The position numbers were made by a program, and so were the translations under genes. From contig CACEIH010000002.1 of the NCBI GenBank assembly GCA_902559565.1, positions 62,001 through 126,000 of the forward strand: DNA of 64,000 nt, read 5' to 3'. The notes under the pieces were generated by a model. The model was not told the origin of the DNA and did no database searches. It saw only the letters and a list, made by a program, of their open reading frames with translations. Of this stretch, positions 1 to 64,000 are shown piece by piece. This DNA comes from an uncultured Pelagibacteraceae bacterium. Its GTDB lineage: Bacteria > Pseudomonadota > Alphaproteobacteria > Pelagibacterales > Pelagibacteraceae. Positions within the stretch are counted from its first letter, which is position 1, and every line of letters starts with the position of its first letter.

Positions 1-1
1 A

Positions 2-1441
2 GTTTTGGATGTCCTAAGAAGTTCGAATGTTGTGTCTGGTGAATTTGGAGGAATTACACAACACGTGGGTGCTTATCAGATCGAAAATAATGATAAAAAA
101 ATTACATTTATTGATACACCTGGACATGCCGCTTTCACTGAAATGAGAGCAAGAGGATCTAAATTAACTGATGTTGTAGTTCTTGTAGTTGCGGCTGATG
201 ATGGAGTCAAACCCCAGACAATCGAGTCTATTAAACATGCTAAAGCTGCAAAAGTTCCAATAGTAGTAGCGATAAATAAATGTGATTTACCTGAAGCAGA
301 TCCACAAAAAATTAAAAATCAACTCTTAGAACATGAGTTGATTGCAGAAGATTTATCTGGAGATACTTTAATGGTTGAAATTTCAGCTAAAACAAAATTA
401 AATTTGGAAAAATTACTTGAAGCAATTATTTTACAATCTGAAATCTTAGATTTAAAAACTGATTTTGACTCAAAAGCAACTGGAGTAGTTCTAGAATCTA
501 AAATTGATATTGGAAGAGGACCTGTAGCTAATGTAATTGTTACTACTGGAACTTTGAAGAAAGGAGATTTTTTCGTAAGCGGGTTAAGATGGGGAAAAAT
601 AAGAGCAATAATAAATGATAAGGGAAAAAATATAAATGAAGCATTACCTTCAGCACCTATAGAAATTTTAGGAATAAATGGTGCAGCAAAAGCAGGAGAT
701 GATTTTATTGTTTTAGAAACTGAAAAAGAGGCTAAAACACTAAGTGAAAATAGAGCTCAAGAAAATAAAGATAGCAAAAATCCACTTTCATTCGCCACTC
801 AAGAATCAGCATTTTCAAATAAATTGTCTGAAGAATTAAATTTAATTATTAAATCTGATGTTCATGGTTCTTCAGAAGCAATAAAGAATGCAATCGGTCA
901 AATAAAACATGATGAAGTCAAACCAAAAATAATTTTGTCAGACATTGGAATGGTAACTGAAACAGACGTTACACTCGCTAAAGCCTCAAATGCAGTTTTG
1001 ATAGCCTTTAATGTTAAGCCTAGTAAAGAAGCAAAAAAACTTGCAGAAAACGAAAAAATTACAATATCTTCATATAATATAATTTATGAAGTGTTAGATT
1101 ATATAAAACAAAGGATGTCAGGATTACTTACCCCAGACGTTCAGGAGACAGTAACAGGATCGGCTCAAATATTGGAGATTTTTAAAGTATCAGGCGCAGG
1201 TAAAGTAGCTGGCTCTAAAGTAACTGATGGAGAAATATTTAGCAATTCAAGTGCAAGAGTAATTAGAGATGGAAGTATTATTTATACTGGAAAAATTTCT
1301 ACAATTTTTAGAGAAAAAAATCAGGTGAAACAAGTTAGTAATGGCCAAGAATGTGGAATTACATTAAAAGATTATATGGACTTTCAAAAAAAAGATATAA
1401 TTGAAGCTTTTAATGTTACCTCAAAAGAGAGAACAATATAA
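2..1441 (+). CDS. infB: translation initiation factor IF-2, C-terminal part (5' end truncated by window)
   Basis: ORF contains [23 protein letters not shown]...[15 protein letters not shown]...NKCDLPEAD, the IF-2 G-domain motifs; frame open to window edge; followed by rbfA. Confidence 0.97.
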
Positions 1442-1809
1442 TGGCTGATAGAATTGGAAAACCAATATCACAAAGACAGTTGAGAGTTGGTGAAATGATT
1501 AAACAATCTTTAAGTATGATTTTCTTAAGAAATGAGGCTAAGGTACCGAACTTAGAAACAAATAGAATTACAGTGACAGAAGTGAGAATGAGTCAAGATT
1601 TAAAAATTGCGAAAGCATATGTATTGCCTTTAGGCGGAAAAAATGCTGAAGAGGTAATAGAAAAATTAAAAGAATATTCATTTTTAATAAGAAAGATTTT
1701 ATCACAAAAAGTAGTTATGAAATTTTTACCAAAATTACTTTTTAGAAAAGATGAGTCTTTTGAATATGCAGAAAAAATAGAAAGCTTAATAAAACAAACT
1801 AATAAATGA
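1441..1809 (+). CDS. rbfA: ribosome-binding factor A
   Basis: ORF 122 aa, RbfA-like (RQLRVGEMIKQSLS...), position directly after infB. Confidence 0.92.
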   Translation: MADRIGKPISQRQLRVGEMIKQSLSMIFLRNEAKVPNLETNRITVTEVRMSQDLKIAKAYVLPLGGKNAEEVIEKLKEYSFLIRKILSQKVVMKFLPKLLFRKDESFEYAEKIESLIKQTNK

Positions 1810-1819
1810 GGAAAAATAT

Positions 1820-2068
1820 ATGAGTAAAAATGCAAAAGAATTAGCAATGCACGAAAAAGATACTGGATCTTCTGAGATACAGATTGCTTTGTTAACAGAA
1901 AAAATAGAAACTCTCTCTAAACATATTAAACAATTCAAAAAAGATAAACATTCATCGGTTGGATTGTTGAGAGCAGTTAATAGAAGAAAAAAATTGTTAG
2001 ACTATCTTAAAAGAAATAAGATGGATTCTTACAAAAATGTGCTGTCGAAATTGAATTTAAGAAAATAG
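1820..2068 (+). CDS. rpsO: 30S ribosomal protein S15
   Basis: DTGSSEIQIALLTEKIETLSKHIKQFKKDKHSSVGLLRAVNRRKKLLDYLK is the S15 signature. Confidence 0.98.
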   Translation: MSKNAKELAMHEKDTGSSEIQIALLTEKIETLSKHIKQFKKDKHSSVGLLRAVNRRKKLLDYLKRNKMDSYKNVLSKLNLRK

Positions 2069-2125
2069 GTGTCAAGATAGATAGAACGGAATGGAACGAA
2101 ACGAACGAAAAGAAATGGAAATGAA

Positions 2126-4198
2126 ATGTTTAAAGTATATAAGAAGGAAATTGAAGTAGCAGGAAAGAAAATAAGTTTAGAAACAGGTAAAGTAGCAAGA
2201 CAGGCAGACGGTGCAATAATCGCAACATGTGGAGAGACAGTCGTTTTAGCAACAGTAGTGGGGGCAAAAAAAGTAAATCCTGATGTTGATTACTTTCCAT
2301 TATCTGTAAATTACCAAGAAAAATATTATGCAGCTGGAAAAATTCCAGGTGGATATTTTAAAAGGGAAGCGAGACCAACTGAAAGTGAAACGTTAATCTC
2401 TAGATTGATTGATAGACCAATCAGACCTTTGTTTCCTGAAGAATTTAAAAATGAAGTTCAGTTGTTACCAACTGTGATTTCTTATGATAAAGAAAATGAA
2501 GCTGATATTTTATCAATTACAGCTTCATCAGCAGCATTAGCAATATCTGGTATGCCATTTATGGGTCCTGTAGGAGCCTCTAGGGTTGGTTATATAGATG
2601 GTAAGTATGTTTTAAACCCATCTAAAGCAGACTTAGAAAAATCTAAATTAGATTTAGTTGTAGCAGGTACAAAAGATGCAGTGCTTATGGTTGAGTCTGA
2701 GGCAAGTGGTTTAACTGAAGATGAAATGTTAAATGCAGTCAAATTTGGTCATGAGGGATTTGTTCCAGTAATTAAAATGATTGAGGAACTAGCAAAAGAA
2801 TGTAAAAAATCTGAGTGGACTGTAGAAAAAAAAGATCTTTCTGAAGTAAAGAAAAAACTTGAAAAAACATTTACGGAAGATCTTAAAAAAGCTTTTGCAA
2901 CAAGAGATAAACAAGATAGATCAAATCAAATATCTGAAATCACTGAAAAAGCCAAAAAACTTTATGAGGAAAATGAAAATTATACTGATCTTGATGTAAA
3001 TTCAGAACTTAAAAATCTTGAAAAATCTATTGTTAGAACTGATATTCTTAAAAACAAGAATAGAATTGATGGGAGAGGTTTATCTGATGTCAGACCTATT
3101 TCTTGTGAGGTTGGTGTTTTACCAAGAACTCACGGTTCTGCTTTATTTACTAGGGGAGAAACACAAGCAATTGTGACTGCTACTCTAGGCACATCTGATG
3201 ATGAACAAAGAATTGAGAGCTTAGATGGATTACAAAGAGAAAGATTCATGCTTCATTATAACTTTCCACCGTTCTCTGTTGGTGAGACTGGTAGAATAGG
3301 AACCGGTAGAAGAGAAATAGGACACGGTAAATTAGCATGGAGAGCTATTCACTCTTCGCTTCCTTCAAAAGAAGCATTTCCGTATACTTTTAGAGTAGTA
3401 TCAGAGATTACAGAGTCTAATGGTTCATCTTCAATGGCTACTGTTTGTGGAACATCTCTAGCATTAATGGATGCAGGGGTACCAATTAAAGAACCAGTTG
3501 CAGGTATTGCAATGGGATTAATTAAAGAAGGAGATGAGTTTAGTGTCTTGTCAGATATCCTAGGTGATGAAGATCATTTAGGTGATATGGACTTTAAAGT
3601 TGCTGGAACTAAAGATGGAATAACTTCACTTCAAATGGATATTAAAATAACGGGTATAACATTTGAGATCATGGAGCAGGCATTAAGCCAAGCTAAAGAT
3701 GGAAGGGTTCATATTTTAGGTGAAATGAATAAAGCACTTTCAGCCTCAAGAGCAGATGTTGGAAAACATACACCAAAAATGGAAAAAATAACTGTCGATA
3801 AAAAAGATATTGCTGCTGTTATAGGAAAGGGTGGTGCTACAATAAGAGAGATAGTTGAAAAATCAGGTGCAAAAGTTGATGTAAACGATGAGGGTGTAGT
3901 AACAGTTGCTGCTCCTGACGAAGAGGCTAGAAATATCGCAATGCAAATGATTAAAGACATAACTGCGAAAGCAGAATTAAATAAAATTTATTCAGGTAAA
4001 GTAATGAAGATTATGGAGTTTGGTGCATTTGTTAATTTCTTAGGTAAACAAGATGGACTTGTTCATATTTCAGAACTTGCAGATAAAAGAGTTGGTAAAG
4101 TTACTGATGTTGTTAAAGAAGGAGACGAAGTAAAAGTTAAAGTAATTGGTTTCGATAGAGGAAAGGTTAAACTTTCTATGAAACAAGCAGAAAAGTAG
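2126..4198 (+). CDS. pnp: polyribonucleotide nucleotidyltransferase
   Basis: 690 aa, PNPase core plus KH ([15 protein letters not shown]) and S1 domains; follows rpsO. Confidence 0.98.
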
Positions 4199-4209
4199 TA
4201 TAATAAAAC

Positions 4210-4995
4210 ATGAATATTTTTGATAAAAACTTAAAAACTATTTTTAATTTCTTTGATAAATTTATAAATTTTCTAAAAAAAATTACAAGAATTGAAGTAA
4301 TCAAGAAGTTAGAGAAATTTGCAGAGAGCATATATTCGTCAGCACTCATAATAAGCTGTTTAATAATTTTTATAATTGGATTAATAGTTTATGGAAAAAC
4401 TTCCATAGGGTGGGCTTTGCCTTTAGCAATTTTTGGACCTTTAGTAATATTATTTATTGCGTTCCTTGCAAAAGATTTTCATGGAGCTTGTTCAGATTTA
4501 ATTAAATCAAATACAACATCTTTAAGTAATAATGCAATTTTAAGATTTGGTGCAATTACTTCACTGGTTTTTGCTGCTTTAACATTCATATTAGCACTTA
4601 TTTCAATTTTTAATGGTTCATTAGCAACTACTATTTGGTCTTTACTTGCATCGCTTTTACTTTTTATTAGCGCAGGAACTCAATTTAATCCCTCGTTATT
4701 AAATGTAGAAATTACAAATAAAAGCTCATCTGGTGAAGATTTTATTGCAATATTTTCTTTGAGTCTTAAGTCAATGGTATTTTTTGAAAAAATAATTTCA
4801 ACAATATTAATTGTTCTTGGTAATGTATATTTAATCGCAAATGTTTTTACTCAAAAAATGGGATTTTTTTTTAGTGGTTTAGGTTTTTTATTTTCCGGAA
4901 TCTCTTTTCCAATTTTGATTTATATTTCATTCACCATTCTATGGTTTTTTAATTCTATATTTTTGGCGATACTTTCTCTTGGAAGAAGAAAATAA
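4210..4995 (+). CDS. predicted multi-pass membrane protein of unknown function
   Basis: 261 aa ORF with several hydrophobic segments; no family recognised. Confidence 0.75.
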   Translation: MNIFDKNLKTIFNFFDKFINFLKKITRIEVIKKLEKFAESIYSSALIISCLIIFIIGLIVYGKTSIGWALPLAIFGPLVILFIAFLAKDFHGACSDLIKSNTTSLSNNAILRFGAITSLVFAALTFILALISIFNGSLATTIWSLLASLLLFISAGTQFNPSLLNVEITNKSSSGEDFIAIFSLSLKSMVFFEKIISTILIVLGNVYLIANVFTQKMGFFFSGLGFLFSGISFPILIYISFTILWFFNSIFLAILSLGRRK

Positions 4996-5010
4996 AAAAA
5001 ATAATTGGGC

Positions 5011-5796
5011 TTAACTAATATTTTTTGGATCAGGCATACCAACCTTATTGTAACCAGCATCTACATAGTGTATTTCACCAGTTACACCGTTTGCAAGGTC
5101 GCTAAGTAGATATAATGCTGAATTCCCAACATCATGGATATCTACGTTTCTTTTTAGGAAAGAATGATCTTCATTCCATTTATATAAGAATTTTGCATCT
5201 CCAATAGCCGAGGCAGCTAATGTTTTAATAGGTCCAGCACTAATAGCATTTACCCTCATACCTTTAGCACCCAAATCTCTTGCAAGATACTTAACACTTG
5301 CTTCAAGAGCTGATTTACAAACACCCATTACATTATAATTTGGAATAGCTTTAGTAGACTCGTAAGTCAAAGTTAACATACTACCACCCTTTTTCATTAC
5401 TTTTGAAGCTTCTTTTGCTACCTCTGTAAATGAAAAACATGAGATTAACATACTTCTTAAAAAATTTTCTCTTGTAGTGTTTAAATATTCACCTGATAAT
5501 TCCGATTTATCCGAAAATGCTACAGCGTGAACAATAAAATCAATTTCACCCCATTGAGATTTGATGTCCTCAAATAATTTTACTACTTCTTCTTTTTTTT
5601 CAACATCACAGCTAAAAGTAACTTTTGAATTTAATTTTTCTGCTAGAGGAATCACTCTTTTCTTGAGAGCATCACCTAAATATGTGAATGCTAATTCAGC
5701 TCCTGCCTCTGCAAGTTTCTGAGAAATGCCCCAGGCAATTGATCTTTCGTTAGCAACACCCATAATTAATCCTTTTTTACCTTTCATTAAACTCAT
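5011..5796 (-). CDS. fabI: enoyl-[acyl-carrier-protein] reductase (NADH)
   Basis: KKGLIMGVANERSIAWGISQKLAEAGAELAFTY; FabI type SDR. Confidence 0.96.
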   Translation of the reverse strand: MSLMKGKKGLIMGVANERSIAWGISQKLAEAGAELAFTYLGDALKKRVIPLAEKLNSKVTFSCDVEKKEEVVKLFEDIKSQWGEIDFIVHAVAFSDKSELSGEYLNTTRENFLRSMLISCFSFTEVAKEASKVMKKGGSMLTLTYESTKAIPNYNVMGVCKSALEASVKYLARDLGAKGMRVNAISAGPIKTLAASAIGDAKFLYKWNEDHSFLKRNVDIHDVGNSALYLLSDLANGVTGEIHYVDAGYNKVGMPDPKNIS

Positions 5797-5798
5797 AA

Positions 5799-7010
5799 TT
5801 AAACCTTTTCAAAAATTAAAGCTGCATTGGTTCCACCAAAACCAAAACTATTTGACATAACTGCGTTTAAATTTGCTCCAGTTTCTGTTTTAGCTACTAT
5901 TGGAAATTTTTTAGCCTCTTCATCCATTTCATTAATATTAGCTGATCCAGCAATAAAATTATTTTTCATCATAATTAAACAATATATAGCTTCGTGAACA
6001 GAAGCTGCTCCTAATGGGTGTCCCGATAAAGATTTTGTTGAACTAATTTTTGGTATATTAGTTCCAAAAGTCTCTTTTACTGCATTTAGTTCTGTAATAT
6101 CTCCAACAGGTGTAGAAGTTCCATGAGTATTAATATAATCAATTTTATTTTTTGCAGTTGCCATTGCCATTTTCATACATCTAATTGCTCCCTCACCAGA
6201 TGGTGCCACCATATCATATCCATCTGAAGTAGCCCCATAACCTGTTAATTCTGCGTATATTTTTGCACCTCTTGCTTTCGCATGCTCATATTCTTCTAGC
6301 ACTAAAACTCCACCACCACCTGCAATAACAAAACCATCTCTAGTTTTATCGTAAGCTCTGGAAGCAGTTTGAGGTGTATCATTATATTTTGATGATAATG
6401 CGGTCATTGCATCAAACATAGCGGTCATTGCCCAATGAATTTCTTCACTTCCTCCAGCAAAGACAACATCTTGTTTTCCCATTTGAATAAGCTCCATTGA
6501 ATTTCCAATACAATGGCCACTTGTTGCACATGCAGAACTCATTGTATAGTTTGTACCTTTTATTTTGAATGGAACAGCAAGAGTTGCTGAAGCTGTACTT
6601 GCCATTGTTCTTGGTACTACAAATGGTCCCATTAATTTTGGTGTTTTTGCTCTTGTCTTATCAGCTGCTAAAATAACATTTTCAATTGATGGACCACCTG
6701 AACCCATAACTATACCAGTTTTGAAATTACTTACTTCATTTTCCTCTAAACCTGAGTCTTTAATCGCTTCTTTCATAGCAATATAATTGTAAGCAGATCC
6801 AGAACCCATAAATCTAATAGTTTTTCTATCTATATGATCTTCAAGCTTGATATTTGGTTTGCCATGAACATGACTTTTTAAATTGTGTTCTTTATATTCC
6901 TCGGCAAAAGTAATTCCTGATTTTGAATTTATTAATGATGAATGTACTTCTTCTTGATTGTTTCCAAGGCAAGAAACTATTCCGAGGCCTGTAATTACTA
7001 CTCTTCTCAT
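5799..7010 (-). CDS. fabB: beta-ketoacyl-ACP synthase I
   Basis: KAS signature [32 protein letters not shown]; between fabI and fabA. Confidence 0.95.
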
Positions 7011-7522
7011 TATTTAAACAACCCTACCTTTAAACTCTCAGCTGAATAAATTTTTTTATCATCAGCTAATAAAACACCATTTGCGAGTCCTACTGTAGTT
7101 CCTCCAGGAGACATAATTTTTTTCATATCTATTTCATATTTCACTAATTTTACATTTTGTAAAACTTCACCAGTAAATTTCACAGTCCCAACTCCTAAAG
7201 CTCTTCCCCTTCCTGGATTTCCTATCCATCCTAGATAAAACCCAACTAACTGCCACATAGCATCGAGACCAAGACAACCAGGCATAACGGGGTCCTCTTT
7301 AAAATGACAATCAAAAAACCAAAGATTTTTTTTAATGTCCAATTCAGCTTTCAATGAGCCTTTATTGAAAGAACCATTATTTTCTTTAATTTCTGTAATT
7401 CTATCAAACATAAGCATTGGTGGAAGTGGTAATTTAGCATTTCCAGGCCCAAAAAGACCTCCATTTCCACAGTTTATAAGCTCATCATATGAGTAGGAGT
7501 TTTTTTTCATAAAATTGAACAT
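7010..7522 (-). CDS. fabA: 3-hydroxydecanoyl-ACP dehydratase
   Basis: FabA signature ([31 protein letters not shown]). The ORF track start (7738) runs into the divergent gene; likely start ATG at 7522 or 7510. Confidence 0.95.
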
Positions 7523-7561
7523 CTTAATACTTGATTTTAATCGATTATAATATACATAAAG

Positions 7562-7578
7562 TTTAGAATTATTATAAA
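7562..7578. promoter_or_regulatory. putative Irr/ICE-type operator upstream of the irr-like gene
   Basis: TTTAGAA-TTA-TTATAAA; 13/14 arm positions match a TTTAGAA-N3-TTCTAAA dyad; same sequence recurs upstream of rubrerythrin. Confidence 0.55.
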
Positions 7579-7583
7579 TTATA

Positions 7584-8012
7584 ATGACAAAAAACCTTGA
7601 ATTTACTGAAAAATTAAGATCTTCTGGACTTAGACCAACAAAACAAAGACTTAAGATATGTGAAGTTTTATTTAATAGAGAAAAAACTTTCCATTTTACA
7701 ATTAATGATCTTGCAAAAAATATATCTGAAAAGCTCAAGGAAAAAATATCATTAGCAACGGTTTATAATACGGTTCACGCTTTTAAAAAAAAAGGATATT
7801 TAAAAGAAATATCAATCAATAGTGATAAAAGTTATTTTGATACAAATATCACCAATCACCATCATTTTTTTGACGAGGATACTAATCAATTAATTGATTG
7901 TGATGATAATCACCTGGATAACGTTAAAATAAAAAAAAATATTACTGGAAAAAAAATTAATTCAATTGAAGTTTTGATTAAAGTTGCAAGTGATAATCAA
8001 AATCAAAATTAA
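7584..8012 (+). CDS. irr: Fur-family transcriptional regulator (Irr/PerR-like)
   Basis: [33 protein letters not shown]...[20 protein letters not shown] winged-helix Fur domain; divergent from fabA as is usual for alphaproteobacterial irr. Confidence 0.8.
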
Positions 8013-8041
8013 TATAATAATTTCAATCACTTACAAACTAC

Positions 8042-8058
8042 ATTATAATTATTCTAAA
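8042..8058. promoter_or_regulatory. putative Irr/ICE-type operator, distal site of rubrerythrin promoter
   Basis: ATTATAA-TTA-TTCTAAA; inverted relative to the next site. Confidence 0.5.
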
Positions 8059-8072
8059 CTATTGACATAAAG

Positions 8073-8089
8073 TTTAGAATCATTATATA
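8073..8089. promoter_or_regulatory. putative Irr/ICE-type operator overlapping the rubrerythrin -10 region
   Basis: TTTAGAA-TCA-TTATATA, downstream of TTGACA (8062-8067); ACATAAAGTTTAGAAT is identical to the sequence upstream of the irr-like gene. Confidence 0.5.
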
Positions 8090-8116
8090 TATTAAAATCA
8101 ATTAAGGAGATGAAAT

Positions 8117-8533
8117 ATGTCATTAAAAGGAAGTAAAACAGAGGAAAACCTTAAAGCAGCTTTTGCTGGTGAAAGTCAAGCTAACAGAAGATATTTATAT
8201 TTTGCTCAAAAAGCTGACATCGAGGGTTACAATGATGTTGCTACAGTTTTTAGATCAACTGCCGAAGGTGAAACTGGCCATGCTCATGGTCACTTAGAGT
8301 ATTTAGAGGAAGTTGGTGATCCAGCAACTGGTAAACCAATTGGTGAAACTAAAGCAAACTTAGAGTCTGCTGTAGCTGGTGAGACACATGAATATACTGA
8401 TATGTATCCAGGTATGGCAAAGACAGCAAGAGAAGAAGGATTTGAGGAAATAGCTGATTGGTTTGAAACACTAGCGAAAGCTGAAAAATCACATGCTGGT
8501 AAATTCCAAAAAACTTTAGAGTCTATAAGTTAA
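8117..8533 (+). CDS. rubrerythrin
   Basis: [27 protein letters not shown]...[14 protein letters not shown]; rubrerythrin family diiron ExxH motifs; SD aaggaga. Confidence 0.95.
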
Positions 8534-8541
8534 TATTTTTA

Positions 8542-8573
8542 TTTAGTGGGCAGATTTTTTATTGCCCACTAAA
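8542..8573 (+). terminator. perfect 11-bp stem-loop after rubrerythrin (terminator or mRNA 3' stabiliser)
   Basis: TTTAGTGGGCA-gattttttat-TGCCCACTAAA; no classical U-tract follows. Confidence 0.55.
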
Positions 8574-8602
8574 AATTTCTAAAAATTTTATTATATAATT
8601 TT

Positions 8603-9934
8603 ATGAGCAAAGAGGGTAGTACAGAAGCACCTATAAGACATCCAATAGACTTTGAAAATCCAGATTTTTTAAATCCTGAAAAATTAGATGCTGAGATGAG
8701 GAGAGTATTTGATATTTGTCATGGCTGCAGAAGATGCTTCAACCTTTGTGATTCTTTCCCAAAACTTTTTGATATGATCGATGAGTCAAAAAATGAAGAT
8801 GTAGAAAGTTTATCAAGTAACCAATTTGCTCCTGTTGTTGATGCATGTACGATGTGTGACATGTGTTTTATGACTAAGTGCCCTTATGTACCACCACATG
8901 ATTTTGATTTAGACTTTCCCCATTTAATGCTGAGGTATAGAATGGCACAAAAGAAACAAGGTAAACTGCCTGCTGTTCCCAGACAACTAGCTGAAATTGA
9001 TAGAAACTCAAAAATTGGCGTGATGTTTTCGGGTTTAATTAATTGGATGTCAGATATAAAAAATAAATTTTTTAGAAAAATATTACAAATAATTGCAGGC
9101 ATAGATATTAGAGTTAAATTACCAAAATATAATTCAGAAACTTTTTCAAATTTTTTTAAAAAAAATAATGATAAAATAAATTATGGAAACAAGAAAAGTG
9201 ATAGAAAAGTTGTTGTTTACTCAACATGTTTTGTAAATTTTAATAAAAAAAATACAGGTGTTGCAGCTTTAAAAGTATTGAAGAAAAATGGAGTTGAGGT
9301 TCAGGAGGCGTATCCAGGTTGTTGTGGAATGCCGTTTTTGGAACAAGCTGATTTACCAAAAGTAGTTGAGCAAGCAAAAAAAGTTTCAAAAGATTTGATA
9401 GATTGGATAGACAAAGGCTACACAATAATTACACTTACAGCAAGCTGTGGTCTTATGTTGAAATTTGAATGGCCACTCTTGTTGCCTAAAGATGAAAACA
9501 TTAAAAAGTTGTCATCAAATGTAATGGATATTGACGAATATGTTGTCGATATTGCAAATAATGAGGGTTTAGTTAATGGATTACAAGAGATAGATGGTGG
9601 AGTTACAGTTCACCATGCATGTCATGCAAGAGCTCAAAATATGGGGATAAAGGCTAGAGATATGCTCAAACTAATTCCTAACGTAAAAATCGATGTTGTT
9701 GAAAGATGTGCCGGACACGGTGGAACATTTGGTGTAATGAAAGAAACGCATGACCTAGCTATTAAAGTTGGAAGACCAACAGCAAGACAAATTAAGTTAA
9801 AAAATAATAAATATATGGCATCTGATTGTCCGTTAGCAGGTAAACATCTAAAACAATTAGAGACAGATACAAACATATCAAATGATGAGGCACTACACCC
9901 TATCGAATTAATAGCTAAAAGTTATAGATTATGA
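8603..9934 (+). CDS. (Fe-S)-binding oxidoreductase, GlpC/HdrB-like CCG domain protein
   Basis: CHGCRRCFNLCDSFP and CTMCDMCFMTKCPYVPP cluster motifs plus two CCG-type segments. Confidence 0.88.
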   Translation: MSKEGSTEAPIRHPIDFENPDFLNPEKLDAEMRRVFDICHGCRRCFNLCDSFPKLFDMIDESKNEDVESLSSNQFAPVVDACTMCDMCFMTKCPYVPPHDFDLDFPHLMLRYRMAQKKQGKLPAVPRQLAEIDRNSKIGVMFSGLINWMSDIKNKFFRKILQIIAGIDIRVKLPKYNSETFSNFFKKNNDKINYGNKKSDRKVVVYSTCFVNFNKKNTGVAALKVLKKNGVEVQEAYPGCCGMPFLEQADLPKVVEQAKKVSKDLIDWIDKGYTIITLTASCGLMLKFEWPLLLPKDENIKKLSSNVMDIDEYVVDIANNEGLVNGLQEIDGGVTVHHACHARAQNMGIKARDMLKLIPNVKIDVVERCAGHGGTFGVMKETHDLAIKVGRPTARQIKLKNNKYMASDCPLAGKHLKQLETDTNISNDEALHPIELIAKSYRL

Positions 9935-10530
9935 TTATGCCAAAAGAAAAAAAATTAATCGAAAAAAATGACATCATGCCTATAGATGTTTATACAAGAC
10001 AAAGAAAAGAAATTAGAAAAAAAATTGTTGAATTTAAAAAAGATCGAAGAATACCGCTAGGTCCTTATGCAACTTTTTATTTTGAAAGTTTTGAAACAAT
10101 GTTGGCTCAAGTTCAGGAAATGCTTTATATTGAAAAAGGTGGAGATGAGCAGTTAAAAGATGAACTTGCTGCTTATAATCCTTTAGTGCCAAATGGAAAA
10201 GAATTAACAGCAACTTTAATGTTTGAAATAGATAATCCTGTGTCTAGAGCAACTTTTTTGGGTAAAGTAGGTGGAATAGAGGAAAAAGTTTACATGAAGT
10301 TAGACGATGATTTAATTCATGCAGTGCCAGAAGAAGATGTTGATAGAACTTCTGATGAGGGAAAAGCTTCATCAGTTCAATTTATTCATTTTAAATTTAA
10401 TGACGAGCAAATAAAAAAATTTAAATTAAATTCTTCACAAATAGAAATTGGCATTGATCATAAAGAATATTCTCATTCAACTAAATTAAGCGAACTATCT
10501 ATAAAATCATTATCTAAAGATTTCAATTAG
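9931..10530 (+). CDS. DUF3501 family protein
   Basis: 199 aa, MPIDVYTRQRKEIRKKIVEFKKDRRIPLGPYATFYFESFETMLAQVQEML; follows rubrerythrin/Fe-S oxidoreductase as commonly seen for DUF3501. Confidence 0.8.
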   Translation: MIMPKEKKLIEKNDIMPIDVYTRQRKEIRKKIVEFKKDRRIPLGPYATFYFESFETMLAQVQEMLYIEKGGDEQLKDELAAYNPLVPNGKELTATLMFEIDNPVSRATFLGKVGGIEEKVYMKLDDDLIHAVPEEDVDRTSDEGKASSVQFIHFKFNDEQIKKFKLNSSQIEIGIDHKEYSHSTKLSELSIKSLSKDFN

Positions 10531-10966
10531 ATAAACCCCAAACATTATCTATTTTAATCCAGCCTTTAAAACCATCAGATTTAACTTTACACCAAATACC
10601 TTTACATTTCTGAATTATTAAAACTCTTCCTTTTTTTATTTTAGCTAGAGGTTTTGAGAAGTTTGAAGATTTTTTAAATAACACTTTGTCTTCAAGAGGG
10701 ATTATTGAATTTATTTTTTTTAATTGTGACCAATGAATCCATCCACTGTTATTTTTGAAATCAATTATCCTTCTCCAATTTTCTTTTTTATCAATTTGTT
10801 TAATTGGAAGATGAATTTTTTTGTACACATATTTTATTGGTGATTCAAAGCTTGGACCATATCTTACATTTACTTTATTTTTTTTTAACGAGAGGAAAAT
10901 TTCTTCCGAAACAACATCAAATGAAAATAAAAGACCAACAAATATTAAAAAGCAAAATTTTTTCAT
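10523..10966 (-). CDS. SH3-domain (SH3_4-type) secreted protein
   Basis: Signal peptide then KKNKVNVRYGPSFESPIKYVY...GWIHWSQL...GWI repeats. Confidence 0.8.
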   Translation of the reverse strand: MKKFCFLIFVGLLFSFDVVSEEIFLSLKKNKVNVRYGPSFESPIKYVYKKIHLPIKQIDKKENWRRIIDFKNNSGWIHWSQLKKINSIIPLEDKVLFKKSSNFSKPLAKIKKGRVLIIQKCKGIWCKVKSDGFKGWIKIDNVWGLSN

Positions 10967-10980
10967 TATTAAATTTTATC

Positions 10981-11718
10981 TTATCTTTTCTTAAATTTAA
11001 CTTTTCTAAAATTAAGATTTAATAGATCAATAATTAATATTTGATTTTTTAATTTCTGACCAGCTTTGATTATCATTTTTAGTGCTTCATTCGCCTGAGT
11101 AGCACCTACTACAGATGCTGTTGTACCAAGAACTCCTTCAAATTCACAATTAAGAATATCATCAGAAACCTTTTCCTCTTGATAAAAATCTTTTAAAGAA
11201 GCTATTTTTTTATCTTTAAAATCAAATGAAAAAATATGCCCATCAAACTTACTTATTGCTCCAGTAATTAATTTTTTTTTTAATTTTAAGCAGTAATCAT
11301 TTACTAGGAATTTAGTTTTAAAATTGTCAGAACCATCAATTATAATTTCATAATTTTTGATTATTTTTTCTATATTTTTTTTATTAAGTTTTGATTTGTA
11401 GGTTTTAATTTTTGTAAGTGAATTAATTTCTTTTAATTTTTTTGCTGCTACCGTGACCTTTGGTTTTTTTATGTCTTTGGAATTGAATAAACTTTGTCGA
11501 TGAATATTTGAAAGATTAACAATATCGTTATCTATCAACCCAATAGTTCCAATGCCTGCTCTTACTAAATTTTCTGCAGCCGGGCATCCTAAACCACCAA
11601 CTCCAACAATTAAAATTTTAGATGATAAAATTTTTTTTTGTCCGTGTGCGCCAATATTCTTTAAAATTAATTGTCTTGAGAATCTTTCAATTTGAGATTT
11701 ATTTAAACTGTTATTCAT
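10981..11718 (-). CDS. moeB: HesA/MoeB/ThiF family adenylyltransferase
   Basis: RFSRQLILKNIGAHGQKKI..ILIVGVGGLGCPAAENLVRAGIGTIGLID. Confidence 0.88.
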   Translation of the reverse strand: MNNSLNKSQIERFSRQLILKNIGAHGQKKILSSKILIVGVGGLGCPAAENLVRAGIGTIGLIDNDIVNLSNIHRQSLFNSKDIKKPKVTVAAKKLKEINSLTKIKTYKSKLNKKNIEKIIKNYEIIIDGSDNFKTKFLVNDYCLKLKKKLITGAISKFDGHIFSFDFKDKKIASLKDFYQEEKVSDDILNCEFEGVLGTTASVVGATQANEALKMIIKAGQKLKNQILIIDLLNLNFRKVKFKKR

Positions 11719-12152
11719 TTACCAGTAGAGCCAAAACCGCCCTCACCTCTTATCGAGTCTGGAAGTTCACTTGTTTCCTCGAGTTCCATTTTTATAATTG
11801 GAGTTAAAACCATTTGAGCTATTCTATCATTTTTATTTATAATAAAATTTTCATTACCATGATTAAATAGAATAATCTTAACTTCTCCTCGATAATCACT
11901 ATCAATAGTGCCAGGTGTATTCAAAATACTAATATTATTTTTTGCTGCTAGACCAGATCTTGGTCTAATTTGAATTTCATATTCTTTTGGAAATGCAACT
12001 GATAATCCAGTTGGAACAAGACAAGACTTGCCTGGTTCTAAATTGATTGGTTTTTCTAACCAAGCCATTAAATCCATACCAGATGCTCCATTGGTTTTAT
12101 ACGAAGGTAATTTAACAGAAGAATTTAATTTTTTGATTAAAACTTTAATCAT
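11715..12152 (-). CDS. dut: dUTP diphosphatase
   Basis: GASGMDLMAW, RPRSGLA, NTPGTIDSDYRGE, RIAQMV, RGEGGFGSTG motifs 1-5. Confidence 0.97.
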   Translation of the reverse strand: MIKVLIKKLNSSVKLPSYKTNGASGMDLMAWLEKPINLEPGKSCLVPTGLSVAFPKEYEIQIRPRSGLAAKNNISILNTPGTIDSDYRGEVKIILFNHGNENFIINKNDRIAQMVLTPIIKMELEETSELPDSIRGEGGFGSTGK

Positions 12153-13351
12153 TAGTTTAAATGATTAATAATTTTTTCTACTAATTTATCTGAGATTTCA
12201 GATTTAGGCTTGTAATTAAGTTTTTCAGATTTACTATTTTTATAAAAAATTGAGACTTCATTAAAATCTGAATTGAATCCAATTTTTTTATTAGATACAT
12301 CGTTTGCAATTATCCAATCACAATTTTTTTCATTTAGTTTTATATTTGCATAATATTCTAAATCATTAGTTTCTGCTGCGAAACCAATTACTAGTTTCGG
12401 TCTTAAAGAATTATGATTAGATATGTAATTGAGAATATCTACATTTTTTTCTAAATCTAAATTTAGTTTATCTTGTTTTTTTATTTTTGTTTTATGAATT
12501 TCTTTTACTTTATAATCACCAACTGCAGCTGAAAATATCGCAACATCAGCAGGTAAACTATTAAGAGTTGCTTGGAACATTTCTTCGGCAGTTTCAACTT
12601 TTATTAAATTAAAGTCATCCTTTAATTCCAAATTTGTTGGACCTGAAATTAATGTAGTATCAAAACCTTTTTTTGACAATGATTTTGCGATTTCATAACC
12701 TTGTTTGCCACTTGATTTATTAGTAATAAATCTAATTGGATCAATGTACTCATGAGTAGGTCCAGCAGTTACAATTGCTTTAAATTTATTTTTAATTTTT
12801 AAATTTTCAAAATAAGATTTTATTTCATTTACTATTTTTTCTGGTTCTGACATCTTTCCTGCACCATATTCACCACATGCCATATCTCCAATTTCAGGGC
12901 CAATTAGTTTATAGTTATAAGTTTTTATCTTAGCTATATTTTCTTTGGTAGATATATGATCCCACATTCTTACATTCATTGCGGGAGCAATAAAAATATT
13001 TTTGTCTGAAGCTAAAGCAACTGTAGATGCTAGGTCATCAGAATTTCCATTTGCTAACTTAGATATTGTATTAGCAGTTGCAGGTGCAATTAAGATAAGG
13101 TCCGCCCATCTTGAAAGACTAATATGATCCATTTCAGCTTCATTTTCTAAGTCAAAAAGATCTTGATAAACTTTTGATTGGGACAATGAGGTAATTGAGA
13201 GTGGTGTCACAAATTCTGCACCATTTTTAGTAAGAATTGTTTTGATAATCACTCCATTTTTTTTTAAGAGTCTGATTATTTCAAGGCTTTTATAAGCAGC
13301 TATTCCACCACAAATTATTAATAAGATTTTTTTATTGTTCAAATTATTCAT
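12152..13351 (-). CDS. coaBC: bifunctional phosphopantothenoylcysteine decarboxylase/phosphopantothenate synthase
   Basis: KKILLIICGGIAAYKSLEIIRLLKK...APAMNVRMWDH...VTAGPTHEYIDPIRFITNKSSGKQGYEIA. Confidence 0.95.
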   Translation of the reverse strand: MNNLNNKKILLIICGGIAAYKSLEIIRLLKKNGVIIKTILTKNGAEFVTPLSITSLSQSKVYQDLFDLENEAEMDHISLSRWADLILIAPATANTISKLANGNSDDLASTVALASDKNIFIAPAMNVRMWDHISTKENIAKIKTYNYKLIGPEIGDMACGEYGAGKMSEPEKIVNEIKSYFENLKIKNKFKAIVTAGPTHEYIDPIRFITNKSSGKQGYEIAKSLSKKGFDTTLISGPTNLELKDDFNLIKVETAEEMFQATLNSLPADVAIFSAAVGDYKVKEIHKTKIKKQDKLNLDLEKNVDILNYISNHNSLRPKLVIGFAAETNDLEYYANIKLNEKNCDWIIANDVSNKKIGFNSDFNEVSIFYKNSKSEKLNYKPKSEISDKLVEKIINHLN

Positions 13352-13359
13352 TGTGTGAA

Positions 13360-14940
13360 TTAAAATACCAATAGACCAATAATTACAAGTGTTAATAAAC
13401 CAATAATAGATTGATTTCTAAAAGCTATCATTTCAGACTTTTTAGTATTTAAAGCTGTATAGGAATTAGAGTTTTGTGGAATCTGACCGCTAGCCAAATA
13501 AGTGAGTGCTTGATTTGCTTTGTCCATTATTTCAGGAAACTCAGGTAATCTTTTAATAACTTCAGATGTGTTCTGTAGAGTCTCATTTATTGTAGTCATT
13601 GGATCTTTAGTTTCCTTAAGCCAATTTTCAAGAACTGGTTTTGATGTTATCCAGATATTTGTATCAGGATTTAGTTTTCTCGCAACACCTTCAACTACTA
13701 CCATTGTTTTTTGCAACATAAGGAGTTGAGGCTGAGTTTGCATATTAAATTTTTCAGTTACATCAAATAATTGTTTTAATAACTTACCTCCAGAAATATC
13801 TTTAACAGCTTGACCAAAAATTGGCTCACCAATAGATCTTAAAGCTTGAGCAAGATCATCAATTGGTACTTGTTTAGGTACCAATCCAGCAATAAGGTGT
13901 ACTTCAGCAACTTTGCGATAATCTCTTTGAATAAAACCAAATAATATTTCTGCTAAAAATCTTTTACTCATTTTATCTAATCTACCCATTATTCCAAAAT
14001 CGATTGGTACAATGTGACCATTATTATCTATAAATATATTTCCTTGATGCATGTCTGCATGAAAAAAACCATCCCTTACAGCATGCCTTAAAAAATTTTG
14101 AATTATATCTTCAGCTAGTTTTTTAGTATTAAAATTTCTTTTTTTTAGTTCTTCTGTCTCTCTAATTGAAATGCCATCTACCCAATCTAATGTCATTACG
14201 TTTTCGCTAGTAAAGTTCCAATAAATTTGAGGAATTCTAAAACCAATATCATTTTTAGTATTTTCTGCATATTCATTTGCAGCTGCTGCTTCAAACCTGA
14301 GATCCATTTCAAGATTTGTAATTTCTTTTAATAAAAAAACTACTTCAACTAATTTGAGTCTTTTTGTTTTTTTTATGAAAGACTCAATTAAAAATGCAAA
14401 AAGCATTATTGCATCTATCTCATCATTAAATATCTTTTTAATATTTGGACGTAGGATTTTGATTGCAACGTCTTTAATCGTTCCATTATCATTTATTTGA
14501 GCTTTATGTACTTGTGCTATTGATGCTGCAGCCACTGGCTCACTTAAATCAATAATAGAATTATATGTATCTTCACCAAGATCATTCTTAATTATTTCCT
14601 TAGCTTGTAATAGGGAGAATGGAGGTAATTTATCTTGAAGGTTTTCAAGTTTTTGGGACAATTCCTCACCTATGATATCAGGTCTTGTAGCTAAAAATTG
14701 ACCAAGTTTTATAAAAGTTGTCCCCATAGATTCTAATGAATTAGATAATCTTTCACCTTCATCCTTACTAACTTCAATTTTATTTGTTGGTGAAAAAGAA
14801 AAGGACAAAATTTTGAAAAGAATTTTTATCGATAAGGGGGGTTCTTGAAATTTTGATGTTATGTTTAATATATCTGATTTAGCAACTTTTCGTCCTAATT
14901 TAAACAGTGTAATAAGTTTTTTAATCATTAAATCTTCCAA
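13360..14940 (-). CDS. ubiB: ubiquinone biosynthesis ABC1/UbiB kinase-like protein
   Basis: GTTFIKLGQFLATRPDIIG, AAASIAQVHKAQ, FHADMHQGNIFI; C-terminal TM; adjacent to ubiE. Confidence 0.95.
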   Translation of the reverse strand: MEDLMIKKLITLFKLGRKVAKSDILNITSKFQEPPLSIKILFKILSFSFSPTNKIEVSKDEGERLSNSLESMGTTFIKLGQFLATRPDIIGEELSQKLENLQDKLPPFSLLQAKEIIKNDLGEDTYNSIIDLSEPVAAASIAQVHKAQINDNGTIKDVAIKILRPNIKKIFNDEIDAIMLFAFLIESFIKKTKRLKLVEVVFLLKEITNLEMDLRFEAAAANEYAENTKNDIGFRIPQIYWNFTSENVMTLDWVDGISIRETEELKKRNFNTKKLAEDIIQNFLRHAVRDGFFHADMHQGNIFIDNNGHIVPIDFGIMGRLDKMSKRFLAEILFGFIQRDYRKVAEVHLIAGLVPKQVPIDDLAQALRSIGEPIFGQAVKDISGGKLLKQLFDVTEKFNMQTQPQLLMLQKTMVVVEGVARKLNPDTNIWITSKPVLENWLKETKDPMTTINETLQNTSEVIKRLPEFPEIMDKANQALTYLASGQIPQNSNSYTALNTKKSEMIAFRNQSIIGLLTLVIIGLLVF

Positions 14941-15653
14941 CCACTATGTATAGAAACTATTCCACCTGATAGATTTCTATATTCACACTTATGAAAATTA
15001 TTTTTTTTCATTAAATCAATTAATTCATCTTGACTCACAAAGTTTTCAATACTTTTAACTAAATATTCGTAAGGTTCTTTTTTTCCTACAACAAATTTTC
15101 CTATTAATGGTATCAGTTTTGAATAATTTTTATAAATAAAATCTAAACTATTGTTAGATATTTTTGAAAATTCGAGGCATAGAAAACGTCCACCAGGTTT
15201 TAATAATCTATAAGCTTCTGATAAAGTTTTATTTAAATCTTTTGTATTTCTAAGACCAAAACTAATAGTGTAAAAATCAAATATATTACTACTCAAAGGT
15301 ATCTTTTCTGCAACTGAATTAATCCAATTTATTTTTTTATATTTACTTAATTTTTCTTTTCCTTTTTTAATCATACCTTTATTTGGTTCAACACAAGTTA
15401 TGTTTGCTTGGTTATCTGTGTAATTAAAATATAGTTTTGCAATATCACCAGTGCCACAAGCAACATCAATCAATTTTTTATTAGAAGAGGGATTCATCAT
15501 GTTTATAAGAGTTTTTTTCCATAATCTATGAACTCCTAATGACATAAAGTCATTCATAAGATCATATTGATCATAAACTTGATCAAAAACATTTTCTACT
15601 AACCCTTTTTTATTTTGTAAATACTGTTGCATAATAATAAAATCTATATTCAA
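14928..15653 (-). CDS. ubiE: ubiquinone/menaquinone C-methyltransferase
   Basis: VFDQVYDQYDLMNDFMSLGVHRLWKK...DVACGTGDIA; UbiE signature. Confidence 0.95.
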   Translation of the reverse strand: MNIDFIIMQQYLQNKKGLVENVFDQVYDQYDLMNDFMSLGVHRLWKKTLINMMNPSSNKKLIDVACGTGDIAKLYFNYTDNQANITCVEPNKGMIKKGKEKLSKYKKINWINSVAEKIPLSSNIFDFYTISFGLRNTKDLNKTLSEAYRLLKPGGRFLCLEFSKISNNSLDFIYKNYSKLIPLIGKFVVGKKEPYEYLVKSIENFVSQDELIDLMKKNNFHKCEYRNLSGGIVSIHSGWKI

Positions 15654-15664
15654 TATAATATTAA

Positions 15665-16528
15665 ATGCCAGAATTACCAGAAGTAGAAGTTATAAGACAG
15701 TCGTTAGACAAAAAAATCAAACGAAAAAAGGTTAAAAAAGTAATAGTTAGAAATAAAAATTTGAGGTTTAAGATTCCTGATGGTTTTTCCAGATTTTTAG
15801 AAAATAAAAAAATTTTGAGAGTAGGTAGATTTTCTAAATATTTGATATTCTATTTATCAAATAAAAGTTATTGTTTATTACATCTTGGAATGTCAGGTAC
15901 GATTCATTTGCTTAATCAAAATAAAAAAAATTTTATTACAAATACTAGTTTTTATAATTCACCTATTTTACCCAAAAAACATAATCATGTAGAAATAATT
16001 TTTGAAAAAATTCGTATTATTTATAATGATCCAAGGAGATTTGGTTTTTTTCAAATTATAGATAATTCAAAAATGTTAGAAAAAAGATTCTCTAATTTTG
16101 GACCTGAACCATTTCATCTTGATTTTAATCTTAAGTATGTTTTGTCTTTTTTCAAAAAAAAAGAAAAAAATATCAAAAATTTTTTATTAGATCAAAATTT
16201 TGTTTCAGGAATAGGGAATATATATGCAAATGAAATTTTATTTTTAAGTAAAGTGAAACCAGACAAAAAAGTAAATTTATTAAAAAAAAAAGATTGTGTT
16301 AGAATTATTATCAATTCTAGGAAAGTCTTAAAAGATGCAATTAAAAAAGGTGGTTCAAGTATAAGAGACTTTAAAAATACTTTTGGATCAAAAGGAGATT
16401 TTCAAAAAAATTTCAAAGTATATGATAGAGTTGGATTATTATGTAAAAGGAGTAGTTGCGCGGGAAAAATAAAAAAAAAAATAATTTCTAATAGATCTAC
16501 TTTTTTTTGTGATACATGCCAAATATGA
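15665..16528 (+). CDS. mutM: formamidopyrimidine-DNA glycosylase
   Basis: MPELPEVEVIRQSL N-terminus, GIGNIYANEIL, C-terminal zinc finger. Confidence 0.97.
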   Translation: MPELPEVEVIRQSLDKKIKRKKVKKVIVRNKNLRFKIPDGFSRFLENKKILRVGRFSKYLIFYLSNKSYCLLHLGMSGTIHLLNQNKKNFITNTSFYNSPILPKKHNHVEIIFEKIRIIYNDPRRFGFFQIIDNSKMLEKRFSNFGPEPFHLDFNLKYVLSFFKKKEKNIKNFLLDQNFVSGIGNIYANEILFLSKVKPDKKVNLLKKKDCVRIIINSRKVLKDAIKKGGSSIRDFKNTFGSKGDFQKNFKVYDRVGLLCKRSSCAGKIKKKIISNRSTFFCDTCQI

Positions 16529-16578
16529 GAAATTATTTGATTGACCAACATAAATTCACAAGTTATACCCCTGCGGAT

Positions 16579-16839
16579 ATGGCTAATACAAAATCTGCAA
16601 TTAAGAGAATTAGAAGAATATCTAAACAAACAGCTGTAAATAAAGCTAGAAAAAGTAGATATAAAAACGCATTAAAGAAGATGAATCTCTTAATTGAGAA
16701 AAAGAAAAAGTCTGACGCTTTAAAATTCTTACCCAAGTTGAATTCAGAATTAATGAAAATTGCAAAGACTGGAATAATAAAAAAACAAAACGCTTCAAGA
16801 AACGTCTCAAGAATAACAAAAAAAATAGCATCAATTTAA
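16579..16839 (+). CDS. rpsT: 30S ribosomal protein S20
   Basis: MANTKSAIKRIRRISKQTAVNKARKSRYKNALKK; the true start is downstream of the ORF-track start. Confidence 0.95.
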   Translation: MANTKSAIKRIRRISKQTAVNKARKSRYKNALKKMNLLIEKKKKSDALKFLPKLNSELMKIAKTGIIKKQNASRNVSRITKKIASI

Positions 16840-17083
16840 TCTGTTATACTTACAGTTGATTCAACTTAAGGCATACGCATCATATATGATATTAAGATAT
16901 TTATTATCAATATTTAGATTTAGTAAATATATATAATATTTTATTCAATCTTAAATTTAATTTTGTTGTGATGCATAAAAAAAATTTTTGTCAAAGAAAA
17001 TTTTTAAAAAGACATCATTTCACACAATCCTAGATTTTATTTTTTTTTATTTATTTTGAATTATTTGTTGCAATAATTTTATT

Positions 17084-18532
17084 ATGGTTCTAACTGAACT
17101 CTCTCCTATAAATATGAGTAATACATTCACAAATAAAAATTTAAATAATATTAAGCTTGAAAAGTTAGATTGGTCATTAATTCAAAGTGAAATGAAAATT
17201 AAGTTAGGAGCCGAAATCTATGAAAGTTGGCTTAAAAAAATTAATTTTGAAGAGGAATTTAATAATTATGTCTTATTATCGGTGCCAACAAGATTCATCC
17301 GTGATTGGATAACATCTAGATATTTAGATCAAATTTTACAAACAATAAAAAATTACAAAAAAGAAATTATCAGAATTGAATTTAAAATAATTGAACAAAA
17401 TTCAAAATCAATCATTCAAGATAATAATTCAAAGTCATTTGATAATGTTGAGAATATTTCTTTTATCAAAGACACATATCTTCAATACAATCGCATTGAC
17501 CCAAATAAAACATTTGAAAATTTTATAACTGGAACTAGTAATAAACTTGCTTATGAAGCTTCTTTAAAAGTTTCAGAAAAAATATCAAATTACAATCCTC
17601 TTTATATTTATGGTGGTGTTGGAATGGGAAAAACACACTTATTAAATTCAATTGGTTATGAATTAAAAAAAAATAAAAAAGTCATGTTTATTTCTGCAGA
17701 ACGTTTTATGTATCAATTTGTAAAGTCAATTAAATCAAATGATATGGTAAAATTTAAAGAATATTTTAGAAATACTGATGTCCTTTTAATTGATGATATT
17801 CAATTTATGAATGGAAAAGAAGCAATGCAGGAAGAATTTTTTCATACTTTTAATGCTTTGCTTGAAAAAGACTCGCAAATAATTGTTACAGCAGACAGAT
17901 CTCCTAATAAATTATCAAGAATACAAGAAAGAATTAAATCTAGATTTTCTGGAGGTTTAGTCGTTGATATTCAAAAACCAGATCATGATTTAAGGAAAAA
18001 AATAATTGAAAAAAAGATACAGGATTTAAATATTTTATATCCTGAGGAAATAAAATTATCAAAAGATATAAAAGATTTTATTAGCAATGAAATTACTGCT
18101 AGCGTGAGAGAATTAACAGGAGCTATTAATAGGATTGTATCATTTTCAAGAATTTATAAAAAAATGCCAAATTTATCAGAAGCAAAAGTAGTTTTAAAAG
18201 ATTTATTAAACTTAAATGAAAACAAAGTTACAATCGATTTAATCCAAACTATTGTTTGTAAATTTTTTAAGATAAGTAAAAATGAAATGTTATCATCTCG
18301 AAGATCAAGATATTTAGTGAGACCCAGACAAACAGCTATATATTTAACAAAAATTCTAACATCAAAATCATTGCCTGAAATTGGACGCGAATTTTCTAAT
18401 AGAGACCACACAACAATAATTCATTCTGTAAAAACAATTGAAAAATTAAAGGAAAATGATCCAGAAATGGTTGATAATATCAATAAATTGAAAAATCAGA
18501 TACTTTATAATAATAGAGAAAATGAAATTTAA
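17084..18532 (+). CDS. dnaA: chromosomal replication initiator protein DnaA
   Basis: Walker A GGVGMGKTHLLNSIG, LLIDDIQFM, C-terminal GREFSNRDHTTIIHSVKTI. Confidence 0.98.
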   Translation: MVLTELSPINMSNTFTNKNLNNIKLEKLDWSLIQSEMKIKLGAEIYESWLKKINFEEEFNNYVLLSVPTRFIRDWITSRYLDQILQTIKNYKKEIIRIEFKIIEQNSKSIIQDNNSKSFDNVENISFIKDTYLQYNRIDPNKTFENFITGTSNKLAYEASLKVSEKISNYNPLYIYGGVGMGKTHLLNSIGYELKKNKKVMFISAERFMYQFVKSIKSNDMVKFKEYFRNTDVLLIDDIQFMNGKEAMQEEFFHTFNALLEKDSQIIVTADRSPNKLSRIQERIKSRFSGGLVVDIQKPDHDLRKKIIEKKIQDLNILYPEEIKLSKDIKDFISNEITASVRELTGAINRIVSFSRIYKKMPNLSEAKVVLKDLLNLNENKVTIDLIQTIVCKFFKISKNEMLSSRRSRYLVRPRQTAIYLTKILTSKSLPEIGREFSNRDHTTIIHSVKTIEKLKENDPEMVDNINKLKNQILYNNRENEI

Positions 18533-19634
18533 CGTAAATCAACAAGATCTACAACAAGCATTAAACTATTGTCAGGGAGTTATAGAAAAAAGAAGTACAC
18601 TTCCAATTCTTTCAAATATTTTATTAGATGTTGGGAATTCTAATTTAACTATAACAGCAACTGATTTAGATTTGATATTTATTCACAAAATTAACAATAT
18701 TGAAGTTTTGGAAGAAGGTAAAATAACCACCACTTCATCTATTATGTATGATATTGTGAGAAAGTTCACATCTGGAAAAAAAATTAATTTAACATTAAAT
18801 GATACAAATAAACTTCATTTAGAATCAGAGAAATCTATATTTAATTTAAATTGCATAAGTGCATCAGAATTTCCATTAACAGATGAAAATTTTAATGAAA
18901 ACGAATTTTCTATTAAATCTAAACAACTTTTGAAGTTGCTTAATAAGTGCAAATTTTCTGTTTCAAATGATGAAACAAGACATTATTTAAGTGGGATATA
19001 TCTCCATCAAACAGAGGTTGAGGACAAAAATTATCTAACAGCTGTTGCCACCGATAGCCATCGAATGTCGATATCAAAAATTAGACTAGAACAAAAAATT
19101 GAATTTGAACCGATAATTTTACCTAAAAAAACTATTTTTCAATTATGTTCATTGTTAGATAACTACGATGGTGATGTGAAAATTTCAAATGTAAAATCTA
19201 AAATCAAATTTGAATTAAATAATAGCATGTTAATTTCAAAACTAATTGATGGTAAATTTCCAAATTATATTCAAGTAATACCTAAAAATAATCAAAAAAA
19301 ATTAGAAATTAATTTGAAAGTTTTTTTAGACTCAGTCGATAGAGTTGCATCAGTTTCTTTAGACAAAAAAGATGGTGTAAAGTTTAATCTAACTAAGGAT
19401 ATATTGAATTTATCTGTCAATAATACTAACAGTGGAGATGGTAAAGAAACATTAGCAGTAAACTTCGATCATGATTTAGAAATAAGTTTTAATTCAAGAT
19501 ATTTAATTGATGTTGCCTCTCAGCTTGATGGAGATAAAATTGAAATCTTTTTTAATGATACAGGCTCACCTGCTTTGATTAAAGATCCTGGAGATTTTGA
19601 TAGCATTTTTGTCGTAATGCCAATGAAAGGCTAG
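18522..19634 (+). CDS. dnaN: DNA polymerase III beta subunit (sliding clamp)
   Basis: DnaN-like 370 aa ORF (GVIEKRSTLPILSNILLDV; ATDSHRMS; VVMPMKG), overlaps dnaA end. Confidence 0.97.
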   Translation: MKFNVNQQDLQQALNYCQGVIEKRSTLPILSNILLDVGNSNLTITATDLDLIFIHKINNIEVLEEGKITTTSSIMYDIVRKFTSGKKINLTLNDTNKLHLESEKSIFNLNCISASEFPLTDENFNENEFSIKSKQLLKLLNKCKFSVSNDETRHYLSGIYLHQTEVEDKNYLTAVATDSHRMSISKIRLEQKIEFEPIILPKKTIFQLCSLLDNYDGDVKISNVKSKIKFELNNSMLISKLIDGKFPNYIQVIPKNNQKKLEINLKVFLDSVDRVASVSLDKKDGVKFNLTKDILNLSVNNTNSGDGKETLAVNFDHDLEISFNSRYLIDVASQLDGDKIEIFFNDTGSPALIKDPGDFDSIFVVMPMKG

Positions 19635-20332
19635 TTAAGAAGATTTAGTTCTGTATAAATAACTTTCTCTAAAATTTTACTAAATTCATCTCTGGATAGT
19701 CCAGCAGGTATTGGTTTCAGAATTGATATTGTAATATTTTTATTGCTTGTTTTTAAACCTTTTTTTGGCCAAACATATCCTGAGTTTATAGCAACTGGCT
19801 GACAAGACATTTTTAATTCCTCATAAATTCTCGATGCTCCTTTTTTAAATGGAAGTCTTTCATCAGGTAAAACCCTCGTTCCTTGAGGGAAAATAATCAA
19901 AGGTCTATTTGAGTCTGTAATTACTTTAGATATATCACTGAAAAAACTCAAATTATCTTTAGTAGTCTTATTTCTTTTAATAGAAATAGAGCCAATTTTT
20001 TTTAAGTACCAACCAAAAATAGGAATTAAAAGTAATTCTTTTTTAAGAATAAAAACAGGAGAATTAAAAATAGTTTGAAGATAAAATGTTTCAAACATTG
20101 ACTGATGTGATGATGCTATAAAAAATTTATCATTTTGAACAATATTATCTTTTCCTTTAATTATAATTTTTGTTGATAAAAAAACTTTTAAACAAAATCC
20201 AGTCCAGTACCCCATTAACTTTCCTCCAAACAAAACAATTTTTTTGGGTAAGAAAAATGATGGAAGAAATATTATCGAAATAAAAATAATTCCAGAAAAA
20301 AAGAAAATTGAAAATATTAGGTTTCTAATCAT
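19631..20332 (-). CDS. plsC: 1-acyl-sn-glycerol-3-phosphate acyltransferase
   Basis: SSHQSMFET (HX4D-like variant) and IIFPQGTRV motifs. Confidence 0.88.
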   Translation of the reverse strand: MIRNLIFSIFFFSGIIFISIIFLPSFFLPKKIVLFGGKLMGYWTGFCLKVFLSTKIIIKGKDNIVQNDKFFIASSHQSMFETFYLQTIFNSPVFILKKELLLIPIFGWYLKKIGSISIKRNKTTKDNLSFFSDISKVITDSNRPLIIFPQGTRVLPDERLPFKKGASRIYEELKMSCQPVAINSGYVWPKKGLKTSNKNITISILKPIPAGLSRDEFSKILEKVIYTELNLLN

Positions 20333-20345
20333 TTTTTATCAAAAA

Positions 20346-21560
20346 CTAAATTATATCCTTATACTTTTGTCTTTTTTTTATAATTTGAATTTTTGATCCT
20401 TTAACTAATATTTCAATCGGATATGGTCTCACATTATAGTTTGAGCTTAAAGACATTCCATATGCACCTACATCACAAATTACAACAAAATCTTTTTCAT
20501 TTAATTTTTGAAAGTTTTTGATTGATTTAAATTTATCTGTACTTTCACAAATTGGTCCAACAAATTCATAAATCTTTTTTGATTTTGTTTTAGTTTTTAC
20601 TATTGGTAATATTTTATGTTTTGCACCATACAATGCAGGTCTCATTAAATCATTCATACCTGTATCTAAAATAATAAAATCCTTTGTTTCATTTTGTTTA
20701 ATATAAATTACTTTTGAAATAAGAATTCCAGTGTTTCCAATTATAGATCTTCCAGGCTCGAATATAATTTTAGCCTGATGATTTTTTAAAAATTTTTTTA
20801 TAGCTAAAGAATATTTTTTATAATTGAGTTTTTTTTCATTATTTTCGTAAGAAATTCCCATTCCACCACCAAGGTCAATATATTCAAATTTATGATTTAC
20901 TTTCTTTAAAATTTTGGTGATTACATTTAGCATTTTTTCATAAGGCTTATGACTTACAATTTGACTTCCTATATGAACACTTAAACATTTAAGTTCTATA
21001 TTTTTTGAAGTTTTGCAAAAATTTACTAGTCTAAAAAAAATTTTTTCATTCACTCCAAATTTATTTTCTTTTTTTCCAGTCGATATCTGATTTAAAGTTT
21101 TTGCATCTGTATTTGGATTTAATCGAATTCCTATCTGAACTTTTTTATTTTTTGTCCTTGCTATTTTTTCTATTTCTTTTATCTCACTCTCAGATTCTGC
21201 GTTTATTAATAGTATATTTTTATTAATAGCATATTTTATTTCATCAGAGGTTTTTCCTACACCAGAAAAAACTATTTTTTTTGGATTAATTCCAGCTTTG
21301 AGAGCTTTCATCATTTCTCCTATTGATACAACATCAGCTCCTAATCCAAATTTTTTAATTTCCTTAATTAGATTAATATTTGTATTAGATTTAACTGCAA
21401 AACATATTATTGGAGATAAAGATTCAAAATTTTTTTTAAAATTTAGAATATTTTCTTTTAATTTTTTATATGAATAGCAATATGCTGGTGTACTAAATTT
21501 CTGTGCAATTTTTTGTACACTAACACTTTCAATGACAAGTTTTTTATTTTTATATTTCAT
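20346..21560 (-). CDS. lysA: diaminopimelate decarboxylase
   Basis: PAYCYSYKKLKEN, CFAVKSNTN, GGGMGISYE, EPGRSIIGN, CESTDKF. Confidence 0.95.
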   Translation of the reverse strand: MKYKNKKLVIESVSVQKIAQKFSTPAYCYSYKKLKENILNFKKNFESLSPIICFAVKSNTNINLIKEIKKFGLGADVVSIGEMMKALKAGINPKKIVFSGVGKTSDEIKYAINKNILLINAESESEIKEIEKIARTKNKKVQIGIRLNPNTDAKTLNQISTGKKENKFGVNEKIFFRLVNFCKTSKNIELKCLSVHIGSQIVSHKPYEKMLNVITKILKKVNHKFEYIDLGGGMGISYENNEKKLNYKKYSLAIKKFLKNHQAKIIFEPGRSIIGNTGILISKVIYIKQNETKDFIILDTGMNDLMRPALYGAKHKILPIVKTKTKSKKIYEFVGPICESTDKFKSIKNFQKLNEKDFVVICDVGAYGMSLSSNYNVRPYPIEILVKGSKIQIIKKRQKYKDII

Positions 21561-21694
21561 TAAACCTTATTAATAAGGAAAATATTCATTTTAATCTCTT
21601 TTTTTGACTCTTTAAAAACGGGATCTCCTTTCTTCCCACAAGAGAATAAAATAAGCAAAAGGATTATACTAAGAGTAATTTTTTTTATTATCAT
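21560..21694 (-). CDS. LptM/YifL-like small lipoprotein (44 aa), not in ORF track
   Basis: Reverse-strand ORF MIIKKITLSIILLILFSCGKKGDPVFKESKKEIKMNIFLINKV*; lipobox LFSC followed by GKKGDP; ATGA overlap with argH stop and TAATG overlap with lysA start. Confidence 0.85.
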   Translation of the reverse strand: MIIKKITLSIILLLILFSCGKKGDPVFKESKKEIKMNIFLINKV

Positions 21695-23082
21695 TTTCGT
21701 TTTTTATATTTCATTATCATTTTTTTAATATTATCAAAAGATGTTCCACCATAAGATTTTTTAGAATTTACAGAATTCTTTAAATCAAACACTTTTAAGG
21801 CATTAATTGATAGTTTTGGTTCAATTTTTTTTAATTCATCCATAGTTAATTGATTTAGGTTTTTCCTCTTTTTTTCAGCCAAATTTACTAATGCTGCTGT
21901 TTTATGATAAGCTTTTCTAAAAGACATTGTGTGATTTTTAACAAGATAATCAGCAAAATCTGTTGCTGTGATATATCCGCTATCAGCAAGTTCCAGCATT
22001 CTTTTTTTATTTGGTGTAAAGTTTTTTAGAATCTCATCAAATATTTTTAGACAATTTATTAGTATATCATTTGATTTAAAAATTATTTCTTTATCATCTT
22101 GAAGATCTTTAAAATATGATAATGGCAACCCTTTTAAAATTGTAAGCATTGAAAATAAATTTCCATAATTAATTCCAGTTTTTCCTCTTAAATATTCTAA
22201 AAGATCTGGATTTTTTTTTTGAGGCATAATTGAGGAACCCGTCACAATTTTGTCTGATAAGTTAATTAAGTTAAAAGCTTCTGAGTTCCAAATAATGAGT
22301 TCTTCAGCAATTCTAGAAATATGCATAGAGCATACAGAAACGCTATATAAAAAATCTAAAACAAAATCTCTATCAGATACAGTATCAATAGAATTATTTG
22401 TAGGTTTAGTAAAACCAAGTTTTTTAGAAGTATAGGTTCTGTCAATATTAAAAGAAGTTCCAGTTAAAGCAGCTACTCCTAAAGGATTTTCATTTAAGTT
22501 TTCTAAATTATTAGTAAATCTTTTTCTATCTCTATTAAACATTTCAACATAAGCCATTAAATAATGAGCAAAGGAAACAGCCTGTGCATTTTTAAGATGG
22601 GTGAACCCAGGCATAATAGTTTCTATATTTTTTTCAGCTAATTTTAGTGTGCTATTAATTATTTTATCTAATAAAAAATTGATTTCTTTAGTAGCTCCTT
22701 TAATCCAAATTTTAAAATCAGTAATTACTTGGTCGTTTCTAGATCGCCCAGTGTGTATATATCCCGCTTCCTCACCAATTATTTGGAACAATCTCTTTTC
22801 AATATTAATATGAATGTCCTCATATTTTTCATGAAATTCGAATTTTTTTCCTGATATTTCTTTTTTTATTTTATTAAGGCCAAAAATAATTTTATTCTTT
22901 ATCTTAAATGAAATTATTTTTTGCTTAAATAACATCTCTACATGAGCTATGGATCCCTCTATATCTTCATTGTAAAGTCTTTTGTCAATGTTAATTGAAT
23001 TTCCAATTTTTTGGAAAAGACTTGAAGTATTATCATTTATTCTAGCACTCCATATTGTCTTATTGTTTTTATTTTTTGGCAT
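21691..23082 (-). CDS. argH: argininosuccinate lyase
   Basis: GRSRNDQV, GSSIMPQKKNPD signature. Confidence 0.97.
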   Translation of the reverse strand: MPKNKNNKTIWSARINDNTSSLFQKIGNSINIDKRLYNEDIEGSIAHVEMLFKQKIISFKIKNKIIFGLNKIKKEISGKKFEFHEKYEDIHINIEKRLFQIIGEEAGYIHTGRSRNDQVITDFKIWIKGATKEINFLLDKIINSTLKLAEKNIETIMPGFTHLKNAQAVSFAHYLMAYVEMFNRDRKRFTNNLENLNENPLGVAALTGTSFNIDRTYTSKKLGFTKPTNNSIDTVSDRDFVLDFLYSVSVCSMHISRIAEELIIWNSEAFNLINLSDKIVTGSSIMPQKKNPDLLEYLRGKTGINYGNLFSMLTILKGLPLSYFKDLQDDKEIIFKSNDILINCLKIFDEILKNFTPNKKRMLELADSGYITATDFADYLVKNHTMSFRKAYHKTAALVNLAEKKRKNLNQLTMDELKKIEPKLSINALKVFDLKNSVNSKKSYGGTSFDNIKKMIMKYKKRK

Positions 23083-23106
23083 GGTAATTATTTATACCTT
23101 TTTAAC

Positions 23107-23616
23107 ATGAGATTTTTAATAATATTTATTTTTTTAATAACTAATTCATATGCAAATGAAGTTCTTGATATAAAAAATCTAATTATTAATAAAGAATTAA
23201 AAAAGTATGATAGTTTAACGTTTTTAGACACCAAAAATACACAATTAGATTTAAAAGATTTTAAAGGTAAACTGATATTATTGAATTTTTGGGCAACTTG
23301 GTGTGTACCCTGTAAAGAGGAAATGCCTTCATTAGATTTACTTCAATCTAATAAAAATTTAAAAAATTTAAAAATATTTCCAATAAATGTTGGTAAAGAT
23401 AATATTGAAAAAGCTTCAAAGTTTTTTAAGGATTTAAAAATAAAAAATTTAGATGTATATTTTGATTCTCCAGTCACTTTAGCTAAAGAATTTAGTTTAA
23501 GAGGTATACCAACATCAATTTTAATTAATAAAGATGGATTAGAATTCGCAAGGATAGTTGGTTCAATTGATTTTGAAGATAAGAAATTTATTAAATGGTT
23601 AAGTGAATATAATTAA
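23107..23616 (+). CDS. TlpA-like periplasmic thioredoxin-family protein
   Basis: Signal peptide; LLNFWATWCVPCKEEMPSL; redox CxxC. Confidence 0.9.
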   Translation: MRFLIIFIFLITNSYANEVLDIKNLIINKELKKYDSLTFLDTKNTQLDLKDFKGKLILLNFWATWCVPCKEEMPSLDLLQSNKNLKNLKIFPINVGKDNIEKASKFFKDLKIKNLDVYFDSPVTLAKEFSLRGIPTSILINKDGLEFARIVGSIDFEDKKFIKWLSEYN

Positions 23617-23816
23617 TTCTTAAAAAAATAAGCAAAACCGACTAAAGCTATTATTGCTATAAATTGGAGCAAAACTCTTAATTGCATCAATTTATTTGAA
23701 TATTTTTTACTAGTTTCTCCACCTTTAAATAAAGTTCCTATTCCTAAAATAAGAACTATACCTACTGCAATTAATAATATTATAGATAATATTTTTACAA
23801 ATATTCCAGAAATCAT
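23613..23816 (-). CDS. HIG1-domain twin-transmembrane protein
   Basis: ILIAVGIVLILGIGTLFKGGETSKKYSNKLMQLRVLLQFIAIIALVGFAYFF; likely start at the MISGIFVKIL Met. Confidence 0.8.
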   Translation of the reverse strand: MISGIFVKILSIILLIAVGIVLILGIGTLFKGGETSKKYSNKLMQLRVLLQFIAIIALVGFAYFFKN

Positions 23817-23865
23817 AAATGTATTGTAGGGTGTTTTAAGAATAAAAAAACATAAATCATACAGT

Positions 23866-24516
23866 ATGACATTTTGCCTTGATTCAACAATTATTAAACC
23901 AGAGAATAATATAGACATACATAGTGCTATAATTTTGCTTCATGGGTATGGTGGTGATGGCAAAGATATAAGCATGCTGTCATTGAATTGGAAAAGATAT
24001 TTGCCAAATACAGTTTTTATATGCCCTAATGGTCATGAGCAATGCTCAATAAATCCCTCAGGCTTTCAATGGTTTGATTTAACAAATGATGACCCAAAAT
24101 ATATTTTAGAACAATCTATTAAAGCTGAAAAAAAATTAAATCAATTTATTGATGAAATTAAAGAGGAGTTTCATTTAAAAAATAATAAGATATGTTTATC
24201 TGGTTTTAGCCAGGGATGTATGATGGCTATAAATTTAGGTTTAACTGCTAAACAAGAATATTCTTGTATTGTAGGTTTTTCTGGTAAAATTATTAATCAG
24301 GATTATTTAAATTCTAGAAAAAAAGTATCAACGAATACATTATTAATTCATGGAGACTCAGATCAAGTTGTTTCTTCAAGTTTTTTACTCGAGGCAAAAG
24401 ATTTTTTTATTAGGAATAATATAAATATAGAAACTTATTTAATAAAAAACTGCGACCATAATATTCCAGTAGAAGCATCAAGTATAGCATTAAAATATAT
24501 TTTGAAAAAAATTTAA
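23866..24516 (+). CDS. phospholipase/carboxylesterase (alpha/beta hydrolase)
   Basis: AIILLHGYGGDGKDI, LSGFSQGCMMAINLG, LIHGDSDQVV. Confidence 0.9.
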   Translation: MTFCLDSTIIKPENNIDIHSAIILLHGYGGDGKDISMLSLNWKRYLPNTVFICPNGHEQCSINPSGFQWFDLTNDDPKYILEQSIKAEKKLNQFIDEIKEEFHLKNNKICLSGFSQGCMMAINLGLTAKQEYSCIVGFSGKIINQDYLNSRKKVSTNTLLIHGDSDQVVSSSFLLEAKDFFIRNNINIETYLIKNCDHNIPVEASSIALKYILKKI

Positions 24517-24564
24517 TAATCTCTTATTATTGAATTAATTTTTCATTTAAGTTAAGATTTAATT

Positions 24565-25134
24565 ATGAATAATTTTATTGAACAAGATGTTTCATTAGAA
24601 AAATGTCCAGCATTAGTTTTAAATGCTGATTATAGACCATTGAGCTATTATCCTTTGTCATTATGGTCGTGGCAAGATACTGTAAAGTCAGTATTTTTGG
24701 ATCGAGTAATAATTGTGAGTAATTATGATAGAATTGTGAGAAGTCCATCTTTTAATATGCAACTACCAAGCGTCATTGCATTAAAAGATTATATTGTTCC
24801 ACAATCTAAACCAAGTTTTACAAGATTTAATGTTTTCCTTAGAGATAAATTTTCTTGCCAATATTGTGGCAGTGGAGAAGAATTAACTTTTGATCACTTA
24901 TTACCAAGATCTAAGGGTGGGGAAACTCACTGGGACAACGTTGTAACAGCTTGTTCAGCTTGTAATGTGAAAAAAGGTGGTAAATTATTAAAATTATCAG
25001 GAATGCAACTAAATCAGTATCCTTATCAACCATCCACGGAAGATTTACATCGAAATGGTAAAAATTTTCCTCCAAATTATTTACATAAAAGTTGGATGGA
25101 TTATCTTTATTGGGACGTAGAGTTAGAAGCTTAA
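24565..25134 (+). CDS. HNH endonuclease family protein
   Basis: FSCQYCGSGEELTFDHLLPRSKGGETHWDNVVTACSACNVKKGGK. Confidence 0.9.
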   Translation: MNNFIEQDVSLEKCPALVLNADYRPLSYYPLSLWSWQDTVKSVFLDRVIIVSNYDRIVRSPSFNMQLPSVIALKDYIVPQSKPSFTRFNVFLRDKFSCQYCGSGEELTFDHLLPRSKGGETHWDNVVTACSACNVKKGGKLLKLSGMQLNQYPYQPSTEDLHRNGKNFPPNYLHKSWMDYLYWDVELEA

Positions 25135-25137
25135 AAC

Positions 25138-25668
25138 TTAAATTTTTTCAGAAATATTAATTGCGACTTTAGAGCCGGTTTTAATTATTTTATCCATTAT
25201 TGAATAAAGGCCTTCTTTAGTTGCACCTCTTTTGTAAGCTATATCTTTGTGATGTAACTCGTCTTCTCTAAATTTTATAATTTTCTTTTTAAGATCTTTT
25301 TCATCAGGACCTAATTGATTAATTTGATTTTGATAATGTTCGTCAATAACCTCTTCTACAGATGCAGTGCATAGCATTGCTGCCTTTTTTCCAAGAAGAG
25401 TTGAACCAAAACCTAGTCCAACACCTAACAGATCCCATAAAGGCAAAAATTTTGTTGGTTTTATTTTTCTTTTTTTAATTTCTGCTTCAAAAAATTTACA
25501 GTGTTCTTTTTCGTGAATTTTCATTTCTTCGATTGTTTTTTTTAAACTATCATCTTTAACTAATGTGTTTAGGGCTAATAATTGACCTTCGTATATCTTT
25601 ACTGCACCTCGTTCCCCAGCGTGATCTACTCTAATAAATTCCTCAACCTTATTTTTTGAATTTTTCAT
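25138..25668 (-). CDS. coq7: demethoxyubiquinone hydroxylase (Coq7 family)
   Basis: RVDHAGERGAVKIYEGQL, KIHEKEH, VDEHYQNQI, FREDELHH diiron motifs. Confidence 0.94.
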   Translation of the reverse strand: MKNSKNKVEEFIRVDHAGERGAVKIYEGQLLALNTLVKDDSLKKTIEEMKIHEKEHCKFFEAEIKKRKIKPTKFLPLWDLLGVGLGFGSTLLGKKAAMLCTASVEEVIDEHYQNQINQLGPDEKDLKKKIIKFREDELHHKDIAYKRGATKEGLYSIMDKIIKTGSKVAINISEKI

Positions 25669-26137
25669 AATTTTTAAAAACTTTAAGTAGTAAAAAATTT
25701 AAGATTAAACTTATAATCATATTAAGTGAAGTAAGTGAAAATCCAAAAATTCTAAATGTCACATCTTTGCAGCTTATTATTCGTACTTGAAGTTGTTCTA
25801 ATAATTCTTCTTTTGAGATAGTATCCGAAGCATTTTTAATACTACAAACTGCCGATTCTTCAAAAAAACCCTGTTCTATCCCAAAGTGGTAAAATGATAA
25901 TATAAAAGAAAAGGAAAACAATAATATTAATAATAAAATTATAAATTGTTCATTTTTTTTTAAAAAATAATTTAAAATTATTAGAGTAATACCAAGTACA
26001 TACGGAATTCTTTCTATTAAACATAGATTACACGGCTGGTGACCTAAAATATATTCTATAAAATATGCTGAAATCAATGAAATTAAACTTATTAAAAAGA
26101 TAACTTTTAAAGTTGTTGTTTTCAGATTATTCATCAA
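25649..26137 (-). CDS. dsbB: disulfide bond formation protein B
   Basis: EYILGHQPCNLCLIERIPY (CxxC) plus second Cys pair and 4 TM. Confidence 0.9.
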   Translation of the reverse strand: MMNNLKTTTLKVIFLISLISLISAYFIEYILGHQPCNLCLIERIPYVLGITLIILNYFLKKNEQFIILLLILLFSFSFILSFYHFGIEQGFFEESAVCSIKNASDTISKEELLEQLQVRIISCKDVTFRIFGFSLTSLNMIISLILNFLLLKVFKNYEKFKK

Positions 26138-26733
26138 ATTTTAAATATTAAATAAATAATAATTCCAATAATTACTATTAATATCCCAATTATTGTAAAC
26201 CATTTTGATCCATGCTTATTCATAAATTCTGTAAATAAATCTCCGAATTTATATGAAAGATAAGACACTATAAAAAAACGCAAACCTCTAGAAATTAAAC
26301 TTATAAAAATGAAAATTAAAATATTAAATCCAATTAAACCACTAGCTATTGTAAAAACTTTATAAGGAAGAGGTGTGAAGCCAGCCAAGAAAAGGATACC
26401 AAGCCAAGCATAAAAACTATTACTATTTATTAAATTATTTTTTAGTTTTATTAACTTATCTTCATAACCATAAAAGCTCATAATTTGCATCCCTATATCA
26501 AAAAAAAATGCACCTATAAAATAACCTAAAATACCACCTAAAACTGAAAATATTGTTGCAATAAAAAATATTTTTATAAATTCAGTTTTTTTCGTGATCA
26601 CCATTGGAATAACCATCACATCTGGGGGAATTGGAAAGAAAGAACTTTCAACAAAGGAGATTAAGGCCAAATAATATTTAGAACTTTTATGTGCAGCTAA
26701 ATTTAAACACTTTTTATAAAGAGTATTAAACAT
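26134..26733 (-). CDS. YqaA/DedA-like membrane protein
   Basis: SSFFPIPPDVMVIPMV; AGFTPLPYKVFTIASG motifs. Confidence 0.88.
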   Translation of the reverse strand: MFNTLYKKCLNLAAHKSSKYYLALISFVESSFFPIPPDVMVIPMVITKKTEFIKIFFIATIFSVLGGILGYFIGAFFFDIGMQIMSFYGYEDKLIKLKNNLINSNSFYAWLGILFLAGFTPLPYKVFTIASGLIGFNILIFIFISLISRGLRFFIVSYLSYKFGDLFTEFMNKHGSKWFTIIGILIVIIGIIIYLIFKI

Positions 26734-26792
26734 TTTTTGGTTTTAATATAATTTTAGTTCTTATACTATTTAATAAATTTTTAAACAACTAA

Positions 26793-26877
26793 GGGCGAAT
26801 GGCGGAATTGGTAGACGCGCACGACTCAAAATCGTGTTTCGCAAGAAGTGAGAGTTCGATTCTCTCTTCGCCCACCA
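26793..26877 (+). tRNA. tRNA-Leu (anticodon CAA)
   Basis: GGGCGAA...TTCGCCC acceptor, loop CTCAAAA between CACGA/TCGTG, variable arm, T-loop GTTCGATTC, encoded CCA. Confidence 0.96.
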
Positions 26878-26881
26878 AATT

Positions 26882-28582
26882 ATGGAATTAAATAAAATTA
26901 ATAGTCTTGTTGAGCTTTTTTTTGAAAAGTATAAAGAAGAAAAAGAATTAACAAGACAACCATTTTTAAAATGGTTGAAAAATAATGACAATAATTTTCT
27001 AACATGGGGACAAGTTAAAAATAACATTTGTTTATTATCTGAATATTTAACAAAAAATTTATCTAAAGGAGATAGATGTGTTTTATTGTCTGAAAATCGA
27101 CCAGAGTGGCTTATTGCAGACTTAGCGATTATGAATGCAGGTGGAGTAACAGTTCCATTATTCACTACATATTCAGAAAAAGATTACGAATATATAATCA
27201 ATGATTGTAAACCTAAGATATGTATCATTTCAAATGAAATTCAATTTAAAAAAATTGAAAAATTTATTCCCAATGAAACAAAAGTTATTTCGATTGAAAA
27301 ATTTAATCAAAATATTGAATGTATTGAAACTATTTTAGATAAAAATTCTAACCAAGAAAAAATTGATATTTATAATAATTATAATAATAAAATAATTAGA
27401 AAAGATCTTGCTTGCATAATCTACACATCAGGCACAACCGGCAATCCCAAGGGAGTAATGCTTAGTCATGGAGGTATTTTATCAAATTGTGAGGGTGCAC
27501 AAGAAATTTTAGACTCCTTAGTTAGAAATGAAAAACCAATTTTTTTAACTTGGCTGCCTCTGTCTCACTCTTATGAACACACTGTCCAATTTGTGCAAAT
27601 TTCACTTGGGGCAAAAGTTTATTATGCTGAAAGTTTAGAAAAATTATTACCTAATATGGTAGTAGCGCAACCAACAATCATGACAGCTGTACCAAGATTT
27701 TATCAAAATCTATATAGTAAAATTTTTCTTAATTTCTCAAAACAAAAAGGTTTAAAAAAGAAATTGATAGAAAGTACCATGTATCTTGGGACAAAAAAAT
27801 TGAATAAAGAAAAGTTAAATTTTAAAGAAAAAATTATCAATTTTTTGTGTGAAAAATTAGTAAGAAGAAAAATTAAAAAACAATTTGGAGGCAAATTAAA
27901 AGCTTTTGTTTCGGGAGGAGGTGCTTTAGATCAAAAAATAGGTGAATTTTTGAATTCTATAGGTCTACCAACTTTACAGGGCTATGGATTAACTGAGACC
28001 TCTCCAGTTGTAAGTTGTAACATTCCTGAAAAAATAAAAATTGAAACTGTTGGTCCACCTTTTAAAACCAATAAAGTGAAAATTGCTGATGATGGTGAAA
28101 TTTTGGTAAAGGGTGAGAATGTAATGCTTGGTTATTGGAATATGAAAAAAGAGACTGATGAAATTATTAAAGATGGCTGGCTACATACTGGAGATATAGG
28201 AGAAATTACCAATGAAGGAAATTTAAAAATAACTGATAGAAAAAAAGAAATTATAGTGAATCTTGGTGGAGATAACATCTCACCATCTAAGATTGAAAAT
28301 TTATTGTGTTTAAATGAAAAAATAAAACAAAGTTTTGTTTATGGTGATAAGAAAAATTATTTAGTAGCGTTAATTGTAAGTGAAACTGATGAAAATAAAA
28401 AAGAAATTGAAAATTATTTAGAAAATTTAAATAAAAGTTTATCTTTAGTAGAAAAAGTAAAGAAATTTAAATTAATTAAAGAAGAATTTACAATTGAAAA
28501 TGGAATGTTGACACCCACTTTAAAACTAAAAAGAAAAAAAATTTTAAAAAAATATAAAGATGAATTAGAAAAACTTTATTAA
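26882..28582 (+). CDS. AMP-dependent long-chain fatty-acid-CoA ligase
   Basis: IIYTSGTTGNPKGVMLSHGG, GYGLTETSPV, GWLHTGDIG. Confidence 0.92.
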   Translation: MELNKINSLVELFFEKYKEEKELTRQPFLKWLKNNDNNFLTWGQVKNNICLLSEYLTKNLSKGDRCVLLSENRPEWLIADLAIMNAGGVTVPLFTTYSEKDYEYIINDCKPKICIISNEIQFKKIEKFIPNETKVISIEKFNQNIECIETILDKNSNQEKIDIYNNYNNKIIRKDLACIIYTSGTTGNPKGVMLSHGGILSNCEGAQEILDSLVRNEKPIFLTWLPLSHSYEHTVQFVQISLGAKVYYAESLEKLLPNMVVAQPTIMTAVPRFYQNLYSKIFLNFSKQKGLKKKLIESTMYLGTKKLNKEKLNFKEKIINFLCEKLVRRKIKKQFGGKLKAFVSGGGALDQKIGEFLNSIGLPTLQGYGLTETSPVVSCNIPEKIKIETVGPPFKTNKVKIADDGEILVKGENVMLGYWNMKKETDEIIKDGWLHTGDIGEITNEGNLKITDRKKEIIVNLGGDNISPSKIENLLCLNEKIKQSFVYGDKKNYLVALIVSETDENKKEIENYLENLNKSLSLVEKVKKFKLIKEEFTIENGMLTPTLKLKRKKILKKYKDELEKLY

Positions 28583-28696
28583 TAATGAATCTAATCGATT
28601 ATTATACGCATAAACACTAACTTTTTTAAACATATCAATTAATAAAATTAAAAAAATTTTAAAAATTTTTTTTAAAATTTAACTTTAATTAAAGAA

Positions 28697-28725
28697 TTGA
28701 CATAACGTGTATAAAAAAATAAAAA
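28697..28725 (+). promoter_or_regulatory. candidate promoter of the K/R-rich micro-ORF
   Basis: TTGACA (28697-28702), 17-nt spacer, TAAAAA. Confidence 0.4.
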
Positions 28726-28736
28726 TAACTTAATAG

Positions 28737-28753
28737 CGAATCAATTTGATTCG
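28737..28753 (+). promoter_or_regulatory. leader inverted repeat CGAATC-AATTT-GATTCG
   Basis: perfect 6-bp arms, located between candidate promoter and start codon of the micro-ORF. Confidence 0.5.
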
Positions 28754-28776
28754 TTTAACTAAAAAGGGAGCTAAAG

Positions 28777-28848
28777 ATGCCTAAGAGAAGAAAAAAAGCA
28801 AAAAAGAAGGCTAAGAAAAAAGCTAAAAAAAGAAGAAGAAAAAGATAA
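28777..28848 (+). CDS. 23-aa Lys/Arg-rich micro-protein
   Basis: ATG...TAA encodes [25 protein letters not shown]-like AAGGGAG 5' of ATG; own terminator. Confidence 0.7.
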   Translation: MPKRRKKAKKKAKKKAKKRRRKR

Positions 28849-28867
28849 TAACTTAGTATTCTTTATT

Positions 28868-28913
28868 TAAAACGCTTCTCATAACGATTTACGTGTGGGA
28901 AGCGTTTTTTTTT
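28868..28913. terminator. intrinsic terminator, probably bidirectional
   Basis: AACGCTTC (28871-28878) / GAAGCGTT (28899-28906) followed by T-run on + strand and TTTT on - strand. Confidence 0.85.
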
Positions 28914-29775
28914 ATTCTTCTATTGAATCTTCCTCTGCAACAGGCTCTTGGTCTGGTAGATTAGTGCCCGTCTCAACAGGTTTTTGTGTATCTGGAGAAG
29001 TTTTTGATTGATTATCAAGATTTCTTTTCAATGCTTTGTCTAATTTTTTTTGTGTATCTTCAACTGAAACATTCAGAATAATCTTAAATTCTGACAAAAT
29101 CCTTTCATAAGCTTTTTCAAAAAGTTGTCTTTCACTATAAGATTGGTCTACCATTAAATCGTCACCCTTGTTTAAGTCTCTTACAACTTCTGCCAACTCA
29201 TAGATTTTTCCAGAAGAAATTTTAGCCTCATATTCTTGTGCTCTCCTACTCCACATTGACCGTTTTATTTTTGGTTTACTTTTTAAAATTGAGATACACT
29301 TATTTACTTGATTGATTGTTGCTAACGGTCGTAGATGTGATTGTTTATTAACTGGCACCATCCCATTAGCTTTGTCTTTTTCAAATTTTATGACATAAGT
29401 TTCAACATCTATTCCACCAATATTAACTTTTTTAAACTCAGTAATTTGACCAACACCATGTTTTGGATAAACAATAAAATCTTTAATTTTGTACTCACGC
29501 TTTTCTGTTTCTTGCTTTCTTACCTTTTTAATCTCAGGCTTTACTTCATTATTTTTTGAAATTCTTAGATTGTCAGTTTTAGTATCTTGATTTTGAATAT
29601 TTGATTTTTTTAAGGATTTTTTATTTAGTGATTTTTTAACTTTTGGTTTAGCTAGTTTTTTTTGTAAATTTTTTTTTAATTTAGTAACTTTTTTTGGTAC
29701 TTTTTTTTTAGCTTTTTTTTTAGCTTTTTTTTTAAATGTTTTCTTTAAAATATTTTTCAAACTTATTTTCTTCAT
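28912..29775 (-). CDS. carD: CarD/CdnL-family transcriptional regulator with long Lys-rich N-terminal tail
   Basis: [49 protein letters not shown] = CarD RID domain; start ambiguous (29817 or 29775). Confidence 0.9.
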
Positions 29776-30058
29776 TTCTATATTTTTCGTGATCCGAAGG
29801 TGGATCTTTTTTTTCACTTATGTTAGGCCAGATTTCAGAATATTCTCTATTAATTTCTAACCATTTTTCGTTTCCAGGTTCTGTGTCTGGTTTTATTGCA
29901 TCGACAGGACACTCTGGTTCACAAACGCCACAATCTATACACTCATCCGGTTTAATTACAAGCATATTTTTACCTTCGTAAAAACAATCTACAGGACACA
30001 CTTCTACGCAATCCATTAATTTACATTTAATACATTTATCATTTACTACGTACGTCAT
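29732..30058 (-). CDS. fdxA: 7Fe/2[4Fe-4S]-type ferredoxin FdxA
   Basis: [29 protein letters not shown]...[16 protein letters not shown]. Confidence 0.95.
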
Positions 30059-30471
30059 TAAGAATATTCTTTTTTAATTTTTTCCTTAATATCTCCCATA
30101 ACTTTACTGTCAATATATAATAGCCCCGCAAGTCTTCTCATTAAATTTGTCTCATAAATGTCTGCTTCTTTATTGGAATAAACTATTCTCCACAAGGTCA
30201 TTATAATCTCAATTCTTTTTGACTCTTCCATATTTTTTACTTTTTTTGTAAATTCTAAGATTTGATTAGAATTTTCTTCAATCTTTTTCCCATCTGAAAT
30301 AATTAAATCAATATTTTGATAAGTTGCACCCATTTTTAGAAGTGCTTCTTTTATAATTTCTTCTTCTTGTTTTGAATAGTTTTCATCAATTTTTGCTGCA
30401 TGTACAAGTAATGCTGCAATTTTAGACAAATCGTTTTTTTCATCCTGGTTTTTATCTTTTTTAAAAAACAT
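30058..30471 (-). CDS. TerB-like tellurite-resistance-domain protein
   Basis: [28 protein letters not shown]...[19 protein letters not shown]. Confidence 0.82.
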
Positions 30472-30476
30472 AAATT

Positions 30477-32954
30477 CTAATTTAAATTTAGATTTTTTAA
30501 TACTCCAAAAGGGCTTTCATTTATAATTTTTTTATTTGATTTTTTGAAGCTTTTTCGTGGAAAATATTTAAAGAATATATCATTCTCTTTTTCCAAAATT
30601 TTATAGTTCATGGATTTAAGAAGTTTTTTAAAGTTATTTTTATTGCACCCCAACAAGTTTAACATTTCAGGTTTCATCTTTATTTCTTTTTCTTGGTCCG
30701 TGTTTGAATTAATAATTTGCATGAATAATCTTTCTAAAATATCTATTCTTACATAATAATTATCAAATTTTTCAAATCCACAAAGTAACATAAAATTTTT
30801 ATTTTTTATTTTATGATCATCTAAAAAATTTAATCCAAATTTTGGCGGTTTTAAATTAAAGTGTTTTTGGTAATAATTTTTCCAAAGTAATGTCCTTAGT
30901 GAAACTGCTTCAGGTTTTATCAATTGGTATAAAAAAACATGATATCTTCCAAATTTTACACCAAGCTCTCTAAGAACCTTTCTTTCATTTTGGCCTAAAT
31001 TTTTAACATATTCTAAAACTTGATCTCGTTTAAGAACGCCATTATTCTCATACAACTGATATGCTAGTGCTTTAATAGATGAATTTTTGTCTTTAAGATC
31101 CTTTAAATTTACTAAGCTTTTTAAAATTGTATTAATTTTATTTTGTAACCATTTGTTTAAAAAAATAATTAATTTTTTTCTTTCAGGTTGATCTATAATA
31201 TCATCTACCAATAAATCTATATTTGGGTTTAGATAATCCTTTCCAGAAGATAATTTGCCTATTGGAAACTTTTTCCAATAAATTTTAAAATCATCTTGAA
31301 GTTCGATTAAACCAGTTTCAATTATTGTATTAATTCTTTTTTCAAGCTCTGGGCCAACTGTTTGTCTTGCAGCCTTTTTAAGTGATTTGATATCTGTTTC
31401 AAGTGCACCTTTCTTAAGAAAGAGATCCAATTTAAGACCATTAATTTTTCCAATAAATTGATTATCTATCATTACATCATTATTTTCTAAAATTTTTGTA
31501 TTAAATTCCATATCTTGTTTTAAACCTCTCGCAAGTACACTTGCACGTTTATCAATAAATGTTTTTGTAAGCTCTTCATGAAGTCTATCTGAAAGTTTAT
31601 CCTCTAATAGTTTAGTTTTTTCAATCCAGTAATTTTGATTTTCTACCCAATTATTTTTATTTGAAACATAAGACCAAGTTCTAACATTTGCAATTCTATT
31701 TGATAAAGAATCTACATTTCCCTCCAATTTATCAAGTTTCATTAACTGCAAATGCATATATTCATCATTAATTTTGCCATTTTGACTACTTAAAAATTTA
31801 AATACATTTCCTATGACTTCATAATGATTTCCAAAAGTTTTTTTTACAAAATCAGGTATTTGACAACATTCCCATAAAAGTTTTAATTTCTCTTGATCAA
31901 ATTTTATTTTTTGAAAGTTTTTTTCTCTTAAAAAAAATTTAATAGCTTTTTCATCTTCACATTCATGTGCTTTTCTTAACCAGTTTCTTTTTGGTTTTTC
32001 CTCCAAAGATTTAATTAAAGATAAAGGATTGTTAAAATTTAAATTTGAATTTCTCCAAAATAAAAATTGGACTTCTTCAAATTTATGATTTTCTAGCAGA
32101 TTAACTTCTTCAGAATTTATTTCTTTACACTGACCAGTAATTCCAAAGCTACCATCATTTAAATATCTCCCTGCTCTCCCTGCAATTTGTCCTATTTCTG
32201 ATAAGTTTAATTTTCTTAATTTTTTTCCATCAAATTTTTTTAGATTGGAAAAATAAATATTATCTAAATCCATATTAATACCCATTCCGATAGCATCAGT
32301 AGCTACTAGGAAATCGACATCTCCTGATTGATATAATTCTACTTGAGCATTACGCGTTTTTGGACTTAAAGAACCCATTACAATTGCTGCTCCACCTTTT
32401 TGTCTTCTAATTAATTCTGCAATTGCATAAACTTCCTCTGCTGAAAAGGCGATTATTGCTGTTTTTCTATCTATTCGTGAAATTTTTTTATGGCCTGAAT
32501 ATGAAAGCTTAGACAAACGTTTTCTATTAATAAATTCAATATCATCATCTAATTTTGAAATAATGTTTTTTATTGTATTAGAACCCATTAACATAGTTAA
32601 TTTGTTACCTCTTAAATTAAGTAATCTATCAGTAAAAATATGACCACGTTCATGATCGGCACACATTTGAATTTCATCAACTGCAACAAAATCTAGTTGT
32701 TTATCAATAGGCATAGACTCAACGGTACAAAGAAAATATTTTGCATTTGATGGAATAATTTTTTCCTCACCAGTAATTAATGCAACTTTGTCCAAACTAA
32801 TTTTTTTTGTTACTTTGTCATAAACTTCTCTAGCTAAAAGTCTTAGAGGAAAACCAATCATTCCAGTGTCAAAAGACAACATTGTTTCAATTGCTAAATG
32901 AGTTTTTCCTGTGTTCGTAGGACCTAAAACTGCAGTAATTTTATTTTTAATCAT
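30477..32954 (-). CDS. ATP-dependent RNA helicase, mitochondrial Suv3-like
   Basis: VLGPTNTGKTHLAIE, AVDEIQM, FLVATDAIGMGINMDLD, QIAGRAGRY. Confidence 0.9.
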   Translation of the reverse strand: MIKNKITAVLGPTNTGKTHLAIETMLSFDTGMIGFPLRLLAREVYDKVTKKISLDKVALITGEEKIIPSNAKYFLCTVESMPIDKQLDFVAVDEIQMCADHERGHIFTDRLLNLRGNKLTMLMGSNTIKNIISKLDDDIEFINRKRLSKLSYSGHKKISRIDRKTAIIAFSAEEVYAIAELIRRQKGGAAIVMGSLSPKTRNAQVELYQSGDVDFLVATDAIGMGINMDLDNIYFSNLKKFDGKKLRKLNLSEIGQIAGRAGRYLNDGSFGITGQCKEINSEEVNLLENHKFEEVQFLFWRNSNLNFNNPLSLIKSLEEKPKRNWLRKAHECEDEKAIKFFLREKNFQKIKFDQEKLKLLWECCQIPDFVKKTFGNHYEVIGNVFKFLSSQNGKINDEYMHLQLMKLDKLEGNVDSLSNRIANVRTWSYVSNKNNWVENQNYWIEKTKLLEDKLSDRLHEELTKTFIDKRASVLARGLKQDMEFNTKILENNDVMIDNQFIGKINGLKLDLFLKKGALETDIKSLKKAARQTVGPELEKRINTIIETGLIELQDDFKIYWKKFPIGKLSSGKDYLNPNIDLLVDDIIDQPERKKLIIFLNKWLQNKINTILKSLVNLKDLKDKNSSIKALAYQLYENNGVLKRDQVLEYVKNLGQNERKVLRELGVKFGRYHVFLYQLIKPEAVSLRTLLWKNYYQKHFNLKPPKFGLNFLDDHKIKNKNFMLLCGFEKFDNYYVRIDILERLFMQIINSNTDQEKEIKMKPEMLNLLGCNKNNFKKLLKSMNYKILEKENDIFFKYFPRKSFKKSNKKIINESPFGVLKNLNLN

Positions 32955-33127
32955 TTCTATCTTTGGTGTATCTTTTTTTTGACCTACCAGATATTGTTAG
33001 TGCTAAAGAACAAAAATAGTCTAAAACATGACCGAATCGGAAGGAAAAAAGTTCTCATTTTGAAATTACTTTAGAGTAGTTTAACACAAAAAATTAAATT
33101 TTTATAATAGTAATTTTAAATTTAAAT

Positions 33128-35089
33128 ATGACCAAAAAACTTTGGGAAGCTTCAAAAGAAGTCAAAAAAAATTCTAATTTATTTGCGTTCGAAAATTTTT
33201 TATCAAAAAGATTTAAAAAGAAATTTCAAAATAATTATAAAAAGATACAAAAATGGAGTATTAAAAATTCCGCTGATTTTTGGGATTCTTTTTGGGATTT
33301 TTCAAAAATCAAAGGTGAAAAAGGAAAAAATAAAATAAAAAAATCAAAGATTTTTTTCAAAAATCTTTTTTTACCAAAATCAAAGCTAAACTTTGCTGAA
33401 AATCTTTTATCAAAAAATAATAATCAAAAAGCTGCAACTTTCATAAGTGAAAATGGCTATAGAGAAGAAAGAAATTGGAATGAGTTAAATTTAAATGTTG
33501 GAAAAATTTCTAATTATTTAAAAAATAATGGAATAAAAAAAGGTGATAGAATTGTTGCATATATGTCTAATACAATTGAAACAGTTGAAGCCTTTATTGC
33601 AACAGTATCAATAGGGGCAATTTGGTCCTCATGTTCACCAGATTTTGGTATTAAAGGTGTAGAAGAAAGATTTGCACAAATCAAGCCTAAGGTATTATTT
33701 GTAACAAATAACTATTTCTATAACGGAAAAAAAATAAATATTATTAATAGAGTCCCACAAATTTTAAGAAAAATTCCATCAATAAAACATATAATAATTG
33801 CAAATTATCCGGGTCAAAAATTTCAAAAAAATTATAATTTTAAAAAAGTAAAAACAAAAAATTGGCAAGATTTATTAAATTTTAAAGACTCTAAATTAAA
33901 TTTTAAAAAATTTGATTTTGAGCATGAATTAACAATATTGTATTCAAGTGGAACAACTGGGAAGCCTAAATGCATCTGCCATAAAACTGGTGGAGTTTTA
34001 ATTCAACATAAAAAAGAACACCAATTACATTGTAATATTAAAGATGGTGACAATGTTTTTTATTTTACAACTTGTGGATGGATGATGTGGAATTGGCTAG
34101 TAACTGTTTTAGCATCAAAAGCATCAATAGTTTTATTTGATGGATTTCCCATGTACCGTCAAAATGATTTATTGTTAAAAATAGCTGATAATGAGAAAAT
34201 AACATTATTTGGAATAAGTGCTAAATATATTGATGCACTTCGTAATTACGAATCTAGAATGAAATATAAATATGATTTAAAAGAATTAAAAACAATCTGC
34301 TCAACTGGTTCACCTTTATCAGAAGATGGATTTAAATATGTATATAATAACATCAAAAAAAATATTCATTTAGCTTCTATTTCAGGTGGTACAGATATTG
34401 TATCTTGTTTTGTGTTAGGAAACTTATATCAGCCAGTTAAAATTGGAGAAATTCAGAATCAAGGATTAGCATTAGATGTTAAAGTGTTTGATGAAGATGG
34501 TAAATCTATTGAAGATAAAAAAGGAGAACTTGTTTGTGTAAATCCCTTTCCTACAATGCCATTAAAATTTTGGAATGATAAAAAAGATATAAAATTTAAA
34601 AATGCATATTTTAATCAGTTTAAAAATGTTTGGCATCATGGTGATTTTGCTAAAGTTAAAAAAAGTAATGGGAGCTTTGTAATCTATGGTAGGTCAGATA
34701 CAACATTAAATCCAGGCGGTGTAAGATTAGGAACCTCAGAAATTTATTCTGAGGTTGAAAAATTTAAAGAAATTAAAGAGTCGATAGTTATTGGTCAAAC
34801 TTGGGATAATGATATTCGTGTAATTTTGTTCATAGTATTAAATGAAAATAAAAAATTAGATAAAAATTTAGAAAGAAAAATTAAATTAAATATTAGAAAA
34901 AATGCTTCACCAAGACATGTTCCAAAAAAGATATTAGTGGTAAATGATATACCTAGAACTAAAAGTGGTAAAATAGTTGAACTAGCTGTAAAGAATACAA
35001 TAGAGGGCAATCAAATTAAAAATCAAGAGGCCCTTGTTAATCCTCAAGTTTTAGATCAATATAAAAATTTAAAAGAATTAAAATATTAA
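33128..35089 (+). CDS. acetoacetyl-CoA synthetase (acetoacetate-CoA ligase)
   Basis: NSADFWDSFWDFSKIKGEKG; ILYSSGTTGKPKCICHKTGG; TTCGWMMWNWLV. Confidence 0.88.
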   Translation: MTKKLWEASKEVKKNSNLFAFENFLSKRFKKKFQNNYKKIQKWSIKNSADFWDSFWDFSKIKGEKGKNKIKKSKIFFKNLFLPKSKLNFAENLLSKNNNQKAATFISENGYREERNWNELNLNVGKISNYLKNNGIKKGDRIVAYMSNTIETVEAFIATVSIGAIWSSCSPDFGIKGVEERFAQIKPKVLFVTNNYFYNGKKINIINRVPQILRKIPSIKHIIIANYPGQKFQKNYNFKKVKTKNWQDLLNFKDSKLNFKKFDFEHELTILYSSGTTGKPKCICHKTGGVLIQHKKEHQLHCNIKDGDNVFYFTTCGWMMWNWLVTVLASKASIVLFDGFPMYRQNDLLLKIADNEKITLFGISAKYIDALRNYESRMKYKYDLKELKTICSTGSPLSEDGFKYVYNNIKKNIHLASISGGTDIVSCFVLGNLYQPVKIGEIQNQGLALDVKVFDEDGKSIEDKKGELVCVNPFPTMPLKFWNDKKDIKFKNAYFNQFKNVWHHGDFAKVKKSNGSFVIYGRSDTTLNPGGVRLGTSEIYSEVEKFKEIKESIVIGQTWDNDIRVILFIVLNENKKLDKNLERKIKLNIRKNASPRHVPKKILVVNDIPRTKSGKIVELAVKNTIEGNQIKNQEALVNPQVLDQYKNLKELKY

Positions 35090-36316
35090 ATGTTAAAAGA
35101 TCTTGTTAAAAATTTAGAGCCATCTTCTACACTAAAGATAAATGAAATCTCAAATGAACTTCAAAATAAAGGTCAAAATATTATAAGATTTGGATTTGGA
35201 CAATCTCCGTTTCAAGTTCCCAAAGATATTGTTAATGAATTAAAAAATAATGCACATCAAAATACATATCTTTCTATGCAGGGTCTAAAAGAATTAAGAG
35301 AGGTTGTTGCAAAGTATACTTCAAATAAAAAAAAATATAATTACCAGTCAGAAAATGTAATTATTGGACCTGGATCTAAAGAATTAATGTTCTTACTCCA
35401 TGTAATTTTTGATGGTGAAATTATTTTACCAACACCAAGCTGGGTTTCTTATGCTCCTCAAGCAATTCTAGGTAGAAATAAAATTCAAAATTTAAAAACA
35501 AAAAGAGAAAATAATTGGTTTCCAACAGCAGAAGATTTAGAAAAAATAATCAAAAAAAATACAAACAAAAATTATTTATTATTTTTGAATTCACCAAATA
35601 ACCCCTCTGGTCAAGTATGTAAAAATTTAAATGAGATCAGTGATGTTGCAAATAAATATAATCTTATAATTTTATCAGATGAGATTTATTCTGAACTCAC
35701 TTTTGAAGATGACTACAAATCAATCTCAGATTTTTGCCCTGAAAAAACAATCATTAGCACAGGTTTAAGCAAATGGTGTGGTGCAGGAGGCTGGAGGTTA
35801 GGATATTTCATAGTACCAGATTCACTCAAATTGATTAAGGATACTATAAATGTTTTAGCAAGTGAAACTTTTTCAGCTGTAAGTGCCCCAATACAATATG
35901 CAGCCATACAAGCTTATGACAAAGATCATACAGATTTTATAAATGCTTCTAGAAATATTCTTAAATCTGTTGGGAAATATGTGTACAAAAATTTAAGTTC
36001 TAACAAAGTACTTATAAATGAACCTCAAGGAGGTTTTTATTTAATGCCTGAGTTTGTAACTAAAAAATTTAAATCATCGTCTGAAATGTGTAAAAATATT
36101 TTAAAAAAAACAGGAGTAGCATTACTGCCTGGGTCAGATTTTGGTTTTGATAAAGAAAGATTAATTGTAAGGTTGAGTTTTACTGATTTTAATGGGCAAA
36201 ATTTTATGGATGAAATTAAAGATGAACATAATGTTAGTGAAGAATTGATTAAAAAGTTTGCACCAAAAATTGTTGAAGGTGTGGATAAACTTAAAAAATG
36301 GTCTAAGACCTTATAA
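35090..36316 (+). CDS. PLP-dependent class I/II aminotransferase
   Basis: LNSPNNPSGQVCKN; STGLSKWCGAGGWRLGYF. Confidence 0.9.
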   Translation: MLKDLVKNLEPSSTLKINEISNELQNKGQNIIRFGFGQSPFQVPKDIVNELKNNAHQNTYLSMQGLKELREVVAKYTSNKKKYNYQSENVIIGPGSKELMFLLHVIFDGEIILPTPSWVSYAPQAILGRNKIQNLKTKRENNWFPTAEDLEKIIKKNTNKNYLLFLNSPNNPSGQVCKNLNEISDVANKYNLIILSDEIYSELTFEDDYKSISDFCPEKTIISTGLSKWCGAGGWRLGYFIVPDSLKLIKDTINVLASETFSAVSAPIQYAAIQAYDKDHTDFINASRNILKSVGKYVYKNLSSNKVLINEPQGGFYLMPEFVTKKFKSSSEMCKNILKKTGVALLPGSDFGFDKERLIVRLSFTDFNGQNFMDEIKDEHNVSEELIKKFAPKIVEGVDKLKKWSKTL

Positions 36317-36388
36317 AAAACGCTCTATACAAAGACCTTAAAGTACTGTTACAATTCAAAAATAAAATAATACTAATCAGGGGGAAAT

Positions 36389-37393
36389 ATGAGAAAAACA
36401 ATAACATCTCTATCTAGTGCTCTGCTAATCTTTATTGCATCTTTATCATTTACAAGTATTGCAAAATCTGCAGAGTTTTTTACGATAGGAACAGGCGGAC
36501 CTACAGGAGTATATTTCCAAACAGGTAACGCGATATGTAAAATGTTACACAAATCAGCAATAAGCGCCGAACATGGTAGAAAAAAAGGTACTGCTAAAGC
36601 TTATAGATGTACTGCACCATCAACAGGTGGATCAAACTATAATATTGGTCAAATTAAAGCTGGTGAGTTTCAATTTGGTGTAGCTCAATCAGACTGGCAA
36701 TACCATGCAGTAAATGGATCAAGCAAATGGGAAGGTAAAAAATTTGGTGATCTTAGAGCTGTATTTTCTGTTCACAATGAACCTTTCCAAATTTGGGCAA
36801 GAAAAAAAGCAAAAATAAAAGATTTTGCTGGCTTAAAAGGTAAAGTAGTGAATATTGGTAATCCAGGTTCAGGTCAAAGAGGAACTATGGAAGAGCTTAT
36901 GAAGGCTATGGGTGTTGATAATAGTTTTTTTAAATCAACAACTGAACTTACTTCATCAGAGCAAGTAAAAGCTTTGTGTGATGGTAAAATCGATGCTTTT
37001 GGTTATTCAGTAGGATTTCCTAATGGAGCAATGGAGCAAGCAGCTACTTGTGCAGCTAAAGCTTCACCTATTAACTTAACTGGTTCAGAAGTTCAGGGTC
37101 TAATAAGTGGTGCTGATTATTATGCTAAGGCTGTAATTCCTAAAGGCACTTATACTAATCAAAAAAAAGATGCTACTACTTTTGGTGTAAAAGCTACAGT
37201 GGTTACAAGCGCTTCAGTTTCTGAAGAGTTAGTGTATTTAGTAACAAAAGCTGTGATGGAAAATTTTGATGATTTTAAAAAACAACATCCTGCTTTTGGG
37301 TTTTTGGAAAAGAAAAACATGATAAAAGATGGTTTATCTGCTCCATTACACCCTGGTGCAATTAAATACTATAAAGAAGCTGGATTAATGTAA
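36389..37393 (+). CDS. TAXI-family TRAP transporter solute-binding protein
   Basis: Signal peptide, FFTIGTGGPTGVYFQTGNAICK, NIGNPGSGQRGTMEELM; strong SD GGGGGAAAT. Confidence 0.94.
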   Translation: MRKTITSLSSALLIFIASLSFTSIAKSAEFFTIGTGGPTGVYFQTGNAICKMLHKSAISAEHGRKKGTAKAYRCTAPSTGGSNYNIGQIKAGEFQFGVAQSDWQYHAVNGSSKWEGKKFGDLRAVFSVHNEPFQIWARKKAKIKDFAGLKGKVVNIGNPGSGQRGTMEELMKAMGVDNSFFKSTTELTSSEQVKALCDGKIDAFGYSVGFPNGAMEQAATCAAKASPINLTGSEVQGLISGADYYAKAVIPKGTYTNQKKDATTFGVKATVVTSASVSEELVYLVTKAVMENFDDFKKQHPAFGFLEKKNMIKDGLSAPLHPGAIKYYKEAGLM

Positions 37394-37413
37394 TCTAGAA
37401 ATAAGATTAAATT

Positions 37414-37447
37414 AAAAGGCCTGGTATTTTTACCGGGCCTTTTTTTT
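37414..37447 (+). terminator. intrinsic terminator/attenuator between TRAP binding protein and permease
   Basis: AAGGCCTGGTA-tttt-TACCGGGCCTT followed by T-run. Confidence 0.85.
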
Positions 37448-37464
37448 ATGATAAGATATTATTA

Positions 37465-39801
37465 ATGAGTCAGTCATTTAGTGAAAAAGTAAAAACTAAA
37501 ATAAATGAAGATTTATCACCGACAAGAAATTTAACAGGTTTTCATTTAAAAGTAGTTGCTGCGATTGCAATTATTTGGTCTTTATTCCAGCTTTGGTATG
37601 CTTCTCCATTTCCTTTTTTATTTAATTTTGGAATGTTTAAAGGATTGCCAGCAAGAGCTATACATTTAGGATTTGCTTTATGTTTAGCCTTTTTAATATA
37701 TCCAATCTCAAAAGGAAAAAAAATTTCTATAATAGACATAGTCATAAGTTTTATAGGAGCATTTTCTTGTTTATACATTTATTTTTTTTATGACCAACTT
37801 GTAGAAAGAGGTGGAGTTTTACTAAGTTTAAAGATCAACGAAAATTTTAATCTACCTATAGAGTTAATAATTGGAAGTTGTGGAATTCTAATTCTTTTAG
37901 AAGCAACAAGAAGAGCTATTGGATTACCATTAGTAATTATTGCAATTTGTTTTTTATTATTTTCATATTTTGGAAGATATGCACCAGATATAATATCTCA
38001 TGGTGGTCTATCTTTAAATAGGCTGGTTGGTTTTCAATGGTTAGATCAAGAAGCGATTTTTGGGATACCTATTGGGGTATCAGTTGATTTTATTTTTTTA
38101 TTTGTATTGTTTGGAGCTTTATTAGAGACCGCAGGTGGAGGTAAATATTTTTTAGATTTAGCATTTGCAATGGTTGGAAAAATGAGAGGTGGTCCAGCTA
38201 AAGCTGCTATTCTTGGATCAGGTATGACAGGCCTTATCTCTGGATCGTCTATTGCAAATACAGTTACAACTGGAACTTTTACAATACCAATTATGAAAAA
38301 AACTGGTTTCTCTCAAGAAAAAGCTGGTGCAATTGAGGTATCATCTTCAGTTAATGGACAAATAATGCCTCCTGTAATGGGAGCAGCTGCATTTGTAATG
38401 GCAAGTTTTATCGGAGTAACATATTTCGAAGTTGTAAAACATGCTTTTTTGCCAGCAATTATTTCATATATAGCTTTGTTTTATATATCTCATTTAGAGG
38501 CATTAAAATTAAACTTAAAAGGAATGGAAGATTCTGATGTACCTAATTTAAGAAAAACTTTTTTATCTGGATTGCATTTTTTAGTCCCTATTTTTGTATT
38601 AATTTATATGTTAGTTTATTTAAGATTTACTGCTTCTTATTCAATTTTTTACGCAACTATATCCTTAATATTTGTAAACCTGATAAACAAAATAATTACA
38701 GTGGAAGATTATAAAGAAGGTTTAAAAGTTTGGTTTAATCAAACAGTAATTGGATTTGAAAAAGGTGCTTTAAATATGGTTGGCGTAGGTATTGCCATTG
38801 CTACCGCTGGTATAATTGTAGGTGCCGTTGGATCAACAGGATTAAGTACAAATCTGATAATAGTTATAGAGTCTATTGCAAAAGATAACGTGGTAATTTT
38901 ACTATTCCTTACAATCATATTATGTCTTTTACTTGGAATGGGTTTGCCAACTACTGCGAATTATGTAGTGGTAGCATCATTAATGGCAACAGTTTTAGTT
39001 GATGTTGGCAACGCATCAGGTTTTATATTTCCTTTAATAGCAGTCCACTTATTTGTTTTTTACTTTGGGTTAATGGCAGATGTAACACCACCAGTTGGGC
39101 TTGCATCTTATGCTGCTGCAGCTATTTCTGGTGGAGATCCTTTAAGAACAGGTGTTCAAGCATTTTGGTATAGTTTAAGAACAGGAATTTTACCTATAGT
39201 TTTTCTTTTTAATCATGAACTTCTTTTAATTGGTATAGAAAATGTTTGGCACGCTCTTACAGTAATAATTACATCTCTTGCTGGAATTTTAGTATTTACG
39301 TCTGCAACACAAGGTTGGTTTGTTAATAGGCTCAAATGGTATGAAATAATAATTTTTTTATTTATATCAATTTCACTACTTGCACCAGAGTTTGTGTTAA
39401 ATAAATTTTATCCTAAATATGATTATATTGATGTAAGTAAAGTAGATAATATAAAATTAGATCCCAAAAAAGAAGTTCGTATTAAAGTCACAAGAATAAC
39501 CGAATATGGAGAGAGATATAAATTATTTGTGATTGATAAAGATACTTTTGAAAAAGAATATAGTATAGAAAATTTTGGAATGGATTTAATTAAAGAAAAT
39601 AATAACTATATTGTTGATACAATTCAATGGAATGGAGAGGCAAAAAAAAGTGGAATTGAAATGGGTGATTATATAAGTGAGATCAAAATTGAAAATGATG
39701 ATAGACCACCAAAAAGTATTATATATCCAATAGCAATTTTATTACTTTTTATATTTGGTTATTTGAATTCAAGAAGAGTAAATTCATCCACCAGGACCTA
39801 A
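37465..39801 (+). CDS. TRAP transporter fused permease (4TM/12TM)
   Basis: GSGMTGLISGSSIANTVTTGTFTIPIMKKTGF; MGLPTTANYVVVASLMA. Confidence 0.94.
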   Translation: MSQSFSEKVKTKINEDLSPTRNLTGFHLKVVAAIAIIWSLFQLWYASPFPFLFNFGMFKGLPARAIHLGFALCLAFLIYPISKGKKISIIDIVISFIGAFSCLYIYFFYDQLVERGGVLLSLKINENFNLPIELIIGSCGILILLEATRRAIGLPLVIIAICFLLFSYFGRYAPDIISHGGLSLNRLVGFQWLDQEAIFGIPIGVSVDFIFLFVLFGALLETAGGGKYFLDLAFAMVGKMRGGPAKAAILGSGMTGLISGSSIANTVTTGTFTIPIMKKTGFSQEKAGAIEVSSSVNGQIMPPVMGAAAFVMASFIGVTYFEVVKHAFLPAIISYIALFYISHLEALKLNLKGMEDSDVPNLRKTFLSGLHFLVPIFVLIYMLVYLRFTASYSIFYATISLIFVNLINKIITVEDYKEGLKVWFNQTVIGFEKGALNMVGVGIAIATAGIIVGAVGSTGLSTNLIIVIESIAKDNVVILLFLTIILCLLLGMGLPTTANYVVVASLMATVLVDVGNASGFIFPLIAVHLFVFYFGLMADVTPPVGLASYAAAAISGGDPLRTGVQAFWYSLRTGILPIVFLFNHELLLIGIENVWHALTVIITSLAGILVFTSATQGWFVNRLKWYEIIIFLFISISLLAPEFVLNKFYPKYDYIDVSKVDNIKLDPKKEVRIKVTRITEYGERYKLFVIDKDTFEKEYSIENFGMDLIKENNNYIVDTIQWNGEAKKSGIEMGDYISEIKIENDDRPPKSIIYPIAILLLFIFGYLNSRRVNSSTRT

Positions 39802-40209
39802 ATCTGAAGGTTTAATTTTTAAAATTTTCCAAACTCCGGAAGCTGAGGTAATTATTTTATTATTACATTGTAATTCACAGAATAAAAAAACCAAAGTTTT
39901 TGTTTTTTTCAAAATTTTAACTTTGCCAATAATTTCATCTCCTAATTTTGATGCTCCAATAAATTTAATATCAAGAGAAATGGTTACACAAGGAGCATTT
40001 TCTGCTGAACGGTGTGCCGCTGTTCCAGCACCAGCATCAATTAAAGCTGACAGGTATCCTCCATGAGTAATACCAGCAGCATTCAAATGATTTTCATTTA
40101 TAGTAGCTTTAAATTCAAATTCAGTATCAGAAATATTTTTAAACATAACACCACCGTTATGTTTCATAAATCCAGGCTTTAAACTAATTTGTTCAAATTT
40201 ATCAGACAT
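39784..40209 (-). CDS. PaaI-family hotdog thioesterase
   Basis: HLNAAGITHGGYLSALIDAGAGTAAHRS. Confidence 0.88.
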   Translation of the reverse strand: MSDKFEQISLKPGFMKHNGGVMFKNISDTEFEFKATINENHLNAAGITHGGYLSALIDAGAGTAAHRSAENAPCVTISLDIKFIGASKLGDEIIGKVKILKKTKTLVFLFCELQCNNKIITSASGVWKILKIKPSDLGPGG

Positions 40210-40215
40210 AATTTT

Positions 40216-40314
40216 TTATAGTACAAAAGTTAAAATTAATAAAATTATAAAAATGACTAAAAAGAAATATATCACTGACTTTTGTAGAGAAATTTTCATT
40301 AACCAATTAATCAC
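40216..40314 (-). CDS. putative 32-aa single-TM peptide (GTG start)
   Basis: (M)INWLMKISLQKSVIYFFLVIFIILLILTFVL*; AGGAG 5 nt upstream of GTG; 6-bp gap to thioesterase start. Confidence 0.5.
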   Translation of the reverse strand: MINWLMKISLQKSVIYFFLVIFIILLILTFVL

Positions 40315-40330
40315 ATTAGCTCCTTTTTAA

Positions 40331-40407
40331 TGGTGCGCCTGCTAGGAGTCGAACCCAGAACCTCCTGGTCCGTAGCCAAGCGCTCTATCCAGTTGAGCTA
40401 CAGGCGC
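40331..40407 (-). tRNA. tRNA-Arg (anticodon ACG)
   Basis: Reverse complement GCGCCTGTAGCTCAACTGGATAGAGCGCTTGGCTACGGACCAGG...CAGGCGCACCA; loop CTACGGA. Confidence 0.96.
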
Positions 40408-40479
40408 ATTTATAATTTTATTTAACTATAGTATATTAATTTTTAGTGTATTTTAATGATAAGACAAATTTAAAATTTT

Positions 40480-41655
40480 ATGGGTAATAATTCAAATGAA
40501 GTTGTTATTATAAGTGCAATTAGAACACCAATTGGCACTTATAAGGGTTCATTAAAAAAAATGAGATCCGATCAACTTGGATCCATAGTAATAAAAGAAA
40601 TATTAAAACAGTCAAAATTTAGTAAAGATGAAATTGATGAAGTAATAATGGGTCAAGTATTAACTGCTGGGGCAGGGCAAAACCCAGCAAGACAAGCTGC
40701 AATAAATGCAGGTATACCTATTTCAAAACCAGCTCATATAGTAAATCAAGTATGTGGTTCTGGCCTTAGAGCAGTTATATCAGGTTATCAATCAATTAGA
40801 TTAGGAGATTCCATTACTATAATTTCTGGAGGGCAAGAGAATATGTCAATAGCTCCACACTCAATATTTTATAGAGACGAGAAAAAAATTTCAGAGAATA
40901 AACTTTTAGATACAATGGTTAATGATGGGTTAATTGATGCATTTAACAATTATCATATGGGAGTAACAGCAGAGAATGTTGCAAAAAAATTTAATATATC
41001 AAGACAGGAACAAGACGAATTTGCTTTAAATTCGCAAAAAAAAACAGAAAAAGCTTTTAAAGATAATAAATTTAGTGACGAGCTAGTTAGAATAAATCAC
41101 AGTGGAAATATTTTAGATAAAGATGAACATCCAAGAACTAATTTAAAGATATCTGATTTAGAAAAATTAAGAACTGTATTTCAAGATAACGGAACTGTTA
41201 CACCAGGTAATTCTTCTGGAATAAATGATGGTGCAGCAGCTCTATTGTTAACATCTTTAAAACAAGCAGAAAAAAAATCTATAAAACCACTTGCAAAAAT
41301 AGTTTCTTGGGCTTCCGTTGGAGTTGATCCTACTTTAATGGGCTTGGGACCCATAGAGGCAGTTCGTGAAGCAACCAAAAAAGCAAAATGGAGATTAGAT
41401 GAAATTGATTTATTTGAAATTAATGAAGCTTTTGCTGCTCAAAGTATTGCAGTAATTCGTGAATTAGGTATTAATCAAGATAAGGTAAATGTTAATGGTG
41501 GGGCTATCGCCCTCGGTCATCCCATTGGTGCTTCAGGTGCAAGAATACTTGTAACTTTAATTCATGAAATGAAAAGACGAAAAAAAAATAAAGGTTGCGC
41601 AACACTCTGCATAGGTGGAGGGATGGGTATAGCTTTGTGTATTGAGAGAATTTAG
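40480..41655 (+). CDS. acetyl-CoA C-acetyltransferase (thiolase)
   Basis: VNQVCGSGLRAV; NVNGGAIALGHPIGASGARIL; CIGGGMGIA. Confidence 0.95.
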   Translation: MGNNSNEVVIISAIRTPIGTYKGSLKKMRSDQLGSIVIKEILKQSKFSKDEIDEVIMGQVLTAGAGQNPARQAAINAGIPISKPAHIVNQVCGSGLRAVISGYQSIRLGDSITIISGGQENMSIAPHSIFYRDEKKISENKLLDTMVNDGLIDAFNNYHMGVTAENVAKKFNISRQEQDEFALNSQKKTEKAFKDNKFSDELVRINHSGNILDKDEHPRTNLKISDLEKLRTVFQDNGTVTPGNSSGINDGAAALLLTSLKQAEKKSIKPLAKIVSWASVGVDPTLMGLGPIEAVREATKKAKWRLDEIDLFEINEAFAAQSIAVIRELGINQDKVNVNGGAIALGHPIGASGARILVTLIHEMKRRKKNKGCATLCIGGGMGIALCIERI

Positions 41656-41768
41656 GAATTAATTTTTCCGTATTTCTCTTCTAATAAAATTTTTTGTATC
41701 CATATTTTAGCATCTATATAAGTGCTAACTTTTGGTTGAATAAGTGTTTTTAAGAACTTTTTAATCAT
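41652..41768 (-). CDS. putative 38-aa small protein
   Basis: MIKKFLKTLIQPKVSTYIDAKIWIQKILLEEKYGKINS*; reads like protein rather than random AT-rich sequence; no clear SD. Confidence 0.4.
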   Translation of the reverse strand: MIKKFLKTLIQPKVSTYIDAKIWIQKILLEEKYGKINS

Positions 41769-41864
41769 TTTTGAAGCATGCACACAAAGAGTGTCAAAAA
41801 ATTGAGCAGAATGTGTTAAGATTTGCAATTAACTACATTTTTATAGTGTATAAAACATAAAAAT

Positions 41865-44800
41865 ATGACTGAAAAATTATTAGTTCCTGACATTGGTGAT
41901 TTTGAAAATGTTGAGGTAATTGAATTACTTGTTAAAGAAGGACAAGAGATAAAAAAAAATGACCCAGTAGTTACAATAGAAAGTGATAAATCTAGTGTTG
42001 AGATACCATCGACTTTTTCAGGAAAAATTGATTCTATTGTAGTAAAAGTTGGAGATAAAGTCTCAAAAGGTGACTTGATTCTAAATATATCAAATTCCAA
42101 TCAATCATCGTCATTATCTAAAGATGTTCCAAAAAATACTGAAAGTTTAATTCAAGAGGCTGAAAATTCATTGAAAAAAAATCAAGAACAAAAAATACCA
42201 ACAAAAAAAATTACAAAAGAAAAGCCTGAGATAATCCAAATTGTAAATGAGGGAGATATTGACCCATTAGAAACGGGTGAATGGCTTGAGTCACTTTCAG
42301 ACGTTATAGAAAAAGATGGTAATCAAAGAGCGCATTATTTGATTAAAGAATTAATAAATAAGGCATATATGGAAGGAGCAAATATTCCTTATACACAAAA
42401 CACACCATATATAAATACGATTCCTGTAAGTGAAGAGAGAAAATCCAATGGTGATCAAAATATTGAAAGAAGAATAAGATCGTTAATAAGATGGAATGCA
42501 GCTGCAATGGTAGTAAGAGCAAATAAAAAATTTCCTGAACTAGGAGGTCATATAGGAACTTTTGCATCAGCAGCAACTCTTTATGATGTTGGTATGAATC
42601 ATTTTTGGAGAGCTAAAAATAATAAATTTGGAGGTGATTTGATTTATTTTCAAGGTCATAGTGCTCCAGGCATGTATGCAAGAGCATTTCTTGAAGGTAG
42701 ATTAAATGAAAAACAATTAGATAGTTTTAGACAAGAAGTTAATCCTGGTGGTTTGTCGTCCTATCCACATCCATGGTTGATGCCAAATTTTTGGCAATTT
42801 CCAACAGTGTCGATGGGATTAGGTCCGATGTTAGCAATCTATCAAGCAAGATATATGAAGTATTTAATCAACCGAGGATTAATTAAAGATGAAGGAAGAA
42901 AAGTTTGGGCATTTTTAGGCGATGGAGAAATGGATGAGCCAGAATCTTTGGGTGCTATTGGTTTAGCAGCAAGAGAAAAATTAGATAACTTAATATTCGT
43001 AGTTAATTGTAATCTTCAAAGACTAGATGGACCCGTGAGAGGTAATGGAAAAATAATACAGGAACTAGAGGGAATATTTAGAGGGGCAGGTTGGAATGTT
43101 ATAAAAGTAATATGGGGTTCTTATTGGGATCAGTTATTAGCGAACGATAAAACAGGCCATTTAGTAAAAACTATGAATGAAACTGTTGATGGAGAATATC
43201 AAGCTATGAAAGCTCGAAATGGTGCGTATGTAAGAGAAAAATTTTTTGGAAAATATAAAGAAACTCAAGAACTAGTTTCAAGTCTTTCAGATAAAGATAT
43301 CTGGAGATTAAACAGAGGTGGACATGATCCACATAAAGTTTTTGCTGCATACGATAAAGCATCAAAAAATATTGGAAGTCCTACAGTAGTAATAGCAAAA
43401 ACCATAAAAGGTTATGGTATGGGTAAAAGCGGAGAAAGTGTTAACACGACACACCAAACTAAAAAATTAGATATAGATGACTTAATGTATTACAGAGATA
43501 GGTTTGATGTTCCTTTAACAGATCAACAAGTTAAAAATATTGAATATTATAAGCCTGATCAAAATTCTCCAGAGATTAAATATATCAAAGAAAGAAGACT
43601 TCAATTAGGTGGATTTATTCCAGAAAGAACTACTTATGCAAAACCAATTAAGGCTCCGCCTAAAAATATTTTTGATAACATGAAAGAATCCACAGGAAAA
43701 AAAGAAATGTCTACTACTATGGCATTAGTAAGAATGTTAACAAATCTCCTTAGAGACAAAAATGTTGCACCTCGATTAGTGCCTATTATTCCTGATGAAG
43801 CTAGAACATTTGGTATGGAAGGTTTTTTTCAAAAAGTTGGTATCTATGCTCATGAGGGACAAAAATATGAACCTGAGGATTCTGCTCAATTGAGTTCATA
43901 TAGGGAAGAAAAAAGTGGACAGGTTTTAGAGGAAGGAATTACGGAGGCTGGAGCGATGTCTTCTTGGATAGCAGCAGGAACTTCTTATACAAACCATGAT
44001 ATTGAGATGATACCTATCTATCTTTTTTACTCAATGTTTGGATTTCAAAGAATAGGAGATTTTGCATGGGCTGGTGCAGATAGTCAGTCCAGAGGTTTTT
44101 TGATCGGTGCTACTGCTGGAAGAACTACCTTAGCAGGCGAAGGTTTACAACATCAAGATGGACATAGTCATCTAATGGCATCAACAATTCCTAACTGTGT
44201 TTCATATGATCCAACTTTTCATTATGAATTAGCAGTAATTTTTAGAGACGGATTAAAAAGAATGCATGAAAAAAAGGAGAATATTTTCTACTACATTACA
44301 ACTATGAATGAAAACTATCCTCATCCTGCGATGCCAAAAGATAAATCTTGTGAAGAAGGAATCTTAAAAGGAATGTATAAGATTAAAGAATTTAATAAGT
44401 ATAAAAAAACTAAAATTCAATTTTTAGGATCTGGTACTATTTTAAGAGAGATGTTAGCAGGAGCAGAAATACTTCAAAATGAATATCAAATAGACAGTGA
44501 AATTTGGAGTGTAACAAGCTTTAATGAGCTAAGAAGAGATGGTTTAGAAGTAGAAAGATATAATCTTTTAAATCCTGATAAGGAACCAAAAAAATCTTAT
44601 GTTGAAAAATGCCTTGGTAAAACTGAAGGACCAATTTTGGCTGCTTCTGACTATATGAGAATGAATTCAGATCAAATTAGACCATATATAAATAAAAGTT
44701 TTTATTCATTAGGAACAGATGGATTTGGAAGAAGTGATACTAGAAAAAATTTAAGAAATTTTTTTGAAGTTGACAAAGAACATGTTGCTACTTACGGATT

Positions 44801-44903
44801 GAGTGTACTAGCAAAAGAACAACTTATAGCGTCTAAGTACGCAAAAGAGGCAATCAAAAAATATAAGATTGACATCAATAAACCAATGCCAACAAAATTA
44901 TAA
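41865..44903 (+). CDS. aceE: pyruvate dehydrogenase E1 (homodimeric type) with N-terminal lipoyl domain fusion
   Basis: aa 1-75 lipoyl domain (TIESDKSSVEIPS) followed by full AceE (GGHIGTFASAATLYDVGMNHFWRA; FLGDGEMDEPESLGAI). Confidence 0.93.
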   Translation: MTEKLLVPDIGDFENVEVIELLVKEGQEIKKNDPVVTIESDKSSVEIPSTFSGKIDSIVVKVGDKVSKGDLILNISNSNQSSSLSKDVPKNTESLIQEAENSLKKNQEQKIPTKKITKEKPEIIQIVNEGDIDPLETGEWLESLSDVIEKDGNQRAHYLIKELINKAYMEGANIPYTQNTPYINTIPVSEERKSNGDQNIERRIRSLIRWNAAAMVVRANKKFPELGGHIGTFASAATLYDVGMNHFWRAKNNKFGGDLIYFQGHSAPGMYARAFLEGRLNEKQLDSFRQEVNPGGLSSYPHPWLMPNFWQFPTVSMGLGPMLAIYQARYMKYLINRGLIKDEGRKVWAFLGDGEMDEPESLGAIGLAAREKLDNLIFVVNCNLQRLDGPVRGNGKIIQELEGIFRGAGWNVIKVIWGSYWDQLLANDKTGHLVKTMNETVDGEYQAMKARNGAYVREKFFGKYKETQELVSSLSDKDIWRLNRGGHDPHKVFAAYDKASKNIGSPTVVIAKTIKGYGMGKSGESVNTTHQTKKLDIDDLMYYRDRFDVPLTDQQVKNIEYYKPDQNSPEIKYIKERRLQLGGFIPERTTYAKPIKAPPKNIFDNMKESTGKKEMSTTMALVRMLTNLLRDKNVAPRLVPIIPDEARTFGMEGFFQKVGIYAHEGQKYEPEDSAQLSSYREEKSGQVLEEGITEAGAMSSWIAAGTSYTNHDIEMIPIYLFYSMFGFQRIGDFAWAGADSQSRGFLIGATAGRTTLAGEGLQHQDGHSHLMASTIPNCVSYDPTFHYELAVIFRDGLKRMHEKKENIFYYITTMNENYPHPAMPKDKSCEEGILKGMYKIKEFNKYKKTKIQFLGSGTILREMLAGAEILQNEYQIDSEIWSVTSFNELRRDGLEVERYNLLNPDKEPKKSYVEKCLGKTEGPILAASDYMRMNSDQIRPYINKSFYSLGTDGFGRSDTRKNLRNFFEVDKEHVATYGLSVLAKEQLIASKYAKEAIKKYKIDINKPMPTKL

Positions 44904-46162
44904 TGTCAGAAATAGAGATAAAAGTACCCAATATTGGAGACTTCAAAGATGTAGAGGTGATAGAAGTTTTAATTTCTGTAGGTCAAACAATAAAAAAAAA
45001 TGATCCTTTAATAACAATAGAGAGTGATAAATCTAGCGTAGAAATTCCATCAAATTTTGATGGCAAAATAAAATCTTTAAAAATAAAGGTTGGAGATAAA
45101 GTTTCAGAGGGAGACCTAATATTAATTCTAGACAGTGTTAATGAGGTACAGAAAAAGATTCAAAAAAAGCCAGTAGTTGAAAAAGAGATAAAAAAAAGTC
45201 AGATAAAAAGTTCAGAAATTCAAAAGATTCCAACTGATCAAAATAAAGTTTTAAATATATCATCAGCAAGTCCAAAAGTACGAAAATTTGCCAGAGAACT
45301 TGGAGTAGATATTAAACAAGTTACAGGCAGTGAACGTAAAGGTAGAGTTATTGAAAATGATGTAAAGTTATTTGTAGCTTCTAATTCAAATAATTTAATT
45401 AATAATGAAAATAAAAATAATGAAAAGATAACTCAAGAATATTCTCACGAAGTTTTTGGAGAAGTAGAAATAAAAGAGATACCGAGAGTAAAAAGATTAT
45501 CTTCAAAATATTTAATGAATTCTTGGAGGAATATTCCACATGTAACTAATCATGATGAGGCAGATATAACTGAGCTAGAAGAATTCAGAACATCTTTAAC
45601 TGATATATATACGGGAGAAAAAAAGAAGATCACCCCTTTGGCTTTTATTGTAAAGGCTTTAACTGCATCACTTAAAAAATTTCCAAATTTCAATAGTTCT
45701 ATAGATGATATTGATAATGGAAAAATGACTGTTAAAAAATATTATCATATTGGTATAGCTGTGGATACTCCGCATGGTTTAATGGTTCCAAAACTAAGAA
45801 ATGCAGATAATAAAAATATTAATATAATAAGTTCTGAACTCAAAAAAATTAGTGAACAATGTAGAAATCTTAAAATTGATAAAAAAGAATTGTTTGGTGG
45901 ATCTATGACAATAACAAGTCTAGGGGGAATTGGTGGTTCGTTTTTTACACCTATTATAAATTATCCTGAAGTTGCGATTTTAGGAGTTGGTAAATCTCAA
46001 AAAAAACAAGTTTTTTTAGATGGTAAATTTGTAATAAGAACGATGTTGCCTTTGTCATTATCTTATGATCACAGAATTATTGATGGAGCAGAGGCAGCTC
46101 GCTTTAACAATGATTTAAAAGAAAATTTAGGTAAAAATTTTGCTTATAAATTAGCAGTATAA
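44903..46162 (+). CDS. aceF: dihydrolipoamide acetyltransferase (E2)
   Basis: Lipoyl domain, peripheral subunit-binding domain (ASPKVRKFARELGVDIKQVTGS), catalytic LSYDHRIIDGAEAARF. Confidence 0.94.
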   Translation: MSEIEIKVPNIGDFKDVEVIEVLISVGQTIKKNDPLITIESDKSSVEIPSNFDGKIKSLKIKVGDKVSEGDLILILDSVNEVQKKIQKKPVVEKEIKKSQIKSSEIQKIPTDQNKVLNISSASPKVRKFARELGVDIKQVTGSERKGRVIENDVKLFVASNSNNLINNENKNNEKITQEYSHEVFGEVEIKEIPRVKRLSSKYLMNSWRNIPHVTNHDEADITELEEFRTSLTDIYTGEKKKITPLAFIVKALTASLKKFPNFNSSIDDIDNGKMTVKKYYHIGIAVDTPHGLMVPKLRNADNKNINIISSELKKISEQCRNLKIDKKELFGGSMTITSLGGIGGSFFTPIINYPEVAILGVGKSQKKQVFLDGKFVIRTMLPLSLSYDHRIIDGAEAARFNNDLKENLGKNFAYKLAV

Positions 46163-46167
46163 TAAGT

Positions 46168-47058
46168 ATGTCAAAAACTGTCTCATTATTTTGCGCATTA
46201 TTATGCACATTCATTTGGGGAACTACTTTTATCGCACAAGATACAGGCATGGATAATATAGGCCCGTTCACGTTTAATGCTGTGAGATTTTTTGTAGGTT
46301 TTTTAGCAATTATTCCTCTTGCATTTATATTCGAAGTAAAAAAATTTAAGTCAGAGTTTAAATTAGATTTAAAAACATTTGTTATTCTCTCTTTTTTAAT
46401 AGGTTTGTCACTTTTTTTAGGTTCTGCATTACAACAAGTAGCTCTTCTCTATACTGATGTGGCAAACGCAGCATTTTTTACAATTTTCTATGTTCCAATG
46501 GTACCAATTATAATTTTTATATTTAAAAAAAAATCTTTACATTGGAGTGTATGGCCTTCCGTTGTTCTATGTTTAATTGGTGGCTATCTTCTTACAAACT
46601 TTCATGATGCTACAGTAAGACTTGGGGATACTCTTGTCATCTTGGGTGCTTTATTTTGGAGCACACATATAATTTTTACTGGAATAATAGTTACTAAATA
46701 TAATTTGCCTTTAACTTTAGGTGCAATTCAAACTTTATTAGTTGCTTTATTTTCTTTTGTAATTGGATTAATTTATGAAGAATTTATAATTGAAAATATC
46801 TTAAATGAAATAGATTCAATTTTATATGCAGGAATTCTTTCAGGTGGATTTGCTTTTGTTTTACAAATTTATGCCCAAAAAAATATCACACCCGCACCAG
46901 CAGCAATAATTTTTTCATTGGAAGGTGTCTTTGCAACCATTGCTGCTTGGTTTTTGTTAAATCAAATTTTAGGAATTAATAATTTATTAGGATGTTTTTT
47001 TATATTATGTGGTGTTTTATTATCTCAATTATTGCCTTTGATAAAAAGACCAGCTTAA
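46168..47058 (+). CDS. EamA/DMT-superfamily transporter
   Basis: 10-TM ORF, FIWGTTFIAQDTGMDNIGPFTFNAVRF. Confidence 0.9.
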   Translation: MSKTVSLFCALLCTFIWGTTFIAQDTGMDNIGPFTFNAVRFFVGFLAIIPLAFIFEVKKFKSEFKLDLKTFVILSFLIGLSLFLGSALQQVALLYTDVANAAFFTIFYVPMVPIIIFIFKKKSLHWSVWPSVVLCLIGGYLLTNFHDATVRLGDTLVILGALFWSTHIIFTGIIVTKYNLPLTLGAIQTLLVALFSFVIGLIYEEFIIENILNEIDSILYAGILSGGFAFVLQIYAQKNITPAPAAIIFSLEGVFATIAAWFLLNQILGINNLLGCFFILCGVLLSQLLPLIKRPA

Positions 47059-47822
47059 AAATAAATTATTAAGAGCAAAATAAAAGCAATTATTATTCTA
47101 TAAATTACAAAAATATTTAAAGAAAATCTATTAAGGTAAATTAAAAAAAATTTTACTGTTGTATAAGAAAATAGAAAAGATAAAATCGTAGCGATAATTA
47201 TTGATATATTTATTTCTAAAGATTCATTGGGTATATCTTTTAATCCAAGAAAACTTGCTCCTGCTAAAGCAGGGATAGAAAGTAAAAATGAAATTTTACC
47301 TGAGTCAACTCTATTAAATTTTAAAAATCTTGCAGCTGTTATAGTAATACCTGCTCTACTAACTCCAGGTATTAATGCAAGCATTTGAAATAATCCTATA
47401 AACATAATTGATCTTAGATTGAGGTTTGAAGAAATATTTTGATCAATTTTTCTTTGATCGGCAAAGTATAGAATAATTCCAAAGAATAGTGTTGTCCATG
47501 CTATAACTTTAATATTTCTCAAAAGATAAATTAATTCAGTTGAATGTAGTATGTATCCAAAAATAATAAGTGGTATAGATCCAATTATAATTAGTTTAAA
47601 TAATTTTTGATTATGTTTAAGATCAAATAAATCTTTTTTAAAAAAAAATATTATCGCCAATAAAGAACCCAAATGTAAACTGACGTCTATTAATAATGAA
47701 CTTGCTTTTAGATCATAAAGGCTAGAAACTATAATTAAATGAGCCGATGAACTAATCGGTAAAAATTCAGATATCCCTTGAATCGCAGATAGAATGAGAA
47801 TTTCTATAAAATCTTGGAACAT
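47055..47822 (-). CDS. uppP: undecaprenyl-diphosphatase
   Basis: GISEFLPISSSAHLII; LIPGVSRAGITITAA. Confidence 0.95.
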   Translation of the reverse strand: MFQDFIEILILSAIQGISEFLPISSSAHLIIVSSLYDLKASSLLIDVSLHLGSLLAIIFFFKKDLFDLKHNQKLFKLIIIGSIPLIIFGYILHSTELIYLLRNIKVIAWTTLFFGIILYFADQRKIDQNISSNLNLRSIMFIGLFQMLALIPGVSRAGITITAARFLKFNRVDSGKISFLLSIPALAGASFLGLKDIPNESLEINISIIIATILSFLFSYTTVKFFLIYLNRFSLNIFVIYRIIIAFILLLIIYF

Positions 47823-47928
47823 ATAAGTGTCGTAACTTAAAAAATATCCTTTTAAAACAATTCGATTTAATCATATTAGGTATGCAAAAAATAAAATTTC
47901 TATATTTTAAGCTTATTTTAATTAAATA

Positions 47929-47949
47929 TAGGTCATAAATATTGACCTA
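47929..47949. promoter_or_regulatory. perfect palindrome upstream of gltD (candidate operator)
   Basis: TAGGTCA-TAAATAT-TGACCTA. Confidence 0.5.
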
Positions 47950-48006
47950 AATAATTCTTTTACTATGAAAAACAATGTATATTTTGCCCTGATTCTAAAA
48001 AAAATT

Positions 48007-49446
48007 ATGACTGATAAAATGCTCAAATTCGTAAAAATAGGTCAACAAACTCCACCTAAAAGAGAGGTTGCTAATAGAAAAGAAGACTTTAATGAAATTT
48101 ATGATGATTTTATCAAGCAAAAAGCTGAAGAACAATCAAGCAGATGTTCTCAATGTGGGGTTCCATTTTGTCAAGTCCACTGTCCTCTTAGTAATAATAT
48201 CCCAGATTGGCTAAAATTAACAGCAGAGGGAAGATTACAAGAAGCTTACGAATTATCTCAAAGTACAAACAATATGCCAGAGGTCTGCGGAAGAATATGC
48301 CCTCAAGATCGTCTTTGTGAAGGTAACTGTGTTATTGAACAGTCCGGGCATGGGACAGTAACGATTGGATCTATGGAAAAATATATAACAGATAATGCAT
48401 GGGAACAAGGTTGGGTTAAACCAATTGAAGTTAAACATGAAAAAGATCAAAGTGTAGGTATAATTGGGGCAGGACCAGCAGGGCTAGCAGCAGCTGAACA
48501 ATTAAGAAAGAATGGATATAAAATAACTGTTTATGATCGTTATGATCGTGCAGGAGGTTTGTTAATTTATGGTATTCCAAATTTTAAATTAGAAAAATAC
48601 GTTGTTGAAAGACGAACAAAGCTTCTAAAAGATGGTGGTATAGAATTTGTACAAAACTTTGAAGTTGGTAAAGATGCTAACTTAGATCAATTAAGAAAAA
48701 AGCATGATGCAATTTTAATTGCAACAGGAGTATACAAACCAAGAGAGATAAATTTACAAGGAAATGATTTAGAAAATATTTTTCCTGCAATGGAATTTTT
48801 AACAGCTTCAAATAAAAAAGGTTTAGGAGATAAAGTTGAATTATTTGATAAAGGAATTTTAAATGCAGAAGGAAAAGACATTGTAGTTATTGGTGGAGGA
48901 GATACTGCTATGGACTGTGTTAGAACTTCAGTTAGACAGAAAGCTAATTCAGTCAAGTGTCTTTACAGAAGAGATAAAGAAAATATGCCAGGATCTGCTA
49001 GAGAAGTTGCAAATGCTGAGGAAGAAGGTGTTGAATTTGTTTGGCTATCTAGCCCAAAAGAATTCAAAGGAACAAACAAAATAGAAAAATTAATTGTTAA
49101 TAAAATTAAATTGGGTGAGCCTGATGATTCAGGTAGAAGAAAACCAGAAATTAAAGAAAATTCAGAATTTGAAATTAAAGCTGATATGGTTATCAAAGCT
49201 CTTGGATTTGATCCTGAGGATCTACCACATTTATTCGACTGTAAAGAATTACAAGTTACAAAATGGGGAACTTTGAAAACAGACTTTGATACAATGCAAA
49301 CAAACTTAGATGGTGTTTTTGCAGCAGGAGACATTGTAAGAGGTGCATCACTTGTCGTTTGGGCAATTAAAGATGGCAGAGATGCTGCGACAGCAATGAA
49401 AAGTTATTTAGAAAGTAAAGAATTAAAAAAAATAAAAGTGGCATAA
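48007..49446 (+). CDS. gltD: glutamate synthase small subunit
   Basis: SSRCSQCGVPFCQVHCPLSNNIPDWL; GAGPAGLAAAEQL; start probably MTDKML at 48007 rather than 47965. Confidence 0.95.
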   Translation: MTDKMLKFVKIGQQTPPKREVANRKEDFNEIYDDFIKQKAEEQSSRCSQCGVPFCQVHCPLSNNIPDWLKLTAEGRLQEAYELSQSTNNMPEVCGRICPQDRLCEGNCVIEQSGHGTVTIGSMEKYITDNAWEQGWVKPIEVKHEKDQSVGIIGAGPAGLAAAEQLRKNGYKITVYDRYDRAGGLLIYGIPNFKLEKYVVERRTKLLKDGGIEFVQNFEVGKDANLDQLRKKHDAILIATGVYKPREINLQGNDLENIFPAMEFLTASNKKGLGDKVELFDKGILNAEGKDIVVIGGGDTAMDCVRTSVRQKANSVKCLYRRDKENMPGSAREVANAEEEGVEFVWLSSPKEFKGTNKIEKLIVNKIKLGEPDDSGRRKPEIKENSEFEIKADMVIKALGFDPEDLPHLFDCKELQVTKWGTLKTDFDTMQTNLDGVFAAGDIVRGASLVVWAIKDGRDAATAMKSYLESKELKKIKVA

Positions 49447-52400
49447 TGGATAATTATAAAAAAAATTATAAATTATTGACTGAAAATCACGTTTACTCTA
49501 AAGATATGGAGCACGATTCTTGTGGAGTAGGTGTAATTGCTTCAACTGAAGGAAAAAAATCAAGAGAAATAGTCGAATATGGAATTGAAGCTTTAAAGGC
49601 CGTATGGCACAGAGGAGCTGTTGATGCTGATGGAAAAACTGGTGATGGCGCTGGTATCCATGTTGAAATTCCAAAAGATTTTTTCATAGAAAAAATAGAA
49701 GTAACTGGACATGACTATGATAATTCAGAAATTTGTGTAGGTATGATCTTTTTACCAAGAAATGATTATGCTTCTCAAGAGAGTTGTAAAACCATTGTGG
49801 AAAGTGAATTAACAAAAAATGATTTTAGTATTTATGGTTGGAGACAAGTTCCAGTAAATCCCAAAATTCTGGGCGAAAAAGCGTTTCAAACAATGCCTGA
49901 AATAATTCAAGTATTATTTAAATCTAATGATCAAAATTTGATAGATAAAAACTTAGAGAGAAAAATTTATGAAACGCGAAAAAAAATTGAAAACAAAGCT
50001 TTTGAGCTTTCATTAAATAACTTTTATATTTGTTCAATCAGTTCAAAATCAATAATTTATAAGGGGCTATATCTAGCTGAGGCAATATCAGACTTTTATT
50101 TAGATCTAAGAGATAAGAGGTTTGTATCAAGATATGCGATATTTCATCAGAGATTTTCAACCAATACTGCTCCAAGCTGGAGTTTAGCTCAACCTTTTAG
50201 AGCGATCGCACATAATGGAGAAATTAATACCTATAAAGGAAATAAAAACTGGATGAAGGTACATGAACAGGAAATGAGTAGTCCACTTTTTGATAATATA
50301 GAAAATTTGAAGCCAGTAATTCAAAAGGGTGTATCAGACTCGGCAGCATTAGATAATGTTTTTGAGTTACTGAACAAATCAGGTCAGCCTGCTCCTTTAG
50401 CAAAATTAATGTTAGTGCCAGATGCATGGTCAAAAAAAAATAAAACACTTCCAAAAAGTCATCAACAATTATTTAATTTTTTGAATAGCACAATGGAGCC
50501 TTGGGATGGACCTGCTGCTATAGCTGCAACAGATAATGAATGGGTTATTGCTGCCAATGATAGAAATGGACTTAGACCTCTTAGATATGCCATTACAAAA
50601 GATAAAATGCTTTTTGCTGGATCTGAAACTGGAATGATAGAATTAAATGAAAAAAAAATTTTATCTAAGGGCAGATTGGGTCCCGGTGAAATTATTGGAG
50701 TGAGATTAGAAAAAGGGAAAATTTTCTCAAATGATCAAATAAAAGATTACTTAGCTAAGGAGTTTAAACATTTTAATTCACAAATTATTGACTTAGATGA
50801 AAAATTACCTATCTCAAATGAACAAAATAATTTTGAAGGAGAGAATTTAAGAAGAAGGCAATACACATTTGGAATAAGTCTCGAAGATTTAGAACTAATC
50901 TTGCATCCTATGGCAGAAGATGCAAAAGAGGCAACTGGCTCCATGGGAGATGATACTCCTTTGGCTGTCTTATCTGATAAGTATAGACCGCTCTATCACT
51001 TTTTCAGACAAAACTTTAGTCAAGTAACCAACCCTCCAATAGACTCATTAAGAGAAAATAAAGTAATGAGTTTAAAAACTAGGTTTGGGAATTTGGGAAA
51101 TATTTTAGATTTTGATACTCTAACCAAAGAAAATATTTATGTCTTGAACAGCCCAATTTTATCTAATTCTCAATTTAATAAATTTATAAATTTTTTTGGT
51201 AAAAATTCTATTAATATAGATTGTACATTCTCTAAAGATGAAAATCTTACCAGTGCTATTAATAGAATTCAGAAAGAAGCTGAAATTGCAGTAAGACAAG
51301 GGGTGACACAACTTATTCTCAGTGACAAAAATCTATCTACAGAAAAACTTCCAATGCCAATGTTATTGTGTGTAGGAGCTATAAATACTTTTTTGATTGG
51401 AAAAAAATTAAGAGGATATGTCTCTATTAATGTTCAGTCTGGAGAAGCTTTGGATACCCATTCATTTGCAACTCTTATAGGAGTTGGTGCTACAACTGTA
51501 AACCCATATTTAGCTTTTGATTGTTTATATCAAAGATATTCTAAAAAACTTTTTGGTCAATTCAGTTTTGATGAATGTATTCAAAGATATATAAAATCAG
51601 TTAATGCAGGGCTTCTAAAAATTATGTCTAAAATGGGAATTTCAGTTTTGAGTTCTTATAGGGGTGGATGTAATTTTGAAACTGTTGGACTTAGCAGAAC
51701 AGTTGTTGATGATTATTTCCCTGGCATAACATCAAAAATATCAGGGATTGGATTAACTGGTATTGAAAAAAAAATACGAGAAATTCACAAAGAAGCATTT
51801 GAGAGCACAGAAACTGTACTACCAATTGGTGGTATTTATAGATATAGAAAAAATGGTGAAACTCATCAATATCAAGGTAGACTTATTCATTTATTACAGA
51901 GTGCGGTAGGTTCAAACTCTTATGATGCTTACAAGAAATATGCTGAAGGTATATATAATTTACCACCAATTAATTTAAGAGATTTAATAAATTTTAGAAA
52001 AAAAAAATTAGGTCCTTCAATAGAATTATCAGAAGTAGAACCTATAGAAAAAATTTTAAAGAGATTTGGTAGTGGAAGTATGTCTCATGGGGCATTATCT
52101 AAGGAAGCGCATGAAACTCTAGCAATTGGCATGAATAGAATTAAAGGAGCATCTTGTAGTGGCGAGGGTGGCGAAGATGAAAAAAGATTTAAAGTTTTGG
52201 ATGGTGGAGATAGTGCAAATTCCAGAGTTAAACAGATTGCTTCAGCAAGATTTGGAGTAACAGTAAATTATTTAAATAATTGTAATGAAATTGAGATAAA
52301 GATTGCACAAGGTGCAAAACCTGGAGAAGGTGGTCAGTTGCCTGGTTTTAAGGTCACGGATGAAATAGCTCGATTGAGACATTCCACTCCTGGAGTAACA

Positions 52401-53951
52401 TTAATTTCTCCACCACCACATCATGATATTTATTCAATAGAAGATCTAGCTCAGTTAATCTATGATTTAAAACAAATTAATCCAAAAGCTAGAATTGGTG
52501 TTAAGTTAGTTGCATCGTCAGGAGTTGGAACAATTGCTGCAGGAGTAGCAAAGGCAAAAGCAGATATTATTTTAATTTCAGGTCATAATGGTGGAACAGG
52601 AGCAACCCCACAAACAAGTGTTAAGTATGTTGGTATACCTTGGGAAATGGGTCTCACCGAGGCCAATCAGGTTCTCACGCTAAATAATTTAAGACATAAA
52701 GTTACTTTGAGAACAGATGGAGGAATTAAAACTGGTAGAGATGTAGTAATTGCTGCCATGATGGGTGCAGAGGAATATGGAGTTGCAACGACAGCTTTAG
52801 TTGCAATGGGTTGCATTATGGTGAGACAATGTCATTCAAACACTTGTCCTGTAGGAGTTTGTACTCAGGATGAAAAACTGAGAGAGAAATTTACAGGGAC
52901 ACCAGATAAAGTGGTAAATCTGTTTACTTTTATTGCCTCAGAGGTAAGAGAAATCTTAGCAGAACTAGGCTTTAAATCTTTAAATGATGTTATTGGAAGA
53001 ACAGACTTATTGATGCAAGTAAATAAAGGTTCGCCTAATTTGGACGATTTGGATTTGAATCCATTATTTGTTCAGGCTGATCCAGGTAATAACAAAAGAT
53101 ATTGTGAGACCCCAGAAATAAATAAAGTTCCTAGAACATTAGATCAAGAAATTTGGCCAGATATAGAAAAATCATTGGATAAATCTGAAAAGATTGAAAA
53201 AGAATTTATTATTAAAAACACAAATAGAGCAGTTGGCACAAGAATTTCACATTATCTTTATAAAAAGTATGGTTATGAAAAACTTGATGAAAACTTTCTC
53301 ACTTTAAATTTTAAAGGTTCTGCAGGCCAATCATTTGGTGCTTTTGCAGCCAAAGGTTTGAAGCTAAATCTAAAGGGGGATGCAAATGATTATGTTGGAA
53401 AAGGTTTATCAGGTGCAACAATTTCAATAAAACTCTCGGATGAAAGTAATTTAATTTCAAATGAAAATACAATTATTGGGAATACAGTTTTATATGGCGC
53501 TACATCAGGAAAATTATTTGCTGCAGGTCAAGCAGGAGATAGGTTTGCTGTTAGAAACTCTGGTGCTACAACAGTTATAGAAGGATGTGACTCTAATGGA
53601 TGTGAATATATGACAGGAGGAACAGTTGTTATTCTTGGGGATGTAGGAGATAATTTTGCAGCTGGAATGACAGGTGGAATGGCTTTTATCTACGATAAAT
53701 CAAAAGAACTTGAAAAAAAGATAAATCCAGACTCTGTAGTATGGCAAAATGTTGAAACAAATTATTGGATTAATTTTTTAATGAAATTAGTTAAAGAACA
53801 CTTAAAAGAAACTGGATCTCAAATATCAGAAAAAATAATTAAGAATTTTAATGAAGAGGTAAAAAATTTTGTACAGGTTTGCCCAAAAGAAATGTTAAAT
53901 AAGCTTCAAAATCCTATAAGTTTAAAATCAAAAATAAAGCAAGTTAGTTAA
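49446..53951 (+). CDS. gltB: glutamate synthase large subunit
   Basis: 1501 aa; DSCGVGVIAS N-term class II amidotransferase, FMN domain, C-terminal GXGXG repeats. Confidence 0.97.
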   Translation: MDNYKKNYKLLTENHVYSKDMEHDSCGVGVIASTEGKKSREIVEYGIEALKAVWHRGAVDADGKTGDGAGIHVEIPKDFFIEKIEVTGHDYDNSEICVGMIFLPRNDYASQESCKTIVESELTKNDFSIYGWRQVPVNPKILGEKAFQTMPEIIQVLFKSNDQNLIDKNLERKIYETRKKIENKAFELSLNNFYICSISSKSIIYKGLYLAEAISDFYLDLRDKRFVSRYAIFHQRFSTNTAPSWSLAQPFRAIAHNGEINTYKGNKNWMKVHEQEMSSPLFDNIENLKPVIQKGVSDSAALDNVFELLNKSGQPAPLAKLMLVPDAWSKKNKTLPKSHQQLFNFLNSTMEPWDGPAAIAATDNEWVIAANDRNGLRPLRYAITKDKMLFAGSETGMIELNEKKILSKGRLGPGEIIGVRLEKGKIFSNDQIKDYLAKEFKHFNSQIIDLDEKLPISNEQNNFEGENLRRRQYTFGISLEDLELILHPMAEDAKEATGSMGDDTPLAVLSDKYRPLYHFFRQNFSQVTNPPIDSLRENKVMSLKTRFGNLGNILDFDTLTKENIYVLNSPILSNSQFNKFINFFGKNSINIDCTFSKDENLTSAINRIQKEAEIAVRQGVTQLILSDKNLSTEKLPMPMLLCVGAINTFLIGKKLRGYVSINVQSGEALDTHSFATLIGVGATTVNPYLAFDCLYQRYSKKLFGQFSFDECIQRYIKSVNAGLLKIMSKMGISVLSSYRGGCNFETVGLSRTVVDDYFPGITSKISGIGLTGIEKKIREIHKEAFESTETVLPIGGIYRYRKNGETHQYQGRLIHLLQSAVGSNSYDAYKKYAEGIYNLPPINLRDLINFRKKKLGPSIELSEVEPIEKILKRFGSGSMSHGALSKEAHETLAIGMNRIKGASCSGEGGEDEKRFKVLDGGDSANSRVKQIASARFGVTVNYLNNCNEIEIKIAQGAKPGEGGQLPGFKVTDEIARLRHSTPGVTLISPPPHHDIYSIEDLAQLIYDLKQINPKARIGVKLVASSGVGTIAAGVAKAKADIILISGHNGGTGATPQTSVKYVGIPWEMGLTEANQVLTLNNLRHKVTLRTDGGIKTGRDVVIAAMMGAEEYGVATTALVAMGCIMVRQCHSNTCPVGVCTQDEKLREKFTGTPDKVVNLFTFIASEVREILAELGFKSLNDVIGRTDLLMQVNKGSPNLDDLDLNPLFVQADPGNNKRYCETPEINKVPRTLDQEIWPDIEKSLDKSEKIEKEFIIKNTNRAVGTRISHYLYKKYGYEKLDENFLTLNFKGSAGQSFGAFAAKGLKLNLKGDANDYVGKGLSGATISIKLSDESNLISNENTIIGNTVLYGATSGKLFAAGQAGDRFAVRNSGATTVIEGCDSNGCEYMTGGTVVILGDVGDNFAAGMTGGMAFIYDKSKELEKKINPDSVVWQNVETNYWINFLMKLVKEHLKETGSQISEKIIKNFNEEVKNFVQVCPKEMLNKLQNPISLKSKIKQVS

Positions 53952-54690
53952 TAATTAATTTAAGTTCCCTTTTTAAAAGTCTTAACCAACGAGGTGAGGA
54001 TAAACTATGATCTCCATTTTTTACTACAACCAATTTTTTTTTGGAATTTTGGAATATATTTAAAACTTTTTTTGAATAACTCACTGGTACAGATTTATCT
54101 TTACTACCATGAACCATTGTAACATTAAACTTTTTATTAATTTTCTTATGTAATACTTTATTTTTTCTTCCATCTTTGATTAATTGATAAGTTAAAGGAT
54201 ATTCATAATCACCATGTTTTAAATGAATAATTCCATTCTTTTTTATTTCTCTTTTTTCCTCTTTTTTAAATTTATTCCACATAAGTCTTTCAAGAAATTC
54301 TGGAGCAGATCCTATTCCTAAAAAACCAATTATTTGTTTTTTGAAATACTTAAATTGATTAAGAGAAATCCATGTACCCATACTTGACCCAATTAATATA
54401 ATGTTATTTTTTTTAACAATTTTTTTTATAAGGAGTTTTGTATCATTACTCCATTTTGAGATGTTCCCATTAATAAATTTACCTGAAGACTTACCATGAC
54501 CAGAGTATTCTAGAGCTAAAAAACCAAGTTTATTTCTTTTAGCAAAATTAAAAAAAATCTGAGGTTTTTTACCCTCTAAATTTGACATAAAACCATGTAA
54601 AAAAACAATGTATGTACTATTTTTTTGACTATATTCTAAATATCTAATTTTCTTTTTTTTGCTAATTTTAAAATAATTAAATTTTCTCAT
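53944..54690 (-). CDS. alpha/beta hydrolase
   Basis: YIVFLHGFMSNLEGKK; LIGSSMGTWISL; VHGSKDKSVPV. Confidence 0.88.
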   Translation of the reverse strand: MRKFNYFKISKKKKIRYLEYSQKNSTYIVFLHGFMSNLEGKKPQIFFNFAKRNKLGFLALEYSGHGKSSGKFINGNISKWSNDTKLLIKKIVKKNNIILIGSSMGTWISLNQFKYFKKQIIGFLGIGSAPEFLERLMWNKFKKEEKREIKKNGIIHLKHGDYEYPLTYQLIKDGRKNKVLHKKINKKFNVTMVHGSKDKSVPVSYSKKVLNIFQNSKKKLVVVKNGDHSLSSPRWLRLLKRELKLIIN

Positions 54691-54734
54691 AAAAGTTTAT
54701 TAGTTAAGTCTATTATTATATAATTAAATATTAA

Positions 54735-55889
54735 ATGTCGTCTAATATAAATGTTTTACAGGTCATACCAAAGTTGGGTTTCGGAGGTGCTGAGACAGGG
54801 TGTTATGATATCGCACATTATCTGCCAGAGAATAATTGTAAATCTTATATTGTTACAAGTGGTGGAGAACTAACAAAATATATTGATAAAAAAAAAGTAA
54901 AATTAATTAAGTTACCAGTTAATACAAAAAATCCTATATTAATATTATTAAATGCAATAATTATAGTAGGTATCATTTTATTTTTTAATATCTCGATAGT
55001 TCATGCTAGAAGTCGAGCACCTGCCTGGTCCTGTTTACTTGCAACAAAACTTACTAAAAGAAAATTTGTAACTACATTTCATGGTACATACAATTTTAGT
55101 GGTAAATTAAAAAAAATTTATAATTCAGTAATGGTAAGATCTGATCTTATAATAGCGGGATCAAATTTTATATTTGCACATATAAAGGAAAATTATTCAG
55201 AGTATTTGAATTCCAAAAGAAAATTTTTAGTAATTTTTAGAGGTATCAATATTGACTATTTTGATTCATCAACGAAGTTGGAGAATGATGAAGAAAAACT
55301 TCTTAAGAAATGGGAAATTAAAAAAGAAAAAAAAATTATTTTATTACCAGGAAGACTTACCCCATGGAAGGGTCAAGAATTATTTATTGAAGCAGTAAAT
55401 TTGACAAATATTGAACTTGGCTATGAAGCTTTTCATGCAATTATATTAGGAAGTGAACAGGGTAGAAATTTATATAAAAAAAAATTAGTTCGTTTGATAG
55501 AACAATTTCGTTTAAATAAACAAATTAAATTTATTGATCAATGTAAAGATATGGCTTTAGCATATCAGGTTTCAGATATAGTAGTTTCTGCTTCCATTGA
55601 ACCAGAAGCATTTGGAAGAGTTGCAGTAGAGGCACAGTCTATGGAAAAATTAATTATTGCAAGCAATATTGGTGGATCAAACGAAACAATAATAAATGAA
55701 AAAACTGGACTTTTATTTGAGTCTGGAAATGCACATTCTTTAAGTCAAAAAATTATAAAAGGAATAACTATGGACGAAAGATCAATTAAATCATTAGGTG
55801 AAGAAGGTAGAAAAAACGTAAAAAAAAAATTTAATGTTGAAAAAATGTGTTTTTCTACTTATTCAGAGTATAAAAGACTATTAAATTAA
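54735..55889 (+). CDS. GT4-type glycosyltransferase
   Basis: VIPKLGFGGAETGCYDIA; LLPGRLTPWKGQELFIEA; EPEAFGRVAVEAQ. Confidence 0.88.
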   Translation: MSSNINVLQVIPKLGFGGAETGCYDIAHYLPENNCKSYIVTSGGELTKYIDKKKVKLIKLPVNTKNPILILLNAIIIVGIILFFNISIVHARSRAPAWSCLLATKLTKRKFVTTFHGTYNFSGKLKKIYNSVMVRSDLIIAGSNFIFAHIKENYSEYLNSKRKFLVIFRGINIDYFDSSTKLENDEEKLLKKWEIKKEKKIILLPGRLTPWKGQELFIEAVNLTNIELGYEAFHAIILGSEQGRNLYKKKLVRLIEQFRLNKQIKFIDQCKDMALAYQVSDIVVSASIEPEAFGRVAVEAQSMEKLIIASNIGGSNETIINEKTGLLFESGNAHSLSQKIIKGITMDERSIKSLGEEGRKNVKKKFNVEKMCFSTYSEYKRLLN

Positions 55890-57809
55890 ATGCCAATTAT
55901 AACTTTACCTGATGGAAACAACTTAGAATTTTCAAAAAAAGTTACTGGTTTAGAAGTAGCCGAAAAAATAAGTAAATCACTAGCTAAACAAGCGATGGTG
56001 ATAAGTATTGATGGAGAACTTAAAGATTTAGATTTTTTAATAGAAAAAAATTGTTCAATAAAAATATTTACTTCAAAAAATCCAGAGGGTCTTGAAACCA
56101 TAAGGCACGATACTGCTCATATTCTGGCAATGGCTGTTCAAGAATTATTTCCTGGAACTCAAGTAACGATCGGACCAGTGATAGAAAATGGTTTTTATTA
56201 TGATTTTGCAAGAAAAGAACCTTTTACAGAAGAGGATTTAAAAAATATTGAAGATAAAATGAAACAAATAGTTGATCGTGATGAAAAAACAAAAAGAGAA
56301 GTTTGGGATCGAGAAAAAGCTATTAAGCATTTTAAAAAAAAAGGTGAGATTTATAAAGCAGAATTAATAGAAAATATTCCGAAGGGTGAGGATGTATCAA
56401 TTTATTTTCATGGCAAATGGCACGATTTATGTAGAGGTCCACATTTATCTTCAACTGGAAAAATTGGTAAATATTTCAAATTAACTAAAGTTTCGGGTGC
56501 ATACTGGCGAGGAGATTCAAAAAATGAAATGCTTCAGAGAATATATGGCACTAGCTGGGCCAATCAGAAAGACTTAGATGATTATTTAAAGAGAATAGAA
56601 GAAGCAGAAAAAAGAGATCATAGAAAATTAGGTAAAGAAATGGATTTGTTTCACTTTAGAGAAGAAAGCCCAGGCTCTGTTTTTTGGCATGAAAAAGGTT
56701 GGGCGATATTTCAAAAACTTATTAATTACATGAGAGCAAGACAAGATGCTGCCGGGTATAAAGAGGTAAATACACCAGAAGTTTTGGATAGATTATTGTG
56801 GGAAAAATCTGGTCATTGGGAAAAATATGGAGAAAATATGTATACCTCTGAAACACCAGATGAAAAAGTTTTTGCAATAAAACCAATGAATTGTCCTGGA
56901 CATATACAGGTGTTTAATCAGGGATTAAAAAGCTATAGAGACTTACCATTAAGAATAACAGAGTTTGGAAAAGTTCACCGATATGAGCCCTCAGGCGCAC
57001 TACATGGCTTACTAAGAGTTAGAGCATTTACACAAGATGATGCCCATATTTTTTGTTCGGAAGACCAAATTACAAGCGAATGTTTAAATGTAACAAACTT
57101 AATTTTAGATATTTATAAAGATTTAGGTTTTGAAAATGTAATTTTGAAATATGCTGATAGACCAGAAATTAGAGTTGGAGATGATTTAGTTTGGGATAAA
57201 GCAGAAGCATCATTACTAGAAGCTGTTAAAGCTTCTAAGCTTGAATATAGTGTAAATAAAGGTGAGGGAGCTTTCTATGGTCCAAAAATAGAATTTGTTC
57301 TTAGAGATGCTATTGGTCGTGATTGGCAATGTGGAACTTTACAAGTTGATTTGAATTTGCCTGGCAGACTGGAAGCTTCTTATGTTGATAAAGATGGATC
57401 TAAAAAGGTTCCTGTAATGCTACATAGAGCATTGTTTGGATCATTAGAAAGATTCATTGGTATTTTAATAGAGCATTATGCTGGCAAATTTCCGTTTTGG
57501 ATTTCACCTTTGCAAACAGTTGTAATACCCATCTCTGAAGAATTTGAGGATTACGCAATTAAGGTATGTGATCAAATTAAAGATGCAGGTATTAGTTCGA
57601 TTGTAGACTTAAAAAATCATAATTTAAATTATAAAATAAGGGATCATTCATTAGCAAAAATCCCGCTTTTGTTAATTTGTGGTAAAAAAGAAGTTGACAG
57701 TAACTCAGTAACCATTAGAAGATTGGATTCTAATAAACAAGAAAATATGGAATTAAATTTATTTTTAAAAAAATTCTCAGCTTTGAATAAAGCTCCTTCA
57801 AAAAATTAA
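55890..57809 (+). CDS. thrS: threonyl-tRNA synthetase
   Basis: TGS domain, RHDTAHILAMAVQELFP, class II aaRS motifs. Confidence 0.98.
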   Translation: MPIITLPDGNNLEFSKKVTGLEVAEKISKSLAKQAMVISIDGELKDLDFLIEKNCSIKIFTSKNPEGLETIRHDTAHILAMAVQELFPGTQVTIGPVIENGFYYDFARKEPFTEEDLKNIEDKMKQIVDRDEKTKREVWDREKAIKHFKKKGEIYKAELIENIPKGEDVSIYFHGKWHDLCRGPHLSSTGKIGKYFKLTKVSGAYWRGDSKNEMLQRIYGTSWANQKDLDDYLKRIEEAEKRDHRKLGKEMDLFHFREESPGSVFWHEKGWAIFQKLINYMRARQDAAGYKEVNTPEVLDRLLWEKSGHWEKYGENMYTSETPDEKVFAIKPMNCPGHIQVFNQGLKSYRDLPLRITEFGKVHRYEPSGALHGLLRVRAFTQDDAHIFCSEDQITSECLNVTNLILDIYKDLGFENVILKYADRPEIRVGDDLVWDKAEASLLEAVKASKLEYSVNKGEGAFYGPKIEFVLRDAIGRDWQCGTLQVDLNLPGRLEASYVDKDGSKKVPVMLHRALFGSLERFIGILIEHYAGKFPFWISPLQTVVIPISEEFEDYAIKVCDQIKDAGISSIVDLKNHNLNYKIRDHSLAKIPLLLICGKKEVDSNSVTIRRLDSNKQENMELNLFLKKFSALNKAPSKN

Positions 57810-58355
57810 GTGGCAGATTTTAAACAAAATTATTTTCAGAGAAGAACCAAAGATCGTGGTCCAAGATCTAATAATAGAATTTCATCTCCTGAAGTTCAGG
57901 TAATTACTAACGATGGAGAAAATTTGGGTATTTTAAAAACAAATGAGGCAATTTCAAAAGCAAAAAACCAAGGACTCGATTTAATTGAAATAGCTCCTAA
58001 TGCCAATCCTCCAGTTTGTAAAATTATGGATATGGGAAAATTTAAATATGATGCTCAAAAAAAAGCTAACTTAGCAAAAAAGAAACAAAAAATAATTGCT
58101 CTGAAAGAAATTAAAATGAGGCCTGTGACAGAGACTCATGATTATGAGTTTAAAGTTAAGAATGCCAAAAAATTTATTGCTAAGGGAGATAAAGTAAAAT
58201 TCACAATAAGATTTAAAGGTAGAGAGCTTCAACATTCTCATCTTGGAAACGAGCTTATGACTAAAATTAAGGAAGATATGAAAGAGATTGGTAAGGTAGA
58301 ATTACATCCAAAGTTCGATGGAAAACAAATGATAATGGTAATTCAGCCTTTATAG
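57810..58355 (+). CDS. infC: translation initiation factor IF-3
   Basis: ISSPEVQVITNDGENLGI...KEIKMRPVTETHDYEFKVKNAKKFI; GTG start immediately after thrS stop. Confidence 0.96.
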   Translation: MADFKQNYFQRRTKDRGPRSNNRISSPEVQVITNDGENLGILKTNEAISKAKNQGLDLIEIAPNANPPVCKIMDMGKFKYDAQKKANLAKKKQKIIALKEIKMRPVTETHDYEFKVKNAKKFIAKGDKVKFTIRFKGRELQHSHLGNELMTKIKEDMKEIGKVELHPKFDGKQMIMVIQPL

Positions 58356-58408
58356 TCAGTAATATTTGTTGTAAATTTATTACATTCTTTGTATAACCTC
58401 GCACAATT

Positions 58409-58615
58409 ATGCCAAAATTAAAGACAAAAAGCTCAGCAAAAAAAAGATTTAAAATATCAGCCAGAGGCAAGGTAATAATGGCTCAAGCAGGTAAGAGACA
58501 TGGTATGATTAAAAGAACAAATTCTCAAATTAGAAAATTAAGAGGCACTACTACGATGTCAAAACAGGATGGTAAAATTGTAAAATCGTACATGCCTTAC
58601 AGCTTAAGAGGTTAA
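58409..58615 (+). CDS. rpmI: 50S ribosomal protein L35
   Basis: [22 protein letters not shown]. Confidence 0.97.
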
Positions 58616-58616
58616 A

Positions 58617-58973
58617 ATGGCAAGAGTAAAAAGAGGTGTAACTAGTAGAGCAAAACACAAAAAAGTTTTAAAAGCCGTTAAAGGTCAGTGGGGTAGACGA
58701 AAAAATACTATTAGGGTTGCAAAGCAAGCGATGGAAAAAGCAATGCAATACGCCTATAGGGACCGAAGAAACAAAAAAAGGGATTTTAAATCTCTTTGGA
58801 TACAAAGAATAAATGCTGGTGTAAGGGCAGAGGGATTAACGTATTCTAAATTTATCAATGGATTGAATAAATGTGGAATAAAAATCGATAGAAAAATTCT
58901 AGCTGAAATAGCTTACGACAGCCCAGAAGCCTTTAAAACTATTGTTCAAAAAGCACAATCTGCTTTAAATTAA
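58617..58973 (+). CDS. rplT: 50S ribosomal protein L20
   Basis: [30 protein letters not shown]. Confidence 0.98.
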
Positions 58974-59016
58974 TCTTCACTATTGTTTTTATTTGCTGAA
59001 GAAATAATCTGTAAAG

Positions 59017-60084
59017 ATGTCTGATCTTAAAAAAATAAAGGACGAATTTTCAATCAAGCTTAAAGAGAAATTAGATATATCAGAAATAAATGAGATAAAA
59101 TCTAAACTATTTGGAAAAAATGGATTGATCTCTTCTCAATTCAAAAAAATAGGCTCTATTACTGAGAATGAAAGAAAAAAATTTGCATCTGACCTCAATA
59201 TTATCAAAGATGAATTACAAAATTTAATAGATTTAAAAATAAATGAAATACAAAATACAGAAATTAATAAAAGATTAGAAAAAGAAAAAATTGACATAAC
59301 TTTACCTGAAAGAAATTTTGTAAGAGGAAAAATTCATCCCGTCTCACAAACAATTGATGAAATTTCTTCTATCTTTTCTGAAATAGGTTTTAGTGTAGAG
59401 GAAGGACCAGATGTAGAAAATGAGTATAACAATTTTACTGCATTAAATACTCCTGATAATCATCCAGCTAGAGACATGCACGATACTTTTTATCTTGATG
59501 AAAAAAAAGAAAAACTTTTACGAACTCACACATCTCCAGTTCAAGTGAGAACAATGCTTAAAGATAAACCACCTTTTAAAATTATTGCACCGGGAAGAAC
59601 TTATAGATCAGACAGTGACCAAACACACTCTCCAATGTTTCACCAAGTAGAAGGATTACATATTGATAAAAATATTAATATGGGCCATTTAAAAGGATGT
59701 TTAGATTATTTCATAAAAGAATTTTTTGAAGTTGATAAAATTAAAATGAGATTTAGACCAAGTCACTTTCCTTTCACAGAACCATCTGCAGAAGTTGATA
59801 TAGGTTATGAGATGAAAAATGGAAAAATTGTTATCGGAGATGGTGATCAATGGCTTGAGATTCTAGGTTGTGGAATGGTTCATCCAAATGTTTTAAAGAA
59901 TGTAAAAGTTGATCCGTTAAAATACCAAGGTTATGCTTTTGGAATTGGGATTGATAGGTTGGCTATGCTTAAATATGGCATTAATGACCTAAGAGCTTTT
60001 TTTGAATGTGATTACAGATGGTTAAACCATTTTGGTTTTGATCCGCTTGATGTACCAACTAATTATAGAGGTTTAAGTAGATGA
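59017..60084 (+). CDS. pheS: phenylalanyl-tRNA synthetase alpha subunit
   Basis: [34 protein letters not shown]. Confidence 0.98.
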
Positions 60085-62489
60085 AGATTACATTTGAGTG
60101 GCTTAAAGATCATTTAAACACAAATCTTAAAGAAGATAAACTTTTAGAACAATTAACTAATATTGGTTTGGAGGTAGAAAATGTTGAAAACTCAAATCAA
60201 GGCTTTGATTTATTTAAGGTAGCAAAAATTTTAAAGTCCGAAAAACATCCAAACGCAGATCGTTTAAAAGTTTGTGATGTTGATATTGGAGAAAAAGATT
60301 TAAAAAAAGTTGTATGTGGTGCATCTAATGCTAGAGAAGGTTTAATTACTATATATGCTCCTCCAGGAGCAGTTATTCCAAAAAATAAAGTAAAATTAGT
60401 TGTAGCTAAAATCAGAGGTGTTACTTCTAATGGAATGCTTTGTTCAGAGTCCGAGTTAAATTTATCTGATGCAAGTGAGGGAATTGCTGAGCTTTCATCA
60501 CTAAAATATCAAAAAAGTATTGGAAAGAGTTATTTTCCTAAATCAAATTCTAATATTATAGATTTATCAATAACACCTAATAGACCAGATTGTCTTGGCG
60601 TTAGAGGAATAGCCAGAGACCTTGTGGCATCAGGTTTTGGAAAATTAAAAGAAGTAAAAGAAAAAAAAAATAAATCAACTTTAAAGCAATCAATTAAAGT
60701 TAAAATTAATAAAGAAAAAATTCAAGGCTGTAGTGCTTTCGGTAGTTGTTTAATTACTAATGTAAATAATACTGAAAGTCCTAAATGGTTAAAAGATAAA
60801 TTAATTTCAATCGGTGAAAAACCGATTTCAGCTATTGTTGATATTACAAATTATGTAATGTTTGATATTAACCGTCCATTACATGCATATGATGCTGATA
60901 AAATTGAAAAGGGTATCATAGTTAGAAACTCTAAACCTGGAGAAGAGTTTACTGCTTTAGATAAAAAAAAATATAAATTACAAAATAATATGTGCGTTAT
61001 AAGTGATAATAAAGGTGTTCTAGGATTAGGAGGTATTATTGGTGGCACAAGATCGGGTACTGAATTTGATACTAAAAATGTATTTTTAGAGGCGGCACAC
61101 TTTGACCCTAGATCAATTAGAAGTACTGCAAAAAAATTAAATATTGATACCGATGCAAAATTTAGAAATGAAAGAGGAATTGACCCATTATCCATCGAAG
61201 ATGGTTTAAAAAGAGCAGCATCACTAATTAAAGAGATTTGTGGTGGGGAAATTAGCAAAATAGATATTCAGAAAGTTGAGACTTATAAAAACAAAATTAT
61301 TAAATTTGATACTGATTTATTTGAAAAAATATCTGGATTTAAAATTTCTTATAAAGTAATGAGAAGAATTTTAGAAGATCTTGGTTTTAAAATTAAAAAG
61401 GATAAAAAATATTTAAAATTAACCATCCCATCTTGGAGACCTGATATTTTACAAGAAATAGATATTGTTGAAGAATTGGTAAGAATAAGTGGTTATGATA
61501 AAATAAAAATCTTAAAACCGATCAAAGAAAGAATTAAATCTACTTTAACTCAATCACAAAAACTTTTTCATTTTTTACAAAGAGCAGTTGCATCTAAAGG
61601 ATATCTAGAGGTAATTACTTGGTCATTTACAGATACAAATTATAATAATCATTTTAAAGGTGAGAATAAAGAAATAAAAATCGTAAATCCTATAAGTTCT
61701 GATTTAGGAGTTTTAAGAAATTCAGTATTTTCTAATTTAAGTATGTATTTGAGTAAAAATCTTGATAGGGGTTTCAAAGATCTATCAATATTTGAAATAG
61801 GCCCCATCTTTAAGGGATCTAATCCTGGCGAACAAAGTACTGTAGCTTGTGGCTTGTCAGCTGGTAAAAAAAATAGATTATCTTGGATTGATAATGAGAG
61901 AAATATTGATGTCTTTGATGTTAAAAAAGATGTAATTCAAACTCTAGTTGAGGCAGGGTATAGTTCTGACAAATTTTTTATAGATAATAAAACACCTAAT
62001 TATTATCATCCTGGTAAATCGGGTAGATTATTTTTAAATAAAAGCAAAGATGAAGTAGCAGCTTATTTTGGTGAAATACATCCCAATATTTTAAGAAAGA
62101 TAGACATAAAAACAGAGTCTTTAGTGGGATTTGAAATTTTCCTAGATAATTTAAATTTACCCAAAAAGGCCTTAAAAGATCAAAAAAAAAATTTTTTAGT
62201 TTCTGATTATCAAAAATCAGAGAGAGATTTTGCATTTATAGTTGATAAAAATCTAAGTTCACAAGATTTAATTAATGTCATTTCAAGTACTGATCAAAAT
62301 TTAATAAGAAATGTAAAAGTTTTTGATGTTTATGAAGGTGACAATATACCAGAAAATAAAAAATCTATTGCAATAAGCGTAACAATTCAATCACTAGAAA
62401 AAACATTGAATGATAGTGATTTAGAAAAGATAAATAAATTGATTATTGAAACAGTAGAAAATAAAACTGGTGCTAAAATTCGATCTTAA
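60081..62489 (+). CDS. pheT: phenylalanyl-tRNA synthetase beta subunit
   Basis: 802 aa, tRNA-binding domain [16 protein letters not shown]3/B4, B5, FDX-ACB domains. Confidence 0.98.
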
Positions 62490-62494
62490 AAAAA

Positions 62495-64000
62495 ATGAGC
62501 ACTATTGATAATATAAGAAATTTTGCAATTATTGCTCATATTGATCATGGTAAATCCACTATAGCTGATAGAATTATTCATAAGTGTGGAGGTTTGACAG
62601 AAAGAGAAATGAAAGCTCAAGTTCTTGACTCTATGGACATTGAAAGGGAGAGAGGGATTACCATAAAAGCTCAAACTGTTAAATTAAATTATAAAGCCAA
62701 AAATGGAAAAAATTATATTTTAAATATAATTGATACTCCAGGGCATGTAGACTTTAGTTATGAGGTGAGTAGATCATTATATGCTTGTGAGGGGTCTATA
62801 TTAATTGTTGATAGCACTCAAGGAGTTGAAGCTCAAACTTTAGCTAACGTGTATCAAGCTTTAGATATTAATCACGAAATAATCCCAGTTTTGAATAAAA
62901 TAGATTTACCTGCATCAGATTTAGAAAGAACTAAAAAGCAGATAGAAGATGTAATTGGAATTGATACTGGAAATGCAGTTCCATGCTCAGGAAAAACTGG
63001 AGAAGGTATAGATGAAATTTTAGAACAAATTATTGATAAGTTGCCTTGCCCAAAAGGAAAATTGAATGAGGAATTAAAATGTCTTTTGGTTGATAGCTGG
63101 TACGATACTTACTTAGGTGTTGTTATTTTAGTTAGAATAATAAACGGTAAAATTACTAAAAATATGAAAATCAAAATGCTTTCAACAAATCAGGATTATG
63201 TTGTTGAGAAAGTTGGAGTTTTTACTCCAAAAGCAAAAGATATTGAAGAATTAAATACTGGTGAAATAGGTTTTATTACAACTGGTATAAAAGTTTTATC
63301 GGAAACAAAAGTTGGAGACACGATTTGTGATGCATCTAAACCGATAGCTGATCCATTACCAGGATTTAAACCAAGTAAACCGGTAGTTTTTTGTGGCTTG
63401 TTTCCAGTGGATAGTTCAGAGTATCAAAAATTAAAAGATGGTCTGGCAAAGTTACAATTAAATGATGCGAGTTTTTCCTTCGAAGCCGAATCCTCTTCAG
63501 CCTTAGGATTAGGTTTTAGATGTGGCTTTTTAGGTCTTCTTCATCTTGAAATAATAACTGAAAGGTTAGAAAGAGAATTTGATGTAAACTTACTTACCAC
63601 AACTCCTGGTGTTGTTTATAAAGTTAACTTAAATAAAGGTGATGTAATTGATTTACAAAACCCTTCAAACCTACCCGATCCTACATTAATAAATTCCATC
63701 GAAGAACCTTGGATAAAGGCCACAATAATAACACCAGATCAATATTTAGGTTCAATAATAAAATTATGCCAGGACAAAAGAGGTATTCAAACTAATTTGG
63801 CTTATTCAGGAAATAGAGCAGTTTTAACTTATGAATTACCATTGAATGAAGTTGTGTTTGATTTTAATGACAGAATAAAGTCGATGACAAGTGGTTATGC
63901 AAGTTTCGACTATGAAATAATCGAACACAGGGAGGGTGAGTTGGTCAAATTAGGAATACTAGTTAATGGAGAACCTGTAGATGCACTTGCAATGATGATT
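62495..64000 (+). CDS. lepA: elongation factor 4 (LepA), 3' end truncated by window
   Basis: ATGAGCACTATTGATAATATAAGAAATTTTGCAATTATTGCTCATATTGATCATGGTAAATCC = [21 protein letters not shown]; open to window end (absent from ORF track). Confidence 0.96.

Follow-up and report, generated by a model that had tools for sequence, protein, structure and literature searches.

Comparative analysis of a 64 kb stretch of SAR11 (Pelagibacterales) DNA, hereafter the window, points to a local switch in which the iron response regulator Irr would control its own gene and the peroxidase gene beside it; to this reading, the best explanation of the observations as a whole, we give a probability of roughly 0.7. 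Irr/ICE control of irr and of the neighbouring peroxidase gene is well supported by genome comparison, from which the operators, their conservation and phasing, the adjacency of the genes, and the mutual exclusion and swapping of the peroxidases were read. We also consider it fairly probable that Irr serves here as a dedicated two-promoter peroxide/iron switch with an interchangeable slot (rubrerythrin with its two partners, KatG or Prx5), whose gene has been replaced repeatedly, including at least one move of katG between lineages, behind the same ancient composite of ICE and -35. The host's own assembly is 767 kb long and 59% complete. The features of the window are as follows:

7010-7522, minus strand: fabA, divergent from irr and first of a fabA-fabB-fabI run (ORF and gene order)
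7524-7551, plus strand: predicted irr promoter, TTAATA-16-TATAAT, with a predicted start at about 7558 (consensus scan)
7562-7578, plus strand: ICE at irr, over the predicted start and 5 nt before the ATG (24.4 bits, conservation)
7584-8012, plus strand: irr, Fur-family iron response regulator of 142 aa (NCBIfam IrrA, Pfam FUR, tree)
8042-8058, minus strand: ICE1 of the rubrerythrin promoter, starting 20 nt before the -35 (24.9 bits)
8062-8067, plus strand: -35 TTGACA of the rubrerythrin promoter (sequence, conserved among relatives)
8073-8089, plus strand: ICE2 over the spacer and -10, lineage-specific and carrying the shared 16-mer (17.1 bits)
8117-8533, plus strand: rubrerythrin (rbr) of 138 aa without a rubredoxin domain, the slot occupant (Pfam Rubrerythrin, E 2e-30)
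8603-9934, plus strand: CCG-domain Fe-S protein that travels with rbr (Pfam CCG)
9931-10530, plus strand: DUF3501 protein that travels with rbr (Pfam DUF3501, E 2e-61)

An earlier note on this DNA had reported an identical 16-mer upstream of irr and rubrerythrin, and both exact copies of ACATAAAGTTTAGAAT were confirmed by position (7554-7569 and 8065-8080); when up to two mismatches were allowed, these were two matches against 0.42 expected in 64 kb. The three dyads that it described at 7562-7578, 8042-8058 and 8073-8089 were also found, with 14, 12 and 12 self-complementary positions out of 17 and with 1, 2 and 2 mismatches, respectively, to the 14 positions of TTTAGAANNNTTCTAAA. The inverted arrangement of the two rubrerythrin copies, ATTCTAAACT-N10-AGTTTAGAAT, was correct, and one dyad, 8073-8089, covers the spacer and -10 downstream of TTGACA. 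The emphasis placed on the shared 16-mer did not hold, because this is the least conserved part, and only 14 of the 78 rbr loci have a site of at least 14 bits at the position of its rubrerythrin copy (ICE2), compared with 28 of the 30 katG loci. The ICE dyad consensus is TTTAGAA-N3-TTCTAAA, the form also used in the earlier note; the SAR11 sites have one or two mismatches in its 14 positions and those of many relatives none or one, and the conserved sites are asymmetric, with TTTAGAA in one half and TTATAA in the other.

The rarity of the motif, which the same note had made a test, depended on how strictly it was defined. The loose consensus with up to three mismatches gave 78 matches in the window against a chance expectation of 51 +/- 10 (29% GC), and at three mismatches there was no excess in the host's own genome (655 matches and 675 in the reversed control), so that, genome-wide, the loose form stands at background. 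The stringent pattern STTTAGAAYNRTTNTAA matched this genome only twice, at the irr site and at 8042-8058, with no match in the reversed control; this form clusters at irr, and its off-target matches lie near the control rate. A scoring matrix trained on the orthologous sites of relatives, with the katG and prx promoters left out of the training, gave 24.9 bits to 8042-8058, 24.4 bits to 7562-7578 and 17.1 bits to 8073-8089, and the best remaining match in the 64 kb scored 14.0 bits.

Conservation ahead of orthologues had likewise been set as a test, and the sites proved to be retained across SAR11 relatives. In about 110 of these, the irr ICE is near-invariant and lies just 5' of the ATG, and ICE1 is near-invariant while the spacers change. 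The stretch between the promoter and the ICE at irr varies by about 15 bp between clades and the ICE itself is unchanged; it was lost in a few diverged relatives, and no ICE ahead of irr was found in the sister SAR11 family, which makes it a feature of the window's family. The call of the irr promoter scores no better than those on shuffled sequences, and the block is conserved among relatives, as is the divergent fabA beside irr in nearly all of them. The placement of the irr ICE over the predicted start suggests that irr may be negatively autoregulated.

At the peroxidase promoters, ICE1 scores at least 14 bits in all 78 rbr loci and begins exactly 20 nt before TTGA. The matrix, untrained on either promoter type, also detected ICE sites in 29 of the 30 katG and in all three prx promoters. 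The distance from ICE1 to the -35 is 20-21 nt in 22 katG promoters and 20 nt in the three prx promoters, and a second ICE usually lies 9-11 nt past the start of the -35 in both types. Sites of the ICE type are thus located at the irr, rbr, katG and prx promoters. The same arrangement was looked for in 39 loci, drawn from a second SAR11 family and from further families of Alphaproteobacteria with a GC content of up to 71%; as the class-level loci are the best-scoring Irr matches, the fractions that follow are not a census. Here, rbr directly follows irr in 33 of the 39 loci, an ICE with up to two mismatches in 14 positions stands behind the irr stop codon in 25 (compared with 0.46% of shuffles), and a -35 TTGAC is found exactly 20 nt past the ICE start in 26. 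Judged from these loci, the promoter of the peroxidase slot appears to be an old alphaproteobacterial composite of ICE and -35.

The regulator, called irr-like in the earlier note, deserves the name. Its Pfam FUR score of 77.7 bits (cut-off 23.1) places it in the Fur superfamily fold. Against NCBIfam IrrA it scores 133.6 bits (E 4e-39), under the cut-off of 150, and against the second NCBIfam Irr model 122.4 bits, under the cut-off of 170; the Irr proteins of other small-genome Alphaproteobacteria also fall under the cut-off, which is an annotation threshold and not a biological criterion. In a tree based on few columns and a single kind of outgroup, it groups with alphaproteobacterial Irr and is split from two SAR11 Fur paralogues at 100/100. 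The HHH (HXH) histidine cluster for heme (H92-H94) is retained and aligned across all of the Irr rows, and the Fur rows have HHDH. The N-terminal Cys-Pro heme regulatory motif is absent from the SAR11 Irr sequence; this motif is a feature of Bradyrhizobium (PMC4700492), and diversity at the second heme site has been reviewed (PMC7762939). In one relative (L294, G349:C1, 1641-2064), an apparent frameshift splits irr with both ICE sites and rbr intact, which is either an assembly error or a recent loss.

The rubrerythrin of the window has no cysteine, and its nearest solved relatives are rubrerythrins of 140-144 aa, followed by sulerythrin. The absence of cysteine and of a rubredoxin domain contrasts with the description of SAR11 Rbr as dependent on an iron-sulfur centre (PMC5069961). 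The CCG and DUF3501 proteins may supply electrons to rubrerythrin; wherever rbr loci were examined, the three genes occurred together, and none of them is present in G307, a complete genome with katG.

The association with a peroxide/iron module proposed earlier was borne out by the neighbour of irr, which is rubrerythrin, KatG or Prx5 in all readable congeneric genomes. Among 201 such genomes, 61 have rbr and 94 have katG, and no genome has the two together (Fisher p 2e-22). The slot gene lies 60-123 bp after irr, katG occupies the position where rbr is absent, and the slot gene is adjacent and co-directional in all 146 genomes that have irr plus rbr or katG. Only four irr genomes carry neither; three have a Prx5-type peroxiredoxin (Pfam Redoxin), and the fourth (G353) shows only an irr fragment at a contig start. 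On the Irr tree, a quick one with few columns, the slot content changed at least four times (starred branches), and seven to nine times in the best tree. A transfer of katG between SAR11 lineages is suggested by genomes G384 and G307, which share 96% of KatG and 63% of Irr, and G015 and G431 share 79% of Irr and 56% of KatG, which indicates that katG entered the slot more than once. In one locus (L224, G116), irr is followed by a single ICE, Prx5 and then rbr, possibly an intermediate with two peroxidases under a common operator. Another (L194, G100:C23) has a perfect ICE and a phased -35 about 28 nt past the irr stop codon with rbr absent, which makes it either an orphan operator or one with a different short gene behind it. 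A rubrerythrin was also seen amid genes resembling those of T4-like phages (clamp loader, co-chaperonin; L291, G057:C70, 1646-2071) and is possibly a phage-carried peroxidase gene; the ICE-like site 5' of it was rejected because a terminator-like hairpin separates the site from the gene.

In the mechanism that we propose, Irr would bind ICE at its own promoter and at that of the adjacent peroxide scavenger. With the start of ICE1 placed precisely 20 nt ahead of the -35, Irr on this site would lie next to the hexamer or cover it, and in some lineages ICE2 would add cover of the spacer and -10. With iron or heme short, Irr would repress the peroxidase; plentiful heme, or peroxide removing Irr, would bring relief, and the iron-costly peroxidase would be made once its metallation is feasible and the enzyme is needed. 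Irr would also repress its own gene. The SAR11 regulon would have shrunk to essentially two promoters, with several replacements of the gene that follows the operator. We infer Irr as the binder, heme or peroxide as the signal and repression as the sign from relatives: in Bradyrhizobium japonicum, mbfA and bfr are repressed by Irr, a protein that is lost or degraded with heme or H2O2 (PMC4902296), and in Rhodobacter sphaeroides it binds the mbfA and ccpA promoters (PMC3413700).

The sign of the regulation is the point on which the strongest alternative turns, namely that Irr, bound 5' of the -35, recruits RNA polymerase at low iron and activates the peroxidase gene, with ICE2, where present, capping its expression. 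The position of ICE is compatible with either sign: the fixed phase of about -46 would fit an activator too, the exact 20-nt ICE/-35 phase across the class speaks for one, and whether Irr activates or represses is known to depend on the ICE position (PMC7762939). In strain HTCC1062, moreover, iron limitation raised rbr mRNA 1.57-fold, with no response of irr (PMC2864753), a rise that favours activation and argues against simple repression by apo-Irr. Against this, the -35 is a consensus one, which is unusual at activator-dependent promoters, an ICE covers the spacer and -10 in 28 of the 30 katG promoters, and the characterised Irr targets of like function are repressed (PMC3413700, PMC4902296). 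An ICE that abuts a consensus -35, together with a second one over the spacer and -10, favours repression by blocking of the polymerase; by analogy, we regard repression as the probable sign and activation as rather unlikely. It is far less likely that the dyads are operators of the Fur paralogue, which is present in every SAR11 genome, or of another factor, with irr merely linked to them. Irr binding is predicted here from the sequence, which leaves some room for such a factor, but the dyad matches the known Irr motif, the sites lie at and beside irr and track it through the class, and the katG of the single complete genome without irr (G198) has no ICE. That the dyads are chance AT-rich palindromes or promoter elements, as the background frequency of the loose consensus might imply, is already contradicted by the near-invariance of the sites amid changing flanks, their retention in GC-rich relatives, their fixed phasing and the restriction of the stringent pattern to the irr and ICE1 sites.

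PerR-type Fur-family peroxide regulators adjoin their peroxidase genes, and the predicted system works alike in that a Fur-family repressor would control a peroxidase and itself; unlike PerR, the SAR11 protein is Irr by its tree position and HHH cluster, the operator is ICE and the expected signal is heme or iron plus peroxide. The B. japonicum system (PMC4902296) also combines an Irr-family regulator with an ICE-type dyad, at mbfA and bfr, and a target of the ferritin/rubrerythrin superfamily tied to peroxide and iron stress. However, B. japonicum Irr is global, has the heme regulatory motif and acts on unlinked targets, whereas SAR11 Irr lacks the motif and would act on about two promoters, with an adjacent target that is a soluble short rubrerythrin, KatG or Prx5 instead of mbfA or bfr. 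R. sphaeroides Irr (PMC3413700) is similar in having few predicted ICE targets, both peroxide-related, and an Irr-box at or near the start; the target genes differ, and an interchangeable slot was not described there. It was also previously found that katG occurs in most offshore Pelagibacteraceae genera and is absent from coastal ones (PMC12636525); rubrerythrin is unmentioned in that work, and the reciprocal distribution, the irr linkage and the common operator are added by our analysis. Irr and ICE, ferritin-like or peroxide genes under Irr control and the katG of offshore SAR11 are already known. The literature searched, outside of which lies a key comparative paper from 2006, yielded no account of the reciprocal slot for rbr, katG or prx, of the operator that stays constant there, of the ICE/-35 phase throughout the class or of a regulon of two promoters; the prediction of ICE in SAR11 may be partly old.

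SAR11 bacteria are among the most abundant cells of the surface ocean, are genetically hard to manipulate and have few regulators. In these bacteria, a global iron regulator has apparently been reduced to a single local decision, i.e., when to make the Irr-linked peroxide scavenger, and the slot connects iron status with the matter of which of the SAR11 bacteria detoxify H2O2. The exclusive choice between rubrerythrin, KatG and Prx5 behind one operator offers a clean marker for niche studies, and the invariant ICE/-35 spacing across Alphaproteobacteria provides a testable rule of Irr action.

The genome-wide searches point in the same direction, as SAR11 Irr appears to control little beyond irr itself and the adjacent peroxidase gene. 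The complete genomes G012 and G307 have intergenic sites scoring at least 16 bits at irr and at its slot gene only, rbr in the former and katG in the latter, with a few equally high matches within coding sequence. The stringent matches listed, 150 in 84 genomes, include 122 at irr; the remaining 28 correspond to 0.33 per genome, compared with 0.26 in the control (201 genomes). Extra regulon members were rejected, as most of the off-irr matches examined lay in coding sequence, were limited to a clade or lacked the -35 phase. Two loci (L324 and L325; G391:C10, G024:C15) have an ICE, with TTGAA as the hexamer at the +20 phase, before a sugar ABC binding-protein gene; this promoter was discarded as a general Irr target since only two related genomes have it. 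A long non-coding stretch in another genome (L329, G409:C20, 700-1600) contains repeats of two kinds, TTTAGAANNNTTCTAA-like dyads with T runs after them and GTGTTAGAGA. Finally, a 1-Cys peroxiredoxin gene unlinked to irr carries an ICE 19 bp upstream (L323, G407:C3, 429-1124); confined to one genome, it was set aside as a general target, and it is possibly a lineage-specific third target of Irr.
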